From Ferruginibacter sp. (lineage in GTDB: Bacteria; Bacteroidota; Bacteroidia; Chitinophagales; Chitinophagaceae), in contig JAHBTP010000003.1 of NCBI GenBank assembly GCA_019638485.1, positions 310,001 to 374,000 on the forward strand: a stretch of DNA of 64,000 nucleotides, in the 5' to 3' direction. Positions 1 through 64,000 of this stretch are shown piece after piece. The position numbers and the translations under genes are program-made. Every line of letters begins with the position of its first letter. Position 1 is the stretch's first letter. The notes under the pieces were generated by a model, which was not told the DNA's origin, searched no databases, and saw only the letters and a list, made by a program, of their open reading frames with translations.

Positions 1-927
1 CAGGAAATGAACTGATCTACTCGCATTGTAACCTTCTGCAACTTGACTCATCTCCAATTGAGCAGCTTTTACACCATATCCCTTTCCAATCATATTACCA
101 AAGGTTCTGTTTCGACTATGCAATGAGTAACAGGTAACCAACAAATCGCCCAAATACACCGATGCTGCATAATTAGTATATTGATTGGCAATGGGAGGTT
201 TGCTATGGTCAATATATCCTACTTCCGCGTTAAGGATACCTGCTTTACGCAACATACCGGCCATTTCATCTCCGCTATTGGCAATAAGTACACTCAAGAA
301 ATTATCGCCATAATCTAAACCATGAGCGATACCTGCACCTACAGCATAAATATTTTTTAATACCGCAGCATACTGAACTCCATAAATATCTTTATTTATA
401 ATAGTATTTAAATAGGTTGTTTTGAACAATGAAGCCATTTCAGTTGTAGCCTCTACATAAATACCCGAAAAAGTGAGATATGACAATTTTCCTGCAGCTA
501 CTTCTTCTGCATGACACGGCCCCATCACAGTAAAATAATTTTCGATTGGAAAATTAAAATGAGTTTTCAAATATTCATTGAGTAATACATGCTGAGATGG
601 TATTATTCCTTTTATTGCGGAAATCACTTTTTTCCCTTCAAAACAATCCAAAGGCAATGCTTGTAATACATCTTCAACAAATGCAGATGGAATGGCAATA
701 ACAATGATATCTGATGCTTCAATTACATCAAGCGCTTGTGTACTCAATTTTAGCTGACTTACATTGAATCGTGCCCCGCTTAGATATTGCGGATTACGAC
801 CGGTTTGCATCATTTTTTCAATAGCTGCTGCACTCCGATTCCACCAAGAAATAGTAAGCCCCCTATCTGTCATTAATTTTGCCAAAGCTGTTCCCCAGCT
901 ACCGCTTCCCAAAATACCTATTTTCAT
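1..927 (-). CDS. gpsA: Glycerol-3-phosphate dehydrogenase [NAD(P)+], 3' end cut by window edge
   Basis: GpsA reduces dihydroxyacetone phosphate to sn-glycerol 3-phosphate in the cytoplasm, the first step of phospholipid synthesis. Reading the minus strand from the ATG at 927 gives an open frame to the window edge (309 codons). It begins MKIGILGSGSWGTALA, a Rossmann nucleotide-binding motif. SAIKGIIP follows, then VMGPCHAEEVA, then AAVLKNIYAVGAG, which carries the catalytic lysine of the family. The last residues seen lie in the C-terminal helical domain, so only about 20-30 residues should be missing. The ATG directly precedes the Rossmann motif, which fixes the start. The gene lies downstream of rnc on the same strand with a 42-base gap, so it may share its transcript. 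The family assignment is secure. Confidence 0.93.
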   Translation of the reverse strand, partial: MKIGILGSGSWGTALAKLMTDRGLTISWWNRSAAAIEKMMQTGRNPQYLSGARFNVSQLKLSTQALDVIEASDIIVIAIPSAFVEDVLQALPLDCFEGKKVISAIKGIIPSQHVLLNEYLKTHFNFPIENYFTVMGPCHAEEVAAGKLSYLTFSGIYVEATTEMASLFKTTYLNTIINKDIYGVQYAAVLKNIYAVGAGIAHGLDYGDNFLSVLIANSGDEMAGMLRKAGILNAEVGYIDHSKPPIANQYTNYAASVYLGDLLVTCYSLHSRNRTFGNMIGKGYGVKAAQLEMSQVAEGYNASRSVHFL

Positions 928-969
928 ATCCGGTGCGTTTAAGTAATTAAACTAACAGTGCTGAATACA

Positions 970-1695
970 CTAAATTCCTAATTTCTCTACCGCTAATTGT
1001 GCAGCTATTTGGCTGGCATCTTTCTTGTTATATCCCTTTCCTTCAGAAACAAGTTCTCCATCCACTGTAGCTCCTATAGTAAATAATCGTCTGCCACCTT
1101 CCAATTTTTCTTCTAATATTTCAAACTCCAGCGCCTTACCATTTTTATTTGCCCAACCATATAGTTTATTTTTCACATTAATATCTACGGACTCCAATTC
1201 ATCAGTGATAAGGTAAGGAAGGATTATCCTTTTCTCCACCCACTTTACTGTTTTGTCATACCCACGATCCAAATAAACCGCGCCCACAATAGCCTCTAAT
1301 GTATTTCCAAAAATTTGCGAAACCTTAAGCCCGTTATCAAATTTATTATAAATGGTAATTTTCTTTAAACCCATTTTAACTGCAATTTCATTCAACTTAT
1401 GCCTGTTAACCATTTTACTTCTCATCTCCGTTAAAAACCCTTCCCCCTTATAAGGATATATTCTAAACAGGTAATGAGCAATTACTGAACTCAATACCGC
1501 ATCACCCAAATACTCTAACCGCTCATTATTTTCTTCCGGGCCTTCGCGCATTGACCGATGGCTTAATGCCGCCTGGTAAATACCAATATCACCCGGAGTA
1601 AATCCTAATACATTACTCAGTTGACTTCTAAAGGTTGATTTATCTGAAGAACCTTCAAAAATTTTTTGAAAAAATATCTTAGCGTTGATAATAAT
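970..1695 (-). CDS. rnc: Ribonuclease III, with no ordinary start codon
   Basis: RNase III cuts double-stranded RNA, including rRNA precursors. The catalytic signature NERLEYLGDAVL is present, followed by the second acidic helix and a C-terminal double-stranded-RNA-binding domain (GATVDGELVSEGKGYNKKDA). The first in-frame ATG, at 1551, lies after the conserved ALSHRS motif, so it cannot be the true start. The frame continues upstream through FTPGDIGIYQAALSHRS and stays open to a TAG at 1729-1731. That extension contains no ATG, GTG or TTG. The family's usual N-terminal length points to a start near 1677-1695, where the codons are ATT, ATT, ATC and ATA. The coordinate given uses the first ATT and is a guess. 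The gene follows fabF on the same strand, and acpP-fabF-rnc is a common order in this phylum. A start-codon mutation or sequencing error is also possible. Confidence 0.88.
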   Translation of the reverse strand: MIINAKIFFQKIFEGSSDKSTFRSQLSNVLGFTPGDIGIYQAALSHRSMREGPEENNERLEYLGDAVLSSVIAHYLFRIYPYKGEGFLTEMRSKMVNRHKLNEIAVKMGLKKITIYNKFDNGLKVSQIFGNTLEAIVGAVYLDRGYDKTVKWVEKRIILPYLITDELESVDINVKNKLYGWANKNGKALEFEILEEKLEGGRRLFTIGATVDGELVSEGKGYNKKDASQIAAQLAVEKLGI

Positions 1696-1770
1696 AAGTT
1701 TGCCCGAAATTAAGCAATTGAGGAAAACCTAGAGCAAATAAAATGAAAGTAAGATGGAGTTATGTAAGAA

Positions 1771-3024
1771 TCAGGCAGAATATTTTTTCAATATCACTGA
1801 TGCATTGTGTCCGCCAAATCCGAAGGTGTTACTCAATGCCGCATTAACTGTTTTATGTTGTGCTTTATTAAAAGTAAAATTTAATTTGGGGTCTAATTCG
1901 GGGTCGTCAACAAAATGATTGATGGTAGGAGGAATAATATTCTTGGTTACCGCTAAAATACAAGATAACGCTTCAAGCGCTCCTGCGGCGCCCAGACAAT
2001 GGCCTGTCATACTCTTTGTAGAAGAAATATTCAGGTTATAGGCATGTGCTCCAAAAATATTCATGATAGCCTTTACCTCTGCAACATCACCAAGTGGAGT
2101 AGATGTACCGTGTACGTTGATATAATCAATATCCTCCGGTTTCATTGCTGCATCTTTAAGTGCGGCAGCCATTACATTTTTTGCACCCAGTCCTTCCGGG
2201 TGTGGAGCAGTAATGTGATGTGCATCCGCAGTGGCTCCTCCACCGGCTACTTCACAATATATTTTTGCACCTCGTGCAAGGGCATGTTCAAGGCTCTCCA
2301 GAATAAGTACACCCGCACCCTCACCCATAACAAAGCCATCGCGCTCTTTATCAAACGGCCTACTGGCAGTTTTAGGGTCATCATTTCTTTCACTGAGGGC
2401 TTTCATAGCATTAAAACCACCAACTCCTGCAGCACTAATTACAGCCTCGCTACCACCGGTTACAATAATATCTGCTTTTCCAATTCGGATATTATCAAAT
2501 GCGTCAATAATAGCATTGGTGGAAGAAGCGCAAGCGCTTACTACTGCAAAGTTAGGACCTCTAAATCCGTAACGCATAGAGATGTGCCCTGCAGCAATAT
2601 CCAAAATCATTTTGGGAATAAAGAAAGGATTAAAGCGTGGTGTACCATCGCCCAAGGCAAAATTGGTAACTTCCTCTTGAAACGTTATCAGACCGCCAAT
2701 ACCACTTGCAAAAATCACACCTACTCGGTCGTGATCTACATTATCAGCAGTAATACCGGCATCCTTTACCGCTTCATCACTTGCTATTAGAGCAAACTGA
2801 GCATAACGGTCAAGCTTACGCGCTTCCTTTCTATCAAGGTAATTAGTAGGGTCAAAATCCTTAACCTCACAGGCAAACCTGGTTTTAAACTTTGAAATAT
2901 CGAACTGATGAACAAAGTCACAACCGCTTTCACCACTTTGCAAACCGTTCCAGAAATCCTGTACAGTTTTACCAATCGGTGTAATTGCCCCTATTCCAGT
3001 AACGACAACACGCTTCAAATCCAT
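1771..3024 (-). CDS. fabF: Beta-ketoacyl-ACP synthase II
   Basis: FabF condenses malonyl-ACP with acyl-ACP during fatty-acid elongation. The 417-residue length is normal for the family. The Cys-His-His triad is visible: C165 in VVSACASSTNA, H305 in NVHGTSTPLGD and H342 in MTGHCLGAAGA. The N-terminus RVVVTGIGAITPIG is typical and fixes the start. The gene lies 27 bases after acpP on the same strand, so enzyme and carrier protein are probably co-transcribed, with rnc following. A long open frame on the opposite strand (1999-2790) is a composition shadow. Confidence 0.97.
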   Translation of the reverse strand: MDLKRVVVTGIGAITPIGKTVQDFWNGLQSGESGCDFVHQFDISKFKTRFACEVKDFDPTNYLDRKEARKLDRYAQFALIASDEAVKDAGITADNVDHDRVGVIFASGIGGLITFQEEVTNFALGDGTPRFNPFFIPKMILDIAAGHISMRYGFRGPNFAVVSACASSTNAIIDAFDNIRIGKADIIVTGGSEAVISAAGVGGFNAMKALSERNDDPKTASRPFDKERDGFVMGEGAGVLILESLEHALARGAKIYCEVAGGGATADAHHITAPHPEGLGAKNVMAAALKDAAMKPEDIDYINVHGTSTPLGDVAEVKAIMNIFGAHAYNLNISSTKSMTGHCLGAAGALEALSCILAVTKNIIPPTINHFVDDPELDPKLNFTFNKAQHKTVNAALSNTFGFGGHNASVILKKYSA

Positions 3025-3051
3025 ATTTGCCTGTGAAAGATTAAAAAGATA

Positions 3052-3288
3052 TTACTTGGCGTTCTCTTCCAAATAAGAAACTGCCTGACCAACAGTTGTA
3101 ATGGTTTCAGCCTGTTCATCAGGAATAGAAATATTGAATTCTTTTTCGAATTCCATAATTAATTCAACTGTGTCCAAGCTATCGGCTCCTAAATCATTTG
3201 TAAATGAAGCTTCCGGTGTAACCTCAGCCTCATCCACTCCTAATTTGTCAACAATTATTTTTTTAACTCTTGTTGCAACGTCTGACAT
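3052..3288 (-). CDS. acpP: Acyl carrier protein
   Basis: ACP carries growing acyl chains on a 4'-phosphopantetheine arm. This 78-residue acidic protein has the attachment motif [14 protein letters not shown], with the modified serine at S37. Size, acidity and motif all fit the family. It is the first gene of the acpP-fabF-rnc group. A TAnnTTTG promoter element at 3315-3322 lies 26 bases before the ATG. Confidence 0.98.
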
Positions 3289-3314
3289 GATAAATAAATT
3301 TAGTTAATCAGGTG

Positions 3315-3322
3315 CAAAAATA
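3315..3322 (-). promoter_or_regulatory. Bacteroidota -7 promoter element before acpP
   Basis: On the minus strand this reads TATTTTTG, an exact match to TAnnTTTG, the known Bacteroidota -7 element. It lies 26 bases upstream of the acpP start. No convincing -33 TTTG was identified. Confidence 0.5.
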
Positions 3323-3524
3323 TACTTTTTGAAACAATTCCAAACTTTTCCATAAATATGCTAAAACTCATTAGATATCAGTAAGTTACACTATTACCTC
3401 AAGGAGATTCTAAATAGTTGCCTTTTTCATTTATTATAAAACCTAAACATTTCACCGGATAGATGAGCTATTTATAGTAAATTGATGATGAAAGCATTTT
3501 ATCCTTCAGCCTACTTTAAAATAT

Positions 3525-3956
3525 ATGGGGTTAAGATTGATAGACCATAATTCACCAGAGTACCGGCAGATGGTAAACCTGCGGTATAATATATTGCGTC
3601 AGCCCCTTGGGCTTACTTTCTCTGATGAAGACTTAGCCAATGAAAAAGATGATATTCTTTTAGCTTCATTTGAAGATGATGATATGTTGGCTTGTTGTAT
3701 TCTTTCACAAACACCCGAACACGCTACCCTTCGGTTAAGACAAATGGCAGTTCCTAAAAACATGCAGGGAAAAGGTATTGGAGCCGCTTTGTTAGTGTTT
3801 GCTGAAAATATTGCCCGAGATAAGGGATACAAGCGAATTACCATGAACGCACGAAATACAGCCATCGGATTTTATGAAAGAGCAGGATATAAAATTTATG
3901 GGAATGATTTTATAGAAGTGGGCTTACCCCATCATACTATGGAGAAGTATATTTAA
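3525..3956 (+). CDS. GNAT-family N-acetyltransferase
   Basis: A 143-residue single-domain GNAT acetyltransferase of unknown substrate. The acetyl-CoA pyrophosphate-binding segment is seen as VPKNMQGKGIGAALL (Q-x-x-G-x-G), preceded by the beta strand LRLRQMAV. The C-terminal NTAIGFYERAGYKIYG is the usual family signature. The N-terminal part (YNILRQPLGL) resembles ElaA-like acetyltransferases. The 3' end overlaps the convergent gene at 3937-4422 by 20 bases. The preceding 236 bases contain no recognisable promoter beyond a weak TACTTTAA. Confidence 0.88.
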   Translation: MGLRLIDHNSPEYRQMVNLRYNILRQPLGLTFSDEDLANEKDDILLASFEDDDMLACCILSQTPEHATLRLRQMAVPKNMQGKGIGAALLVFAENIARDKGYKRITMNARNTAIGFYERAGYKIYGNDFIEVGLPHHTMEKYI

Positions 3957-4422
3957 CAAACTGCCTTAATGTTTTTCTGAACTCATGCGTCACATCTTCT
4001 TCAAAGGCCTCTTTGGGTACAATAAAAAAAGAGCGGCTGTTAAAATAAAGATGAAAAAAATGTGGGCTTTCCATCCATGACTCAAATTCTTTCCAATACC
4101 ATGCACGCTCACCCATTCTATTTTCAAGTGTGAAAGCAGCATCAGAAAAGTGAACCCTAAACTCTTCTTTAAACACCTTTGTTTTTCTATAAATTATTCG
4201 GGGAAGCACAAACCAAAACATCAGCATTAAAAAAAACCACAATGCTGAAGCCGTTAGAAAAGCTAATGGAGATATCTTTTTAAAAAAGAAAATTACTGCA
4301 GAAAGCACCGCAAACACATTAACCACAATAAGTAAAACTTTTATTTCTTTACGGCTAATAAAATGATATCGTAATGCCTGAACTACTTTTTCCTTGTTAA
4401 AGGTAAACCAGTTAGAATCCAT
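3937..4422 (-). CDS. YcxB-like membrane protein
   Basis: A 161-residue protein with two closely spaced hydrophobic segments (about residues 28-48 and 53-75), then a soluble C-terminal half with aromatic-rich strands (WYWKEFESWMES, HLYFNSRSFFIVPKEAF). This layout matches the YcxB-like protein family, whose function is unknown. The family call rests on overall pattern, not a catalytic motif. It lies upstream of the GNAT gene in convergent orientation and may be part of a minus-strand group with the MazG-like and dtd genes, 26 bases after the former. Confidence 0.65.
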   Translation of the reverse strand: MDSNWFTFNKEKVVQALRYHFISRKEIKVLLIVVNVFAVLSAVIFFFKKISPLAFLTASALWFFLMLMFWFVLPRIIYRKTKVFKEEFRVHFSDAAFTLENRMGERAWYWKEFESWMESPHFFHLYFNSRSFFIVPKEAFEEDVTHEFRKTLRQFVKYTSP

Positions 4423-4448
4423 TTTTTATTTCAATTTTTGTTGAACGA

Positions 4449-4784
4449 TTATTTCAATTTATTATTTTGATGATGCCGGTTTGCATCTCTTTGTGTTTTC
4501 TTTTCCATATTCTTTTTAAAGGCCACTGAAAGATCTACACCGGTTTGGTTAGCCAGGCAAATCAATACCCATAATATATCTGCCATTTCATCGGCAAGTT
4601 GTTTACTCTCCTCACCTGCTTTAAAAGACTGTTCTCCGTATTTCCGTACCATAATGCGTGACAGCTCACCTACCTCTTCAACAAGAATACCTAAATTGGT
4701 GAGTTCGTTAAAATATCGAACGCCATATTTCTTTATCCAATTATCAACTTGTTGCTGCGCTTCATTAAAGGAAATATTTTCCAT
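4449..4784 (-). CDS. MazG-like nucleotide pyrophosphohydrolase
   Basis: A 111-residue all-alpha NTP pyrophosphohydrolase of the MazG type, expected to hydrolyse (possibly non-canonical) nucleoside triphosphates to monophosphates. The Mg-binding pattern is visible: EEVGELSRIM supplies the first E-x-x-E pair and LADEMADILWVL the second E-x-x-D pair. The single short domain resembles house-cleaning MazG-like enzymes, not the two-domain E. coli MazG. Its ATG overlaps the dtd stop codon by one base, so translation is probably coupled. Both genes remove wrong molecules (bad nucleotides, D-aminoacyl-tRNAs). Confidence 0.88.
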   Translation of the reverse strand: MENISFNEAQQQVDNWIKKYGVRYFNELTNLGILVEEVGELSRIMVRKYGEQSFKAGEESKQLADEMADILWVLICLANQTGVDLSVAFKKNMEKKTQRDANRHHQNNKLK

Positions 4785-5236
4785 TATTCTCTGTTTTTTG
4801 TATCTATCAAAATGGTAACCGGTCCATCATTTTCCAAACTCACTAACATATCTGCACCAAAAACACCTGCCGGTATTTCTTGCTGCAACAACGAAGTAAG
4901 TATATGTAAAAATTTTTTATACACAGGTATTGATATATCCGGCTTTGCAGCACGTGAATAACCCGGACGATTCCCCTTTTTTGTTGATGCAAATAACGTG
5001 AATTGTGAAACGACCAATATAGAACCGTTTACCTCTTTCACAGACAGATTAGGCACCCCATGCTCATCATCAAAAATTCGCATAGCTACAATTTTTGATG
5101 CAAGCCATTGCACATCCTCATCATCATCACCATTTTCAATGCCTACCAACACCAGAAGCCCCTGATTAATCTTACCGGTAAGTATGCCGTTAGCCATTAC
5201 CGATGCATTCTTTACCCGTTGAATAACCGCTCGCAT
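4784..5236 (-). CDS. dtd: D-aminoacyl-tRNA deacylase
   Basis: DTD removes D-amino acids wrongly attached to tRNA. The family N-terminus MRAVIQRVKNASV starts at the ATG at 5236; an in-frame TTG three codons earlier is less likely. The active-site motifs are both present: SQFTLFAST and the Gly-Pro motif NDGPVTILID. At 150 residues the length is normal. A TACTTTTG promoter element lies 7 bases upstream, and the MazG-like gene overlaps the stop. Confidence 0.96.
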   Translation of the reverse strand: MRAVIQRVKNASVMANGILTGKINQGLLVLVGIENGDDDEDVQWLASKIVAMRIFDDEHGVPNLSVKEVNGSILVVSQFTLFASTKKGNRPGYSRAAKPDISIPVYKKFLHILTSLLQQEIPAGVFGADMLVSLENDGPVTILIDTKNRE

Positions 5237-5242
5237 AGAATA

Positions 5243-5250
5243 CAAAAGTA
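5243..5250 (-). promoter_or_regulatory. Bacteroidota -7 promoter element before dtd
   Basis: Minus strand TACTTTTG, an exact TAnnTTTG match. It lies so close to the ATG at 5236 that the transcript would have almost no leader, a pattern repeated at other genes here. Confidence 0.45.
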
Positions 5251-5539
5251 AGCAATGCTATGTCAGGTTTTTCTCCAAATAAAAATCTCAATAATGCATT
5301 ATCTTTTTGCGATATCATCAATTAAGTTAGTATTATCGTTGTAATTATTTCAAAAATGAAATGCATTATAACTATTGAAATATTTTTGAAAAAACTATCC
5401 GGACATAGCAAATTATCCATTCATTATTAGAAGATAAAAACATCAAATAGAATAATCATCCCTTTTAATAATAAAAAATTTTTTCTTTCCACATTTAGTG
5501 AAAAACGCATGTAACACAAACCCTGTGCACCCTTCCCAA

Positions 5540-5561
5540 TTATTCACATTTTTTATCCACA
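5540..5561 (+). promoter_or_regulatory. Two DnaA-box-like 9-mers upstream of nrdJ
   Basis: TTATTCACA (5540-5548) and TTATCCACA (5553-5561) stand in the same orientation, 13 bases start to start. The second is the perfect DnaA box and the first differs by one base. They lie about 40 bases upstream of the presumed nrdJ promoter, within a 420-base gene-free interval whose left part is very AT-rich. DnaA control of ribonucleotide reductase is known in E. coli (nrdAB), which makes a regulatory role reasonable. The remainder of 5251-5539 shows nothing else I can name. Confidence 0.45.
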
Positions 5562-5603
5562 GTTTGTTGATAGAATAGCCTATGAAACTCCATTTTCAAG
5601 GGA

Positions 5604-5630
5604 TACTTTCGTTGTCCTCCAGCAGGACAA
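5604..5630 (+). promoter_or_regulatory. Probable nrdJ promoter with palindrome at the start site
   Basis: TACTTTCG (5604-5611) is a one-mismatch version of TAnnTTTG. The same TTCG variant occurs before pyrD and the E2 gene. Directly after it, TTGTCCT (5612-5618) and AGGACAA (5624-5630) form a perfect 7-base inverted repeat with a 5-base spacer, where the transcript should begin. It could be an operator or a 5'-end RNA hairpin. It does not match the NrdR box or the cobalamin-riboswitch B12 box as I know them. Confidence 0.4.
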
Positions 5631-5656
5631 ATTACTAACCACAACAGAACCTTAAT

Positions 5657-8600
5657 ATGCCAACAAAAAAGCAGCGCAATGGCGCCTTACAGATTAACCG
5701 CCAGTTTACAAAAGAGCATGTAAGCCCGTTTGATTTGTTTGAATACGATTACCGCACATCGGTAATTAAGAACCCCACCGGCGAAGCCGTTTTCCAAATG
5801 GATAATGTAGAGGTTCCAAAATCATGGAGCCAAATTGCAACTGATATTCTTGCACAAAAATATTTTCGTAAAGCGGGAGTTCCTCAACCCAATGGTTCCA
5901 CAGGACGTGAAACTTCTATTAAACAAGTTGCTCATCGCATGGCTCATTGTTGGCGCATGTGGGGTGAACGATATAATTATTTTGCATCTAAAAAAGATGC
6001 CCAAACTTTTTATGATGAGTTAGTATATTCAATTCTTAACCAGGCATGCGTGCCTAACAGTCCACAGTGGTTTAATACCGGTTTGCATGAAGTGTACGGC
6101 ATAACCGGTAAACCACAGGGGCATTATTATGTAGATCCTGTTGATAATAAACTAAAAAAATCTACTTCAGCGTATGAACGCCCTCAGCCTCACGCTTGTT
6201 TTATTTTAAGTGTAGATGATGACTTAGTGAATGAAGGAGGAATAATGGATTTATGGTTGCGTGAAGCTCGGATTTTTAAATATGGTAGTGGTGTAGGAAC
6301 TAACTTCAGCAGCATTAGAGGTGAAGGTGAGAAATTAAGTGGAGGTGGAACATCCAGCGGATTGATGAGTTTCCTTAAAATTGGAGACCGTGCTGCAGGA
6401 GCTATAAAAAGCGGAGGTACCACACGTAGAGCTGCAAAAATGGTATGCCTTGATTTAGACCATCCGGAAATTGTTGAATTTGTAAATTGGAAAGTTAAAG
6501 AAGAAGACAAAGTTGCGGCATTAATAGCTGCCGGTTATTCTAACGACTATGAAGGTGAAGCTTACCGTACGGTAAGCGGACAAAACAGCAATAACTCAGT
6601 TCGTATTCCAAACAGTTTTTTTAAAGCACTTGATGAGGATGGTGATTGGGAACTTAAAGCAAGAAGCGATGGCCATACCATGAAAAAGGTAAAAGCCCGT
6701 GAGCTTTGGAACCAAATCAACTATGCAGCCTGGAGATGCGCTGACCCCGGCACTCAATACGACACCACTATCAATGAATGGCATACGTGTCCGGAAGGTG
6801 GGCCAATAAGAGCTTCCAACCCCTGCAGTGAATATATGTTTTTAGACAATACTGCCTGCAATTTGGCCAGCGTTAACCTACGTAGATTTTATAATGAAGA
6901 ACAAAACACCTTCGACGTTGAAGGTTTTGAATACACTTGCAGGCTGTGGACCATTGTGCTGGAAATTTCAGTACTGATGGCACAGTTCCCATCAAAAGAA
7001 GTGGCACAACTCAGTTTCGACTATCGTACGCTGGGTCTTGGTTTTGCCAACCTTGGCAGTATGCTTATGGTAAGCGGCATTGCTTACGATAGTGAGGAAG
7101 CTCGGGGAATTGCCGGAGCCATTACTGCTATTATGACCGGAACAGCATACAAGACTTCCGCTGAAATGGCCTCTTTTTTAGGAACATTTAAGGAGTATGA
7201 AAAAAACAAGCCACACATGATGCGCGTAATGCGTAATCATCGCGCTGCTGCCTATGATGCCATGGACGCCTATGATGGATTAGAAATTAAACCAAAAGGC
7301 ATTCAAGCAAAATATTGTCCTGATTATTTACTTAAAGCCGCCACAAAGGCCTGGGATGATGCAGTACAAATGGGAGAAAAATATGGATACCGAAATGCAC
7401 AAACTACAGTAATTGCACCTACCGGTACAATTGGGTTGATTATGGATTGTGACACCACAGGAGTAGAACCGGATTTTGCCTTGGTGAAATTTAAAAAACT
7501 AAGCGGTGGCGGATATTTCAAAATTATCAATCAAAGTGTGCCACAAGCCCTGCGTAATCTAAAATACCCAGAAAATCAAATTACAGAGATTGTTAACTAT
7601 GCAAAAGGGCACGCCTCATTAAAGGGCGCACCATATATTAATGAAGAGTCATTACTATCAAAAGGCTTCAATAAAACGGATATTAAAACCTTAAATGCTG
7701 CCATGGGCAGTGCGTTTGCCATTGGTTTTGTATTTAATGTATTTACACTTGGTGAGGCCTGTTTGGAACGTATAGGATTTAAACCCGAAGAGTATAACGA
7801 TTTTGGATGGAATATGCTGGAAGCGCTGGGCTTTACCGATGAGCAAATTGAAGCAGCAAATGAATACATCTGTGGTACGATGACCATTGAAGGCGCTCCT
7901 CACCTAAAAAAGGAACACCTTCCGGTTTTTGATTGTGCAAATAAATGCGGACAAAACGGCAAGCGATTCATTCATGCACACGGGCATATTCGCATGATGG
8001 CTGCTGCACAACCTTTCTTAAGTGGTGCAATTAGTAAAACTATTAACCTTCCTAACGAAGCCATCGAAGAAGAAATAGCAGATGCCTATCGGCTGAGCTG
8101 GGAACTCGGATTAAAAGCGTGTGCTCTTTATCGTGATGGTTCAAAACTTAGCCAGCCGCTTAGCAATAAAGTAGATAAAAAGAAAAATGATAAAAGTAAT
8201 CAAGATACAAAAACCACAAGTGAAGAACACACTGCGGCGCTACTTGATATGGCAAGCTTATCTATAGAAGAATTATTAGACGAGGTTAATAAGCGCGTAC
8301 AAAGCAGTGCAGACACTTCTTTAAAACGCCAACTGGCCAGAATAGTTGAAAGACGTACCTTACCTGCAAAGCGCAAAGGCTATACTCAAAAGGCAAAAAT
8401 CAGTGACCAAACACTATTCCTTCGTACCGGTGATTATTCTGATGGTACATTGGGAGAAATATTCATTGACATGTCTAAGGAAGGTGCTACTATGCGCAGT
8501 ATGCTAAACTGTTTTGCCATAGCAGTTTCTATAGGATTGCAATATGGTGTTCCGCTTGAAGAGTTCGTAGAAAAGTTTGTGTTTACCAGATTCGAACCAT

Positions 8601-9010
8601 CAGGGCATGTAGAGCATCCGAATATCAAACGAACAACATCAATTATTGATTTTATTTTCCGCAGTTTAGCATACGATTATCTTGGAAGAACAGACCTTGT
8701 ACACGTATTGGATAAGCCGGAAATAGGAAACATCGGTAATGAGGAGTGGGATGAAAGCACACCCACTATTGGAGAACGTAAACAGGAATTAAGCGATATA
8801 AGAGTGATAACACCACACGCCACCACCAACACAACTACCGCCAATTACGAGGGTTCGGTAGCCCCCAAAATTGGAATGGATCCTGTAAACCAAGCCAACA
8901 GAGTAATGCAAAGTGATGCTCCGTTGTGTAATACCTGCGGACACATTACTATTCGTAGCGGCACCTGTTACAAATGCATCAATTGCGGCAATAGCTTAGG
9001 TTGCAGTTAA
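5657..9010 (+). CDS. nrdJ: Adenosylcobalamin-dependent ribonucleotide reductase (class II)
   Basis: A 1117-residue class II ribonucleotide reductase, which uses adenosylcobalamin to make deoxyribonucleotides without oxygen or a separate radical subunit. Visible motifs are PNSPQWFNTG, FKYGSGVGTNFSSIRG, the active-site segment ASNPCSEYMFLDNTACNLAS near residues 388-405 and TVIAPTGTIG. After a lysine-rich linker (about 840-860) comes the TSCPD-type domain (TGDYSDGTLGEIFIDMSKEG). A C-terminal cysteine-rich tail follows (CNTCGH, CYKCINCG, GCS) that probably re-reduces the active site or binds zinc. The gene stands alone between dtd (divergent) and a strong terminator at 9038. Growth through this enzyme would require B12 or its synthesis. 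Confidence 0.96.
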   Translation: MPTKKQRNGALQINRQFTKEHVSPFDLFEYDYRTSVIKNPTGEAVFQMDNVEVPKSWSQIATDILAQKYFRKAGVPQPNGSTGRETSIKQVAHRMAHCWRMWGERYNYFASKKDAQTFYDELVYSILNQACVPNSPQWFNTGLHEVYGITGKPQGHYYVDPVDNKLKKSTSAYERPQPHACFILSVDDDLVNEGGIMDLWLREARIFKYGSGVGTNFSSIRGEGEKLSGGGTSSGLMSFLKIGDRAAGAIKSGGTTRRAAKMVCLDLDHPEIVEFVNWKVKEEDKVAALIAAGYSNDYEGEAYRTVSGQNSNNSVRIPNSFFKALDEDGDWELKARSDGHTMKKVKARELWNQINYAAWRCADPGTQYDTTINEWHTCPEGGPIRASNPCSEYMFLDNTACNLASVNLRRFYNEEQNTFDVEGFEYTCRLWTIVLEISVLMAQFPSKEVAQLSFDYRTLGLGFANLGSMLMVSGIAYDSEEARGIAGAITAIMTGTAYKTSAEMASFLGTFKEYEKNKPHMMRVMRNHRAAAYDAMDAYDGLEIKPKGIQAKYCPDYLLKAATKAWDDAVQMGEKYGYRNAQTTVIAPTGTIGLIMDCDTTGVEPDFALVKFKKLSGGGYFKIINQSVPQALRNLKYPENQITEIVNYAKGHASLKGAPYINEESLLSKGFNKTDIKTLNAAMGSAFAIGFVFNVFTLGEACLERIGFKPEEYNDFGWNMLEALGFTDEQIEAANEYICGTMTIEGAPHLKKEHLPVFDCANKCGQNGKRFIHAHGHIRMMAAAQPFLSGAISKTINLPNEAIEEEIADAYRLSWELGLKACALYRDGSKLSQPLSNKVDKKKNDKSNQDTKTTSEEHTAALLDMASLSIEELLDEVNKRVQSSADTSLKRQLARIVERRTLPAKRKGYTQKAKISDQTLFLRTGDYSDGTLGEIFIDMSKEGATMRSMLNCFAIAVSIGLQYGVPLEEFVEKFVFTRFEPSGHVEHPNIKRTTSIIDFIFRSLAYDYLGRTDLVHVLDKPEIGNIGNEEWDESTPTIGERKQELSDIRVITPHATTNTTTANYEGSVAPKIGMDPVNQANRVMQSDAPLCNTCGHITIRSGTCYKCINCGNSLGCS

Positions 9011-9037
9011 ATCCTTTACCACCTAACCTTACACCAG

Positions 9038-9066
9038 CCACCCTCTCTTTTGAGGGTGGTTTTTTT
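9038..9066 (+). terminator. Rho-independent terminator after nrdJ
   Basis: CCACCCTC (9038-9045) pairs perfectly with GAGGGTGG (9052-9059) over a six-base loop, followed by seven T residues. This is a textbook intrinsic terminator 27 bases after the nrdJ stop. Confidence 0.92.
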
Positions 9067-9094
9067 GTTATACAACATTAAAAAAAGGAACAAT

Positions 9095-9102
9095 TATCTT
9101 TG
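9095..9102 (+). promoter_or_regulatory. Bacteroidota -7 promoter element before glyS
   Basis: TATCTTTG, an exact TAnnTTTG match, ends 7 bases before the ATG at 9110 and follows the nrdJ terminator. It argues against the longer open frame that begins at 9050, because that start would lie upstream of the promoter. Confidence 0.55.
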
Positions 9103-9109
9103 CAGCCTT

Positions 9110-10561
9110 ATGGTGAACAATACACAGCAATTTCAGGATATCATCAGTCACTGCAAAGAATATGGATTTATTTTCCCTTCTTCAGAAATTTATGACGGAC
9201 TAGCTGCCGTTTACGACTATGGGCAAATGGGAGCTCAATTAAAAAAGAACTTGCGCGATGCCTGGTGGAAATTCATGACCCAACTTCAAGAAAATAATAT
9301 CGTTGGTATTGACGCAGCCATCTTCATGCACCCTACAACATGGAAAGCAAGTGGTCATGTAGATAATTTCAGCGACCCAATGATTGATAACAAAGACAGT
9401 AAAAAGCGCTATCGGGTTGACCATTTATTGGAAGCTCATGCAGATACTTTATCTGAAACAGAAGGAAAATTGCTATTGGAAGAAATGGATAACCTACTGT
9501 TGAATAATAATTATGAAGGGTTAAAAAAACTAATCGAAAAAAATAAAATTGTATGTGCCGTAAGTAAAACATGCAACTGGACTGAAATCAGGCAATTCAA
9601 CCTAATGTTCAGCACAAAAATAGGTAGTGTAGCAGACGATGCTGATTTAATTTATTTAAGACCGGAAACTGCACAAGGAATATTCGTAAATTTTTTAAAT
9701 GTGCAAAAAACAGGAAGAATGAAAATTCCTTTTGGTATTGCACAAACCGGTAAAGCGTTTAGAAACGAAATTGTAGCCCGTCAATTTATTTTTAGAATGC
9801 GTGAATTTGAACAAATGGAAATGCAGTTCTTTATTAAGCCGGGCACACAAATGGAATGGTATGCATACTGGAAAGCAGAAAGAAAGAAATGGCTTGAAGA
9901 ATTAGGTATCCCGGCAGAAAAATTGCGCTATCATAATCATGTTAAATTGGCTCACTACGCTGATGCTGCTGTAGATATTGAATTTGAATTTCCGTTTGGT
10001 TGGAAAGAACTTGAAGGAATCCATAGCCGCACTGATTATGACTTAAAACAACATCAGGAATTTAGCCGTAAAAAAATACAATACTTCGACAATGATTTGG
10101 GCCCGGATGGAAAACCCATAGGCAACTACACTCCTTATGTAGTTGAAACATCTATAGGGTTGGATCGTCTATTCCTTACCGTTATAAGCTTAGCTTACCG
10201 GGAAGAAAAATGGACCAAAGAAGACGGAACAGAAGATAGCAGGGTGGTAATGAAAATACCGGCAGCTCTGGCTCCGGTAAAATTAGCTGTACTCCCACTA
10301 TTGAAAAAGGATGGTTTGCCTGAGCTTGCCCGTGAATTATTAAAAGTATGCAAACCACACTTTCATTGCTTCTATGAAGAAAAAGATGCTATTGGAAAGC
10401 GCTATCGCAGAATGGATGCCATCGGCACTCCGTTTTGTGTTACCATAGATCATCAAACCAAGGAAGACAATACGGTTACTATTCGTTATCGTGATGACAT
10501 GCGCCAGGAAAGAATACCCATGTCAGCAGTAAAAGATAAAATCTTGCAACTAATCAGCTAA
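9110..10561 (+). CDS. glyS: Glycine--tRNA ligase, homodimeric class II type
   Basis: Charges tRNA-Gly with glycine. This is the homodimeric type found in Bacteroidota and eukaryotes, not the alpha2beta2 type of E. coli. Class II motifs are visible: YLRPETAQGIFVNF, the motif-2 loop FRNEIVARQFIFRMREFEQMEM, and motif 3 as VVETSIGLDRLFL. IHSRTDYDLKQH is a glycyl-specific segment, and an anticodon-binding domain occupies about residues 385-483. The start at 9110 gives MVNNTQQFQDI; the upstream extension is rejected because the promoter element lies inside it. The stop is two bases from the convergent reductase gene. Confidence 0.95.
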   Translation: MVNNTQQFQDIISHCKEYGFIFPSSEIYDGLAAVYDYGQMGAQLKKNLRDAWWKFMTQLQENNIVGIDAAIFMHPTTWKASGHVDNFSDPMIDNKDSKKRYRVDHLLEAHADTLSETEGKLLLEEMDNLLLNNNYEGLKKLIEKNKIVCAVSKTCNWTEIRQFNLMFSTKIGSVADDADLIYLRPETAQGIFVNFLNVQKTGRMKIPFGIAQTGKAFRNEIVARQFIFRMREFEQMEMQFFIKPGTQMEWYAYWKAERKKWLEELGIPAEKLRYHNHVKLAHYADAAVDIEFEFPFGWKELEGIHSRTDYDLKQHQEFSRKKIQYFDNDLGPDGKPIGNYTPYVVETSIGLDRLFLTVISLAYREEKWTKEDGTEDSRVVMKIPAALAPVKLAVLPLLKKDGLPELARELLKVCKPHFHCFYEEKDAIGKRYRRMDAIGTPFCVTIDHQTKEDNTVTIRYRDDMRQERIPMSAVKDKILQLIS

Positions 10562-10563
10562 GA

Positions 10564-11313
10564 TTAGCCATACAGTTCCTGATGAATGCATTTACGTGAA
10601 AAGCCCATATCGGTTATCCGTCTTTTTGCTTCATTTATCATATCCTTCCAACCGCAAAGATAAAAAACAGCACCACTTTCTTCTTCAGAACCTACAGGTG
10701 TTGAATTTCTTCTCAACGTATCTTCATACACATCGTGTACATAACCTGTTCTACCTTCCCATACTTCACGCGATAAGGTGGGCATAAAATGAAATTCGGG
10801 CAAACTGGCTGCAAGATGTACCATTTCATTAAAATAAAGCAAGTTCTCACGTTTACGTGTTCCAAAAATTAAATATATACCCTTGTGCGGAATATTATTT
10901 ACTAAGATGTGATGAAGCATGCTTCTAAAGGGCGCAATGCCTGTACCCGTACAAATAAAATAAATATCTTTTTGCACAAGATTATCAGGAAGAATAAAAG
11001 CACCGAGTGGCCCTCGCACCGGAATCTCTGAACCTTCACGAACCTCATTAAATAAATACGTTGTACCGGCACCTCCCTCAAGTAAAACAATACATAGTTC
11101 AAAAACATTTGAACCATCCGGCCTACTGGCAATGGAATAGCTACGCCAACGACGAGCAGGCTTTTCATGAATGGGTAAATCGAGCGTAACAAATTGTCCG
11201 GGAATAAAATCAAATTGCTCTAAATCCGGTACTCGAAAGAAAAAACGGCGGGTATTTTTAACCTCTTCCGTAATGCGTTCAACTACTGCTGTGCGCCAGG
11301 GTGCTGCGGCCAT
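10564..11313 (-). CDS. Ferredoxin-NADP+ reductase-like flavoprotein
   Basis: A 249-residue FAD/NAD(P)-binding oxidoreductase without a ferredoxin domain. The FAD-binding motif RRWRSYSIASRP (R-x-Y-S) is present, as is the pyridine-nucleotide motif CTGTGIAPFRSML. FYLCGWKDMINEAK and the terminal HQELYG also follow the ferredoxin-NADP reductase pattern. The electron partner is unknown. The start at 11313 (MAAAPWRTAVVERI) is chosen because a longer frame would run through the divergent mfd promoter and start. A TATCTTTC element (one mismatch to TAnnTTTG) lies at 11329-11336. Confidence 0.85.
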   Translation of the reverse strand: MAAAPWRTAVVERITEEVKNTRRFFFRVPDLEQFDFIPGQFVTLDLPIHEKPARRWRSYSIASRPDGSNVFELCIVLLEGGAGTTYLFNEVREGSEIPVRGPLGAFILPDNLVQKDIYFICTGTGIAPFRSMLHHILVNNIPHKGIYLIFGTRKRENLLYFNEMVHLAASLPEFHFMPTLSREVWEGRTGYVHDVYEDTLRRNSTPVGSEEESGAVFYLCGWKDMINEAKRRITDMGFSRKCIHQELYG

Positions 11314-11383
11314 ACTTGAATGTTTACAGAAAGATAAACAATTTATTGAGGAATCAAGGTATCTAATCTGTAATTTGACTTCG

Positions 11384-11391
11384 TATCTTTG
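11384..11391 (+). promoter_or_regulatory. Bacteroidota -7 promoter element before mfd
   Basis: TATCTTTG, an exact TAnnTTTG match, 11 bases before the mfd ATG and in the divergent interval with the reductase gene. Confidence 0.5.
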
Positions 11392-11402
11392 CATCAGAGC
11401 TA

Positions 11403-14400
11403 ATGAGTGCAGATTTATTGAAGGAATTATATGATAACGATCCACGCAGTTTTTCAATTGCGAATAGACTCACTTTATCCAAACCACAGCATTTTTCTCT
11501 TTCAGGCCTAAATGGTAGTTCAGCTCAATTTATCATAGCCCAAATACTTTCACAACCTATCACTTCGCAATTAAACCACCTGGTTATTTTACGAGATAAT
11601 GAAGAGGCTGCATATTTTCATAACTCTTTAGAGAATATTTCTCAATCACCAAATCTGTTCTTCTTTCCTTCTTCATTTAAGCACCCACGAAATTTTAAAT
11701 TGCTCAATAGCAGCCATGTGATGCTGCGTACAGAAGCACTGAGTAGTTTTTTATACCCGGGAAACAAAAAAGTAATGATTACTTATCCCGAAGCCCTTTT
11801 TGAAAAAGTCATTATCCCGGCATCTGTACAAAACAGTATTATATCCATTAAGCAAGGTGGTGAATTGAATGTAGATGAGGTATTGCCTAAACTCATTCAC
11901 CATGGTTTTATACATACCGATTTTGTTTACGAACCCGGCCAGTTTGCTTTACGTGGCGGAATCCTCGATTTGTACTCTTTTGGAAACGACAAACCTTACC
12001 GGGTAGAATTATTTGGAAACGAAGTAGATAGTATTCGCATTTTTAATCCTGAGTCGCAACTTAGCGAACGAAGGTTGCTACAGGTAAATATTATCCCCAG
12101 CATTATTGCTGTTCAGGAGGAAGATAGTAAAGTGGAAAAGGTTTCACTCTTCGATTTTCTTCCGGATAATACAGTAGTATGGCCCCACGACTGGCAACTC
12201 ATTAAAGAAATTGTTGAACAGCAAAAGGAGGATTTAGGTATTTTTATTTCTTTACAAAATGAGCAATTAAACAGCGAAGGGAATCAACCGGACGAACCTG
12301 CACATGAAAGAAAACAACTCTTACCAGCAGATTTTGTATCCTCAGCCGAATTAGAACAAAGCATTCTAAAAAGACATATCGTAGAATTAGGGAAACCCTA
12401 TTTTTCCAAACCTGATGACGTTATCAATTTCCATACTAATAGCCAGCCTACCTTTAACAGGCAGTTTAATTTGCTAATAAGCAATTTAAATGAATATCAA
12501 TCCAAACAGTATCGAATATTTTTATTTGCAGAAAACGCAAAACAATTTGAACGCATTCATTCAATATTTACTGATCTTAAAGCCAACATTGAATTTCAGC
12601 CTGTACCTATTTCTATCCACAGCGGATTCATTGATCATGACAGGAAGTTAGTTTGCTATACCGATCACCAAATTTTTCAGCGTTATCATAAATACCGGGT
12701 CAAACAAGCTTTTAATAAAAACAAAGCCATAACATTAAAAACACTACGTGAACTTCAGCCGGGAGATTTTGTAACACACATAGATCACGGTGTAGGTATT
12801 TACAGTGGGTTAGAGAAAATTGAAAATAATGGCAGGGTTCAAGAAGCAGTAAGAATAAGATATAAAGATGGCGACTTACTATATGTAAATATTTCTTCTC
12901 TTCATAAAATAAGTAAATACTCAGGTAAAGAAGGAAGCACGCCTAAAATATACAAATTAGGTAGTGATGTATGGAATAAGCTAAAGGAAAAAACCAAGAA
13001 GCAGGTTAAAGATATTGCCATTGATTTAATTCGCTTATATGCTCAGCGTAAAGCACAGGTAGGATTTGCTCATTCACCAGATAATTATATGCAAACCGAA
13101 TTAGAGGCAAGCTTTATCTATGAGGATACACCCGACCAGGCAAAAGCCAGCGAAGATGTAAAGCAGGATATGCAAAAAAATGAACCCATGGATCGGTTGA
13201 TATGTGGTGATGTAGGTTTTGGCAAAACTGAAATTGCCATTAGGGCAGCTTTTAAAACCTGTGTAGATGGTAAACAAGCTGCCGTATTGGTGCCTACCAC
13301 TATCCTTGCATACCAGCACTACAAAACCTTTTCAGACCGATTGAAAAGCTTTCCGGTAACCGTTGATTTTATTAACCGCTTTAAATCAACAAAAGAAAAA
13401 AAGGAATCATTAAAAAAACTCGAAGAAGGCAAGACGGATATAATGATTGGTACGCATGCATTATTAGGAAAAGATGTAAAATTTAAAGACCTGGGAATTT
13501 TAATTATTGATGAAGAGCAAAAGTTTGGTGTAGCAGCAAAAGAAAAAATAAAATCTCTGCGTACCACTGTAGATTCGTTAACACTAACGGCAACGCCTAT
13601 TCCAAGAACACTTCAATTTAGTTTAATGGGAGCCCGCGATCTCAGTATCATTAATACTCCACCGCCTAATCGCCAGCCTATCCAAACAGAAATTATAGGT
13701 TTCAACGAAGATGCCATTCGTGATATTATATATTTTGAAACAGAACGTGGAGGTCAGGTGTTTTTTATTCATAACAGAGTAAAGGGGCTTGAAGAGATGC
13801 GCAGTCTTATACAAGGGTTGTGCCCCGACCTCTCTATTGCTGCTGCCCATGGAAAAATGGATGGTCCTAAATTGGAAGACACCATTTTAGATTTTATAGA
13901 TGGTAAATACGATGTATTGGTATGTACAAACATTGTAGAAAGTGGAGTAGATATTCCAAACGTGAATACCATTATTGTTAATAATGCCCATCAATTTGGG
14001 TTAAGTGACTTGCACCAATTAAGGGGGCGCGTTGGTAGGAGCAATAAAAAGGCATTTTGTTATTTAATAGCACCTCCCATAAGCACATTACCGCCGGATA
14101 GTAGAAAGCGACTCAATACCCTTGAACAATACAGCGACCTGGGTAGTGGATTTCAAATTGCTATGCGCGATTTAGATATACGAGGTGCAGGTAATTTGCT
14201 GGGGGGTGAGCAAAGTGGATTTATTGCAGAAATTGGTTTTGAAATGTATCAGAAAATATTAGATGAAGCCATTCGTGAATTAAAGCGATCAGATTTTAAG
14301 GATCTTTTTAAAGAAGAAATTGCACAACAAGACGATTATGTATCCGATTGTACGATTGATACTGATTTAGAGATTTTAATTCCCGATAGTTATGTAGAGA

Positions 14401-14819
14401 GTATAACCGAACGGCTGGCATTATATGCCCGGTTGAACCAATGTGAAACAGAAGAAGAACTGATTACTTTCCATAATGAACTCACTGACCGCTTTGGTAA
14501 GGTACCTCCACAAACTGAAGATTTATTTACCACTATACGAGTCAAGAAGATGGGAACCGTACTTGGTTTTGAAAAACTATTATTGAAAAACGAAAAACTG
14601 AAATGTTTCTTTGTAAACAATCCTGACTCTCCCTATTTTCAAAGCAGCACATTCAATGGAATTTTGAGTTTTCTTCAACACGGTACCAATAAGGCACAAC
14701 TTAAGCAAGTAGGGAAAAACGGAATCCTCATTGTTGAGGATATAACTAATATGCAGGTATTGTATCACTTTTTTGAAAAGATGACACAGTATGTTAATCA
14801 GCCGGTAGAAAAAGTATAA
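11403..14819 (+). CDS. mfd: Transcription-repair coupling factor
   Basis: Mfd pushes stalled RNA polymerase off DNA lesions and recruits UvrA. The 1138-residue protein shows the expected order. A UvrB-like N-terminal region (FVYEPGQFALRGGILDLY) comes first, then a CarD-like RNA-polymerase-binding domain around residues 445-510 (PGDFVTHIDHGVGIYSGLE). An SF2 helicase core follows, with Walker A GDVGFGKTE near 601 and Walker B IIDEEQKFGV near 702. LTATPIPRTLQF and QLRGRVGRSNKKAF are also present. A C-terminal TRCF domain ends the protein. It is a single-gene unit between divergent and convergent neighbours. Confidence 0.97.
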   Translation: MSADLLKELYDNDPRSFSIANRLTLSKPQHFSLSGLNGSSAQFIIAQILSQPITSQLNHLVILRDNEEAAYFHNSLENISQSPNLFFFPSSFKHPRNFKLLNSSHVMLRTEALSSFLYPGNKKVMITYPEALFEKVIIPASVQNSIISIKQGGELNVDEVLPKLIHHGFIHTDFVYEPGQFALRGGILDLYSFGNDKPYRVELFGNEVDSIRIFNPESQLSERRLLQVNIIPSIIAVQEEDSKVEKVSLFDFLPDNTVVWPHDWQLIKEIVEQQKEDLGIFISLQNEQLNSEGNQPDEPAHERKQLLPADFVSSAELEQSILKRHIVELGKPYFSKPDDVINFHTNSQPTFNRQFNLLISNLNEYQSKQYRIFLFAENAKQFERIHSIFTDLKANIEFQPVPISIHSGFIDHDRKLVCYTDHQIFQRYHKYRVKQAFNKNKAITLKTLRELQPGDFVTHIDHGVGIYSGLEKIENNGRVQEAVRIRYKDGDLLYVNISSLHKISKYSGKEGSTPKIYKLGSDVWNKLKEKTKKQVKDIAIDLIRLYAQRKAQVGFAHSPDNYMQTELEASFIYEDTPDQAKASEDVKQDMQKNEPMDRLICGDVGFGKTEIAIRAAFKTCVDGKQAAVLVPTTILAYQHYKTFSDRLKSFPVTVDFINRFKSTKEKKESLKKLEEGKTDIMIGTHALLGKDVKFKDLGILIIDEEQKFGVAAKEKIKSLRTTVDSLTLTATPIPRTLQFSLMGARDLSIINTPPPNRQPIQTEIIGFNEDAIRDIIYFETERGGQVFFIHNRVKGLEEMRSLIQGLCPDLSIAAAHGKMDGPKLEDTILDFIDGKYDVLVCTNIVESGVDIPNVNTIIVNNAHQFGLSDLHQLRGRVGRSNKKAFCYLIAPPISTLPPDSRKRLNTLEQYSDLGSGFQIAMRDLDIRGAGNLLGGEQSGFIAEIGFEMYQKILDEAIRELKRSDFKDLFKEEIAQQDDYVSDCTIDTDLEILIPDSYVESITERLALYARLNQCETEEELITFHNELTDRFGKVPPQTEDLFTTIRVKKMGTVLGFEKLLLKNEKLKCFFVNNPDSPYFQSSTFNGILSFLQHGTNKAQLKQVGKNGILIVEDITNMQVLYHFFEKMTQYVNQPVEKV

Positions 14820-14898
14820 GTTATTTTATCTCACTTATTCCAATAAGTAACGGCAACATAGCAATTTGTATATAGTTGCTGCAAAAAAATACGAAGAA

Positions 14899-15099
14899 TT
14901 ACCAGCCTTTTTTAGCAACACCATCTTTAATAGCTTCCAATGCCCTGGCCTCTGCCAGCATGGTAGTCATCTTGTTGCCTTTACCATCATCGCCTTGGGC
15001 CATATAGCCACCACGAGCTGTTTTTGTAATAACTGCATTTTGCATTGGGACATTCTTTTCCTTCGTCTTCATGCAATAAGCTGTAAGCATTTTAGCCAT
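14899..15099 (-). CDS. Small DUF5679-like protein with degenerate metal site
   Basis: A 66-residue basic protein beginning MAKMLTAYCMKTKEKNVPM and ending AIKDGVAKKGW. The start resembles the DUF5679 zinc-ribbon family (AYC-x-K-C-x-x-K), but only C9 remains: the second cysteine is threonine and the downstream CxxC knuckle is absent. Function is unknown. The ATG at 15099 is followed closely by the conserved-looking segment. It lies between mfd (convergent) and gyrB (same strand, 86 bases upstream of it), so it may be read through from gyrB. The family link is from memory of the pattern and is tentative. Confidence 0.6.
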   Translation of the reverse strand: MAKMLTAYCMKTKEKNVPMQNAVITKTARGGYMAQGDDGKGNKMTTMLAEARALEAIKDGVAKKGW

Positions 15100-15185
15100 G
15101 ATAGTAGTATTTAGTTTATTAAATAAAAATGTTTAATCAGCTACAAGCTAATAAATAATTATCAAACTGCTGCATTAAAATCTCT

Positions 15186-17189
<2,004 letters not shown>

Positions 17190-17210
17190 TTAATGGCTCT
17201 GCAGCCTGCG

Positions 17211-17218
17211 CAAAGATA
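17211..17218 (-). promoter_or_regulatory. Bacteroidota -7 promoter element before gyrB
   Basis: Minus strand TATCTTTG, an exact TAnnTTTG match, 46 bases before the gyrB ATG. The rest of the 17219-17539 interval up to the AraC promoter is AT-rich and holds nothing else I recognise. Confidence 0.5.
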
Positions 17219-17539
17219 TGAAAATTTATGCGCTTAACAAGGAGAAAAGCATTGTTTTTTTTATTCTATTTACTACCTTAAGCTCTTAATAATTAATACA
17301 TTATAAAGAGTTCGCCAAGAAATTAATGAAATGGTGCACTCATCTGTTAATAAACCATAAAAAATAGAGTCGTCCGCAAGTGTATCAGAAAAAAAATAGG
17401 GAAATATAATCCATCAAATTATATCAAATAATTTACGTATTTAGAAAGATTCAAATTCAAACCTGAAGCAAAATATTCATCCTATTTTTTAGGAGATGGC
17501 TGATAATGAAGTTAACAGCCCGTTAAGCCTCTTCTTTCG

Positions 17540-17547
17540 TAATTTTG
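17540..17547 (+). promoter_or_regulatory. Bacteroidota -7 promoter element before AraC-family gene
   Basis: TAATTTTG, an exact TAnnTTTG match, 9 bases before the ATG at 17557. It overlaps the TTG at 17545 that would give a longer frame, so the ATG is favoured as the start. Confidence 0.5.
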
Positions 17548-17556
17548 CAAACTATT

Positions 17557-18492
17557 ATGATTGAACTAGAGCATATATTACCATCAGCACAATTACCTAC
17601 AGCCAAAGATTTAATTGAGGAAAAAGAAAGAAAGATGCCGGGAACTGTTCAATATTCCTTTCAGCGATTTAGAAAATCTCGTGAATGTAATTTTGATGAT
17701 GTGGGATTATTATCTTATTATTTCTCGCCAGAAGCTTCACAAAGCAATAGGATTGAATTAAAATTTTGTATTGCCGGAAATATTTATTGTTCACATCCGG
17801 GGGCAACATGCTCAAACTGTATGATACATCCGTCAAAAAATTGTAGTGAGAAGATTGAAAGTATTGATTTTTTAAGTTTTAGTTTTCCACCTGCATTTCT
17901 ACAGCATTTCTCTTCTAATGGCACAAAGGTTAATCATCCTAATTTTCTTGAAAAAGTATTGCGATTTAAGCACAAGAATTCTTTTACACGCACGCTACCG
18001 CTGTGTGGAAAAATCCGAAACGTACTGGAACCCTTGCTAAATCACAACTTTACCGACGCCCTTGAAAATGTTTTTGTTAATGCACAAATACAAGTACTGT
18101 TTTTATACAGTTTGGATTGTATGCTAAAACCTAAGGATGAACAGGAATTTACCTGCAAATTTTTAGCCAGCGAAGAAAGCAGAGCAAGTATCGCACGTGC
18201 CAGAGAAATTTTAATAGATCGTATTTCTGAGCCTATAACCATTCGTGATTTAAGTAAAATGGTTGCCATCAATGAATGTTATTTGAAAAAAGGATTTAAG
18301 ATAATTTTTGGCACTACCATATTCGATTTTTATCAAAGCCAACGAATGGAACACGCAAAGTATTTGTTATACGAAAAAGGAATGAGTGTTACTGATGTTT
18401 CATCTATACTTGGCTATTCATCTATTTCGCATTTTAGTACTGCATTTAAAAAATTTACCGGTATAAAACCGTGCGAATTACTACTGAGATAA
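17557..18492 (+). CDS. AraC-family transcriptional regulator with N-terminal cysteine cluster
   Basis: A 311-residue regulator. The C-terminal 100 residues form the AraC double helix-turn-helix: ITIRDLSKMVAINECYLKKGFK, then FYQSQRMEHAKYLL, MSVTDVSSILGYSSISHFSTAFKKFTG and the closing KPCELL. The N-terminal half is unlike sugar-binding AraC domains. It carries a cluster C71, C78, C85, C88, C96 (including TCSNC) that could bind metal or sense redox state. That role is inferred. No target gene is evident: gyrB lies divergently on the left and a lipoprotein gene converges from the right. Confidence 0.88.
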   Translation: MIELEHILPSAQLPTAKDLIEEKERKMPGTVQYSFQRFRKSRECNFDDVGLLSYYFSPEASQSNRIELKFCIAGNIYCSHPGATCSNCMIHPSKNCSEKIESIDFLSFSFPPAFLQHFSSNGTKVNHPNFLEKVLRFKHKNSFTRTLPLCGKIRNVLEPLLNHNFTDALENVFVNAQIQVLFLYSLDCMLKPKDEQEFTCKFLASEESRASIARAREILIDRISEPITIRDLSKMVAINECYLKKGFKIIFGTTIFDFYQSQRMEHAKYLLYEKGMSVTDVSSILGYSSISHFSTAFKKFTGIKPCELLLR

Positions 18493-18520
18493 AAAAGACT
18501 TTTACCCCACCCAGCCTATT

Positions 18521-19372
18521 TTAGAAATCGTTGTTATCATCTATGTATTGCAGGTTTGATGCAAGTTCATTCCACACCTTTGTTGCATCAGGGAAGGTAT
18601 AATATTTATCAAAAAGCATTTTTGTATCACCCATATCTTTCCCAAATGAAAAATAATATGTTGCAATTGTCAATGCATATTCCTTTCGCAACCCATCATC
18701 CATTCCATCATCTTCAATTTTTTTATAGGGTTGTTTACTTAATTGTTTCAGATTGGCAATTAGATATTCTTTCTGTTTTGCATTGCCCGGAATAATAACC
18801 AATTTACCCTTGTCGTACTTAAAAGAAAAAAATGCCTTGTCACCTATCGGCGTATATTCATCCGTAGAATAACCACAGGCATAACACGTAAAAAAATAAC
18901 CCAGACTCTGAAAAAAGTAAAAGTTGAATGTATTTCCCTTTACCGGACAAACATCTCCGGCAAAGGTTGAGCCTACATGGCGGTAAGTATTGGGTTCAAT
19001 ATTTTCAAAAAAGTGGAAAATATCACAACAATGTGCACCACCGGTATATCCATTCATAACTAATTCTTTTTTACCATCTCCATCCAAATCAAACAAACCG
19101 GTAGAAACAAACTCTTTCAACCTATCATCACCCGCAGTAACCGTATCAATAAAAGCAGCCAGCGTACTTTTTCTACCATCCACTTCAACAAAAACATTTT
19201 GTGAGTTATTTTCCTTTTCACCCGAGTTAAAAAATGCGGTTGTGCAATTTTCTTCTACAGTATCTACAATCTGTGTTTTATCATTTTTAACGCCGGTTGT
19301 TTTTTGCTTATGGCTACAAGATTGGCTAAAAAATAAACTTATAAAAAGAACGAGAGTGAGAAAAAGTTTCAT
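18521..19372 (-). CDS. Hypothetical lipoprotein with FG-GAP/VCBS-like repeat
   Basis: A 283-residue protein starting MKLFLTLVLFISLFFSQSC, a lipoprotein signal peptide with the lipid-accepting cysteine at position 19. The start at 19372 is selected from several in-frame Met codons because it gives a normal signal peptide. The mature part contains LFDLDGDGKKELVMNGYTGG, the calcium-binding strand-loop of FG-GAP/VCBS-like repeats. A pair of cysteines follows in GAHCCDIFHFF, with further Cys at CPVKG and CYACGY. It is probably anchored in the outer membrane or periplasm. No function can be assigned. Confidence 0.7.
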   Translation of the reverse strand: MKLFLTLVLFISLFFSQSCSHKQKTTGVKNDKTQIVDTVEENCTTAFFNSGEKENNSQNVFVEVDGRKSTLAAFIDTVTAGDDRLKEFVSTGLFDLDGDGKKELVMNGYTGGAHCCDIFHFFENIEPNTYRHVGSTFAGDVCPVKGNTFNFYFFQSLGYFFTCYACGYSTDEYTPIGDKAFFSFKYDKGKLVIIPGNAKQKEYLIANLKQLSKQPYKKIEDDGMDDGLRKEYALTIATYYFSFGKDMGDTKMLFDKYYTFPDATKVWNELASNLQYIDDNNDF

Positions 19373-19471
19373 AGACAACATGGTAAAAAAGTAAGACACA
19401 TTAAAAACACCAATAAATATATGCATTATCTTAAAATCTGTCATGATGAATATACCATTGCTACAAACAAT

Positions 19472-19499
19472 AAACGGAAGCAAGAGTGCTCCCGTTTTT
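19472..19499 (+). terminator. Terminator-like hairpin with no obvious upstream gene
   Basis: Bases 19472-19482 pair with 19487-19497 (11-base stem with one A-C mismatch, four-base loop). The T run at 19495-19499 completes an intrinsic-terminator shape on the plus strand. The nearest plus-strand gene upstream is the AraC gene, a kilobase away beyond an opposing gene. The hairpin may end antisense transcription or insulate ileS. The rest of 19373-19797 shows nothing else recognisable. Confidence 0.45.
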
Positions 19500-19797
19500 A
19501 CCCTAATAAAACCCTAAACCAGCAAAAAAACATAAACAATAATTCAATTCATTGCCGTACTCAAATACCTCTTTCGGCAACCCCATAACCCTTACCTATT
19601 TAAAAAACAACTAATCCATTAAGTATTTCACCAATACTATGCCAATAATTGCCGATGTGAAAAAATATCCTGTTGTTAACACTGTAAATTCTGTTTATAA
19701 AAATGTGCTGAAAAAACCCTTTCACACTTATTCTCCTGCTCAATCATTATCTAATTCAATTTCAGGTATATATCCCTTTAGAATAGCCTGTTTTTAA

Positions 19798-19805
19798 TAC
19801 CTTTG
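19798..19805 (+). promoter_or_regulatory. Bacteroidota -7 promoter element before ileS
   Basis: TACCTTTG, an exact TAnnTTTG match, 21 bases before the GTG start of ileS. Confidence 0.55.
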
Positions 19806-19826
19806 CAGCCTTAAAAAGTATTTACC

Positions 19827-22800
19827 GTGGAATTGAAATACAAAGAATATCAGCAACTCAATCTTCCAAAAATTGGAGATGACGTGTTGCTGGAATGGAA
19901 CAAATCAGGCACGTTTGAAAAAAGTGTGTCACTTCGGGAAGGGAAAACCCCATTTGTCTTTTATGAAGGACCTCCAAGTGCTAATGGTATGCCCGGTATT
20001 CACCATGTTATTTCACGCACACTAAAGGATTTGGTTTGCCGATATAAAACCATGAAAGGTTTTCAGGTTAAACGTAAAGGCGGCTGGGACACCCACGGGC
20101 TTCCTGTAGAGTTGGGTGTAGAAAAAGAATTAGGTATCACAAAAGAAGATATAGGGAGGAAAATATCAGTTGAAGAATACAACAAGAAGTGCAGGGAAGT
20201 GGTAATGAGGTTTAAGGATAAATGGGATGATCTTACCCGCAAAATGGGATATTGGGTAGATTTAAACAATCCTTATGTAACTTTCGAAAATGAATATATC
20301 GAAACATTATGGTGGTGTTTACAACAGCTTTACAACAAAGGCTACCTATATCAAAGTGTGAGCATCCAGCCTTATTCTCCGGCAGCAGGAACAGGCCTAA
20401 GCAGCCACGAACTCAATCAACCCGGCACTTATAAAGATGTAAAAGATACCAGCGCAGTGGTTATGTTTGAAGCTATCAAGGATAAAATTTCCGCTCCGCT
20501 TTTTGATTCTTCCCAACAGGCCCCTATTTACTTAATGGCCTGGACTACTACACCCTGGACGCTCCCAAGTAATTTAGGACTAACCGTTGGCCCTAAAATA
20601 GAATACGTACTTGTAAAAACCTTCAATCCTTATACCTATTTGCCTATATATGTTGTTCTGGCAAAAGCCCTATTAGGGAAATATTTTAAAGCGGAAGGAG
20701 AGAATGGGGATTTTGAAACTTATAAAGGAGGCGATAAAATTATTCCTTGGAAAATTATTAATACTTATGAAGGCAAAGATTTGGAAGGTATTTCTTACCA
20801 TCAACTCATGTCCTTTGATTCGAATAGTTTAAAGGAAATTTTATCTATAACACCCAAGGCAACTCCCTTTAAAGTCATCATTGGAGATTTTGTTACCACT
20901 GAAGACGGGACAGGCATTGTACACACTGCTCCTGCTTTTGGTGCAGACGACTATAAGGTTGGAAAGAAGTTCAATCTGGGCATTTTAACATTGGTTGACA
21001 AGGAAGGAAAGTTTGTTCAGGGAACAGGAGAATTTAGCGGACGGTATGTTAAGGATTACAAAAACGATCCTTCATATACCGATGTGAATGTGGATATTTC
21101 AGTAAAACTTAAAAAGGAAAATCGTGCGTTTAAAGTAGAGAAATACGAACATAATTATCCCCATTGTTGGCGTACAGACAAGCCAATAATTTATTACCCG
21201 CTTGATGCCTGGTTTATCAAAACAACAGCAGCTAAAGAGCGAATGGTGGAATTAAACAATACCATTAACTGGAAGCCTTCAAGTACCGGCTCCGGCAGGT
21301 TTGGAAACTGGTTAGAAAATATGGTTGATTGGAATCTTAGTCGCAGCAGGTTTTGGGGAACACCATTGCCCATTTGGAGAACCGAGGATGAAACAGAATC
21401 AATTTGTATAGGAAGTATAATGGAATTAAATACCGCCATCCTACATGCACGGGAAGTTTTAGGCCGGAATATTAATGAAGCCTTTGTAGATGGAATTAAA
21501 GACTTACACAAACCTTATGTTGATGAAATCATCCTGGCTTCGCCAACAGGTAAGCCTATGCGCAGAGTGCCGGACTTAGTAGATGTATGGTTTGACAGCG
21601 GAGCAATGCCCTATGCTCAATGGCACTATCCATTTGAAAATAAGGAAATATTCAAAACCGCATTCCCTGCTGATTTTATTGCGGAAGGAGTGGATCAAAC
21701 CCGTGGTTGGTTTTATACCCTTCACGCACTGGCTGTTTTACTATTTGATAGCGTAGCTTACAAAACAGTTGTAAGTAACGGCTTGGTGCTTGATAAAAGT
21801 GGAAATAAAATGAGCAAGCGTTTGGGTAATGTTGTAGATCCATTTCAAACATTAAGCCTTTATGGAGCGGATGCCACACGCTGGTATTTAATAACGAATG
21901 CCTCCCCTTGGGATAGCTTAAAATTTGACGAAGAAGGAATTAAAGAAGTACAGAGAAAGTTTTTTGGCACACTATACAACACTTATCAGTTTTTTGCCTT
22001 GTATGCAAATGTAGATAGATTTACATTTAAAGAAGCGTATATCCCTTACCGTGAGCGTCCTGAAATAGATCGTTGGATATTATCTTCCTTGCAATCGTTA
22101 ATTGCCAAGGTAACGGATAACTTTGACAACTACGAACCCACCCAAGCAGGAAGGCATATTGAAGAGTTTGTTGACAGTCATTTATCTAATTGGTATGTTC
22201 GCTTATCCCGCCGCCGCTTCTGGAAAGGAGAATACGGTACAGATAAAATATCTGCATATCAAACTTTGTATGAGTGCATGGAAACCCTATGTGGTTTAAT
22301 AGCACCCATTGCTCCCTTTTTTGCAGACTGGTTATTTGGTAATTTGAATCAAATTACAAAACGACTTGGGGCATCTTCTATTCATCACACTGATTTCCCG
22401 GTTTCTAATGAGAAAAGAATTAACACCGTGTTAGAAAGGAAAATGGAATTAGCACAACAAACATCTTCGCTGGTATTATCATTGCGCAAAAAAGTGAACA
22501 TTAAGGTTCGGCAACCTTTGCAACAAATATTTATTCCAACACTTGATGATAACACCGTTTCAGATATCAACGATATGGCACCGGTGATAAAAAGTGAAAC
22601 CAATGTTAAAGAAATAAATATATTGGATTCCGGAAACAACTTTATCAGGAAAAAATCAAAGGCAAATTACAAGACCTTAGGTAAAAAACTTGGGCCAAAG
22701 ATGAAGGCTGCCGCAAAAGCCATTGAAGGATTTGATAATAAAACCATTGAACTGGTAAGGCAAGGGGGGTATCCCCTTAATATTGATGGGGAATCATTGA

Positions 22801-23168
22801 TAATCAACAATGAAGACATAGAAGTATTTACCGATGAGATTCCGGGCTTTGAAGTTGCCTCGCGCGGACCCCTTACCGTTGCATTAGATATAACCCTTAC
22901 CGATGATTTGTTAAACGAGGGAAATGCCAGAGAATTTGTGAATCGTATTCAAAATTTGAGGAAAGAAAACCGGTTTGAACTCACAGATAGAATTGGCATA
23001 ATTATAGAACCACATGACCAAGTTCAGTCTGCTTTAATCAAATTTAAAGATTATATTTGCGGCGAAATTTTGGCAGATACATTTGAATTCAATCCGGCTA
23101 TACCAGATGGAGTGTCAATTGAAGTGAATGAAGCCATATTTAAAGTGAACGTTTTTAAAACAACTTGA
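19827..23168 (+). CDS. ileS: Isoleucine--tRNA ligase
   Basis: Charges tRNA-Ile. This 1113-residue class I synthetase has the HIGH-type motif in GMPGIHHVISRTLKDL (near 57) and the KMSKS motif as GNKMSKRLGN (near 660). The editing (CP1) domain lies between them and contains MAWTTTPWTLPSNLGL. FFGTLYNTYQFFALYA and DRWILSSLQSL belong to the anticodon-binding helical region. The C-terminal extension fits the longer, eukaryote-like IleRS of this phylum. It starts with GTG; no ATG lies nearby in frame. The DksA-like gene follows after a single base, so the two are probably co-transcribed. Confidence 0.96.
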   Translation: MELKYKEYQQLNLPKIGDDVLLEWNKSGTFEKSVSLREGKTPFVFYEGPPSANGMPGIHHVISRTLKDLVCRYKTMKGFQVKRKGGWDTHGLPVELGVEKELGITKEDIGRKISVEEYNKKCREVVMRFKDKWDDLTRKMGYWVDLNNPYVTFENEYIETLWWCLQQLYNKGYLYQSVSIQPYSPAAGTGLSSHELNQPGTYKDVKDTSAVVMFEAIKDKISAPLFDSSQQAPIYLMAWTTTPWTLPSNLGLTVGPKIEYVLVKTFNPYTYLPIYVVLAKALLGKYFKAEGENGDFETYKGGDKIIPWKIINTYEGKDLEGISYHQLMSFDSNSLKEILSITPKATPFKVIIGDFVTTEDGTGIVHTAPAFGADDYKVGKKFNLGILTLVDKEGKFVQGTGEFSGRYVKDYKNDPSYTDVNVDISVKLKKENRAFKVEKYEHNYPHCWRTDKPIIYYPLDAWFIKTTAAKERMVELNNTINWKPSSTGSGRFGNWLENMVDWNLSRSRFWGTPLPIWRTEDETESICIGSIMELNTAILHAREVLGRNINEAFVDGIKDLHKPYVDEIILASPTGKPMRRVPDLVDVWFDSGAMPYAQWHYPFENKEIFKTAFPADFIAEGVDQTRGWFYTLHALAVLLFDSVAYKTVVSNGLVLDKSGNKMSKRLGNVVDPFQTLSLYGADATRWYLITNASPWDSLKFDEEGIKEVQRKFFGTLYNTYQFFALYANVDRFTFKEAYIPYRERPEIDRWILSSLQSLIAKVTDNFDNYEPTQAGRHIEEFVDSHLSNWYVRLSRRRFWKGEYGTDKISAYQTLYECMETLCGLIAPIAPFFADWLFGNLNQITKRLGASSIHHTDFPVSNEKRINTVLERKMELAQQTSSLVLSLRKKVNIKVRQPLQQIFIPTLDDNTVSDINDMAPVIKSETNVKEINILDSGNNFIRKKSKANYKTLGKKLGPKMKAAAKAIEGFDNKTIELVRQGGYPLNIDGESLIINNEDIEVFTDEIPGFEVASRGPLTVALDITLTDDLLNEGNAREFVNRIQNLRKENRFELTDRIGIIIEPHDQVQSALIKFKDYICGEILADTFEFNPAIPDGVSIEVNEAIFKVNVFKTT

Positions 23169-23169
23169 C

Positions 23170-24099
23170 ATGGCAACGAAAAAAAAGGGGATTAAAGCAG
23201 CCCCAAAAAAGGCTACTACCAAAACATCGAAAAAGACACCGGCAAAGCCAGTAAAAAAAGCAAAACCGGTAGCTAAGAAAGTTGCAAAACCAATAGCTAA
23301 AAAAGCTACTCCTAAGAAAAAAATTGCAAAACCTGTTGCAAAAAAAGTAACTAAGCCTGTAGCCAAAGCTGTGGTAAAGAAAACTGTAAAAAAAGTAACC
23401 AAGCCTGTAGCTAAAAAGGTAGTTACTCAAGTAAAAAAGGGAACAGTTCCGGCACCAAAGAAAAAAGAAACACCGGTATTGACAAAAGCACCATCTCCTA
23501 AAATTGCTAAAGTATCTAAACCAATAGCTATTGCTCCAAAAGCGATAATTAAGCCCAAGCACATCGCACCAAAGGCAAATGCTACCAATATTAAAGATAT
23601 TAAGGTAATACCCGCTAAAACTGTGCATATTCCAAAAATCACCACAAAAACATCACGTGCTTACAAGCCTGAATTTGGAAAATCACTCCTTGACAGCCCT
23701 ATAAAGTCAAATCCGGGTGCTCCGCTTGTTCGTTATAGTGATAGCGAGTTGGCCGAATTTAAAGAGATAATTGAACGTAAATTAGATAGTGCAAGAAAAG
23801 AACTTGCCTTTTTTCAAGGACTTATTACTCGTAAAGGAGAAATGGGCAGTGATGAATCTGAAAACCGTTATATAACGATGGAAGATGGAAGCGAAAGCGC
23901 AGAAAGAGAACGCCAAGCACAAATGATTAGCCGTGCAATTACCTTTATTGATCATCTTGAAAAAGCACTGATACGTATTGAAAATAAGACTTACGGTGTG
24001 TGTAGAATTACCGGAAAGCTAATTGAAAAAGCGAGGTTACGTGCTGTGCCACACGCCACACTTAGCTATGAGGCTAAAATGATGAATTCAAATAAATAA
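23170..24099 (+). CDS. DksA/TraR-like protein with histone-H1-like lysine tail and degenerate zinc finger
   Basis: A 309-residue protein in two parts. Residues 1-160 are a low-complexity Lys/Ala/Pro tail with repeated KKxxKPVAKK units, resembling histone H1 or AlgP and likely to bind DNA. Residues 175-309 follow the DksA/TraR pattern: a coiled-coil pair (ELAEFKEIIERKLDSARKEL and IDHLEKALIRIENKTYG), then the finger region VCRITGKLIEKARLRAVPHA. Only one of the four zinc cysteines remains (C278), and the second CxxC is replaced by LSYEAK. DksA-family proteins bind the secondary channel of RNA polymerase; whether this one does is unknown. A terminator follows at 24121. Confidence 0.82.
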   Translation: MATKKKGIKAAPKKATTKTSKKTPAKPVKKAKPVAKKVAKPIAKKATPKKKIAKPVAKKVTKPVAKAVVKKTVKKVTKPVAKKVVTQVKKGTVPAPKKKETPVLTKAPSPKIAKVSKPIAIAPKAIIKPKHIAPKANATNIKDIKVIPAKTVHIPKITTKTSRAYKPEFGKSLLDSPIKSNPGAPLVRYSDSELAEFKEIIERKLDSARKELAFFQGLITRKGEMGSDESENRYITMEDGSESAERERQAQMISRAITFIDHLEKALIRIENKTYGVCRITGKLIEKARLRAVPHATLSYEAKMMNSNK

Positions 24100-24120
24100 C
24101 TTTTATAAATACTTTAATTT

Positions 24121-24149
24121 AAAGGGCTGCTTTTTAAGTAGCCCTTTTT
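24121..24149 (+). terminator. Rho-independent terminator after ileS/DksA-like genes
   Basis: AAAGGGCTGC (24121-24130) pairs with GTAGCCCTTT (24138-24147) with one G-T wobble. The loop is seven bases and the T run closes the signal, 21 bases after the stop codon. Confidence 0.88.
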
Positions 24150-24234
24150 GTTTTTATTAAAATAAACCATGAAATATCAACATCAAGAAATGGCTTAATA
24201 ATGAATTGGGTTTTAAAATAAATTAAAAATTTAA

Positions 24235-24242
24235 TACCTTTA
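24235..24242 (+). promoter_or_regulatory. Weak -7-like element before lipoprotein gene
   Basis: TACCTTTA differs from TAnnTTTG at the last base and lies 24 bases before the ATG at 24267, after the terminator at 24121. Confidence 0.3.
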
Positions 24243-24266
24243 GTTTACATCCTAAACTTCCCTAAA

Positions 24267-25376
24267 ATGAGAAAACTATCCATCCTTATTATTTCAACAT
24301 TTCTAATAGCCGGCTGCAACAATGCCCAAACAAACAAAGACAAAAACAATAGCAGTTCTGCAAATGTTAATAGTACATCCCAAAATAAAGATTCAAAATC
24401 AGAAAAAGAATCTGAACAGGTCCGCTGGGAACAATTAGTAGAACATAAACTTACTCAAAATGACGGACAGGTTTTTATGACAATGCCTGTGCCAAAAAAT
24501 TGGCGTTTCGATAGTAAACAGTATCTAATTTATGGAAATTCAAATTTTAGAATCACTGCTCTTGACAATAAGTTTTTTGTGGTAAGAGATGCTTTCCCTA
24601 CACCTCCTAATTTTCAAATACGCTCATTTCCATCTATCGAACAATTGACAAAAGAAGATATTGCTCCAGCAGTAGCAAAAAAAGGATATACAATTGTGAA
24701 ATATGAATCTTACCCAAAAGCCGCAGAACCAAATAATTGGTACGATGCTCAACTATACAAAACTTATCGAAGCAATAATGTCTCCCAAACGATTGGTTAC
24801 GACTTAAAAGATAATAACGGTAATCCTGCTTTTCTCCTTTTAAATCTCGACCACAAACGTAGTGATATGAGTGAAAATTGGATGTACAGATTGGAATTGA
24901 TAGAATCTGATCCCGATGCGCTTGAAAAGTCAAAAAAACAATATCTCTTTGCTCTTGAAAATATTCATTTCAATCCCAAACCGATAATGGATTATAATCA
25001 AAGGGAAATGGCTGCTATCGGGCAAAGTTGGGCAACTTTTAATGAACGAATGAAACGAAATCAAGCTGCCTTTGAAGCCAGTCAGCGTGCTCATGTAAAT
25101 TCAGTAAATGCGGTAAATGATGCGATGATGTCAAGTTATAAAGCAAGAAGTGCAACTGATGACAAAATTCAGGAACGGGAGCTGGATTATATTTACGAAC
25201 GAGAAAATGTAGCTGACGATGGTGGGAATAAATACAAGGTTGATATGGGATACAATCGTTACTGGATGAATAACCAGGGAGAATATATGGCAACTGACAA
25301 ATACAATTATAATCCCAATGAAGATCCGATTATGAATAATAAAAACTGGAAAGAGTTGCAAAAGATTGATCAGTGA
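24267..25376 (+). CDS. Hypothetical lipoprotein
   Basis: A 369-residue protein beginning MRKLSILIISTFLIAGC, a clear lipoprotein signal with the lipid-accepting cysteine at 17. A Ser/Asn/Lys linker (about 18-50) comes next, then a soluble region. FMTMPVPKNWRF and later ALENIHFNPKP suggest a PsbP/DUF1795-like fold, but I cannot confirm it. The C-terminal third is rich in Gln, Asn, Tyr and Met (FNERMKRNQAAFEASQRAH, then YNRYWMNNQGEYMATDKYNY). It stands alone between a terminator and the gene-free repeat region. Function unknown. Confidence 0.72.
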   Translation: MRKLSILIISTFLIAGCNNAQTNKDKNNSSSANVNSTSQNKDSKSEKESEQVRWEQLVEHKLTQNDGQVFMTMPVPKNWRFDSKQYLIYGNSNFRITALDNKFFVVRDAFPTPPNFQIRSFPSIEQLTKEDIAPAVAKKGYTIVKYESYPKAAEPNNWYDAQLYKTYRSNNVSQTIGYDLKDNNGNPAFLLLNLDHKRSDMSENWMYRLELIESDPDALEKSKKQYLFALENIHFNPKPIMDYNQREMAAIGQSWATFNERMKRNQAAFEASQRAHVNSVNAVNDAMMSSYKARSATDDKIQERELDYIYERENVADDGGNKYKVDMGYNRYWMNNQGEYMATDKYNYNPNEDPIMNNKNWKELQKIDQ

Positions 25377-25556
25377 GAGAAGTATTATAAACAGGGAAAG
25401 CCTTCAGGTCATTTTGAAATTACATTCATCCGCACAATCCGCAAGTGAACACCCACTGAACAGTTAGTTATTAGTGGCTTGTGCCTAATTGAGCGTGAAA
25501 AAAGGTTTTTTAAGGTGTGATTAAAAACAACTTCGTGTGTCCGTAACAGTTATGCT

Positions 25557-25840
25557 CCATAAATCCCGAATTTGGGGTATTGTTTTGTGTTTGAAATACT
25601 CCGATCTTTGAAATGGGGTGGGGGGCGTAGCCCCCGCCCGAAAGGGTTACCTGCCCCGTAAAGCACCTTGATGAGGTATTGTTTTGTGTTCTTAAAAATC
25701 CAAACTTTGCACCGGGGTGGGAAACGCAGTTTCCCCCTTTTTTGAAATATACCCCATAAAGTACCAAGCCGAGGCATTGTTCCGTATTTTAAAAATTGCG
25801 AACTTTGAATTGGGGTCAGCGGGACGCTGGCCCCGGGCAG
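25557..25840. repeat. Array of three tandem ~85-base hairpin repeats
   Basis: Three imperfect units run 25557-25639, 25654-25737 and 25752-25840. Each has a (C)CATAAA/GTAAAG start, a GGTATTGTTTTGTG-like core and AACTTTG-like bases. Each ends in a GC-rich hairpin: GGGGGC..GCCCCC, GGGAAAC..GTTTCCC and GGGGTCAGC..GCTGGCCCC. The hairpin sequences differ while both arms change together, which indicates selection for pairing. Open frames across the region are by-products. The 25377-25556 stretch before it holds nothing I can name. Confidence 0.85.
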
Positions 25841-26010
25841 GAATAGGGCTCATTTTGCTAATCTTTTACTCCTTTCTTAAGTATGCTCCGAAGTAGATAA
25901 GGGGAGATGCTATTAATTATGAATTACGGGTTTTCAGTTTTTAGTTGACCTGAAAGGATTATGATTCATTTTGATTAAATACATCTTCGCATATCCGTCA
26001 CCGTTATACT

Positions 26011-26195
26011 CCATAAATACCGATTATAGGGTATTGTTTGCTGTTCTTAAAAATCTGAACTTTGCACCGGGGTGGGAAACGCAGTTTCCCCCTTTTTTGA
26101 AATATACCCTATAAAGTACCAAGCCGAGGCATTGTTCCGTATTTTAAAAATTGCGAACTTTGAATTGGGGTCAGCGGGATGCTGGCCTCGGGCAG
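26011..26195. repeat. Second array of two hairpin repeats
   Basis: Units at 26011-26092 and 26107-26195. From 26044 onward it matches 25690-25840 almost base for base, with about five differences in 151 bases. Its first unit starts like unit 1 of the first array (CCATAAAT) and continues like unit 2. It therefore looks like a copy that lost one repeat by recombination between units. Confidence 0.82.
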
Positions 26196-26625
26196 AGTTA
26201 CAGGATTTATTGAAGCATCAGGGGGTACCACATACCCCCGTACGAGCAGGATGTAGATTTGTTATCTGCTCTATCTGAGAATCATTTATACCACTAAATA
26301 CTTCCCGCAGATTTCGCTGATTTTTGCTTTTACGAATATTGGAATCTTACGGATTCCTATTTTCAAATTCACTCGTTTGAATTCAACTGTCCCGAAAATG
26401 GTTTTCTAAAGTTGGAGCAGAAAGCATATTTTATCTATCTATTTCGTTGGCCAAACCCTTTAGTTTTATCAAAAAGAAATTCTCTTTTGCTTTTTAAAAC
26501 TAATTTTTATCACACCAACAAACAGAAAGTATTTATACGTAGCAGTATGGTAAGTTGTGGATAAAGAGAAATGAAAACAAAAGAGAATTACAATTACCTC
26601 CCCAAATGAAAATGGAGTTAAAAAA
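26196..26625. other. Gene-free stretch with further small inverted repeats
   Basis: No gene is supported. Inverted repeats occur at 26221-26239 (GGGGGTA..TACCCCC), 26341-26357 (GGAATC..GATTCC) and 26362-26381 (TTCAAA..TTTGAA). The phrase CCGCAGATTTCGCTGATTTT near 26303 resembles dispersed repeats I associate with Bacteroidota intergenic DNA. A perfect DnaA-box 9-mer lies at 26556-26564 on the minus strand. Together with the adjacent arrays this reads as repeat-derived spacer. Confidence 0.5.
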
Positions 26626-26862
26626 CTAAAATTCAAGTCCAATCACTCTTGTCCCTCCTTCTCGAGTGCAATCCGCAGGCATACTTTCCGGTGCTACACA
26701 AACCGAATATAAGATTCCACCGTGTGGCCCATTAACATCTACACAATATCCATTTAGGTTTTCCCGGTCTTTTGGACAATTACCTGCCTTTGAAGACATA
26801 CCAAAATAAGAAAACGCTGATGCAAATAAAAGAATCGCAGAACTTAATACAATCTTTTTCAT
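26626..26862 (-). CDS. Small secreted four-cysteine peptide
   Basis: A 78-residue protein starting MKKIVLSSAILLFASAFSYF, a signal-peptide-like N-terminus. The rest is a short polar region with four cysteines, C29, C40, C55 and C65, which could form two disulfides outside the cytoplasm. The ATG at 26862 is chosen because it begins the basic-hydrophobic leader; an upstream in-frame start adds only an unlikely extension. It is the last gene of a minus-strand series (propeller lipoprotein, CxxC lipoprotein, receptor-like barrel), 118 bases after the barrel gene. Small leader peptides of the NVEALA type occur beside propeller lipoproteins in Bacteroidota, but no NVEALA motif is visible. Function unknown. 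Confidence 0.7.
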   Translation of the reverse strand: MKKIVLSSAILLFASAFSYFGMSSKAGNCPKDRENLNGYCVDVNGPHGGILYSVCVAPESMPADCTREGGTRVIGLEF

Positions 26863-26980
26863 AACAGTAGTTTTTAAATTTCCTAATTGCATAAAGTTGA
26901 GATTCTAAATAATAAACACCTATTACAATTTGTTATAAATTATTGCAATCTAAAATATTTGTATACACATAAATCACACG

Positions 26981-29290
26981 TTACTTCTCATTAGAAATAA
27001 AAGGAGTTTTCTTTTCCGCGGTTTTCATCATTTTGATATTTGAAAAACTATAAAACAACTTAACAGAAAATAGCCGGTAGGGTGTTTTTGAATACATATA
27101 ACTCTCCCTTTTTTCAAATACGGTATAAGATTTGGCATTTCTGTTTTTTAATAAAAAATTATCTGCTATCAACCACATAGCCACCTTATTTTTTACAATG
27201 CTTTTATACCAGGATAAAGAGTATCTTGATGATGAGGCCGAGTAACCCTGCGATGTAAGCGGATTGGTAAACATTCTAAAAGAAAAATTCAAACTACCAA
27301 CCCGTTTATTTATTGGATAATAGACAGTATTAACAGAATAAAAATCTAAACCGGAATAATCTGTATTGAACTCACTGTTCTTATTATACCAATACATTAT
27401 TTCGTTAGAAGAGCTTATCACGATTTTCTTCCAAAGCGTAGTTTTCAAATCGAGGTTATATTCCACTCCTGTGGAATAGGCTCCTTCTTTAACTTGTGAT
27501 ACAAGCATACCTCTTGCAGAATCATAAACAGTAAAAGACTCAAAGCCATCAAATTTATAACTCAAACCAATACTATTAGTAATAACAGATTTTCTGCTGC
27601 TTGTAAGTGAAATTTTCCAAGAAACAGACTTACTCGGGTTTAATGCCGGATTGCCGATTTTCTCCTCTATCGGATTACTATAAGTACTAATTGGCGATTG
27701 TACAAAATCGGAAGGTGTATAAACAGAAAATTTCAAATTCGTAATAACCGATAAGCTATGCTTTAATAATTTCTTATACTTCACTTCAAAACGCGGTAAA
27801 ATAAAACTCTTTGTACCTATACCTATGTTTTTTCTAGTATAATACTCTGATTCAAAATTAAGTATCAGGGCTCTTTTTGCGTCCAGTTTCCTCATATACC
27901 AAATGTATGGTTTAAAAGAAAAAACAGACAATCCTGCGGAGTCGGGTTGGTAAAATAACAATTCTAAATTTGCACCGGTTAAGCTGTCAACTGAATACTT
28001 ATAATAATTCTGACCAATCTTCTTACCGTACACCTGCACACCACCATCTATTTTGTACCTTCCATCTTTACCCTCCTTAAAAACATCAAACTCAATAATC
28101 CAAACAGGTGCCAGCTTTCTTGACATATCTGCAATACTATCCAAGGCTTTATTACCAAATTGTGAATAGCTATTATTAATATCCGTTCTTGACCACTCTA
28201 ATGCGGTTGAAACGGACACATCTCCAATTTTTGTTTTTCGATTTATAAAACTCAGCGTTAATTTTGCAAGTGTATTGTTATTATTAATCTTTTGATCTTG
28301 ATTAATACTTAGAGATTCCAAATTTTTGTAACCGTAGTTTGCCTTCCAGTTGCTAATACTCCCGGTTAGGGCAAGATCTTTCGTTGAGTCTATTCTTAAG
28401 CCATAACCGAAATTACCGGCCAACTTGGTATATTTACATTTCGACTCAATATGGCGCATATCCATCAGTACCCCGTCATCATAAGTTTTAAAACCCTTTC
28501 CCACTTTATAATTATCCATAGCGTTACTTACTCCAAATGAATAATCAGATTTTTTATGCAGTACAGTCAGATTAAGTGAATTATTTAAATTTTTACGTTC
28601 ATCAAATTGGGTAGAAACAACCAATGATTTACCATAAATATTAGCACCATTAGTAAAAATATTTATCACCACTGAATAACCGCGGTTAGCAATACTCGCA
28701 GGCACCTCTGTTATCAGCTCTACCTTATAAATATCCGATGTCTTTATATTCTTCAACAATGCACTCCAGGTATTACCAATTCCTTTTCGCTCCTTTCCGT
28801 CAATTAAAAAAAGAATCTTTCCTTCATTTTTATACGTAATATTATCTCCTGAAAGAAATATAAATGGCAATCTTTGGAGAGCATAAAGTAGCGGTTGATT
28901 TCTGAAAATACTATCCCGTTGAGGATTATACTCAAACCCCGATAGCGTTTCCTTTACGAGCCGCCTTGTACCGGTAACAGTAACTTCTTTAAGTTCGGGT
29001 GTTGAAATTGAAATTGAAAGAGTTGTATCACTAAAAACAACAAGCCGCCTTATAGCAGGAAAAAGATACTCCTTAGCATAAAAATCAATATCCATCGGCA
29101 CTCCGGCTTTAACAAGTACGCGCTTATTCAAATCCGTGTGAATAATCCTGTTCGCTTGTGTTATGTGTACCTCAATATTTTTTACAATCTTACTGTCTAT
29201 TGTAAAAGAAATGTTACAGCTATCTTGTTGGGCAAAAACAATATCAGGAAACCAAAATATTATTAAAAAAAAGGAGAGGTATCTATGCAT
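26981..29290 (-). CDS. TonB-receptor-like outer-membrane beta-barrel protein
   Basis: A 769-residue outer-membrane protein. After a signal peptide ending FPDIVFAQ comes a small Ig/carboxypeptidase-like domain (to about 95). ELKEVTVTGTR follows, resembling the TonB-box/plug start, then a plug-like segment (QPLLYALQRLPFIFLSGDN, FLIDGKERKGIG, DIYKVELITEVPASIANRG). A long barrel of alternating aromatic strands fills the rest. It resembles the outer-membrane beta-barrel family grouped with TonB receptors in Bacteroidota. The substrate is unknown. It follows the CxxC lipoprotein gene by 9 bases, so it is in the same operon. Confidence 0.8.
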   Translation of the reverse strand: MHRYLSFFLIIFWFPDIVFAQQDSCNISFTIDSKIVKNIEVHITQANRIIHTDLNKRVLVKAGVPMDIDFYAKEYLFPAIRRLVVFSDTTLSISISTPELKEVTVTGTRRLVKETLSGFEYNPQRDSIFRNQPLLYALQRLPFIFLSGDNITYKNEGKILFLIDGKERKGIGNTWSALLKNIKTSDIYKVELITEVPASIANRGYSVVINIFTNGANIYGKSLVVSTQFDERKNLNNSLNLTVLHKKSDYSFGVSNAMDNYKVGKGFKTYDDGVLMDMRHIESKCKYTKLAGNFGYGLRIDSTKDLALTGSISNWKANYGYKNLESLSINQDQKINNNNTLAKLTLSFINRKTKIGDVSVSTALEWSRTDINNSYSQFGNKALDSIADMSRKLAPVWIIEFDVFKEGKDGRYKIDGGVQVYGKKIGQNYYKYSVDSLTGANLELLFYQPDSAGLSVFSFKPYIWYMRKLDAKRALILNFESEYYTRKNIGIGTKSFILPRFEVKYKKLLKHSLSVITNLKFSVYTPSDFVQSPISTYSNPIEEKIGNPALNPSKSVSWKISLTSSRKSVITNSIGLSYKFDGFESFTVYDSARGMLVSQVKEGAYSTGVEYNLDLKTTLWKKIVISSSNEIMYWYNKNSEFNTDYSGLDFYSVNTVYYPINKRVGSLNFSFRMFTNPLTSQGYSASSSRYSLSWYKSIVKNKVAMWLIADNFLLKNRNAKSYTVFEKRESYMYSKTPYRLFSVKLFYSFSNIKMMKTAEKKTPFISNEK

Positions 29291-29299
29291 TGGTATTCA

Positions 29300-29701
29300 T
29301 TAAGGTTCGAAATATTTTTTAAAATGAATTGCACCTCCTGCTTTTTCATACAATACAGGATAAATTTCCTTATCCTTTTCCTGATATTCAAAAAGGTTTA
29401 ACGAATCTATTAATATATTTTTTGCTAACAAAATGGATCTAAATCGTTGCTTAAACAATTTTTTTGATCCTATTCTTGTAAATACAAAAAAATACCTCTT
29501 TTCATTGGCATGGATAAAAGCCTCCTCCTCCACGCTGGTAATACAACCCGAACAACCTGACCCCGGAATAATAAAAATTAATGTACTATCCTCTAAATTC
29601 TTAGGGACAATTAGGTTAATGAAATTTTCTCCCTTTTCAATATTACAACCTTGGCATATCAGCAACAAAAGAGTACAAATAAAAATATATATTATCCTCA
29701 T
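29300..29701 (-). CDS. Lipoprotein with thioredoxin-like CxxC motif
   Basis: A 133-residue protein starting MRIIYIFICTLLLLICQGC, a lipoprotein signal with the lipid-accepting cysteine at 19. The strand LIFIIPGSGCSGCI (C50-x-x-C53) resembles the start of a thioredoxin-like fold with its redox pair, followed by EEEAFIHANEKRYFFVFT. The total is short for a full thioredoxin domain. The start is set at 29701 because the longer frame upstream has no signal peptide and lies within the preceding gene; even so, it overlaps that gene by 59 bases. A role in disulfide handling of the nearby four-cysteine peptide is conceivable but inferred. Confidence 0.68.
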   Translation of the reverse strand: MRIIYIFICTLLLLICQGCNIEKGENFINLIVPKNLEDSTLIFIIPGSGCSGCITSVEEEAFIHANEKRYFFVFTRIGSKKLFKQRFRSILLAKNILIDSLNLFEYQEKDKEIYPVLYEKAGGAIHFKKYFEP

Positions 29702-30821
29702 CCTTAATTTTATTATAATTTTGAAAATAAATACCTTTGGAAGTAACAAAATAAATTTTGGTATTAATCTCTGCCCCCAACTCCCCATAACCAATTAATT
29801 GGTAATTCATATTATATGCTAGTAAATATTTTTTTTGAATACCCAACCTGCCCTCATTAAGATATTGATTATCCGTTGGCTGAGCCAAAACTCGATAGAA
29901 ACATTTTTTATAAGGATTATAAATTATTTCACGAAAGGAAAATTGACTAAAATAATGCATTGCAATATCATTTCTCCTATTTAAACTATAATTAGAATTC
30001 ATTTCAGTAAAAGACTTACACTTGAAGGTTACTCCGGACTTCAAATTAATATATGATTCCTTTCCTGAAACAATATTAAATCTCGCTATTTTTTCAGAAG
30101 CCGGGAAAGAAACAAGAATAGTCGTGTCATCTACAACAGTTGAATAAGGAAACCTGAAATAAACACCACCCCAATTTTTACCATTGTATTCTGAAGGGAA
30201 GCTAACATAGTTTATAATTGTATCCTCATTAATCCACGCAACAGATTTTCTATCATTATTGCCCCCCTCTCTTTCACCAAGGCTAAATCCTACAATAAAA
30301 ATCCCTCCATGAAACAAAAGAGGGGTAATAGATGAAAATGTATTAGGTATTAGAACACCACCCATTCTCTCATTACCCATTCTCCAAGGGATTTTCGCTT
30401 TAATGACTAAACTTGTATCTATTAAATAGATATTATCCGGCTGTGAGCCAATTAAAAAAATACTATCGGTATTCTGAATCCAACCACCTTCAATTCCTAT
30501 TAAATCCCTTTCACCTTTATAATTTTTTGCTTTGGAGAGGTTTAAAACATTTGATCGCTTTTTTCTAAAATCAACAAGAGAAATGGTGTTAATCTCATTA
30601 TTATAAATCATTAAAATAGAATCTTTAAAGGATACGTTCCTCGGTGTATTTATTGTGAGCGAATCAATCGGAATAACCAAGCTGTCGGCCAATATAATTG
30701 TTTTATCCCCAACAATTACACTCCTCTCCTTTTTTAAACAGCTAAAACAAAAAATCGAAAAAAATACTAGAAGAAACGATTTTCTTATTTTTCTCCTAAT
30801 TAAAAAGTGTTTCCCTTTCAC
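29643..30821 (-). CDS. DUF4221-type six-bladed beta-propeller lipoprotein
   Basis: A 392-residue protein with a basic N-terminus (RRKIRKSFLLVFFSIFCFSC) and a lipid-accepting cysteine at 28. The body has repeating strand pairs expected of a propeller: INTPRNVSFKDSILMIYNNEINTISLVD, DSIFLIGSQPDNIYLID, TTILVSFPASEKIARFNI and KKYLLAYNMNYQLIGYGE. Pattern and size fit DUF4221-like proteins of Bacteroidota, which are surface or periplasmic and of unknown function. It starts with GTG; no ATG lies near. It is the first gene of the minus-strand operon, divergent from the XRE regulator 86 bases away. Confidence 0.7.
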   Translation of the reverse strand: MKGKHFLIRRKIRKSFLLVFFSIFCFSCLKKERSVIVGDKTIILADSLVIPIDSLTINTPRNVSFKDSILMIYNNEINTISLVDFRKKRSNVLNLSKAKNYKGERDLIGIEGGWIQNTDSIFLIGSQPDNIYLIDTSLVIKAKIPWRMGNERMGGVLIPNTFSSITPLLFHGGIFIVGFSLGEREGGNNDRKSVAWINEDTIINYVSFPSEYNGKNWGGVYFRFPYSTVVDDTTILVSFPASEKIARFNIVSGKESYINLKSGVTFKCKSFTEMNSNYSLNRRNDIAMHYFSQFSFREIIYNPYKKCFYRVLAQPTDNQYLNEGRLGIQKKYLLAYNMNYQLIGYGELGAEINTKIYFVTSKGIYFQNYNKIKDEDNIYFYLYSFVADMPRL

Positions 30822-30860
30822 TTCCTAAAGTTATATTCACAAGCAGCTATTCAAAAATTC

Positions 30861-30896
30861 ATATTTGAAATAAATATATTATTTTTGGAAATAAAA
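30861..30896. promoter_or_regulatory. Direct repeats and -7 element between propeller gene and XRE regulator
   Basis: ATATTTGAAATAAA (30861-30874) and TATTTTTGGAAATAAAA (30880-30896) are imperfect direct repeats about 19 bases apart. The second contains TATTTTTG (30880-30887), an exact TAnnTTTG match 20 bases before the XRE ATG. Repeats over the promoter suggest a binding site, perhaps for the regulator itself. Confidence 0.4.
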
Positions 30897-30907
30897 TTAT
30901 ACCCTCC

Positions 30908-31246
30908 ATGGACTTCGGTACAAAACTTAAGAAAATTCGGAAAGAACATAATTTGAATCAAGACCAAATGGCTGAGATTTTATTTACTACACAGGGAAAT
31001 TATAGTCAATTTGAAAATAACAACAGGATACCCTCATTAGATATTATAAAACGTTTAGTTGAAAAATTTAATCTTGACGCGAATTGGCTTTTATCATCCA
31101 CACAAGATCAAACAAATAACTTTATGGATAACAGTTCTTGCCAAATTGCCTTTTTAAAAACAGAGAAATTTTATTTGGGAAGCGATCAAATTGAAGACCT
31201 GAATAAAAAACTAGATTTATTAATCGAATTACTGTCTAAAAGTTAA
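30908..31246 (+). CDS. XRE-family helix-turn-helix regulator
   Basis: A 112-residue protein. Residues 4-65 form a Cro/C1-type HTH: FGTKLKKIRKEHNLNQDQMA, then GNYSQFENNNRIPSLDIIKRLVEKF and the LDANWLLS end. The C-terminal helix (DQIEDLNKKLDLLIELL) probably dimerises. It is divergent from the propeller/CxxC/receptor/peptide operon and is the obvious candidate regulator of it. That link is by position only. Confidence 0.87.
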   Translation: MDFGTKLKKIRKEHNLNQDQMAEILFTTQGNYSQFENNNRIPSLDIIKRLVEKFNLDANWLLSSTQDQTNNFMDNSSCQIAFLKTEKFYLGSDQIEDLNKKLDLLIELLSKS

Positions 31247-31270
31247 TAGAACTTCCGCCTCTCAACAAAA

Positions 31271-33106
31271 TCACTTTACCTCCTGCATCTCTATCAGCCG
31301 GCTGTATCTGCCGTGCAGCGCCATTAACGCATCGTGGGTGCCGCGCTCTACAATCTCGCCCTTATCCATTACAATAATTTCATCGGCATGGCGAACAGTG
31401 CTGAGCCTATGAGCAATAACAAGGGAGGTACGGTTACTCATCAGGTTGTTGATAGCATCTTGAACCAATCTTTCGCTTTCTGTATCTAAAGATGATGTGG
31501 CTTCATCTAAAATAAGTATGGGCGGATTTTTAAGTACGGCTCGTGCAATGGTAATTCGCTGGCGCTCCCCACCGCTCAGCTTGCCGCCACGCTCGCCAAT
31601 AAGGGTATCATACCCTTCGGTTTTTTTTTCTATAAACCCGGCAGCATTGGCAACCCGGGCAGCCTGCTTTACTTCTTCTTCGGCAGCCTCCGGCTTACCA
31701 AGCTTTATATTTTCACTGATACCGGCATTAAATAAAATCGGTTCCTGCGTTACCATACCGATATGGTTACGCACAGATGACAAAGAATATTTTTTAATAT
31801 TCACCCCATCAATCAACACCTCCCCTTCTGAGGCATCAATAAACCGTGGTATCAAATCTGCCAGGGTGCTCTTGCCCGATCCGCTGCTGCCTACCAATGC
31901 CACAGTTTTCCCCTTTTTCAATACCAAATTAATATTTCGCAACACGGCTTTATCGCTGTAAGAAAACGAAACATTTTTAAGTTCAATTGAATCCTGAAAC
32001 TGCTTTAGTTCAATCGGATTTACAGGATCTTCTATTACAACCGGTTCGTTAATCAACGCTTCAATTCGCTCAATACTTGCAGCCCCGCGATGTACATTGT
32101 AAGAGGCATTCGAAAGCGCCTTTAATGGCTGTATTAATTGAGAAAATATGGCAATGTACGCCAGAAAATCACCGGCATTTAAACCAAGTGTTGCATCTCC
32201 TTTCAACACCAATGTTCCGCCATAATAAAGAATACACAATACGGTGGTTACGCCCAACGCCTCAGATACCGGCGATGCCAGATCTCGCCTACGGTTAGCC
32301 TGATTTTTATAACGAAACAGTTTTTCATTTTCATCATCAAACTTTTTGTTGATGCGCTTCTCGGCATTAAATGCCTGTATCACCCTCATCCCGCCCAATG
32401 TTTCTTCAATGGTAGAAAATATCACTCCAAATTGTTGTAATGCCCGCTTGTTTTCTTTTTTTAATGCCCTGCCGATGCGTCCGAGTATCAACCCCGCTAC
32501 CGGTAAAAAAATTAAAAGAAAAACAGTTAGCTGGGGACTGAGTATAACAAGATAAATCAACGACAGTAAGATAGTAATTGGCTCTTTAAATGTTGACTCC
32601 AGCACATTCACCGTTGAACTTTCCACCTCACTCAAATCATTCGACAGCTTGCTGAGTAAATCCCCCTTTTTCTGTTCCGTAAAATATCCTACCGGTAAAC
32701 ACAATATTTTATCAAACATATTCTTGCGCATATCATTTAATATCCGGTTACGAATCGGATTTAAAAAATATACACTGAGGTATGCAAATAAATTCTTCAT
32801 CAAAATTGCAATGAAGATGACGATACAAATAATTAGCAGTGCCTTAATATTTCCATTGGGCTGGATAATAACATTATGCAACCATTCATTAAAATATAAA
32901 ATAGGATTTAGGGAACCGATTCCGCTTGTCTTTTCACCCAAATCCTTCATAGCATCTCCCTGATTAAAAATGAGCAGCAGAAAGGGGCTTAACATACCCA
33001 GTGAAAAAACACTAAAAATGGAAGAAAGGATGTTAAATGAAAAATAAGTAGCCAGTAAGCGAGGATACCGCCTGATATACTTAAAAATAACACCCAAACT
33101 CTTCAT
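31271..33106 (-). CDS. MsbA-like ABC exporter (fused permease and ATPase)
   Basis: A 611-residue ABC half-transporter working as a dimer in the inner membrane. Six hydrophobic segments fill the first ~340 residues. The nucleotide-binding domain has Walker A GSSGSGKST (near 402), signature LSGGERQR, Walker B ILILDEATSSLD and the H-loop IAHRLSTV. It resembles MsbA and related lipid or peptide exporters; the substrate cannot be read from sequence. The start at 33106 (MKSLGVIFKYIRRY) is preferred over one nine codons upstream. It is divergent from rbfA. Confidence 0.9.
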   Translation of the reverse strand: MKSLGVIFKYIRRYPRLLATYFSFNILSSIFSVFSLGMLSPFLLLIFNQGDAMKDLGEKTSGIGSLNPILYFNEWLHNVIIQPNGNIKALLIICIVIFIAILMKNLFAYLSVYFLNPIRNRILNDMRKNMFDKILCLPVGYFTEQKKGDLLSKLSNDLSEVESSTVNVLESTFKEPITILLSLIYLVILSPQLTVFLLIFLPVAGLILGRIGRALKKENKRALQQFGVIFSTIEETLGGMRVIQAFNAEKRINKKFDDENEKLFRYKNQANRRRDLASPVSEALGVTTVLCILYYGGTLVLKGDATLGLNAGDFLAYIAIFSQLIQPLKALSNASYNVHRGAASIERIEALINEPVVIEDPVNPIELKQFQDSIELKNVSFSYSDKAVLRNINLVLKKGKTVALVGSSGSGKSTLADLIPRFIDASEGEVLIDGVNIKKYSLSSVRNHIGMVTQEPILFNAGISENIKLGKPEAAEEEVKQAARVANAAGFIEKKTEGYDTLIGERGGKLSGGERQRITIARAVLKNPPILILDEATSSLDTESERLVQDAINNLMSNRTSLVIAHRLSTVRHADEIIVMDKGEIVERGTHDALMALHGRYSRLIEMQEVK

Positions 33107-33171
33107 GCCGTAAATTAAAAATTTAAACGGCACAAAGTAAGTAAATTTACCCCTTATTAAACGGGTTTATT

Positions 33172-33549
33172 ATGTTAGAAGGAAAAAGACAAAAACAAGT
33201 AGCTGCAGTTATCCAAAAGGATTTAAATGATATCTTCCAAAAACTTGGACTGAATATGATACAGGGAGGAATGGTATCTATTGCTTCTGTAAAGATTACT
33301 CCTGACTTACACGAAGCAAGGGTGTACTTGAGCTTCTTTAAAGTAAATGATACAAAACAAGCTTTAAAAACTATTGAAGACAAAGCCTGGGAAATAAAAA
33401 AACTGCTTACCTCAAGTGTACGACATCAATTTCGAACCATGCCGGTTTTGTCATATTTTATTGACGATACATTAGAATATGTTGACAAAATGGAAAAGTT
33501 ATTTAAAGATATACACGAGCAGGATAAAAAGATTTCAGGTGATAAATAA
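33172..33549 (+). CDS. rbfA: Ribosome-binding factor A
   Basis: RbfA helps the maturation of the 30S ribosomal subunit. The 125-residue KH-fold protein shows the expected N-terminus RQKQVAAVIQKDLNDIF, then VSIASVKITPDLHEARVYLSFF, and near the end RTMPVLSYFIDDTLEYVDKMEKLF. Length and order match the family. The LolC/E-like permease follows after 9 bases, so the two probably share a transcript. A TAAATTTA element (one mismatch to TAnnTTTG) lies near 33141. Confidence 0.93.
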   Translation: MLEGKRQKQVAAVIQKDLNDIFQKLGLNMIQGGMVSIASVKITPDLHEARVYLSFFKVNDTKQALKTIEDKAWEIKKLLTSSVRHQFRTMPVLSYFIDDTLEYVDKMEKLFKDIHEQDKKISGDK

Positions 33550-33558
33550 TTCTTTTGC

Positions 33559-34776
33559 ATGTATGTAAAATTTGCGTGGCGTTATTTTAAAGCAAAAAAA
33601 TCGGCCAATGCCATTAATATCATTGCCTGGGTTACTGTATCTGTAATTGCATTTGCTACTTGTTGCCAAATTTTAGTTTTAAGTGTATTTAATGGCTTTG
33701 AAGATTTAGTACGCACGTTATACAGCTCCTTTTATTCGGACATTCGGATTGGTCCGCATGCTGGGAAGACTATCTTCCTATCTCCACAAGATTTTCAAAG
33801 GATAAAAAAACAACCATACATCGCTGCATCATCCTTGGTAATTGAAGAAAAGGCATTGTTGCAAAATGGCGAAGCTCAAACGGTAGTTAACTTAAAAGGG
33901 GTTGATAATAATTATCAGCAAGTAACAAAAATAGAAGACAACTTATTATATGGTGACTTCAATATCGGTACTACCGAAAATCCGGGACTAATAATGGGTT
34001 TAGGAATACAGAATGCAACGGGAATATCCATTAACCCCGCATTTCAAACCGACCGAGTAACGCTCATACTTCCAAAAAAGACAACCAGTAACAATCCACT
34101 CGAATCTATTAGTGAAGGTAACATTATAGGAACAGGTGTGTTTGCTATTCAACAAGATTTTGACAACCAGTATGCATTAACAAATATTGATTTCGTAAAA
34201 GAAATGTTACATGCTGCCGCAAACGAATATTCTGCAGTTGAAATAAAATTAAAACCAAACCAAAAACCGAATGTAGCCAAACATAAATTAGAAAAGCTAC
34301 TTGGCAATAAGTTTATTGTTCAAACAAAGTATGAACAAAATACTAATCTGTATCGTACCATGCGCACAGAAAAATGGGCAATCTTTGCTATACTCACGCT
34401 TATCCTTATCATTGCTGCATTTAATATGATTAGTGCTTTAACAATGTTGGTTTTAGAAAAAAAACAGGACATTGCCATTTTGCAAAGTATGGGTGCTTCT
34501 CCCCAAAAAGTACAAAAAATCTTTTTAAGCGAAGGTATATTATTGGGGGTGATAGGTGCCGTAACCGGAATTTCTTTAGCAATAGTTATCTGTTTGCTAC
34601 AGTTGAAGTATAAATTGATACCGCTTGCAGGTGGTAGTTTTTTAATAGATTATTTTCCTGTAAAATTATTGTGGACAGACTTTGTATTAGTATCCTTTAC
34701 CACATTAATCATCACCTTTATTGCCTCTTGGCTACCTGCATTAAAAGCGGCTAAACAAACGCTTACCTTACGTTAA
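33559..34776 (+). CDS. LolC/E-like ABC transporter permease (FtsX domain)
   Basis: A 405-residue inner-membrane protein with the lipoprotein-releasing (LolC/LolE) layout. There is one membrane helix at the N-terminus (INIIAWVTVSVIAFATCCQILVL). A large periplasmic domain follows (about 45-265), then three helices in the FtsX domain (FAILTLILIIAAFNMISALTM, the VIGAVTGISLAIVICLL region and the VLVSFTTLIITFIASWLP end). The motif EKKQDIAILQSMGASPQKVQKIFLSEG is typical of the cytoplasmic coupling loop. No ATPase partner is adjacent. The stop abuts the stop of the convergent transketolase gene. Confidence 0.85.
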   Translation: MYVKFAWRYFKAKKSANAINIIAWVTVSVIAFATCCQILVLSVFNGFEDLVRTLYSSFYSDIRIGPHAGKTIFLSPQDFQRIKKQPYIAASSLVIEEKALLQNGEAQTVVNLKGVDNNYQQVTKIEDNLLYGDFNIGTTENPGLIMGLGIQNATGISINPAFQTDRVTLILPKKTTSNNPLESISEGNIIGTGVFAIQQDFDNQYALTNIDFVKEMLHAAANEYSAVEIKLKPNQKPNVAKHKLEKLLGNKFIVQTKYEQNTNLYRTMRTEKWAIFAILTLILIIAAFNMISALTMLVLEKKQDIAILQSMGASPQKVQKIFLSEGILLGVIGAVTGISLAIVICLLQLKYKLIPLAGGSFLIDYFPVKLLWTDFVLVSFTTLIITFIASWLPALKAAKQTLTLR

Positions 34777-35619
34777 TTAATAATCGCCAATAGTTTCAGG
34801 AAGCTGACTCAATGCATTTTTCAATTGATCATCATTAGGAGCAATTCCATGCCATTCATGGGTGCCTGTCATAAAATCAACACCAAATCCCATTTCAGTA
34901 TGCATGATAATAACAACCGGCTTTTCTTTTAACGCATGAAACTTAGCCTCTTCAAGTCCCTTTACAACTGCAGCCATATTATTGCCTTCCATTTCTCTCA
35001 CATTCCAGTTAAAAGCATCCAGCTTCATCCTAAGGCTATCCAGTGACATTACGTTATCCGTTGAACCATCTATTTGCTGCCTATTGTGGTCAATGGTAAT
35101 AATCAGGTTATCTACTTTTTTATGTGCAGCAAACATCAATGCTTCCCAGTTTTGGCCCTCATCCAATTCACCATCACCATGCAGTGAGAAAACCAGATTA
35201 TCATCGTTATTATATTTTTTTGCTAAAGCAGCTCCAATAGCCACACTCATACCTTGGCCTAATGAGCCTGAAGCAACACGCACACCGGGTAAACTTTCAT
35301 GCGTAGTAGGATGCCCCTGTAGGCGGCTATTAATCTTTCTAAAGGTTCCTAACTCTTCCAAAGGAAAATATCCTGCCCTTGCTAAAACACTATAAAAAGC
35401 CGGAGAAATATGCCCGTTACTCAAAAAAAATAAATCTTCGCCAATACCGTCCATACTAAACCCCGGGTTACGACGCATTATTCCGAAATACAATGCAACT
35501 AAAAAATCAGTACATCCCAATGATCCTCCGGGGTGTCCGCTTTGGACTCCATGAACCATTCTAAGAATATCCCTTCTTACCTGACCGGCAATTTGTTCAA
35601 GTTCCTGTACTGTTTTCAT
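34777..35619 (-). CDS. Transketolase, N-terminal (TPP-binding) subunit
   Basis: A 280-residue protein equal to the first third of a full transketolase, an enzyme of the pentose-phosphate pathway. Seen are the GHPGGSLGCTDFLVALY start, SNGHISPAFYS, GSLGQGMSVAIGAALA and the TPP-binding motif GDGELDEGQNWEAL...DHNRQQIDG. The gene stops where full-length enzymes continue, so it is the N-half of a split transketolase. The C-half (pyrimidine-binding and C-terminal domains) is not adjacent or in the window. A TAGGTTTG promoter element lies 22 bases upstream. Confidence 0.92.
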   Translation of the reverse strand: MKTVQELEQIAGQVRRDILRMVHGVQSGHPGGSLGCTDFLVALYFGIMRRNPGFSMDGIGEDLFFLSNGHISPAFYSVLARAGYFPLEELGTFRKINSRLQGHPTTHESLPGVRVASGSLGQGMSVAIGAALAKKYNNDDNLVFSLHGDGELDEGQNWEALMFAAHKKVDNLIITIDHNRQQIDGSTDNVMSLDSLRMKLDAFNWNVREMEGNNMAAVVKGLEEAKFHALKEKPVVIIMHTEMGFGVDFMTGTHEWHGIAPNDDQLKNALSQLPETIGDY

Positions 35620-35640
35620 AACCTTTTTATTAAATTTTTA

Positions 35641-35648
35641 CAAACCTA
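35641..35648 (-). promoter_or_regulatory. Bacteroidota -7 promoter element before transketolase N-half
   Basis: Minus strand TAGGTTTG, an exact TAnnTTTG match, 22 bases before the ATG at 35619. TTGAC lies 11 bases further upstream. Confidence 0.45.
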
Positions 35649-35875
35649 CTTTAAAAGTCAACACGTTGCAAAATAGATAAGGCTAATTATAACAATTAAT
35701 ACTATAAACAGCGTATTATTCGTTTATTTTAAAGGATAAGTAATTAATTTTTTGATGCCAAATGAAAATATTTTAACTTACCACCTTGAAATTATGGTTA
35801 CATGTACAAAATAGTCTTCCCGGCTGCCATATTTTACATTTTGTACTGTGAACCATACTGATTTAATCTACTCGC

Positions 35876-37003
35876 ATGGACAATATTATATTAAGTGCAG
35901 CATTGGCTTTTCTTATTACCTTTTTTTCAATTCCGGTAATTATCCAAATTGCAAAAGATAAAAAGCTCTTTGATGAGCCAGATGAAAGAAAAGTACATAA
36001 GGTTGTAATTCCCACCTTGGGTGGCTTAGGAATATTTGCGGGTTTTATTATTGGGATGCTTTTGGGTGTTCCATCAAATTTAGCGCATGAGATGCAGTTC
36101 TTTATTGCTGCGTCTATTGTAATATTCTTCCTAGGAATGAAGGACGACATACTTATTTTGTCGGCTTCAAAAAAATTTATGGGTCAATTATTGGCAGCCG
36201 GAATATTAATAAAATTTGGTGGTGTGCAAATATCTAATATGCATGGTGTTTTAGGGATTCATGAATTACCAAATATTGCTAGTATTGTTCTTTCCCTGCT
36301 AACAATTGTTGTTATCACTAATTCCTTTAATTTAATAGATGGTATTGACGGGTTAGCCGGTAGTCTTGGAATTCTTACTACCACAATCTTTGGAGTTTAT
36401 TTTTTATATACAGATCATTTGATGTATGCGGTAATGGCCTTTTCTCTTGCTGGTGCCCTTGGAAGTTTTTTAATTTACAACTTTTCTCCTGCTAAAATTT
36501 TCATGGGCGATACGGGATCCTTATTATTAGGTTTAATAAATGCCATTTTGGTAATCAAGTTCATAAACATAGCCGGAACACCTACCAGTAAAATATTCTT
36601 CGATTCTTCACCAGCAATTGGCTTTGCTATTTTAATGGTTCCGCTTACAGATACATTACGTGTATTTAGCCTAAGATTACTTAACCGAAGGTCTCCATTT
36701 AGCCCGGATAGGCTCCATATTCATCACTTTTTGCTCGATTTAGGATGGTCACACCGCAAAATCACCCTTTGTTGTGTATCCATGAATATCATTTTCATTG
36801 CTGCTGCCTATTTTATGCGCAGCCTTGGCCCAACTGCAGTGTTGTTAATTATGCTGGGAGTAGCCGCCACGCTAACTTATATCGTTTATCACTTTCGTCA
36901 AAAAAAAACTATCCAAAATGCTGCACCCACATCTGTGCATGAAAAACAAGTGGTACAGTCTAAGTTCTTTTCATTAGCTTCCGACCCCATTGAAGCAGAC
37001 TAA
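35876..37003 (+). CDS. WecA/TagO-like undecaprenyl-phosphate glycosyl-1-phosphate transferase
   Basis: A 375-residue polytopic enzyme that transfers a sugar phosphate from a UDP-sugar to undecaprenyl phosphate, starting cell-surface polysaccharide synthesis. Family motifs are present: DEPDERKVHKVVIPTLGG, FLGMKDDIL, NSFNLIDGIDGLAG, IFMGDTGSLLLG and the substrate-binding DRLHIHHFLLDLG, typical of WecA/TagO rather than MraY. About ten membrane segments are evident. The N-terminal MDNIILSAALAFLITFF supports the start. The gene stands alone, so the polysaccharide it serves is not shown. Confidence 0.9.
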   Translation: MDNIILSAALAFLITFFSIPVIIQIAKDKKLFDEPDERKVHKVVIPTLGGLGIFAGFIIGMLLGVPSNLAHEMQFFIAASIVIFFLGMKDDILILSASKKFMGQLLAAGILIKFGGVQISNMHGVLGIHELPNIASIVLSLLTIVVITNSFNLIDGIDGLAGSLGILTTTIFGVYFLYTDHLMYAVMAFSLAGALGSFLIYNFSPAKIFMGDTGSLLLGLINAILVIKFINIAGTPTSKIFFDSSPAIGFAILMVPLTDTLRVFSLRLLNRRSPFSPDRLHIHHFLLDLGWSHRKITLCCVSMNIIFIAAAYFMRSLGPTAVLLIMLGVAATLTYIVYHFRQKKTIQNAAPTSVHEKQVVQSKFFSLASDPIEAD

Positions 37004-37058
37004 TAACTAACCTTCTTTTTTACCTATTTATTAGCAAGAAAAGTTCATACACTTTGTA

Positions 37059-37066
37059 TAGCTTTG
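37059..37066 (+). promoter_or_regulatory. Bacteroidota -7 promoter element before frr
   Basis: TAGCTTTG, an exact TAnnTTTG match, 20 bases before the ATG at 37087. It lies inside a longer open frame that begins at 37054, which argues that the longer start is not used. Confidence 0.5.
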
Positions 37067-37086
37067 CAGCTAACTTATTATCGTCT

Positions 37087-37650
37087 ATGGCTGAGGATTT
37101 AAATGGTATTTTAGATAATACCAACAAGCAAATGAACAAAACCGTTTCTCATTTCGAAGCGGAACTGGGAAAAATTAGAGCAGGAAAAGCTAATCCATCT
37201 ATGTTGGATGGGGTTATGACAGAATATTATGGCAACCCCACGCCAATTAATCAGGTAGCAAATGTAACGGTACTGGATGCGCGAACTATTACTATTCAGC
37301 CTTGGGAAAAAAATATGATTCAACCCATTGAGCGCTCTATTTTAGCTGCCAATTTAGGGCTTAACCCACAGAATGATGGAGCTATTATTAGGTTGTTTTT
37401 GCCACCACTAACCGAAGAAAGGAGAAAAGAATTGGTGAAAAGATGTAACGCCGAAGGTGAGAATGCAAAAGTATCTATCCGCAGTATTAGAAGAGACAAC
37501 ATAGAAGCTATAAAAAAAATGCAAAAAGATGGCTTGAGTGAGGATGCTGCAAAAGAGGGTGAATCAAAAATTCAGGATATTACCAACAAGTTTATCGTAA
37601 TGGTGGATAAACGCCTTGAAGTAAAGGAAAAGGAAATAATGGCGGTATAA
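37087..37650 (+). CDS. frr: Ribosome recycling factor
   Basis: RRF splits the post-termination ribosome together with EF-G. The 187-residue protein has the expected features: HFEAELGKIRAGKANPSMLDGV, YYGNPTPINQVANVTVLDARTI, then GAIIRLFLPPLTEERRKELVK and SIRSIRRDNIEAIKKMQKDG. The start MAEDLNGIL at 37087 matches the usual length and follows a promoter element. pyrH, often next to frr in bacteria, is not here. Confidence 0.96.
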   Translation: MAEDLNGILDNTNKQMNKTVSHFEAELGKIRAGKANPSMLDGVMTEYYGNPTPINQVANVTVLDARTITIQPWEKNMIQPIERSILAANLGLNPQNDGAIIRLFLPPLTEERRKELVKRCNAEGENAKVSIRSIRRDNIEAIKKMQKDGLSEDAAKEGESKIQDITNKFIVMVDKRLEVKEKEIMAV

Positions 37651-37740
37651 GGCACCTCAGCAATCTTGCCCCAACAAAAATTTCTTAGTTTTTATTTTCA
37701 TTTCAAATGTAGGCCTAAAGGCATCAAATTCCTTTAGATG

Positions 37741-37748
37741 TACCTTTG
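37741..37748 (+). promoter_or_regulatory. Bacteroidota -7 promoter element before GNAT-fold gene
   Basis: TACCTTTG, an exact TAnnTTTG match, 4 bases before the ATG at 37753. It overlaps the longer open frame starting at 37738, so the ATG at 37753 is preferred. Confidence 0.45.
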
Positions 37749-37752
37749 TAAT

Positions 37753-38919
37753 ATGGAAATTATCCCTGTAGTATCTAAACAAGACGAACAACTATTTCTT
37801 TCAGTGCCTTTAATCATTTACAAAAATGACCCTCATTGGATTAGGCCATTAAATAAAGACATTGAAGACGTTTTTAATCCAAAGCGAAATAAGGCTTTTC
37901 GTTTTGGCAAAACCCAACGGTGGATATTAAAAAAAGACAATTGCTTAATTGGTCGGATAGCTGCTTTTGTAAACTCAAAATATAAAAATAAAGAGGATGA
38001 CATTCCTGTAGGTGGTATAGGATTCTTTGAATGTATAAACAACCAGGAAGCAGCTGATTTATTATTTGATAATGCTCGCCATTGGCTTCTTAAAGAAGGT
38101 ATGGAAGCAATGGATGGGCCTATCAACTTTGGTGAGAGAGACCGGTGGTGGGGTTTATTAACAGAAGGATTTTATGAGCCGTTATATGCGATGAATTACC
38201 ATCTTCCTTATTATAAACAATTGTTTGAGAATTATGGCTTTAAACCTTTCTACCATCAAATTTGTTTATCTATGGCTCCTAAAGAACCCCTTAATCCTAA
38301 AATTTGGGAGCGGCATGCAGAACTATCAAAAAACCCTGCACTACATTCACAAAGAATGAGAAAAAATAACCTGAACAAATATGCTCGTGATTTTTCTACT
38401 GTTTATAATGCCGCATGGGCAGGGCATGGCGGGTTAAAGCAATTAACAGAAGCACAGGCTATATCCATGTTTAATAAAATGAAGCCTGTACTTGATGACC
38501 GAATTCTTTGGCTGGTTTATGAACAAGACAAACCGGTTGCTGTTTTCTTAAATCTTCCGGATATCAATCAATGGTTCAAATATCTTAACGGGAAATTTGG
38601 CCTTTTGCAAAAAATTAAATTCCTATGGCTGAAAAGATTTAAAGAAAATAAAAGATTTGTAGGCCTTGTATTTGGGGTAGTTCCCGAATGGCAGGGAAAA
38701 GGAATGGATAATTATATTATAGGAGAAGCCTGTAGCATTATCCAATCTGATGCTTCTCCATATACTGAATATGAAATGCAATGGATTGGAGACTTTAACC
38801 CAAAAATGCTTAATGTGGGATATGGGCTTGGCAATGTAAAAAAGAGTCGGGAACTTACTACATATCGTTATTTATTCAACAGAACAAAGCCCTTTAAAAG
38901 ACATCCGATTTTAGCGTAA
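37753..38919 (+). CDS. GNAT-fold protein, YghO-like
   Basis: A 388-residue protein beginning MEIIPVVSKQDEQLFLSVP. RIAAFVNSKY and IGFFECINNQEAADLLFDNA form the first half of a GNAT-like fold. Then come MDGPINFGERDRWWGLLTEGFYEP and, towards the end, FGVVPEWQGKGMDNYIIGEA, where WQGKGMD sits at the acetyl-CoA loop. The layout matches uncharacterised YghO-like proteins in many Bacteroidota. The reaction is unknown. Confidence 0.75.
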   Translation: MEIIPVVSKQDEQLFLSVPLIIYKNDPHWIRPLNKDIEDVFNPKRNKAFRFGKTQRWILKKDNCLIGRIAAFVNSKYKNKEDDIPVGGIGFFECINNQEAADLLFDNARHWLLKEGMEAMDGPINFGERDRWWGLLTEGFYEPLYAMNYHLPYYKQLFENYGFKPFYHQICLSMAPKEPLNPKIWERHAELSKNPALHSQRMRKNNLNKYARDFSTVYNAAWAGHGGLKQLTEAQAISMFNKMKPVLDDRILWLVYEQDKPVAVFLNLPDINQWFKYLNGKFGLLQKIKFLWLKRFKENKRFVGLVFGVVPEWQGKGMDNYIIGEACSIIQSDASPYTEYEMQWIGDFNPKMLNVGYGLGNVKKSRELTTYRYLFNRTKPFKRHPILA

Positions 38920-38955
38920 ATTTGATGGTATATTTATTTCTTATTTGATGTGCGT

Positions 38956-40740
38956 ATGGAAAAGTTTATTGTATCGGCCAGAAAATACCGTCCCCAAAAT
39001 TTTAATGCAGTAATTGGGCAGGAGCATATTACTACTACATTAAAAAATGCAATTACCAACAACCAACTTGCTCACGCGTTTTTGTTCTGTGGGCCAAGAG
39101 GTGTAGGCAAAACAACATGTGCGCGTATTTTGGCAAAAACAATTAACTGTGAACATCGCACTCCAGACGGAGAGGCATGTAATACCTGTAATAGCTGCGT
39201 ATCTTTTAACAATGGTACATCATTTAATATTCATGAACTGGATGCCGCCAGTAATAACTCGGTTGATAATATCAGAACCTTAGTAGAGCAAATTCGATTC
39301 GCTCCGCAGGCCGGTCAATATAAAGTATATATTATAGATGAGGTTCACATGCTTAGCCAATCAGCATTTAACGCTTTCTTAAAAACACTTGAAGAGCCTC
39401 CACCCTTTGCTATTTTTATTTTAGCAACTACCGAGAAACATAAAATTCTACCAACCATACTGAGCCGATGTCAGATATTTGATTTCAAACGCATCACCCC
39501 CCAGGATACGGTAAAACACTTACACGAAATTGCAGAAAAGGAAAATATTAAAACAGAAAAAACAGCACTCCATCTAATTGCTCAAAAAAGTGAAGGTTGT
39601 TTACGCGATGCGTTGAGCATTATGGATAAAATTGTAAGTTTCACCAATGGCGAAATTACTTATGCAAATACATTAGAACACCTAAACATCTTAGATGAAG
39701 ATTATTTCTTTAAGATGCTGGAGAATATGCAGGAACAAAACCTGCCAGCTTCCCTCCTTCTTTATGATGAGATTAATCAAAAGGGATTTGAAGCAGATAC
39801 TTTCCTTGATGGTCTTAGTGAATTTGTACGCAACCTGCTGGTAAGTAAAGATAAAAAATCAGCCTCCTTACTTGAAGTGGCAGAAGATTTTAAACCTCGA
39901 TATAAAAAAATGGCAGAAACCATCTCCATTGGTTGGCTATTAGCATCCTTAAATATATTATCTGAAACCGCTACTCAACTCAGGCTCGCACGAAACAGAA
40001 AGCTGTTGGTAGAAATGACGCTGATTAAACTAACCTATCTTAAACAAGCTGTAGAATTAGTAGAAACAGATAACCCTAGTGGTAAAAAAAAAGTAATTGA
40101 CAAAAAAGGAGCCATTGCATTTAAAGTTTTATCTCCTATTGAAACCACCCCTAATTCAAAAAAAACAAAACCGGCTACCATTTTTGATAATGCCAAATTA
40201 ACTATTGAAGGCAATACAAAAAAAGACAAAAAAAACGAAGCAAAAGCTTACCCTAAAACTCAAGGCCAAACATTCAATGAGCCTCCAATAGAGGAAATGA
40301 AAATAATGGGAAGCATAGCCGATATCCGGTCGAGAGTTGCAGGCAGACAATTACACCAACAACCTTCCCGCGAAATAACAAATGAAGCTGTTCAGGAAAT
40401 GTGGAACTTATATAAACAAAAATTAGCCGTTAACAGCCCTAGTATCCTCCTTTGGTTTAATGATGCCCAAGCAGGAATTAATTCAAATAATGAAATTGAG
40501 ATATCTGTTAATTCCAGCCTATTAAAAAATGCCATCGAAGACCAAAGAAGCGATTTCTTAGACCACTTACATCGGTATTTTAGAAATAATGAGCTGGGCT
40601 TCGTATATAATTTAACGGAAAATACTAATCTTTCCACTGAAGAAAAGCCACTTTCAGCAAAAGAACGATATGCACAACTCACCTCCATTAACCCGCTAAT
40701 TGCTCAACTTAAAGACACATTAGGGCTGGAACTCGAGTAA
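38956..40740 (+). CDS. dnaX: DNA polymerase III subunit gamma/tau
   Basis: The clamp-loader subunit of the replicative polymerase. The 594-residue protein has Walker A GPRGVGKTTC (near 45), a four-cysteine zinc module within residues 60-80, the sensor/Walker B region YIIDEVHMLSQSAFNAFLKTLEEPP and ILSRCQIFDFKRI. The oligomerisation domain III ends near residue 365. A variable tau-like tail follows, with a C-terminal domain starting near 475. At 40084-40092, codons 377-379 form a run of nine A. A -1 shift there gives Ser-Asn-stop, ending the product just after domain III. The start at 38956 is taken over a GTG two codons earlier. Confidence 0.95.
   Translation: MEKFIVSARKYRPQNFNAVIGQEHITTTLKNAITNNQLAHAFLFCGPRGVGKTTCARILAKTINCEHRTPDGEACNTCNSCVSFNNGTSFNIHELDAASNNSVDNIRTLVEQIRFAPQAGQYKVYIIDEVHMLSQSAFNAFLKTLEEPPPFAIFILATTEKHKILPTILSRCQIFDFKRITPQDTVKHLHEIAEKENIKTEKTALHLIAQKSEGCLRDALSIMDKIVSFTNGEITYANTLEHLNILDEDYFFKMLENMQEQNLPASLLLYDEINQKGFEADTFLDGLSEFVRNLLVSKDKKSASLLEVAEDFKPRYKKMAETISIGWLLASLNILSETATQLRLARNRKLLVEMTLIKLTYLKQAVELVETDNPSGKKKVIDKKGAIAFKVLSPIETTPNSKKTKPATIFDNAKLTIEGNTKKDKKNEAKAYPKTQGQTFNEPPIEEMKIMGSIADIRSRVAGRQLHQQPSREITNEAVQEMWNLYKQKLAVNSPSILLWFNDAQAGINSNNEIEISVNSSLLKNAIEDQRSDFLDHLHRYFRNNELGFVYNLTENTNLSTEEKPLSAKERYAQLTSINPLIAQLKDTLGLELE
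40084..40100 (+). other. Candidate slippage/frameshift site in dnaX
   Basis: Nine A residues (40084-40092) contain the in-phase slippery heptamer A_AAA_AAA. Slipping by -1, or one extra A in the transcript, reads AGT AAT TGA with the stop at 40098-40100. The short product would be 381 residues: domains I-III plus Lys-Lys-Lys-Ser-Asn. Thermus thermophilus dnaX uses slippage on nine As to make gamma, and E. coli uses a -1 ribosomal frameshift. Whether it happens here is inferred. Confidence 0.6.
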
Positions 40741-40778
40741 GTAATCAATATTCAATCTATTATTAGTTGATTTTGCTT

Positions 40779-40786
40779 TAATTTCG
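40779..40786 (+). promoter_or_regulatory. -7-like element before E2 acyltransferase gene
   Basis: TAATTTCG, one mismatch to TAnnTTTG, 18 bases before the ATG at 40805. The same TTCG variant precedes pyrD and nrdJ. Confidence 0.38.
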
Positions 40787-40804
40787 GGGCTTAAAATAGG
40801 AATT

Positions 40805-42433
40805 ATGGCAGAAGTGATTAGGATGCCCCTACTGAGCGACACAATGACCGAAGGGAAAATTATTGCCTGGAATAAAAAAGTGGGTGATAAAGTAAAAAGT
40901 GATGATGTGCTGGCAGAAGTAGAAACTGATAAAGCCACTATGGAAGTGGTTGGATACGTAGATGGAACTTTACTTCACATAGGAATAGAAGCAGGGAAGG
41001 CAGCTAAAGTAAATTCAATTATCGCCATTGTAGGTAAACCCGGTGAAGATATCCAGGCCTTACTTAAAGAAGAAGGAAGCAATACGCCTTCCTTATCTCA
41101 ATCTGCACCAACAATTATGGAACCAAAACAAGAAGTAAAAGATACTACAAAATCTAATTTACCGGAAGGTGCGAAAGTAATTAGAATGCCCTTACTCAGT
41201 GATACTATGACGGAAGGGAAAATTATTTCTTGGAATAAAAAAATTGGTGATAAAGTTAAGAGTGATGATGTGCTGGCAGAAGTAGAGACTGATAAAGCTA
41301 CCATGGAGGTGGTTGGGTATGAAGAAGGTACACTCTTATATATAGGCGTGGAGGCCGGTCATGCAGTAAAAGTGAATGGTATTATGGCTATCGTAGGCAA
41401 ACCCGGCACTGACGTTAGCGCTTATGTTAATGCTGAAAACAAACAAAGTGTTCAATCACCATCAGCCACAAGCACACCTCAAACAACTGCTACGCATAGT
41501 GTAAAAGATACCCCCCAATCACCCATCACTACTCAAGAACAGGTTAGTGATAATAATGGGCGTATTAAGGCTTCTCCTCTTGCCAAAAAAATTGCTGCAG
41601 ACCGAGGGTACAACCTCGCTTCAATTCATGGCTCCGGTGATGGAGGTAGAATTATTAAACGAGATATTGATAGCTTCCAGCCATCAGTTGCTGCTTCTGT
41701 ACCGGCCACAAAAGGAAAATCTGCTCAATTAACCCCTACTGTATTAGGAACCGAAAGCCATACCGATATTGAGTTAACACAAATGCGTAAAGTAATTGCA
41801 CGTAGGCTCAGTGATAGTAAATTTAATGCTCCGCATTTCTATCTCACCATGGAAATTAATATGGATAATGCTATTAAAGCACGCGAGTCCATGAATGCCG
41901 TTAGCCCTGTTAAAATATCATTCAATGATATGGTAATAAAGGCCTGTGCTACCTCCCTGCGCCTACATCCGGATGTAAATAGCAGTTGGATGGGAGATTT
42001 TATCCGTCAAAATCATCATATCCATATCGGATCTGCCGTAGCTTTACCGGAAGGACTCATTGTTCCGGTAATTAAATTTGCCGACCAGAAATCACTCGCA
42101 CAAATTGCTTCAGAAACAAAAGAACTTTATCAAAAGGCGAGAGATAAAAAACTTCAACCACAAGAATTTAGTGGAAATACTTTTACTATATCTAATTTGG
42201 GTATGATGGATATAGATGAATTTACCGCTATTATCAATCCCCCTGATAGCTGTATCCTGGCGGTAGGCCGTATTAAAGAAACAGTAATAAAAAAAGGATT
42301 AGATTTTGACGTTATCAACACAATGAAAGTTACTATGAGCTGTGACCACCGTAGTGTGGATGGTGCAGTAGGCGCTTCCTTTCTTCAAACCTTAAAAGGA
42401 TTTTTGGAAAACCCGATTACGATGCTTGTATAA
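40805..42433 (+). CDS. 2-oxo acid dehydrogenase E2 (dihydrolipoamide acyltransferase), probably pyruvate dehydrogenase
   Basis: A 542-residue E2 core subunit that passes the acyl group from lipoate to CoA. It has two N-terminal lipoyl domains (about 1-80 and 125-200), each with the lipoylated lysine in EVETDKATMEVV. A Pro/Ser/Thr/Gln linker follows, then an E3-binding domain (KASPLAKKIAADRGYNLASI, near 255-290). The catalytic domain carries the active-site motif DHRSVDGAVGA. The closing GFLENPITMLV is typical of pyruvate dehydrogenase E2. No E1 or E3 gene is beside it, so substrate specificity is by similarity only. The two lipoyl domains are close copies at DNA level. Confidence 0.92.
   Translation: MAEVIRMPLLSDTMTEGKIIAWNKKVGDKVKSDDVLAEVETDKATMEVVGYVDGTLLHIGIEAGKAAKVNSIIAIVGKPGEDIQALLKEEGSNTPSLSQSAPTIMEPKQEVKDTTKSNLPEGAKVIRMPLLSDTMTEGKIISWNKKIGDKVKSDDVLAEVETDKATMEVVGYEEGTLLYIGVEAGHAVKVNGIMAIVGKPGTDVSAYVNAENKQSVQSPSATSTPQTTATHSVKDTPQSPITTQEQVSDNNGRIKASPLAKKIAADRGYNLASIHGSGDGGRIIKRDIDSFQPSVAASVPATKGKSAQLTPTVLGTESHTDIELTQMRKVIARRLSDSKFNAPHFYLTMEINMDNAIKARESMNAVSPVKISFNDMVIKACATSLRLHPDVNSSWMGDFIRQNHHIHIGSAVALPEGLIVPVIKFADQKSLAQIASETKELYQKARDKKLQPQEFSGNTFTISNLGMMDIDEFTAIINPPDSCILAVGRIKETVIKKGLDFDVINTMKVTMSCDHRSVDGAVGASFLQTLKGFLENPITMLV
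40811..41358 (+). repeat. Tandem lipoyl-domain duplication in the E2 gene
   Basis: Bases 40811-40995 and 41174-41358 are two 185-base copies that align without a gap. Long stretches are shared, such as AGTGATGATGTGCTGGCAGA, and most differences fall at third codon positions. The duplicated part encodes the lipoyl domain. Confidence 0.85.
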
Positions 42434-42689
42434 TGAAATGACAGCAACAATTTTAGTAACGAAGGAAGACCTTGGTATTGGTTTAAAGAGTTTTAAAAAA
42501 TGTTGCTAACATACTCTAAACAATAAGCGCAGACCATAGTAAGATTGCCCGGTATTTTCAAAATATTAAACAAGTGTAGATAACTTAATTCGAGGAGGCT
42601 TCTATCTGTGTACTCAAGAATTTAAATGCTGAATACACCCATTATTCTCTTGTTATAAATTGCAACTTTGTATTGCAACGTTTATTCAA

Positions 42690-43115
42690 ATGGAAAATAC
42701 AAACAACATTATCAACAATAAACCTGTAATCCTATTTGACGGAGAATGTATTCTATGCAATGGGTTTGTTCAATTTGTTATTCATCATGATGTAAAAAAA
42801 TATTTCCTGTTTGCACCACTGCAAAGTGAAGCTGGTGAGTATTTGCTAAATCATCATCACCTAACATCGAATAAGTTAAGCACTATAAGGCTTTTTGCAA
42901 ATGGAAAGGTATATGACCGTTCAAAAGCTGTATTAAAAATTCTCCAAAGACTTAAATCTCCGGTATCATGGCTGTATGCCTTTGTCATAATTCCACCTTT
43001 CATCAGGAACCCACTTTACAATTGGGTAGCAAAAAACAGGTATAAATGGTTTGGTAAAAAAGAACAATGCATGGTACCTACCGCTGATATTGCTAACCGT
43101 TTCTTAACTTTATAA
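42690..43115 (+). CDS. DCC-family (DUF393) thiol-disulfide oxidoreductase-like protein
   Basis: A 141-residue protein with the family signature VILFDGECILCNGFVQFV (the DCC motif D-G-x-C-x-x-C near residues 17-23). IRLFANGKVYDRSKAVLKIL, PFIRNPLYNWVAKNRYKWFG and a final Cys (EQCMVP) are also present. The family is predicted to have a thioredoxin-like fold; its substrate is unknown. The ATG at 42690 is chosen over an in-frame TTG at 42660. CAACTTTG at 42663-42670 is a one-mismatch -7 element. The CoA-binding gene follows after 6 bases. Confidence 0.88.
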   Translation: MENTNNIINNKPVILFDGECILCNGFVQFVIHHDVKKYFLFAPLQSEAGEYLLNHHHLTSNKLSTIRLFANGKVYDRSKAVLKILQRLKSPVSWLYAFVIIPPFIRNPLYNWVAKNRYKWFGKKEQCMVPTADIANRFLTL

Positions 43116-43121
43116 AAAAAC

Positions 43122-43484
43122 ATGAATAAGAAAACTGTTGTGCTGGGAGCTTCTGAAAATCCCGATAGATACAGCAATATGGCAGTAAAGAAACTAACCG
43201 CACACGGACACGAAGTAATTGCTATTGGAAAAAGAATGGGGAAAATTGATGGCATTGAAATCCATAAAACACCACCCCAAGTAGATAATGTGGACACTGT
43301 AACGCTATATCTCAATCCAACACATCAAGCTGCATATTACGATTATATATGTGCCTTACATCCCAAGCGCATTATTTTTAATCCCGGGGCAGAAAACCGG
43401 GAATTAGAAAAAATAGCTGAAAATCAGGGAATTGAGACTAGGGAGGCCTGTACGCTGGTTATGTTGAGTACAGGTCAATATTAA
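43122..43484 (+). CDS. CoA-binding domain protein (YccU-like)
   Basis: A 120-residue single Rossmann-fold protein of the CoA_binding_2 family. The start KKTVVLGASENPDRYSNMAV has the nucleotide-binding glycine turn. HEVIAIGKRMGKIDGIEIHK, LNPTHQAAYYDYI and RIIFNPGAEN match the family pattern. The role is unknown; such proteins are thought to bind CoA or its derivatives. Probably co-transcribed with the DCC gene. Confidence 0.87.
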   Translation: MNKKTVVLGASENPDRYSNMAVKKLTAHGHEVIAIGKRMGKIDGIEIHKTPPQVDNVDTVTLYLNPTHQAAYYDYICALHPKRIIFNPGAENRELEKIAENQGIETREACTLVMLSTGQY

Positions 43485-43566
43485 AATTAAATCTCCTTTA
43501 TACTAAAATAATTATTGTAGCGTTTGTTATGATAGAGAAATCCAAACTCTATCAAAAACAAATGCC

Positions 43567-44013
43567 ATGAAAACCTTAAGAAGAGCCGCCTTATTTATTA
43601 TTATCTCATTAAATGCCATTTGGGGAAACGCTCAGCAAACTAAACAAATTCATTTGTTTGATGAATATGCAGCACAGTTAACAGCCACCCCCGGTCAGTT
43701 TGAAAAGGCATTTTCACAGCCAACTGAAAGTTTTATTTCATTACAATTTGAAAAGTTCTCATTTTCCGGTCGAATAATTAGTAACGAAAAAAAATATGAT
43801 AACCTGCAAAGCATAGTTATCACCTCTCCCCGTTTTAACAACGCAGCATTCCATCTCTCACGTCAGATAAATAAAGATAATAGCATCAGCTATGTAGGGC
43901 GTATTATGCAAAAAGATGCTGCTGATGGGTTTGAATTAAAACAAAATGAAAAAGGAAAATATTATTTATCAAAAATAAATACAGCCAAGCTACTCGAACC
44001 TTGTCACTTATAA
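43567..44013 (+). CDS. Hypothetical secreted protein next to metalloprotease gene
   Basis: A 148-residue protein with a signal peptide (MKTLRRAALFIIISLNAIWGNAQ). The mature part, about 125 residues, contains FSQPTESFISLQFEKFSFSGRI and LQSIVITSPRFNNAAFHLSRQ, and ends in a lone cysteine (EPCHL). I recognise no family. It lies 43 bases before the metalloprotease gene on the same strand, so the two may be co-transcribed. A propeptide-like or inhibitor role is possible but unsupported by a motif. Confidence 0.65.
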   Translation: MKTLRRAALFIIISLNAIWGNAQQTKQIHLFDEYAAQLTATPGQFEKAFSQPTESFISLQFEKFSFSGRIISNEKKYDNLQSIVITSPRFNNAAFHLSRQINKDNSISYVGRIMQKDAADGFELKQNEKGKYYLSKINTAKLLEPCHL

Positions 44014-44056
44014 TAGCCCAATCCAATACCCTACCAAAAGCCTAAAAACAAAATCC

Positions 44057-45637
44057 ATGAAAAACATTACAAAAACATTTTTGTTTACCATTGCTATGTT
44101 ATGCCAACTTGTTGTTTTGGCTCAACCAAAGCTCAATAGTTTTCCTTCGGCGCAAGCAACTATATTTTTAGATTTTGACGGACACAAGGTGATTCATCCA
44201 TTCTGGAATGGCGGGCAACCCATAAATTGTGCTCCGGCGTCACTTACAAACACCCAAATTGTTGAAATCTTTAATAGAGTATCAGAAGATTTCAGGCCTT
44301 TTAACGTAAACATAACCACTGATTCTATCGAGTATATTAATGCTCCGTTAAATATGCGTGTACGCATCATCGTTACACCTACAAGTTCATGGTACACAGG
44401 TGTTGGTGGTATTTCATATATTGGTTCCTTTACATGGGGTGATGACACTCCGGGGTTTGTATTTAGCGACAGACTTTCTAACAATACAAAATACATTGCT
44501 GAGTGTTGTACTCACGAAAGCGGACACACTATTGGCCTATCTCACCAATCTTCATACAACCAAAATTGTCAACTTATTGAACCTTACTCAACCGGTAGTG
44601 GTACTGGAGAAACAAGCTGGGCTCCGGTAATGGGTAACAGCTATTACAGAAATATGACCGGATGGAATGACGGCCCCACTCCCTATGGTTGCTCATTAAC
44701 TCAAGATAATCTGACTATCATTACCACTCAAAACGGTTTTGGATATAGGGAAGATGATCATGCTGATGAGTTTAATGAAAATGCTACTTGGGTAGCAGAA
44801 TCGTCTTTTAGTGAAGATGGCATTATTTCTACAAATACCGATAAAGATGTTTTTGCCTACAATCTTACCAGCGACAGATGGGTTCATTTTGAAGCCAAAC
44901 CTTATGGTTTAAATAATTCTTCTGACGGAGCCAATTTGGATATTAAAATTGAAATATACAACAGCAATCATCAGTTAATAAATACATACAACCCACTTAA
45001 CAGATTAGATGTATCCATTGACACCATGTTAAATGCAGGACTCTATTTTTTAGCTGTTTCTGGCGGAGGGAATAACAACATTAGTAATTATGGCAGTTTA
45101 GGTTCTTACAAAATTACCGGCACAACAGGTGCGCTTCCCATCAGGAATATCTCATTACGTGGATTTAAGGTGGGTAACCAACACCAGTTAATGTGGACCA
45201 TTACAAGTGACGAGCCCATAGCTTCTCAAATACTTGAATCATCATCAGATGGTGTAAATTTTGAAGCACTTGCTTCATTTGGTTCCACACAAACCTCTTT
45301 TAGATACACACCTAACAAAACAGGAAATATATATTATAGAATTAAAGCCGAATCAATTATTAATCAAAATGCAACATCTAATACTGTTACCCTCAGGGCA
45401 AATCCTCATAAGATTTATCAGGTTTCAACCTTGGTAACTTCTCACATCAGGATACAGTCAAATGATAATAATAGTTTTGATTATTCAATTATAGATGCTG
45501 TAGGTCGCACTATTGTACGTGGCCATGCAAAAGAGGATATCCAACTTATCCCGGTGCAACAACTTCCTGCGGGAATGTACTTTTTAACGCTTTCAGGCGA
45601 ACAAGGAAAACAAACAGAACGCATTATAAAACAGTAA
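44057..45637 (+). CDS. Secreted zinc metalloprotease (metzincin type) with type IX sorting domain
   Basis: A 526-residue secreted protein. A signal peptide (MKNITKTFLFTIAMLCQLVVLAQ) is followed by a catalytic region with HESGHTIGLSH at 153-163. This is the metzincin zinc site H-E-x-x-H-x-x-G-x-x-H, with a plausible Met-turn at APVMGNSYY. A beta-sandwich region (about 255-355) carries DKDVFAYNLTSDRWVHFEA, like bacterial pre-peptidase C-terminal domains. The last ~80 residues form a type A T9SS sorting domain (YSIIDAVGRTIVRG, then LPAGMYFLTLSG and a basic end). It is expected to be exported across the outer membrane by the type IX system, of which PorT is a part (47658). A terminator follows. 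Confidence 0.88.
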   Translation: MKNITKTFLFTIAMLCQLVVLAQPKLNSFPSAQATIFLDFDGHKVIHPFWNGGQPINCAPASLTNTQIVEIFNRVSEDFRPFNVNITTDSIEYINAPLNMRVRIIVTPTSSWYTGVGGISYIGSFTWGDDTPGFVFSDRLSNNTKYIAECCTHESGHTIGLSHQSSYNQNCQLIEPYSTGSGTGETSWAPVMGNSYYRNMTGWNDGPTPYGCSLTQDNLTIITTQNGFGYREDDHADEFNENATWVAESSFSEDGIISTNTDKDVFAYNLTSDRWVHFEAKPYGLNNSSDGANLDIKIEIYNSNHQLINTYNPLNRLDVSIDTMLNAGLYFLAVSGGGNNNISNYGSLGSYKITGTTGALPIRNISLRGFKVGNQHQLMWTITSDEPIASQILESSSDGVNFEALASFGSTQTSFRYTPNKTGNIYYRIKAESIINQNATSNTVTLRANPHKIYQVSTLVTSHIRIQSNDNNSFDYSIIDAVGRTIVRGHAKEDIQLIPVQQLPAGMYFLTLSGEQGKQTERIIKQ

Positions 45638-45658
45638 GGTAGATTCATGTGTAAGTCA

Positions 45659-45689
45659 GGGGTCAGTGTTAGGGACTGGCCCCTTTTTT
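45659..45689 (+). terminator. Rho-independent terminator after metalloprotease gene
   Basis: GGGGTCAGT (45659-45667) pairs with ACTGGCCCC (45675-45683) with one T-G wobble, loop of seven bases, then six T residues. Confidence 0.9.
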
Positions 45690-45760
45690 ATTTTAAAAAA
45701 CTCAATTTAGGGAATAGGATTTTCTCTGCATAATATTTACCTTTAAAAAACACTACAATT

Positions 45761-46234
45761 ATGCTATGGAGAAAATTTAATGGTGATCGTATTTTGCTTC
45801 CTATTAAAGACGCCGTAGAATCTGCAATAAAAAGAGAAACCGAAAACGGATTTCATTTAAAAGTTTGTATCGGCACAGATAGCCAGGTTAAAGGACCTGA
45901 AACCGAATTTGCAACAGTAATTGTTTTTTTACGCGAAGGTCAAGGTGGATTTATGTTTATTCACAATGAGAAAAACACACATCATTACTCCATAAAAGAG
46001 CGAATGTTAGCTGAAGTAGCCAAAAGTATTGAGATTGCTTATGAACTTTGTGATTTATTTACCACTTATGATATAGATATGGAAGTGCATGCCGACATCA
46101 ATACCAATCCACAATTTAAAAGTAATGAAGCCTTAAGAGAGGCAATGGGATATATTTTAGGAATGGGATTCGCCTTTAAAGCCAAACCTGAAGCTTTTGC
46201 AAGCAGCAGTTGCGCTAACAAAATAGTGAATTAA
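45761..46234 (+). CDS. YkuK-like RNase H-fold protein (DUF458)
   Basis: A 157-residue protein of the YkuK family, predicted to have an RNase H-like fold. The strand KVCIGTDSQVKGPETEFATVIVF carries the first conserved Asp. IKERMLAEVAKSIEIAYEL and DMEVHADINTNPQFKSNEA follow the family pattern. No substrate is known. A TACCTTTA element (one mismatch) lies at 45738-45745. The 3' end overlaps the convergent engB gene by 4 bases. Confidence 0.85.
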   Translation: MLWRKFNGDRILLPIKDAVESAIKRETENGFHLKVCIGTDSQVKGPETEFATVIVFLREGQGGFMFIHNEKNTHHYSIKERMLAEVAKSIEIAYELCDLFTTYDIDMEVHADINTNPQFKSNEALREAMGYILGMGFAFKAKPEAFASSSCANKIVN

Positions 46235-46872
46235 TGTAATGCTGCTAAGTTTAACTCGTGAATAAGAGAAAGCATTTTTTGTCTTCCTACCTTTTTTGTG
46301 GCACTGGTTACAATATGTTGAGGCAAGTATTGCCACCCACTTTCTTGCAACTTGCTAAGGAAACGCTTTACATTACTACTTACTGTACGCTGGTTTTCTT
46401 TATCACTTTTTGTAAAAACTAAACAAACTGCTGTATTCCATTTTTGCAGCTTTGTTAAAAAATCAAGATCAATTTTTTGTGGGGATAGCCTTGCATCCAA
46501 TAACACAAACAACATAATTAAATTAGTCCGTTCCTTAATATAATGTTCCGTCATTTGTTCCCACTTCCTTCTATTGGATTGACTAACCTTTGCAAATCCA
46601 TAGCCGGGCAAATCCACTAAATACCAGGAATAGGAAAAAAGCTTTCCTACTTCATCAGCACCTTCAGCATTAATTTCAAAATGATTAATAAGCTGTGTTT
46701 TTCCGGGTGTGGACGAGGTCTTTGCTAATTTTTCATTTCCGCACAACATATTTATCAATGATGATTTCCCCACATTACTTCGACCGATAAATGCATACTC
46801 AGGCTTATCTTGAGGAGGGCACTTATCCACAGAAGGACTGCTTATCAGATACTTTGCCTGTTTTATGTGCAT
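46231..46872 (-). CDS. engB: Ribosome biogenesis GTPase YsxC/EngB
   Basis: EngB is a small GTPase needed for assembly of the 50S subunit. The 213-residue protein shows G1 GRSNVGKSSLIN, G2 in SSTPGKTQLINHF, G3 DLPGYGFAKV, G4 FTKSDKE and G5-like TSATKKVG. Length and motifs match the family. It is divergent from menG with about 70 bases between them. Confidence 0.95.
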   Translation of the reverse strand: MHIKQAKYLISSPSVDKCPPQDKPEYAFIGRSNVGKSSLINMLCGNEKLAKTSSTPGKTQLINHFEINAEGADEVGKLFSYSWYLVDLPGYGFAKVSQSNRRKWEQMTEHYIKERTNLIMLFVLLDARLSPQKIDLDFLTKLQKWNTAVCLVFTKSDKENQRTVSSNVKRFLSKLQESGWQYLPQHIVTSATKKVGRQKMLSLIHELNLAALH

Positions 46873-46926
46873 TTGTAAAAATACTCATAATTAATTTTAT
46901 TTGTACCCCAAACATTATGAGATAAT

Positions 46927-46934
46927 TATCTTTG
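46927..46934 (+). promoter_or_regulatory. Bacteroidota -7 promoter element before menG
   Basis: TATCTTTG, an exact TAnnTTTG match, 7 bases before the menG ATG. Confidence 0.5.
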
Positions 46935-46941
46935 CTTCCGG

Positions 46942-47685
46942 ATGACACAATTTGCACACGATTCTGTTTTACCTGATAAGCAATCCTCGCTCAGCAAAAA
47001 GGAGCAGGTTGAGAACATGTTTAATAATATTTCTGGCACCTACGATTTCCTAAACAAGTTCTTAAGCCTGGGCATAGATAGGCGCTGGAGAAAAAAGGCA
47101 TTGATGCAACTTGCCTCCTTAAAGCCTCACGCTCTTTTAGATGTAGCCACCGGAACCGGTGATATGGCTATACAAGCTGTTAAATTACTCCATCCCATAA
47201 GTGTTACAGGAATTGACCTAAGTGAAAAAATGCTCGAACTGGGAAAACAGAAAGTGAAAAAAGAAGGATTCAATAACCAAATAGAATTGTTAAAAGGGGA
47301 CAGTGAAACAATATTGTTTTCCCAAAACTCGTTTGATGCAGTAACAGTTGCCTTTGGTGTACGTAACTTTGAACACCTTGAGCAAGGGCTTTCGGAAATT
47401 TATAGGGTATTAAAACCCGGAGGAAAGTTAGTTGTGCTCGAATTTAGCAAACCCACATCATGGCTTATCAAACCTTTTTATTTCACTTATCTCAAGTTGT
47501 TTTGTCCCTTAGCAGGAAGGTTTTTTTCCAAAGACAAAACGGCTTATCAATATCTTAATCAATCAATAAATAAATTCCCTGAAGGAAAAAATTTTACCCG
47601 CATTTTAGACCATTTAGGATTTAAAAATTCTTACTTAATAAAATTGAGCCTGGGCATATGCACTATATATTGCGGAGAAAAATAA
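46942..47685 (+). CDS. menG: Demethylmenaquinone methyltransferase (UbiE/MenG)
   Basis: The last methylation step of menaquinone synthesis. The 247-residue class I methyltransferase has the N-terminal family segment VENMFNNISGTYDFLNKFLSLGIDRRWR, SAM motif LLDVATGTGDMAI, DAVTVAFGVRNFEHLEQGL and EIYRVLKPGGKLVVLEFSKP. It could equally be called UbiE; menaquinone is assumed because Bacteroidota use it. The porT gene starts inside its 3' end, a coupling often seen in this phylum. Confidence 0.94.
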   Translation: MTQFAHDSVLPDKQSSLSKKEQVENMFNNISGTYDFLNKFLSLGIDRRWRKKALMQLASLKPHALLDVATGTGDMAIQAVKLLHPISVTGIDLSEKMLELGKQKVKKEGFNNQIELLKGDSETILFSQNSFDAVTVAFGVRNFEHLEQGLSEIYRVLKPGGKLVVLEFSKPTSWLIKPFYFTYLKLFCPLAGRFFSKDKTAYQYLNQSINKFPEGKNFTRILDHLGFKNSYLIKLSLGICTIYCGEK

Positions 47686-48386
47686 CCGTACTCAGTATTT
47701 TATTGTTTGGTTGCTACTTTAGCAGTCATGCACAATTACGCTATTTAAATTTGGAAGACCACGATTCTAAACCGTTTCACTTTGGGATTAATTTAGGTAT
47801 GAATCGATCTTACTTTAATTTCACCCGTCATCCCCAATTTATAAATAATGACAGTATTCGGGGTATTGAAAGCGTAAATAGTACCGGATTAAATCTTGCC
47901 TGGTTAGTGAATATGCGGCTTTCTGACCATTTCAGCCTGCGCACCTACCCGCTCAATTTAGTTTTTACTGAAAAAGCAATTGAATACAATATGTCACATC
48001 CCAATCCATTATTAAGGGAAGACAGTATTACCACAAAAAAGATTCAAGGTATTACCCTTGCATTTCCTGTGCACATAAAATTCACCAGCGATCGTATCAA
48101 CAACTTAAAGGTATATATGTTTGCAGGTGGAAAGATTGAGTATGATATGGCTGCTGATGCAGGAAAAAAGAAGGCAGATGGCTTAATTAAACTTCACAAA
48201 CTCGATTATGGAATTGATGCGGGCATCGGGTTTCATATTTACTTCCCGGTCTTTGTATTATCACCTGAGCTAAAAATAGGCTGGGGATTGCGCAATGTGC
48301 ACAGTAGAGAAGAACCATATAAATTCTCAAATGTAATTGATGTTATCAATGCACGTACCCTAACTATTTCACTAACTGTTGAATAA
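47658..48386 (+). CDS. porT: PorT-family type IX secretion outer-membrane protein
   Basis: A 242-residue protein with a signal peptide (LRRKITVLSILLFGCYFSSHAQ) and a small barrel-like body: HFGINLGMNRSYFNFTRHPQF, LNLAWLVNMRLSDHFSLRTYP, GITLAFPVHIKFTS, and INARTLTISLTVE at the end. Size, pattern and position after menG match PorT, needed for type IX secretion. It overlaps menG by 28 bases, suggesting translational coupling. The T9SS-tagged protease at 44057 is a likely client. Confidence 0.85.
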   Translation: MHYILRRKITVLSILLFGCYFSSHAQLRYLNLEDHDSKPFHFGINLGMNRSYFNFTRHPQFINNDSIRGIESVNSTGLNLAWLVNMRLSDHFSLRTYPLNLVFTEKAIEYNMSHPNPLLREDSITTKKIQGITLAFPVHIKFTSDRINNLKVYMFAGGKIEYDMAADAGKKKADGLIKLHKLDYGIDAGIGFHIYFPVFVLSPELKIGWGLRNVHSREEPYKFSNVIDVINARTLTISLTVE

Positions 48387-48399
48387 TACCAAATCGAAA

Positions 48400-50121
48400 T
48401 CAATAATCATACTTACGCCTTGACATATTAAGACGTATTCCTCCGGTAATCATTGTTGATGTTAGACGAGGGGTTCCAGCTAAAGAATACAAACGTTGAT
48501 TAAGAGAAAAGTCTATAAAAAAATTCTCCCTCAATTCATAGGAAGCCTCTAAAATTCCGTTGAATACTTTTACTTTTTGTCCACTTCCTACCTTAAATCC
48601 TTCATCACTCAATCTATCTAAATAATTTCTAAAAATATCTCCACCAAAATTTGCAGTAGCAGTATCTAACCCTTTATAATAATAAATGGCGGTGCCGGAT
48701 ATATACCAACGAGGAGCAGGTTGATACCGCGCAATACCAATAAATTCTTGAAAATTAGCTCCCAATGGGTGAGCAAGAGGTTGATTATAATGAGTGTAAT
48801 TTCCTATTAAATTATTGTGCGAATAGGTAAATGGTCTCACCCTGTTAACCTCTGCCTGCAAATCGAGATTTTTAATTCCGAATGCATCAACGTATTTGCC
48901 TCCTAACTGAAAGCCAAATTTATTTGTCCACGATGTGGGATGACTACGTACATTTTTAATAAGAAATTCATCAAACAGCACTTGACCATAAAACTGTGCA
49001 GTATGTGCAACATTAGCCTTAAAGTCAATACCAGCAACAGCATTATCCGGGCTGCCAATCATACCTTCTATATGCCTGAAGAAAATAATGGGGTTGAGAT
49101 ACTGGAAATCAAAACGATTTTTCCGACCAAAAATCACCCCTTCAAACAAACCAATATTCAACCACTTAGTAACATTTACACTCAAATGATGCATTGCAGC
49201 ATATTTACGATCAAGCAATGAATCTCCATTCTTTACATATTGCGGCATCAACTCCATAAAAAGATTCTGGTAATTCAATTTCCAAATTCTAGTATTGATT
49301 TTAAAAAACAAATAGCTATTGCCCCAATCACTTAAAAACAAACTTCGATATCCGTTTCCAATAAAATTTTTATCATAACCCGCCTGAAAATTGATATATT
49401 TTGTTGCACTAAAGGTGACATAACCTCGTGCATCGAAATAATCAACTGCAGTAGAGTCTCGCTTAAAGCTCTTGAAAAATCCATAACCGGGTACCGCACG
49501 TAGGTCTCTTACCATTTTTGTAAAATACCCCGGCCCCCGCTCCTGATTATCTACTACTGTAGCAGAAAAGCCAATCTTATTGGCGATACGACCTCTTGCC
49601 GTTAACCCGCGGGAATTCAGATATAAACGTTGGCTATTATTGCTCTCATGAGATAGGTTAAATTGAAACACAGGATTCAAAGCAAGGAAAAAATCCTTTG
49701 TATTTACCTCATACATATTTGGCTTTGAAACATAAAAATGCTTTAATACAGGTTTCTTACTAAAAAAGTCTTCATGGCTCCCACTCACCCACTCTGCACT
49801 ATTCATTAATATGCTCCTGATATTATAATCATCAATAGGAGTAGTTTTAAAGTCTGTCCATCCTTTATAATTATCTTGTCCATTAGCATTCAAATATCCA
49901 TACCGCGCACTATCCAGGAACTCCACATCTGCTACAATAAACTTTCTGCTAAAAGGTTTTAATGTAGAGAAGTTTAAATTAGCGCTCTGCCCGGCTTTTA
50001 TTTGTAACCGATCCAGTATATGATACTCCTTCGCCCCTTCCGGCAAATATGTTGTTTGGCTAAATACAGAAACGGGAAAGAGAAAAAACAGCAGTTTGGT
50101 TAGGCTTTTAATAACTTGCAT
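48400..50121 (-). CDS. Wzi/RemB-like outer-membrane protein
   Basis: A 573-residue outer-membrane protein with a signal peptide (SLTKLLFFLFPVSVFSQ), a TYLPEGAKEYHILDRLQI start and a long series of aromatic amphipathic strands ending in a barrel-like C-terminus. Features such as RGYVTFSATKYINFQAGYDKNF and NGYRSLFLSDWGNSYLFFKI match the capsule-assembly Wzi family and its gliding-motility relative RemB. It could function in surface polysaccharide display or gliding; nothing local decides which. Divergent from pyrC. Confidence 0.78.
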   Translation of the reverse strand: MQVIKSLTKLLFFLFPVSVFSQTTYLPEGAKEYHILDRLQIKAGQSANLNFSTLKPFSRKFIVADVEFLDSARYGYLNANGQDNYKGWTDFKTTPIDDYNIRSILMNSAEWVSGSHEDFFSKKPVLKHFYVSKPNMYEVNTKDFFLALNPVFQFNLSHESNNSQRLYLNSRGLTARGRIANKIGFSATVVDNQERGPGYFTKMVRDLRAVPGYGFFKSFKRDSTAVDYFDARGYVTFSATKYINFQAGYDKNFIGNGYRSLFLSDWGNSYLFFKINTRIWKLNYQNLFMELMPQYVKNGDSLLDRKYAAMHHLSVNVTKWLNIGLFEGVIFGRKNRFDFQYLNPIIFFRHIEGMIGSPDNAVAGIDFKANVAHTAQFYGQVLFDEFLIKNVRSHPTSWTNKFGFQLGGKYVDAFGIKNLDLQAEVNRVRPFTYSHNNLIGNYTHYNQPLAHPLGANFQEFIGIARYQPAPRWYISGTAIYYYKGLDTATANFGGDIFRNYLDRLSDEGFKVGSGQKVKVFNGILEASYELRENFFIDFSLNQRLYSLAGTPRLTSTMITGGIRLNMSRRKYDY

Positions 50122-50153
50122 GTACTTGAATTAGTTCAACGAGAAAGTAAGTT

Positions 50154-51494
50154 ATGCAAAATTATCTTTTCAAAAACATTGGAGTAGTAAATGAAAATAA
50201 AATAATCCACACGGATGTATTAGTGAAAGGTGACCGTATTTGTAAAATAGCATCAAATATTAGTGAATTGGCAGCCTGCATAGAGATTAATGGAGAAGGA
50301 TTGCATTTATTACCGGGTATAATTGATGACCAGGTTCACTTTAGAGAGCCCGGATTAACACACAAGGCCACTATTCATTCCGAAGCCTGTGCTGCAGTAG
50401 CAGGTGGTGTAACATCCTTTATGGAAATGCCTAATACTATACCGAATGCCCTTACCCCCGAAATATTGGAAGAGAAATACCAAATTGCGGCAAATACATC
50501 GCCAGCTAATTTTTCGTTTTTCATGGGTGTAAGCAACACCAATAGTGAGGATGTGCTCAAGATAAACAACAAAAAGAAAGAGGTATGCGGGGTTAAGATT
50601 TTTATGGGTAGTAGCACAGGCAATATGCTTGTTGATAATTATGCTACACTAGAACGAATATTTTCTGAATCTGAATTATTAATAGCCACACACTGCGAGG
50701 ATGAACGCATCATTAAGCAAAACCTTCAGAAACGGCTTGCAACCGGAAAACCACTTGAGCCTGCAGACCACCCCATTATTCGAGATGCAGAGGCCTGCTT
50801 TTCTTCTTCCCTAACCGCCATTCAGCTTGCCCAAAAATTTAATAGCAGACTTCATGTTTTACATATAACCTCAGAAAAGGAACTTGTCTTATTTGGTAAT
50901 ATGCTTCCGTTAACTGAGAAAAGGATAACCGCTGAAGTGTGTGTACATCACTTGCACTTTACTGCTGATGACTACGAGCGGCTGGGCTACAAAATCAAGT
51001 GCAACCCGGCTATAAAATCTCCGGAAAACAAAAAGGCACTTTGGGAAGGACTATTAAGTGATAAATTAGATGTAATTGCTACAGATCACGCTCCTCATTT
51101 GCTTTCTGAAAAAACCGGAGACTACTTTCAGGCACATGCCGGATTGCCGCTGGTCCAACACGGTCTTCCACTCATGCTCTACTACCACCATTTAGGAAAA
51201 ATTTCATTAGAGAAAATTGTTGAGAAAATGTGCCATGCGGTTGCTGATTGTTTCAAAATTAATAACCGTGGATATATTAGAGAGGGCTATTTTTCCGATC
51301 TAACTGTTGTGGATACTCGAAAACATTTTACTATTAAAAAAGAAAACCTATTATATAAATGTGGATGGAGTCCTCTTGAAGGAATGGAAATTCCCGCATC
51401 TGTTATTGGAACATGGGTAAACGGAAGGCAAGTTTATGGAAATAACCGGGTAATAGCATCAAACGGAGGACAAAGGCTAACATTTAACCGGTGA
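50154..51494 (+). CDS. pyrC: Dihydroorotase
   Basis: Closes carbamoyl aspartate to dihydroorotate in pyrimidine synthesis. The 446-residue amidohydrolase shows IDDQVHFREPGLTHKATI, MEMPNTIPNA, the metal-bridging lysine in CGVKIFMGSSTGN, the HxxH-type ATHCEDE and IATDHAPH. In the first motif the usual D-x-H-x-H zinc pair reads D59-Q60-V61-H62: the first histidine is glutamine. I recall this substitution from other Bacteroidota dihydroorotases, so it is probably lineage-specific. The MutS-like gene follows after one base. Confidence 0.92.
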   Translation: MQNYLFKNIGVVNENKIIHTDVLVKGDRICKIASNISELAACIEINGEGLHLLPGIIDDQVHFREPGLTHKATIHSEACAAVAGGVTSFMEMPNTIPNALTPEILEEKYQIAANTSPANFSFFMGVSNTNSEDVLKINNKKKEVCGVKIFMGSSTGNMLVDNYATLERIFSESELLIATHCEDERIIKQNLQKRLATGKPLEPADHPIIRDAEACFSSSLTAIQLAQKFNSRLHVLHITSEKELVLFGNMLPLTEKRITAEVCVHHLHFTADDYERLGYKIKCNPAIKSPENKKALWEGLLSDKLDVIATDHAPHLLSEKTGDYFQAHAGLPLVQHGLPLMLYYHHLGKISLEKIVEKMCHAVADCFKINNRGYIREGYFSDLTVVDTRKHFTIKKENLLYKCGWSPLEGMEIPASVIGTWVNGRQVYGNNRVIASNGGQRLTFNR

Positions 51495-51495
51495 T

Positions 51496-52806
51496 ATGAC
51501 TATTGACAAAATAACCCTTAATGATTTAAACATTTTTCATCAGGGAGGTGGTGACTCTGTTTTTGAATTAATCAACTTTACAAATACAGTACCGGGTAGA
51601 GACCAGTTGCAAAATATGTTGCAACATCCCTTTAATAGTATAATTCATATTGAAGCCATACAAGAAACTATTCAAACGGTAGGCACATTAGGCCTTCCAA
51701 TAGGCGTTACCAACGGCACATTAATGATTGTAGAACAATTCTACCAAACCGCTTTCTCACTCATTCCCAGGAATCCGAGTAAAATATCTGCCCATACTTA
51801 TAAAGCACTTCATCTGGCTGAATATTCTTTATTGAAATACTCGATAACGCATTGCACGGATTTAATACTGGGTATGAAAAGACTAATTGATCAGTATGAA
51901 GAAATAAAAATAGCCGAACCATTAAAAAAATTAATACACAACCTTCAACCTCTATTTAAAATACCGGAGATTGATTTATTGATTAAATCTTCAGGTATAA
52001 AAAACTATACCCTGGCAAAACAAATTCATACCGCCCACGTGTTAAGATATAGGTGTAAGCACGGGATGATTGAATTAATTGACGCATTTGCAAAAATTGA
52101 TGCATGGCATTCAATGTACTTGGCTCAAAAGAAACTTCACCTGGTTTTACCGGTCTTTACTCATCAAAATGAACCTTCATTAAAAACCTCAGGTTTATTT
52201 CATATTTTGGTAAAAGATCCCGTGCCATATAGTTTTATACTCAACAACCAGATGGGATTCATGTTTCTTACCAGTGCAAATATGGCTGGTAAATCAACCT
52301 TTATTAAATCAGTTGGTATTGCTGTTTACCTTGCACATATCGGTATGGGTGTTCCTGCGCAACATCTTGAACTTACCTTGTTTGATGGATTACTTTCCAA
52401 CATAAACGTAACCGACAATATTCTTAAAGGAGAGAGTTATTTCTATAATGAAGTACAACGAGTATCTTATACTATTAAAAAAATAAATGATGGAAAAAGA
52501 TGGTTGCTTTTAATTGATGAATTATTTAAAGGCACAAATGTACAAGATGCCATGAAATGTAGTTTAACAGTAATTGAAGGTTTGCTAAAAATAAAAACTT
52601 CTCTATTTATTCTTTCTACTCATTTATATGAAATAGCCGATCAACTACGCAAACACCCAAACATTATTTTCAGATATTTTGAAACAACCATTGAAAACGA
52701 AAAACCGGTATTTCATTACCAACTGAGGGAAGGGGTATCCACAGACAGGTTAGGTTATTTGATTTTAAAACAGTCTGGAGTTGTGGATTTGCTCAAAAAT
52801 ATATAA
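51496..52806 (+). CDS. MutS-family ATPase without mismatch-recognition domain
   Basis: A 436-residue protein with helical lever-like N-terminal 230 residues and a C-terminal MutS ATPase domain. Walker A is TSANMAGKSTFIKSVG (near 262), then ESYFYNEVQRV, Walker B WLLLIDELFKGTN and STHLYEIADQL. MutS domain I, which reads mismatches, is missing, as is the Smr domain of MutS2. It belongs to the uncharacterised MutS-related proteins of Bacteroidota. It follows pyrC by one base, so it is co-transcribed, though no functional link is known. Confidence 0.86.
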   Translation: MTIDKITLNDLNIFHQGGGDSVFELINFTNTVPGRDQLQNMLQHPFNSIIHIEAIQETIQTVGTLGLPIGVTNGTLMIVEQFYQTAFSLIPRNPSKISAHTYKALHLAEYSLLKYSITHCTDLILGMKRLIDQYEEIKIAEPLKKLIHNLQPLFKIPEIDLLIKSSGIKNYTLAKQIHTAHVLRYRCKHGMIELIDAFAKIDAWHSMYLAQKKLHLVLPVFTHQNEPSLKTSGLFHILVKDPVPYSFILNNQMGFMFLTSANMAGKSTFIKSVGIAVYLAHIGMGVPAQHLELTLFDGLLSNINVTDNILKGESYFYNEVQRVSYTIKKINDGKRWLLLIDELFKGTNVQDAMKCSLTVIEGLLKIKTSLFILSTHLYEIADQLRKHPNIIFRYFETTIENEKPVFHYQLREGVSTDRLGYLILKQSGVVDLLKNI

Positions 52807-52836
52807 TTATCGGAGCGTACTTTTCAAAAAAAAGAA

Positions 52837-54384
52837 ATGTACGTAAAAACATTCGGCAGTGCACTTAACGGTGTAGAAGCTATAACCCTCACCATCGAAG
52901 TAGATGTAAACAATCAAGGAAAACACTATTACATAGTAGGGCTTCCGGACAATGCGGTAAAAGAAAGTTTACAAAGGGTGGAAAGTGCAATAAAAAGTTT
53001 AGACTTATACATGCCACGAACAAAGCTGGTAATAAATCTTGCTCCGGCTGATATAAAAAAGAGCGGTACTGCGCTCGACCTTCCAATTGCCATCGGCACA
53101 TTAGCAGCAACCGAACAAATTAAACAACCGGAAGAAATTGCACATTATGTGATCATGGGTGAGCTCAGCCTTGATGGTGAATTAAGGCCCATTCACGGTG
53201 CCTTACCTATGGCATTACAAGCACAAAAAGAAGGATTTGCCGGAATGATAATCACTGAAGAAAATGCAAGTGAAGCTGCTTTAGTAGAAGGGTTTCCTGT
53301 ATATGGAGTTAAGCATCTTCAGGAAGTCATTGATTTTTTCTCAGGGAGGCAAAAGCCTCAACCGGTTACCGTTGATATTAAAGCAGCCTTTGAAGAAAAG
53401 GGTGATTTTTATGATTTTGATTTTGCTGATGTAAAAGGACAAGAGAATATCAAGCGCGCATTAGAAGTAGCTGCCGCAGGTGGGCATAATGTGATATTAA
53501 TTGGCCCTCCGGGCGCAGGAAAAACCATGTTGGCAAAACGTATTCCTTCTATCTTACCCCCACTTAGCCTTAAAGAAGCATTAGAAACAACAAAAATTTA
53601 CAGCGTATCAGGAAAACTTACTAATCATTCAGGACTAATAACACGCAGACCATTCAGAAACCCTCATCACTCCATTTCAAATGCAGGTTTGGTAGGCGGT
53701 GGAGGACATCCTCAACCGGGAGAAATATCACTTGCACACAATGGCGTATTATTTCTTGATGAACTTCCAGAATTTCAACGTACTGTTCTTGAAGTAATGA
53801 GGCAACCTATGGAAGAGAGAAAAGTAACTATTTCGAGAGCAAAATCAACGATAGAATTTCCGGCCGGATTTATGCTTATTGCAAGTATGAACCCATGCCC
53901 TTGCGGTTTCTTTAATCATCCTGAAAAAGAATGTTCTTGTATCCAGGGTGCAGTACAGAAATATCTAAATAAAGTTTCCGGCCCACTTCTTGACAGAATT
54001 GATTTACACGTAGAAGTAACACCGGTTCCGTTTCAAGAATTATCAAAAGACCACATTACAGAAAAGAGTAAAACAATAAGAGAAAGAGTTATCTCAGCAA
54101 GAGAAATTCAAAAAGAGAGATTTCATAAAACAGATATTTATTGCAATGCACAGATGAGCCATAAGCAACTCAATAAAGTTTGTCATTTGCCTGAAGAGGG
54201 TAGGAAATTATTAAAAACATCTATGGATAAACTAAACTTATCTGCACGAGCGTATGACCGAATCCTAAAAGTAAGTAGAACAATTGCCGATTTAGATAAT
54301 GCAGAAAATATAGAAATTGAACATCTTGCCGAGGCAATCCAATACCGAAGCCTTGATAGAGAGACTTGGTTTGGAAGCGAATAG
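52837..54384 (+). CDS. comM: YifB/ComM-family Mg-chelatase-like AAA+ ATPase
   Basis: A 515-residue AAA+ protein. It has the N-terminal ChlI/Lon-like domain (GSALNGVEAITLTIEVDVN, RTKLVINLAPADIKKSGTAL). Walker A is GPPGAGKTMLAKR (near 223), and the RNPHHSISNAGLVGGG insert follows. Walker B is GVLFLDELPEF, and the C-terminal lid holds SARAYDRILKVSRTIADLD. The zinc cluster CPCGFFNHPEKECSC is typical of ComM, which helps branch migration during natural transformation in some bacteria. Whether this organism is transformable is unknown. The 289 bases after the gene hold nothing I can name. Confidence 0.92.
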   Translation: MYVKTFGSALNGVEAITLTIEVDVNNQGKHYYIVGLPDNAVKESLQRVESAIKSLDLYMPRTKLVINLAPADIKKSGTALDLPIAIGTLAATEQIKQPEEIAHYVIMGELSLDGELRPIHGALPMALQAQKEGFAGMIITEENASEAALVEGFPVYGVKHLQEVIDFFSGRQKPQPVTVDIKAAFEEKGDFYDFDFADVKGQENIKRALEVAAAGGHNVILIGPPGAGKTMLAKRIPSILPPLSLKEALETTKIYSVSGKLTNHSGLITRRPFRNPHHSISNAGLVGGGGHPQPGEISLAHNGVLFLDELPEFQRTVLEVMRQPMEERKVTISRAKSTIEFPAGFMLIASMNPCPCGFFNHPEKECSCIQGAVQKYLNKVSGPLLDRIDLHVEVTPVPFQELSKDHITEKSKTIRERVISAREIQKERFHKTDIYCNAQMSHKQLNKVCHLPEEGRKLLKTSMDKLNLSARAYDRILKVSRTIADLDNAENIEIEHLAEAIQYRSLDRETWFGSE

Positions 54385-54673
54385 GAACAATCCTTTAGGT
54401 AGGTTGCAGAAAGATTTTAGCAAATAAATACCCACAAAGGAAAAGATAAACTAAAAAAGGAAATTCATAAAATTGTCTGTGAGAGCAGGACGAAAGCCGG
54501 TAAATCTTTTGATGTGCTGCTAATTATTATTATTCTATTGAGTTCCCTAATGGTCTTGTTAAACAGTGTTCCATCTTTTCATCAAAAACACGGCGATCCG
54601 CTCTAACTTTTCGAATGGTATTTACCGTGTTCTTTACAATTGAAAGAGCAAATTATAAACAATGAAACAATTG

Positions 54674-55579
54674 TTATTCTTCAAGTTCAGGGCCCTGAAT
54701 CATTTCTCCCTTCCAACCCTTCCAAGCCTCCGGATTATACTTTCTTTCCAGTTCAAAAAAGGTATTACAAGGGCGAAAAGGGTCCTTATATTCTGCAGGC
54801 TGTTCATGAATTTCCAAAAGGTTTTTTCTCCAGGTCGTAAATACGGATTTTGTATTCTCATCTAAATTTTCATTTAGAAAGAGAGCACCGGATCTATAGC
54901 GTGGGTAGGAGTCCTCCAAATTCATCTTCCCGAATCTACTGCTTTCACTTGACCACACAGAATATCTTCTAATATCTCTAATTTTAATAGTGGGCATTTT
55001 AACTTGCAAAAAAGGTGGATAGGTGGCTCCTTCCTTTAAATAATAAATGATTTTGTACCCTTCAGGAAAATAAGAAAACTCTATCCGTTTATTTTTTATG
55101 CTTGATATAATTGTATCCTTTAAAAATTTATATTCATTATAAGGTCTTGAAGGTGTTCCATTCTTAACCTCTTTAAATGCCCCCCTCGATTCCAGATCGC
55201 GATAATTTAAACCCCCCTTCAATTTCGGAATATAAAAACTACAAATTGGTGGTGCGTCAGGTTCCATTACGAAATAATCCTGTCCGTACATTGTTCTTAA
55301 ATCAACAAACCTGTAAAATTCAAATTTTTCGGTTTCAGGATCAAATGGCTCACCGGTAATCTTCAGCCCTCCATCCCCATCCCTTAATTTCTCTTGAATA
55401 ATAACCGCACTGTCATCATACCAAACCAATCTTTCATACCACCTACCAAAAATAGGGTCTGTTAAAGAATCGGGAGAATAAACAAAAATAGAAAAAGCTC
55501 CGCTTGTAATAGGTTGCTTTATTGCCGGAGCACACGAATAGATTATTGCCAACAAAACAGCGATAATAATATTTCTCAT
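54674..55579 (-). CDS. Hypothetical lipoprotein
   Basis: A 301-residue protein starting MRNIIIAVLLAIIYSC, a lipoprotein signal with a lipid-accepting cysteine at 16; an upstream in-frame TTG adds two residues only. The mature part includes FVYSPDSLTDPIFGRWYERLVWYDDSAVI and later DIRRYSVWSSESSRF and PFRPCNTFFELERKYNPEAW. I recognise no family. It is the last of three minus-strand genes, 21 bases after the preceding one, and is probably in the same transcript. Confidence 0.68.
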   Translation of the reverse strand: MRNIIIAVLLAIIYSCAPAIKQPITSGAFSIFVYSPDSLTDPIFGRWYERLVWYDDSAVIIQEKLRDGDGGLKITGEPFDPETEKFEFYRFVDLRTMYGQDYFVMEPDAPPICSFYIPKLKGGLNYRDLESRGAFKEVKNGTPSRPYNEYKFLKDTIISSIKNKRIEFSYFPEGYKIIYYLKEGATYPPFLQVKMPTIKIRDIRRYSVWSSESSRFGKMNLEDSYPRYRSGALFLNENLDENTKSVFTTWRKNLLEIHEQPAEYKDPFRPCNTFFELERKYNPEAWKGWKGEMIQGPELEE

Positions 55580-55600
55580 ATTCAATTAATTTAATTCGAG

Positions 55601-56176
55601 TTAATTGAAAAAATTACTTGCATGAAAAAGGGCTTGCCCTGAATAAGTACCTAATACGAAATCATCCGCTGGAGCCTTAAGGGTTACATAGTTAAATACC
55701 CTTAAGGTTTTCATATCATTTAGAAAGTTATGAAGATATCCATAATTTTCCATGCGCAAATCGCTACGTGTTCTTCTAAAAACTAATCCCGGTATAGCCT
55801 CAATAAATTCTTCAAATACATTTAAAGATGAATTTTGATATGTACACCCTTTAGCTGTAACATGGCAAAACAATTCAATGTAATAGCCGGCTTCTACAAC
55901 ATCGCGATATTTAGCGTATTTGTTACCGGTAACCATTGTACATGTATCCTCATATCCATTTCCTCCATTTCCCCAATATGCGCCCTCATCACAAAAAGTA
56001 GAAAATGGCGAACATTCTGCACTTCCTCCTACTTCACTATCGCAAGAAGTAAATAAATATTGTGAATATTCAATTGTTGAACCATCGCTAAAATAAAGAG
56101 TGGTAACTAAAGAATACTGAATACATTTTAAAGTGCTGTTACGCTCAGCCTGTACCACTTCCGATCGAATAATCAT
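55601..56176 (-). CDS. Hypothetical cysteine-rich protein, probable 3' half of a split gene
   Basis: A 191-residue protein without a signal peptide, yet rich in cysteine (for example FTSCDSEVGGSAECSPFSTFC), which is typical of exported proteins. The start overlaps the stop of the upstream gene as ATGA. The segment CIQYSLVTTLYFSDGSTIEYS resembles, from memory, the C-terminal part of Chitinophagaceae hypothetical lipoproteins whose N-terminal part looks like the upstream gene. Joining the two would need only one extra A in the AAA before the overlap. It may be the second half of a frameshifted gene, or a translationally coupled partner. Confidence 0.55.
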   Translation of the reverse strand: MIIRSEVVQAERNSTLKCIQYSLVTTLYFSDGSTIEYSQYLFTSCDSEVGGSAECSPFSTFCDEGAYWGNGGNGYEDTCTMVTGNKYAKYRDVVEAGYYIELFCHVTAKGCTYQNSSLNVFEEFIEAIPGLVFRRTRSDLRMENYGYLHNFLNDMKTLRVFNYVTLKAPADDFVLGTYSGQALFHASNFFN

Positions 56177-56673
56177 TTGGTCTTCAAGATATATTCATAT
56201 AATTTTACATCACCAAGAGTAAGCCAGGCAATTCTTCCATCTTCAACCACAGTGGACGTTTTTAAAAATCTTGCAAAAGAAATTTCAGGTTGACTGTTAA
56301 AATTTAAATTATCAGAATAAAATAAAGCTATATTTCCCTTTTTTATACGGCCTAATGTATCCTCCAATAACACAAAATATTGAAATGGTATTGAATCCTC
56401 TTTAACATGTTGACTAAATTTTACTGGCCTTAATGGAACAATTTTTAATTTTTCTCCTTCATAATCTTCAGAATACATTTTATCAAATTCAGCATTCGAA
56501 ATTATAGCCTCTAAAATTTCATTTGTATATAGCGTTGAGGGAGATTGAAGGCTTTCTAACCATTCGATTATTTTATTAGAATCGGGGTTACCTGATTTTA
56601 ACCCCGTTATACATTCGTCATTAACATTTTCTTCTAAAAAATCACTCTTTTTGCACGACAAACACCCGAGCAA
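56173..56673 (-). CDS. Hypothetical lipoprotein, probable 5' half of a split gene, no proper start codon
   Basis: The annotated frame begins at a TTG (56673) inside a lipoprotein signal. In the same frame upstream the sequence reads KHRRFSISECALILIIFFLL and then LGCLSCKKSD, a convincing signal peptide and lipobox. That upstream part, open to a TGA at 56776-56778, contains no ATG or GTG, and its only TTG is the one at 56673. The soluble part includes IVPLRPVKFSQHVKEDSIPF and YFVLLEDTLGRIKKGNIALF. Either an unusual start codon is used or the start has been lost. With the ATGA junction to the next gene, this looks like a decaying or frameshifted gene. Confidence 0.55.
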   Translation of the reverse strand: MLGCLSCKKSDFLEENVNDECITGLKSGNPDSNKIIEWLESLQSPSTLYTNEILEAIISNAEFDKMYSEDYEGEKLKIVPLRPVKFSQHVKEDSIPFQYFVLLEDTLGRIKKGNIALFYSDNLNFNSQPEISFARFLKTSTVVEDGRIAWLTLGDVKLYEYILKTK

Positions 56674-56992
56674 AAGAAAAAAAATAATTAAAATTAAAGC
56701 ACATTCCGAAATACTAAATCTGCGATGCTTTGTAAATACTAAGCAGGATTCATTAAATCTGCGGGGGGGAGGATATCATTTCCTTATATTTTTATCCTCT
56801 ATGAAAATATAAAAAAATATTATTTTAAAAAATTATAATTTATCTACCCATTTACTCCGGTAGGGAATAGCTTACTTATCAACAACTTAGAAAATTAACT
56901 TGTTGCACATAAGTAGAAATAATGAACAACAATTAAACATACCATTTGAAAGCGGATAAGGACTCGGAGCTACTGTAGAAGATAACAGATGT
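56674..56992. other. Intergenic interval between hypothetical cluster and TonB receptor
   Basis: The first ~100 bases carry the start-less signal-peptide frame of the hypothetical lipoprotein. A GAGGATA (56769-56775) / TATCCTC (56793-56799) inverted repeat and a run of seven G lie just upstream of that frame. The rest is AT-rich with no gene or terminator I can support. Confidence 0.4.
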
Positions 56993-59368
56993 TTACTTTT
57001 TCGGACCGGATATTTCAAAAGGTATCTGAAGGCTGATTGAAAAACTTCTTCCTATGTTGAATACCCCTTTCCTAAGCGTAACCGGATTAAGGTCGGTATA
57101 TTTTAATCGTGACAGATGCGACTGATAGATTTTATCGAAAATATTCATTGCCGTGAAATGAAAAGTGATATATCTACTTCGCCCATACACCCAATTACCT
57201 CCAACAGAAAAATTAACCAGCGTATATGCGTTTGTGTTAGTTTCAGTATTATATCCTGTAAATGGATGATTCTGTTTAAGATTTACATCTGCTTCTGCTT
57301 TCACATAAAGATTTGAAAAAGTCCTATTTCCTTTACGTTCTACTCTAATTTCAGAAAGAATGCGCGGTGCAGGTAATAGTGGCAGGTTACTGCTTCCGCC
57401 CAATGGCGTTACAAAGCGCCCGTTTACAAGTGAAAGCGCACTTTTCAGATGCAGCCAGTCAAGCGGATGCGGATGCACATCAACTGACATCTCCATCCCC
57501 CACATATAAGCTTTGTGTTCATTAAAAGCAAATGCAGAAAGTGTATCGCTGTGATGAATAAGTACAGAATCCTCTCCTGAATAAGCAGCTAATCTTTGAT
57601 AAAAAATATAGTTTGAAAAATAATTTGTAAATCCGGATATGGAGAATGAAAGATGGTCGGTATTTTTTTCTATGGCTATATCTCCCTGCCAGTTCATTTC
57701 ATTTTTAAGTTTGCTATTGCCGTATTCAAAGCGAAGCGTACCTTCATGTGCGCCATAACTGGCTAATTCTGCCATTGAGGGTGTTCGATAGGAATGAGAA
57801 AAATTCAGCTTGATGTTCGATTGAAGGTTGGGTGCCCAGGCAAATCCTATGCTACCAGAAATATTTTGTAGTGATTTATGAAAACCGGGTCTTTGTTCAT
57901 TATCGGCACTCGTCATTTCTTTAACTGCAATATTACGAGTGTCAACCCTGACACCACCTGCAATGGTTAGCTTTTGAAATTTTCTTTGAGCATAAACAAA
58001 CACGCCTGCATCTACAAGATCATAATCGGGAATAATATATTCGTCAAGATGATTTTTATTTTCTTGATACATGCCTGTTATCCCAGTGGTTAAATCCCAT
58101 GTTGATTTATCAATCAAGAAAAAACGGCTAACCCACCCCAAGGTATTCAGCCTAAAATCCAATTCAGGCCCTTTGGAGGCAAAATGTCCGAATTCCTTTC
58201 TGTGGTTTTGCTGCATACTAACGTTTAGGTATAAACGCTTTCTTAACACTTTAAATAAATTATCAGCATTTACTTTAATATGCTGCACATCCTGATAAGG
58301 AGTATGCGGCTGAGACGAATTCTCATTACCGGTATATGCATGCTGATTACCAAAATCATCTTCATAGGCAAACTGCCCCAGGCTGTTACGTAAACCCTCT
58401 ACTATACCTGCCTTAAGGTGATAAAAATTTCCGCCAATACGGGCATAACCCCATTTTCTTTTTATACCGGTTAATATTGCGGCGCTGCTTTGGCGATATC
58501 TGGAATTATATACTTTCCCGTCTGCTCTATTTTCATAATCAGCAGAGGTGCGTGCTGAAAGCGACATTTGTAATGTAGCACTATGCTGTTGGGTGGCTAA
58601 CCATCCGCTCACTTTCCGTAATCTACTATTAGTTTGATAATCTGAGGACAGGTTTCCTTTCCATATTCCTTCAGAAACAGGGATGTCTGAAATAATATTA
58701 ATAACACCTGCCATGGCATCACTTCCATATACAAGTGAAGCAGGCCCTTTTATTATTTCAATTCGCTGAACCATTGCATCGTCAATCTCCAAACCATGCT
58801 CATCACCCCATTGCTGTCCTTCCTGACGAACACCATCTTGCACCACCAACACACGGCTGTTACCCAGCCCCCTAATAACCGGTTTTCCGATTCCATTACC
58901 GGTTGACAGATTACTTATTCCCGGAATTGAAGAAATACGTTCTACCAGGCTTCCGGGTGCCAACCGATTCATTTCTGCTGCTTTCAGCACCGTAACTTTA
59001 ATCGGTACATTGCGCACATTTGCAGAGCGAACAATGCCGGTTACTACCACCGTTTTGTTTTCAAGAATGGTAGGTGATAATTGATAAATGTAAGTTTTAC
59101 CTGCAACAAAAGAAAAAGTTTCAACAACAGATTCATACCCTACACAAGACAATTCAATGGTATGGCTACCCGGTGATAAAAACGATATAGAGAAATATCC
59201 GGAGTCATTACTAAGTGAACTTATCTTTAAATCGGAAAAAAAAACGGTAACACCGGGCAATGGCTTACCGGTAGAAATATCTAAAATAATTCCAGTAAAT
59301 ACATTCTGTGCATTAGCCGTTGTACAATGGTAAATAAAACAAAGTACTAAAAGGGATAAATAACGCAT
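56993..59368 (-). CDS. TonB-dependent receptor with CarboxypepD-regulatory-like domain
   Basis: A 791-residue outer-membrane receptor. Its signal peptide is MRYLSLLVLCFIYHCTTANAQ. A carboxypeptidase-regulatory-like domain comes next (TGIILDISTGKPLPGVTVFF, GYFSISFLSPGSHTIELSCVGYE). A plug follows (VRGxx-type PVIRGLGNSRVLVVQDGVRQ, VQRIEIIKGPASLVYGSDAMAGVINI), then a barrel. Plug sequence and size suggest a metal or metal-chelate transporter, with EHGLEIDDAMVQRIE close to receptors for metals such as zinc or copper; the substrate is unproven. A perfect palindrome covers the promoter. The start at 59368 is chosen over an ATG five codons earlier, which abuts the palindrome. Confidence 0.9.
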   Translation of the reverse strand: MRYLSLLVLCFIYHCTTANAQNVFTGIILDISTGKPLPGVTVFFSDLKISSLSNDSGYFSISFLSPGSHTIELSCVGYESVVETFSFVAGKTYIYQLSPTILENKTVVVTGIVRSANVRNVPIKVTVLKAAEMNRLAPGSLVERISSIPGISNLSTGNGIGKPVIRGLGNSRVLVVQDGVRQEGQQWGDEHGLEIDDAMVQRIEIIKGPASLVYGSDAMAGVINIISDIPVSEGIWKGNLSSDYQTNSRLRKVSGWLATQQHSATLQMSLSARTSADYENRADGKVYNSRYRQSSAAILTGIKRKWGYARIGGNFYHLKAGIVEGLRNSLGQFAYEDDFGNQHAYTGNENSSQPHTPYQDVQHIKVNADNLFKVLRKRLYLNVSMQQNHRKEFGHFASKGPELDFRLNTLGWVSRFFLIDKSTWDLTTGITGMYQENKNHLDEYIIPDYDLVDAGVFVYAQRKFQKLTIAGGVRVDTRNIAVKEMTSADNEQRPGFHKSLQNISGSIGFAWAPNLQSNIKLNFSHSYRTPSMAELASYGAHEGTLRFEYGNSKLKNEMNWQGDIAIEKNTDHLSFSISGFTNYFSNYIFYQRLAAYSGEDSVLIHHSDTLSAFAFNEHKAYMWGMEMSVDVHPHPLDWLHLKSALSLVNGRFVTPLGGSSNLPLLPAPRILSEIRVERKGNRTFSNLYVKAEADVNLKQNHPFTGYNTETNTNAYTLVNFSVGGNWVYGRSRYITFHFTAMNIFDKIYQSHLSRLKYTDLNPVTLRKGVFNIGRSFSISLQIPFEISGPKK

Positions 59369-59383
59369 GAAGTAAAATTGCAT

Positions 59384-59407
59384 TTTTGCAACACTGTTGC
59401 AAAATTA
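59384..59407 (-). promoter_or_regulatory. Palindromic operator over the TonB-receptor promoter
   Basis: TTTTGCAACA (59384-59393) and TGTTGCAAAA (59395-59404) are a perfect 10-base inverted repeat around one central base. On the minus strand, TAATTTTG (59400-59407), an exact TAnnTTTG match, overlaps the palindrome, so the transcription start should fall within it. A dimeric repressor such as a Fur/Zur-type metalloregulator would fit; the regulator is not identified. Confidence 0.65.
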
Positions 59408-59437
59408 CAATTTTCATTATATAAAGAGACCAACGAG

Positions 59438-60616
59438 TTAGGATATATTTTCAATAATTCCTGCAATTCCTTGTCCACCGCCTACACATGCAGTAACTAT
59501 TCCATATTTCTTATTCAGTCTCTTCATATCGTTAAGAATTTGAATAGTCAGTTTACATCCCGTACAGCCTAAGGGGTGTCCTAACGCAATAGCTCCTCCG
59601 TTAATATTTACTATTTCAGGATTCATCTGCAAATGCCTGATTACTGCCACAGATTGAGAAGCAAAGGCTTCATTGAGTTCTACCAAGTCAATATCCGAAA
59701 GCTTCATACCTGCTTGTTTTAAAACTTTTGGCACTGCGGCCATTGGGCCTGTACCCATAATTCGAGGATGCACTCCGGCGCTTGCACAATTCACTAACCT
59801 ACCAATAGGTTTAAGATTTAATTGTTTTATCATTTCTTCGCTCATTACAATAACAAATGCGGCTCCATCACTTGTTTGAGATGAATTACCTGCTGTTACC
59901 GAACCTCCTTGAGCAAATACGGGTTTCAATTTAGATAAAACTTCTACTGTTGTATTTGGTCTAACTCCTTCATCGGTATCAAATGTGGTTATCTTCGTTT
60001 GCTTCTTACCGTTATGATCAACATAAACATCTTCAATCTGAACCGGCAAAATCCCACTTTTAAAATATCCTTCCTTAATAGCGATAGTAGCTTTACGATG
60101 ACTATTATATGCAAATTCATCTTGTGCCTCACGGGTTACTTTAAATTCATTGGCTACTGCTTCGGCAGTTAAACCCATTGGCAAATAAAAATCAGGATCA
60201 AATTGAGCAATGTCGTAAGACGGAACCGTTTTCCATCCCCCTGTTGGTACCAAGCTCATACTTTCTGTTCCACCTGCAATAATACATGAGGCCATGCCGG
60301 TACGGATTTTTGCAGTAGCCATAGCAATACTTTCCAGCCCACTGGCACAATAACGGTTAATAGTAATGCCGGCTGTTTCTACACCGATAGCACGAGCAGC
60401 AATGATACGACCCACCTGTAACCCTTGTTCTGCTTCAGGAACAGCATTTCCTACAATAACATCATCCACCAATTTAGGGTCAAGCTGAGGTACACTCGCC
60501 ATCAATGCTTTAATTACTGTAATGGCCAAATCATCCGGTCTGGTAAACCTCAAACTGCCTCGTTTACTTTTCCCAACTGCGGTACGATAGCCTGCCACTA
60601 TATATGCTTCTTGCAT
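59438..60616 (-). CDS. Acetyl-CoA C-acyltransferase (thiolase)
   Basis: A 392-residue thiolase that cleaves 3-ketoacyl-CoA or joins acetyl-CoA units. The nucleophile C90 sits in NRYCASGLES, NEAFASQSVAV marks the CoA-binding helix, and GGAIALGHPLGCTG and CVGGGQGIAG carry the catalytic His and second Cys. The full-length family pattern (EAEQGLQVGRIIAARAI near 61-77) supports a degradative FadA-like enzyme more than a biosynthetic one, but no fadB is adjacent. A TACCTTTG element lies 41 bases upstream. The TonB receptor follows on the same strand but has its own promoter. Confidence 0.93.
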   Translation of the reverse strand: MQEAYIVAGYRTAVGKSKRGSLRFTRPDDLAITVIKALMASVPQLDPKLVDDVIVGNAVPEAEQGLQVGRIIAARAIGVETAGITINRYCASGLESIAMATAKIRTGMASCIIAGGTESMSLVPTGGWKTVPSYDIAQFDPDFYLPMGLTAEAVANEFKVTREAQDEFAYNSHRKATIAIKEGYFKSGILPVQIEDVYVDHNGKKQTKITTFDTDEGVRPNTTVEVLSKLKPVFAQGGSVTAGNSSQTSDGAAFVIVMSEEMIKQLNLKPIGRLVNCASAGVHPRIMGTGPMAAVPKVLKQAGMKLSDIDLVELNEAFASQSVAVIRHLQMNPEIVNINGGAIALGHPLGCTGCKLTIQILNDMKRLNKKYGIVTACVGGGQGIAGIIENIS

Positions 60617-60656
60617 GATAATAAAGTTTAAATAGTTGTTTATGCAACTTCCTAAT

Positions 60657-60664
60657 CAAAGGTA
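60657..60664 (-). promoter_or_regulatory. Bacteroidota -7 promoter element before thiolase gene
   Basis: Minus strand TACCTTTG, an exact TAnnTTTG match, 41 bases before the thiolase ATG. Confidence 0.48.
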
Positions 60665-60701
60665 TAATTAACGACTCAAAACAAAAAACGAAAATCATAG
60701 T

Positions 60702-60709
60702 TAATTTCG
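60702..60709 (+). promoter_or_regulatory. -7-like element before pyrD
   Basis: TAATTTCG, one mismatch to TAnnTTTG, 5 bases before the pyrD ATG. Confidence 0.4.
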
Positions 60710-60714
60710 CAGCG

Positions 60715-61746
60715 ATGTACAAAATTATCAGAAGTATCTTTTTCCTCTTTGATGCGGAGCGCGTACATTATTTTTCAATGAACCTTCTTTGTTGGTTATG
60801 CAAAAGTCGTACCATTCGAAAAGTGCTCATGCATATCTTCCAACCGCCTGATCGTCCGGTTACTATTGCAGGATTATCATTTAAGAATCCAATTGGTTTG
60901 GCTGCCGGCTTTGATAAAAATGCGCAATACCTACAGGCGCTCGAAACATTAGGATTTGGTTTTGTAGAAATAGGAACAATTACTCCTATTGCACAAGCAG
61001 GGAACGAAAAACCCAGATTATTCAGGCTACCAAAGGACAAGGCTATTATTAACCGTATGGGTTTTAATAATGCAGGACTAGAAGAAGTTAAAGAAAATAT
61101 TGAAGCCTTTAAGCGTGTATCCGTAACCGAAAGCCGTATGATGCTTATCGGTGGAAATATTGGTAAAAATAAAATAACACCAAACGAGCTGGCATGGAGG
61201 GACTATGAAATTTGTTTTGAAGCATTATATAACACAGTAGATTATTTTGTAGTTAATGTAAGTAGCCCCAATACGCCCGGGCTGCGTGCTCTACAAGAAA
61301 AGGAATCTTTGTATCAAATTCTTACACAACTTCAAAAAAAGCGACAGGCATTTTCAACCTATAAACCCATCTTTTTAAAAATAGCGCCGGATTTAGAAAA
61401 CACTCAGGCAGATAATATATTTAGCTTGGCACTTGAGATAAAGTTAGACGGCTTAATCATTTCAAACACCACAATTAAAAGAGAAGGACTTTCTTCCTCC
61501 TCTCATTTGATAGAAAGCATTGGAGCGGGAGGGCTAAGTGGGAAGCCTCTTCAGCACCGTGCACAAGAATTATTGGAGCGTGCGAATAATATTTGTGGAA
61601 AGCAACTTTCACTCATTGGCAGTGGAGGAATTTTCAGCGCCAAAGACATGCAGGAGCGCATTGGGGCAGGTGCTCATTTAGTACAAGTGTTTACCGGCTT
61701 CATTTATCAGGGTCCTTCTATTGTAAAGCAACTTCTAAAACCTTAA
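60715..61746 (+). CDS. pyrD: Dihydroorotate dehydrogenase (quinone), class 2
   Basis: Oxidises dihydroorotate to orotate with a membrane quinone, the fourth step of pyrimidine synthesis; pyrC, the third step, is at 50154. The 343-residue enzyme has the class 2 N-terminal helical extension (YKIIRSIFFLFDAERVHYFS), FKNPIGLAAGFDKNAQ, NRMGFNNAG, the catalytic-serine segment NVSSPNTPGLRALQ, and GSGGIFSAKDMQERIGAGA for flavin binding. The TerC gene begins one base after its stop. Confidence 0.95.
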   Translation: MYKIIRSIFFLFDAERVHYFSMNLLCWLCKSRTIRKVLMHIFQPPDRPVTIAGLSFKNPIGLAAGFDKNAQYLQALETLGFGFVEIGTITPIAQAGNEKPRLFRLPKDKAIINRMGFNNAGLEEVKENIEAFKRVSVTESRMMLIGGNIGKNKITPNELAWRDYEICFEALYNTVDYFVVNVSSPNTPGLRALQEKESLYQILTQLQKKRQAFSTYKPIFLKIAPDLENTQADNIFSLALEIKLDGLIISNTTIKREGLSSSSHLIESIGAGGLSGKPLQHRAQELLERANNICGKQLSLIGSGGIFSAKDMQERIGAGAHLVQVFTGFIYQGPSIVKQLLKP

Positions 61747-61747
61747 C

Positions 61748-62527
61748 GTGGAACATCTTTTTACATCAGAGAGTATCATTAGTTTTTTAATTCTTACCGT
61801 ACTGGAAGTAGTGCTGGGAATTGATAATGTAATTTTTGTAAGTATTATTCTCAGCAGATTAAAGAATAAGTTAGACATGAAAAAAGCCAGGATAACCTGG
61901 ATGATTACCGGTATCCTTTCCCGTGTCGCATTACTGGCTATTCTCGGATGGCTGCTCAACCAAAAAGGAAAATCTCTTTTCACGATTAGTGGGAAAGGGT
62001 TTGATTTGGCAAGTACCGTTATGTTAGTTGGTGGGCTATTTCTAATTTATAAATCAGTAAAGGAAATTCATACAAAGTTGGAGGGAGAAGATCATATAAA
62101 AGAGGTTTCGGGGAAGGCAAAATTAACATACGGCCAGGGCATTATGCAAATTCTTGTAATTGATGCCATCTTTTCTTTAGATAGTGTTATCACAGCAGGG
62201 GGCACTGCCAAACATTTGGAAATAATGGTTGCTGCCGTAATTATTGCTATGGTTGTTATGTTCTTATTTAGTCCATTTATTTCAACCTTTATAGAAAAGC
62301 ATCCAACACTTAAGATGCTTGCTTTAAGTTTTTTGGTGATGATTGGCTTAAGTTTAATTATGGAGGGATGGAATGCTGAAGCTGCTCATCAATTAGGGCT
62401 TAAAAATTATATTTATTTTGGAATGGCATTTAGCTTTTGTGTTGAAATGCTCAATATGGTTATGCGAAACAGGGCTAAGCGGAAAATGGGAATTCATGAA
62501 GGCCTTGAAAACGAAATTCATCCCTAA
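61748..62527 (+). CDS. TerC-family membrane protein
   Basis: A 259-residue inner-membrane protein starting with GTG, one base after pyrD. The TerC signature is clear: LTVLEVVLGIDNVIFVSII in the first segment and QILVIDAIFSLDSVITA in the middle, each with the conserved acidic residue. Seven hydrophobic segments are seen. TerC-like proteins are linked to metal-ion (often manganese) export during co-translational protein secretion in some bacteria; the substrate here is not shown. Converges with rsmE. Confidence 0.9.
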   Translation: MEHLFTSESIISFLILTVLEVVLGIDNVIFVSIILSRLKNKLDMKKARITWMITGILSRVALLAILGWLLNQKGKSLFTISGKGFDLASTVMLVGGLFLIYKSVKEIHTKLEGEDHIKEVSGKAKLTYGQGIMQILVIDAIFSLDSVITAGGTAKHLEIMVAAVIIAMVVMFLFSPFISTFIEKHPTLKMLALSFLVMIGLSLIMEGWNAEAAHQLGLKNYIYFGMAFSFCVEMLNMVMRNRAKRKMGIHEGLENEIHP

Positions 62528-62532
62528 AGAGA

Positions 62533-63234
62533 TTAGCCGCATAACCACACCGCAGCTGCCACCCCTGCAGTTTCACTGCGCAACCTGGTTGTACCCAGGC
62601 TTACAGGAATGAATCCTGTACTTATAGCCAGCGAAATCTCTTCAGGCGTAAAATCTCCTTCCGGGCCAATTAAAATAATTGCGTCATCAAAAGGCGCATA
62701 TTGCTTAAGCAGTTTTTTCTCATCCTCATTTTCACAATGGGCGATAAACTTCTGTTCGGTTATACAATTTTTTACTGCCAACCCAAAATCCATAGGTTCA
62801 CTTATTTCGGGTATCCACAACCGTTGGCTCTGCAGTAAAGCACTTATTAAAATAGCATGAATCCTGCTTTCTTTATACTTTTTACTCTCTGTGCGATGTG
62901 TAATGAGGGGAATGATATGTGTAACTCCTATTTCAGTGATTTTTTCGAGAAGCCATTCAAAACGTGAGCTATTCTTTAACAATGAAACAGCAACGGTAAT
63001 CTTCTTAGTGGGGGGCGGTACCTCAAAAGTTTCCAGAACCTTTACCACTGCAAATTTTTTATGTGGTTCCCAAATCGAAGCAGTTGCCATAAGGCCTTTA
63101 CCATTTAACAGTATTATCTGCTCCCCCATTTTCATCCGCAACACCTGTATTATGTGGTGAGCGGTTTCCTCATTGAGTTGAATTAAATCGTTGTTTAATT
63201 CCAGTTTTGGAAAATAGAATTGTGGGTAAGGCAT
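62533..63234 (-). CDS. rsmE: 16S rRNA (uracil-1498-N3)-methyltransferase
   Basis: Methylates U1498 in the ribosomal decoding region. The 233-residue SPOUT enzyme has ITEIGVTHIIPLITHRTE, the knot motifs LIGPEGDFTPEEISLA and SLGTTRLRSETAGVAAAVWL. The start at 63234 (MPYPQFYFPKL) is taken over a TTG two codons earlier. Confidence 0.94.
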   Translation of the reverse strand: MPYPQFYFPKLELNNDLIQLNEETAHHIIQVLRMKMGEQIILLNGKGLMATASIWEPHKKFAVVKVLETFEVPPPTKKITVAVSLLKNSSRFEWLLEKITEIGVTHIIPLITHRTESKKYKESRIHAILISALLQSQRLWIPEISEPMDFGLAVKNCITEQKFIAHCENEDEKKLLKQYAPFDDAIILIGPEGDFTPEEISLAISTGFIPVSLGTTRLRSETAGVAAAVWLCG

Positions 63235-63276
63235 AATCAAAAGAAAGCTATCATAGCTCCTTAAAGTTTAAAAAGG

Positions 63277-64000
63277 CTATTCTTCATTTTTCTCATCTAT
63301 CTCATCATCATAGAAATCATGATTCATCCTACTTTCTTTTTGAACAAACATCTTGGCTGTATTACCATCAGCATCCTCAATAGGAATATATCTTCCTCCA
63401 CCCGGCACATAACCTCCATTTCCACTCTTACCATCTTCATTTTCTACAAACTTCTGAATCTCTAACTGGGCTTTCAGTTTAACGGTATCGAGGGCTCCAT
63501 TACGATGTTTGGATATTCTAATATATACATCTCCCTTTGTGCTGTTGCCATGTTCATCATTGGCAATCTCATGATATTCGGGACGATAAAGAAACATTAC
63601 CATATCTGCATCTTGCTCAATGGCTCCTGATTCACGCAAATCACTTAATTGTGGAATTTTTCCTGAATCTTTTCGCTTTTCAACCTCGCGGCTCAACTGC
63701 GACAATGCGATGATAGGCACTTCCAATTCCTTTGCCAAACTCTTAAGGTCTCTTGAAATTTTGCTTATGTCTTGTTCACGATTTGAATTGCGATCTCCTG
63801 TTCCACTCATCAATTGCAGATAATCAATAATAATTAGTCCTACATTATGTTTGTTCTTCAACCGCCTACACTTACCTCGGAGTTCAAAAATATTCAGGGC
63901 CCCGGTATCATCAATAAAAATAGGGGCATTATTTAAACGATCAGCACCTTTAGTAACTAATTGCTGCATTTCGTGTCCTTCCAATTTACCACGAGAAATC
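63277..64000 (-). CDS. dnaB: Replicative DNA helicase, 5' part beyond the window
   Basis: DnaB unwinds the replication fork. Only the C-terminal 240 codons are in the window; the frame continues to the right edge (ISRGKLEGHE before an internal Met). Helicase motifs are seen: GLIIIDYLQLMSG (Walker B), DISKISRDLKSLAKELEVPIIALSQLSR (motif H3) and SDLRESGAIEQDADMVMFLYRPEY (motif H4, arginine finger region). An acidic C-terminal tail ends in DEIDEKNEE. No intein is seen in this part. Confidence 0.93.
   Translation of the reverse strand, partial: ISRGKLEGHEMQQLVTKGADRLNNAPIFIDDTGALNIFELRGKCRRLKNKHNVGLIIIDYLQLMSGTGDRNSNREQDISKISRDLKSLAKELEVPIIALSQLSREVEKRKDSGKIPQLSDLRESGAIEQDADMVMFLYRPEYHEIANDEHGNSTKGDVYIRISKHRNGALDTVKLKAQLEIQKFVENEDGKSGNGGYVPGGGRYIPIEDADGNTAKMFVQKESRMNHDFYDDEIDEKNEE

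Follow-up and report, generated by a model that had tools for sequence, protein, structure and literature searches.

A recurrent Bacteroidota gene set of a four-cysteine peptide, a DUF4221 propeller and a GCxGC lipoprotein

The window analysed here, a stretch of 64,000 nucleotides of DNA from Ferruginibacter sp., contains an island inserted between a dksA-like gene and an ABC transporter gene. Within it, four minus-strand ORFs and a divergent XRE ORF were all found intact, as the first-pass annotation of this DNA had described. The features are as follows, in window coordinates.

24100..31270 (no strand assigned): island, inserted between dksA-like and ABC transporter genes, absent in 3/6 congeners
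26626..26862 (−): secreted four-cysteine peptide, core gene 3, with a Sec-like signal and a mature part of ~50 aa; peptide-profile match at E 2.9e-5
26981..29290 (−): outer-membrane barrel OMP_b-brl_3 (PF14905, E 1.8e-9), between the lipoprotein and the peptide; local accessory gene
29300..29701 (−): GCxGC lipoprotein, core gene 2, thioredoxin-like according to its model; its profile relatives always lie beside DUF4221 in named genomes
29543..29554 (−): CxxC active-site-like motif C50-S-G-C53 of the GCxGC lipoprotein
29643..30821 (−): DUF4221 beta-propeller lipoprotein, core gene 1, with lipobox FCFS↓C (PF13970, E 3e-14)
30908..31246 (+): divergent XRE-family regulator (HTH_19, E 4e-16)

The minus-strand genes are transcribed in the order DUF4221 propeller, GCxGC lipoprotein, barrel and four-cysteine peptide, and propeller, lipoprotein and peptide were each found as a single copy in searches of the source genome. 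In the three congeners without the island, the dksA-like and ABC transporter genes adjoin with a gap of 59–116 bp, so that the earlier description of the locus as flanked by housekeeping genes was right. Among the remaining three, one carries two different genes between the dksA-like and ABC transporter genes and two have a rearranged order.

The window propeller is a member of DUF4221 by both sequence and fold. It scored 53.8 bits against Pfam PF13970 (gathering score 23.4), its profile matched the solved DUF4221 structure 3s9j (BVU_1028) at E 1.4e-34, and its predicted model (pLDDT 76) adopted a beta-propeller fold whose best match was again 3s9j (Foldseek E 7.7e-16, TM 0.67/0.72). BVU_1028 has a solved structure and no assigned function, and no partner peptide for it was found in the literature searched. 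Far below 3s9j, the model also matched the Bacteroides B12-binding lipoproteins 8bmz and 8okv. Export of lipoproteins to the surface is signalled by an acidic cluster after the lipid-bearing Cys (PMC5080379). The window propeller, with CLKKERS at this position, has one acidic residue in five, and at least two acidic residues were found in 12 of 81 DUF4221 relatives. Since these propellers mostly lack the surface export signal, their sequences suggest a location on the periplasmic side of the outer membrane.

Proteins of the GCxGC lipoprotein family are ~135–150 aa long. In the window, the start of this gene is likely 29701 rather than 29794; the lipoprotein signal begins at 29701, and with this start the gene shares 59 nt with the end of DUF4221. 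Pfam and NCBIfam, including their thioredoxin models, gave no useful match. In 19 aligned relatives, C50, C53 and Y114-P115 were invariant, and the model (pLDDT 87.5) showed the strand-CxxC-helix order of thioredoxins with a conserved proline, the CxxC following the first strand and the proline preceding a late strand, as is characteristic of thioredoxin-like proteins. Its best structural matches were nearly all thioredoxins or thiol-disulfide oxidoreductases, at modest scores (Foldseek weak at E 6e-3, TM 0.43; VIA Z ~6.5, 6.6 at best, which is within the range for unrelated models). The model points to a thioredoxin-like fold and a putative oxidoreductase. The fold suggested by the model and the CxxC motif are also those of TlpA/ResA-type oxidoreductases, whereas the GCxGC lipoprotein is shorter, carries GCxGC and matches none of the thioredoxin models.

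For the peptide, the most likely start is 26862 (MKKIVLSS...). Its signal, MKKIVLSSAILLFASAFSYFGMSSKAG, is of the Sec type and does not have the features of a double-glycine leader, and the peptide has neither an NVEALA motif, as had been stated before, nor a Pfam NVEALA match at E<=1. A single-sequence search of 299 genomes gave no convincing match, and relatives of the peptide were detectable by profile only. Against a family profile built without it, the window peptide ranked first among the 476 window ORFs (E 2.9e-5 including the signal); its mature part alone still ranked first at E 0.23, a value that counts against the reading favoured below. Four Cys and one Gly are invariant in the alignment of 16 peptides, which follow the approximate pattern C-x(7-11)-C-x(8-17)-C-x(7-12)-C; in nearly all of them the second Cys is part of G-x-C. 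More generally, 35 of the 40 distinct peptides near DUF4221 had an even number of Cys (p=7e-7), with exactly four in 23; in two of the five odd-numbered peptides the extra Cys lies inside the signal. In close pairs among ten Chitinophaga cassettes, the mature peptide was the most conserved part (dN/dS 0–0.08, compared with 0.17–0.33 for the signal, 0.09–0.15 for the propeller and 0.10–0.20 for the lipoprotein), which shows that the mature part is a coding sequence under constraint.

The set of four-cysteine peptide, DUF4221 propeller and GCxGC lipoprotein recurs across Bacteroidota and forms the conserved core of the locus. An order-wide search with the propeller gave a match in a genome of the same family, Chitinophagaceae (G169), on a contig of Chitinophaga tropicalis in which the genes for peptide, propeller and CxxC lipoprotein are contiguous. 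A Pfam-anchored DUF4221 survey then covered 395 Bacteroidota genomes, 16 of which had the family, and ~35 loci regions were inspected. As an independent test, named genomes were scanned with the lipoprotein only, by using four closer alignment rows as query in place of the seven-row alignment, which was too divergent for a contig scan. Among the 22 loci obtained, from Chitinophaga, Flavihumibacter, Roseivirga, Algoriphagus, Thermoflexibacter, Fodinibius and Nitritalea, DUF4221 lay directly upstream in 22/22 and a four-Cys peptide preceded DUF4221 in 21/22, the exception being Nitritalea with a broken propeller frame; four of these loci (L110, L126, L127 and L131) repeat regions already surveyed. 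The 14 Chitinophagaceae loci, which are related by descent, occur in at least five different gene neighbourhoods, showing that the three genes travel together. In nearly all loci the propeller and lipoprotein genes overlap, mostly by 26 nt, as they also do in the window. Thermoflexibacter ruber has five tandem peptide-propeller-lipoprotein units with distinct peptides, four of which have a CxxC motif in the lipoprotein. The outcome that the first-pass annotation had named as refuting its proposal, a lack of co-occurrence in other genomes, is contradicted by the 21 loci and by these five units.

We also compared the frequency of secreted peptides near DUF4221 and near control genes farther away in the same loci, applying one rule to all genes (secreted, at least 3 Cys, within 500 bp, same strand). 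Such a peptide was found for 25/59 DUF4221 genes and 7/220 controls (odds ratio 22, p=1.3e-13), counts that are not fully independent, since in some cases a single peptide is shared between tandem propellers and a small number of the ORF calls are uncertain. Several observations count against the envelope-cassette reading set out below. Many DUF4221 genes stand without a neighbouring CxxC lipoprotein or peptide, as with the tandem propellers of L069 and L071, and in the window the peptide gene comes last, behind the barrel, not first. Two further profile matches, L106 (a WCAPC thioredoxin, no DUF4221 match) and L109, were rejected as belonging to no cassette.

The comparison with NVEALA peptides made at the outset proved apt, as NVEALA peptides adjoin DUF4221 and related propellers in L074 and L076. 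In NVEALA loci (Pfam NVEALA; DUF4221, DUF5128, TolB_like), as in the cassette, a short exported Cys peptide adjoins a propeller lipoprotein; unlike in those loci, the signal of the window peptide is of the plain Sec type without an NVEALA leader, and its partner is a small GCxGC thioredoxin-like lipoprotein without a Pfam family. Because NVEALA peptides fill the same slot in some Bacteroidota genomes, the cassette can be regarded as a non-NVEALA variant. In L107 the arrangement is the same with a DUF5128 protein as the propeller, and in L080 DUF4221 lies beside Cys peptides with double-glycine leaders and C39-peptidase ORFs; taken with the NVEALA loci, these cases show that export route and propeller family vary while the arrangement is constant. 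Bacteroidetocins and double-glycine-leader peptides are also small exported Bacteroidota peptides (PMC6671954, PMC8546649), whereas the window peptide has a Sec-type signal, a propeller partner and no double-glycine leader. Our literature search found no paper describing the cassette and none naming NVEALA; for DUF4221 and DUF5128 it gave nothing useful, with one paper barely touching these propeller families.

Neither the barrel nor the XRE regulator belongs to the recurrent set. The window barrel matched PF14905 alone, without a Plug match at E<=1, and a search of 148 other genomes of the family gave no relative at E<=1e-15. Its N-terminal part resembles that of the barrel beside the Chitinophaga sp. 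CF118 cassette (28%, E 8.5e-4). The barrel of L111, matched N-terminally at 28%, itself matches Plug weakly. Barrel genes lie near few cassettes (L111, L126, L080 and L035) and beside most there is none, so the barrel was ruled out as a core part. As it is not a constant partner, the earlier proposal that the peptide is exported or taken up through it found no support. For the XRE, the other cassette loci yielded one weak match (L080, 32% over 63 aa), which likewise left both its place in the core and the proposed repressor control unsupported.

We consider it slightly less than an even chance (roughly 0.45) that this locus is a single instance of a conserved envelope cassette, made up of three genes and serving a disulfide-bonded peptide, in which the partners have the following roles. 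The peptide would be exported by Sec and its signal removed, and its four cysteines, judging from their pattern, would form two disulfides in the periplasm. The GCxGC lipoprotein may be dedicated, as a thiol-disulfide oxidoreductase, to forming or correcting these disulfides, an activity suggested by its modelled fold and aligned motif. The DUF4221 propeller, paired with the peptide by genomics, would bind or carry it as its cognate partner at the outer membrane, probably on the periplasmic side. The folded peptide would then act as a conserved ligand, whether as a kin-type signal or inside the envelope. In the source genome, a barrel gene has joined the transcription unit and might, speculatively, act as a local exit or entry port. 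The folding of a disulfide-bonded peptide had been anticipated by the first-pass annotation, and the even Cys counts and the modelled thioredoxin-like fold of the lipoprotein lend it inferential support.

A peptide that kills or inhibits relatives, with the propeller as immunity protein and the thioredoxin-like lipoprotein maturing the peptide, would make the cassette a bacteriocin system, which we regard as unlikely but the strongest of the alternatives. The tandem units of Thermoflexibacter ruber with their divergent peptides and the double-glycine leaders beside C39-peptidase ORFs in L080, which resemble exported bacteriocins, keep this reading alive; the peptide-less tandem propellers of L069 and L071 resemble orphan immunity genes, and the window cassette lies in an accessory island. 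However, the mature peptide is nearly invariant across Chitinophaga species, Sec-type cassettes have no dedicated exporter beside them, and propellers of 390 aa would be unusual as immunity proteins. Because of the low dN/dS within Chitinophaga, a conserved ligand appears to fit slightly better than a fast-evolving weapon. The same constraint on the mature peptide, together with the strict pairing and the rarity of a surface export signal in the propellers, would suit a peptide that acts in cis, as a small subunit with a structural or regulatory part in a stable envelope complex formed with its propeller, and has no extracellular role. We find this rather improbable, as the peptides vary greatly between loci while the propellers keep one fold, and paralogous tandem units suggest specificity, not housekeeping.

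BtuG, a propeller surface lipoprotein, binds a ligand for and works with a TonB-dependent transporter (PMC10404256), and in this B12 uptake system (BtuG/BtuB; PMC10404256, PMC6143338) an outer-membrane propeller lipoprotein stands with a barrel, as in the window. By analogy, the propeller could capture a surface ligand for import by the barrel, with the peptide as an accessory or metallophore-like ligand, and the matches to 8bmz and 8okv and the few barrel-associated cassettes would agree with this. Such uptake is nevertheless quite improbable: most cassettes have no barrel, the window barrel lacks both a close relative in the family sample and a Plug match, the surface export signal is mostly missing, and a peptide and a thioredoxin-like lipoprotein take the place of the B12 proteins. 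BtuG is a lead for ligand binding by the propeller and gives no evidence of membership. That unrelated genes for peptide, propeller and lipoprotein became neighbours by chance might be argued from the divergence of each protein and the accessory nature of the island, but is refuted by the co-occurrence data (21/22 loci, five tandem units, overlapping genes and the enrichment near DUF4221) and has a negligible probability.

Compared with these alternatives, the reading as an envelope cassette for a disulfide-bonded peptide points to a system, apparently not described before, in which such a peptide is made and held, a function we infer. Nearly as likely as not, it represents a phylum-wide undescribed class in which a disulfide-bonded peptide is combined with a propeller receptor and a thiol oxidoreductase of its own, the export route (Sec, NVEALA or double-glycine) varying and the propeller being constant. 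DUF4221, a family known from a solved structure but without an assigned function, thereby gains a partner and a testable role, and two families missing from Pfam and NCBIfam, the four-cysteine peptide and the GCxGC lipoprotein, are defined. Should the propeller prove to bind the peptide, a role as peptide receptor or immunity protein could extend to many of the orphan propeller lipoproteins in Bacteroidota, and peptide communication or antagonism in this phylum would become accessible to mapping.

Some minor features of the locus were also examined. PADLOC matched only the generic HTH of the XRE, and an anti-phage defence reading was rejected; one scan of viral contigs found no propeller relative. 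The Bacteroidota-type promoter pattern had no match in the vicinity of the locus and was no more frequent than expected by chance. The XRE promoter had earlier been described as overlain by repeats, but none of at least 11 nt was found in 30780–30960. The repeat-rich spacer described beside the locus does contain real repeats (185 nt, 91%), but they are not locus-specific, since their family is dispersed with 44 matches in the source genome.

In Thermoflexibacter ruber (locus L125), units composed of peptide, propeller and lipoprotein genes were repeated five times in tandem, in which the CxxC motif of the lipoprotein was present in four of the five, and two glycosyltransferase-like genes (~455 aa) were interspersed among these units. 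At L080 (G480:C20), a DUF4221 locus of another genome, Cys peptides bearing a double-glycine leader and short C39-peptidase-like ORFs alternated with DUF4221 propellers. At 2175-6002 of another such locus, L035, a Cys-rich ORF of 93 aa, a GLPGLI-like protein (PF09697) and a candidate barrel of 875 aa were observed upstream of the DUF4221 genes. DUF4221 genes were also arranged in tandem with no peptide nearby at L069 (7557-12197) and L071 (7987-10225), each array having two to four genes.

In the window, the inserted island bearing the cassette also encodes a 369-aa lipoprotein of no clear family (24267-25376). The spacer beside the cassette (25518-26195) contains repeats of 185 nt at 91% identity and of 105 nt at 77%. 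These repeats belong to a dispersed family, which gave 44 matches across six of the seven contigs of this genome, including a series of partial copies spaced ~403 bp apart (C1:238497-239756).
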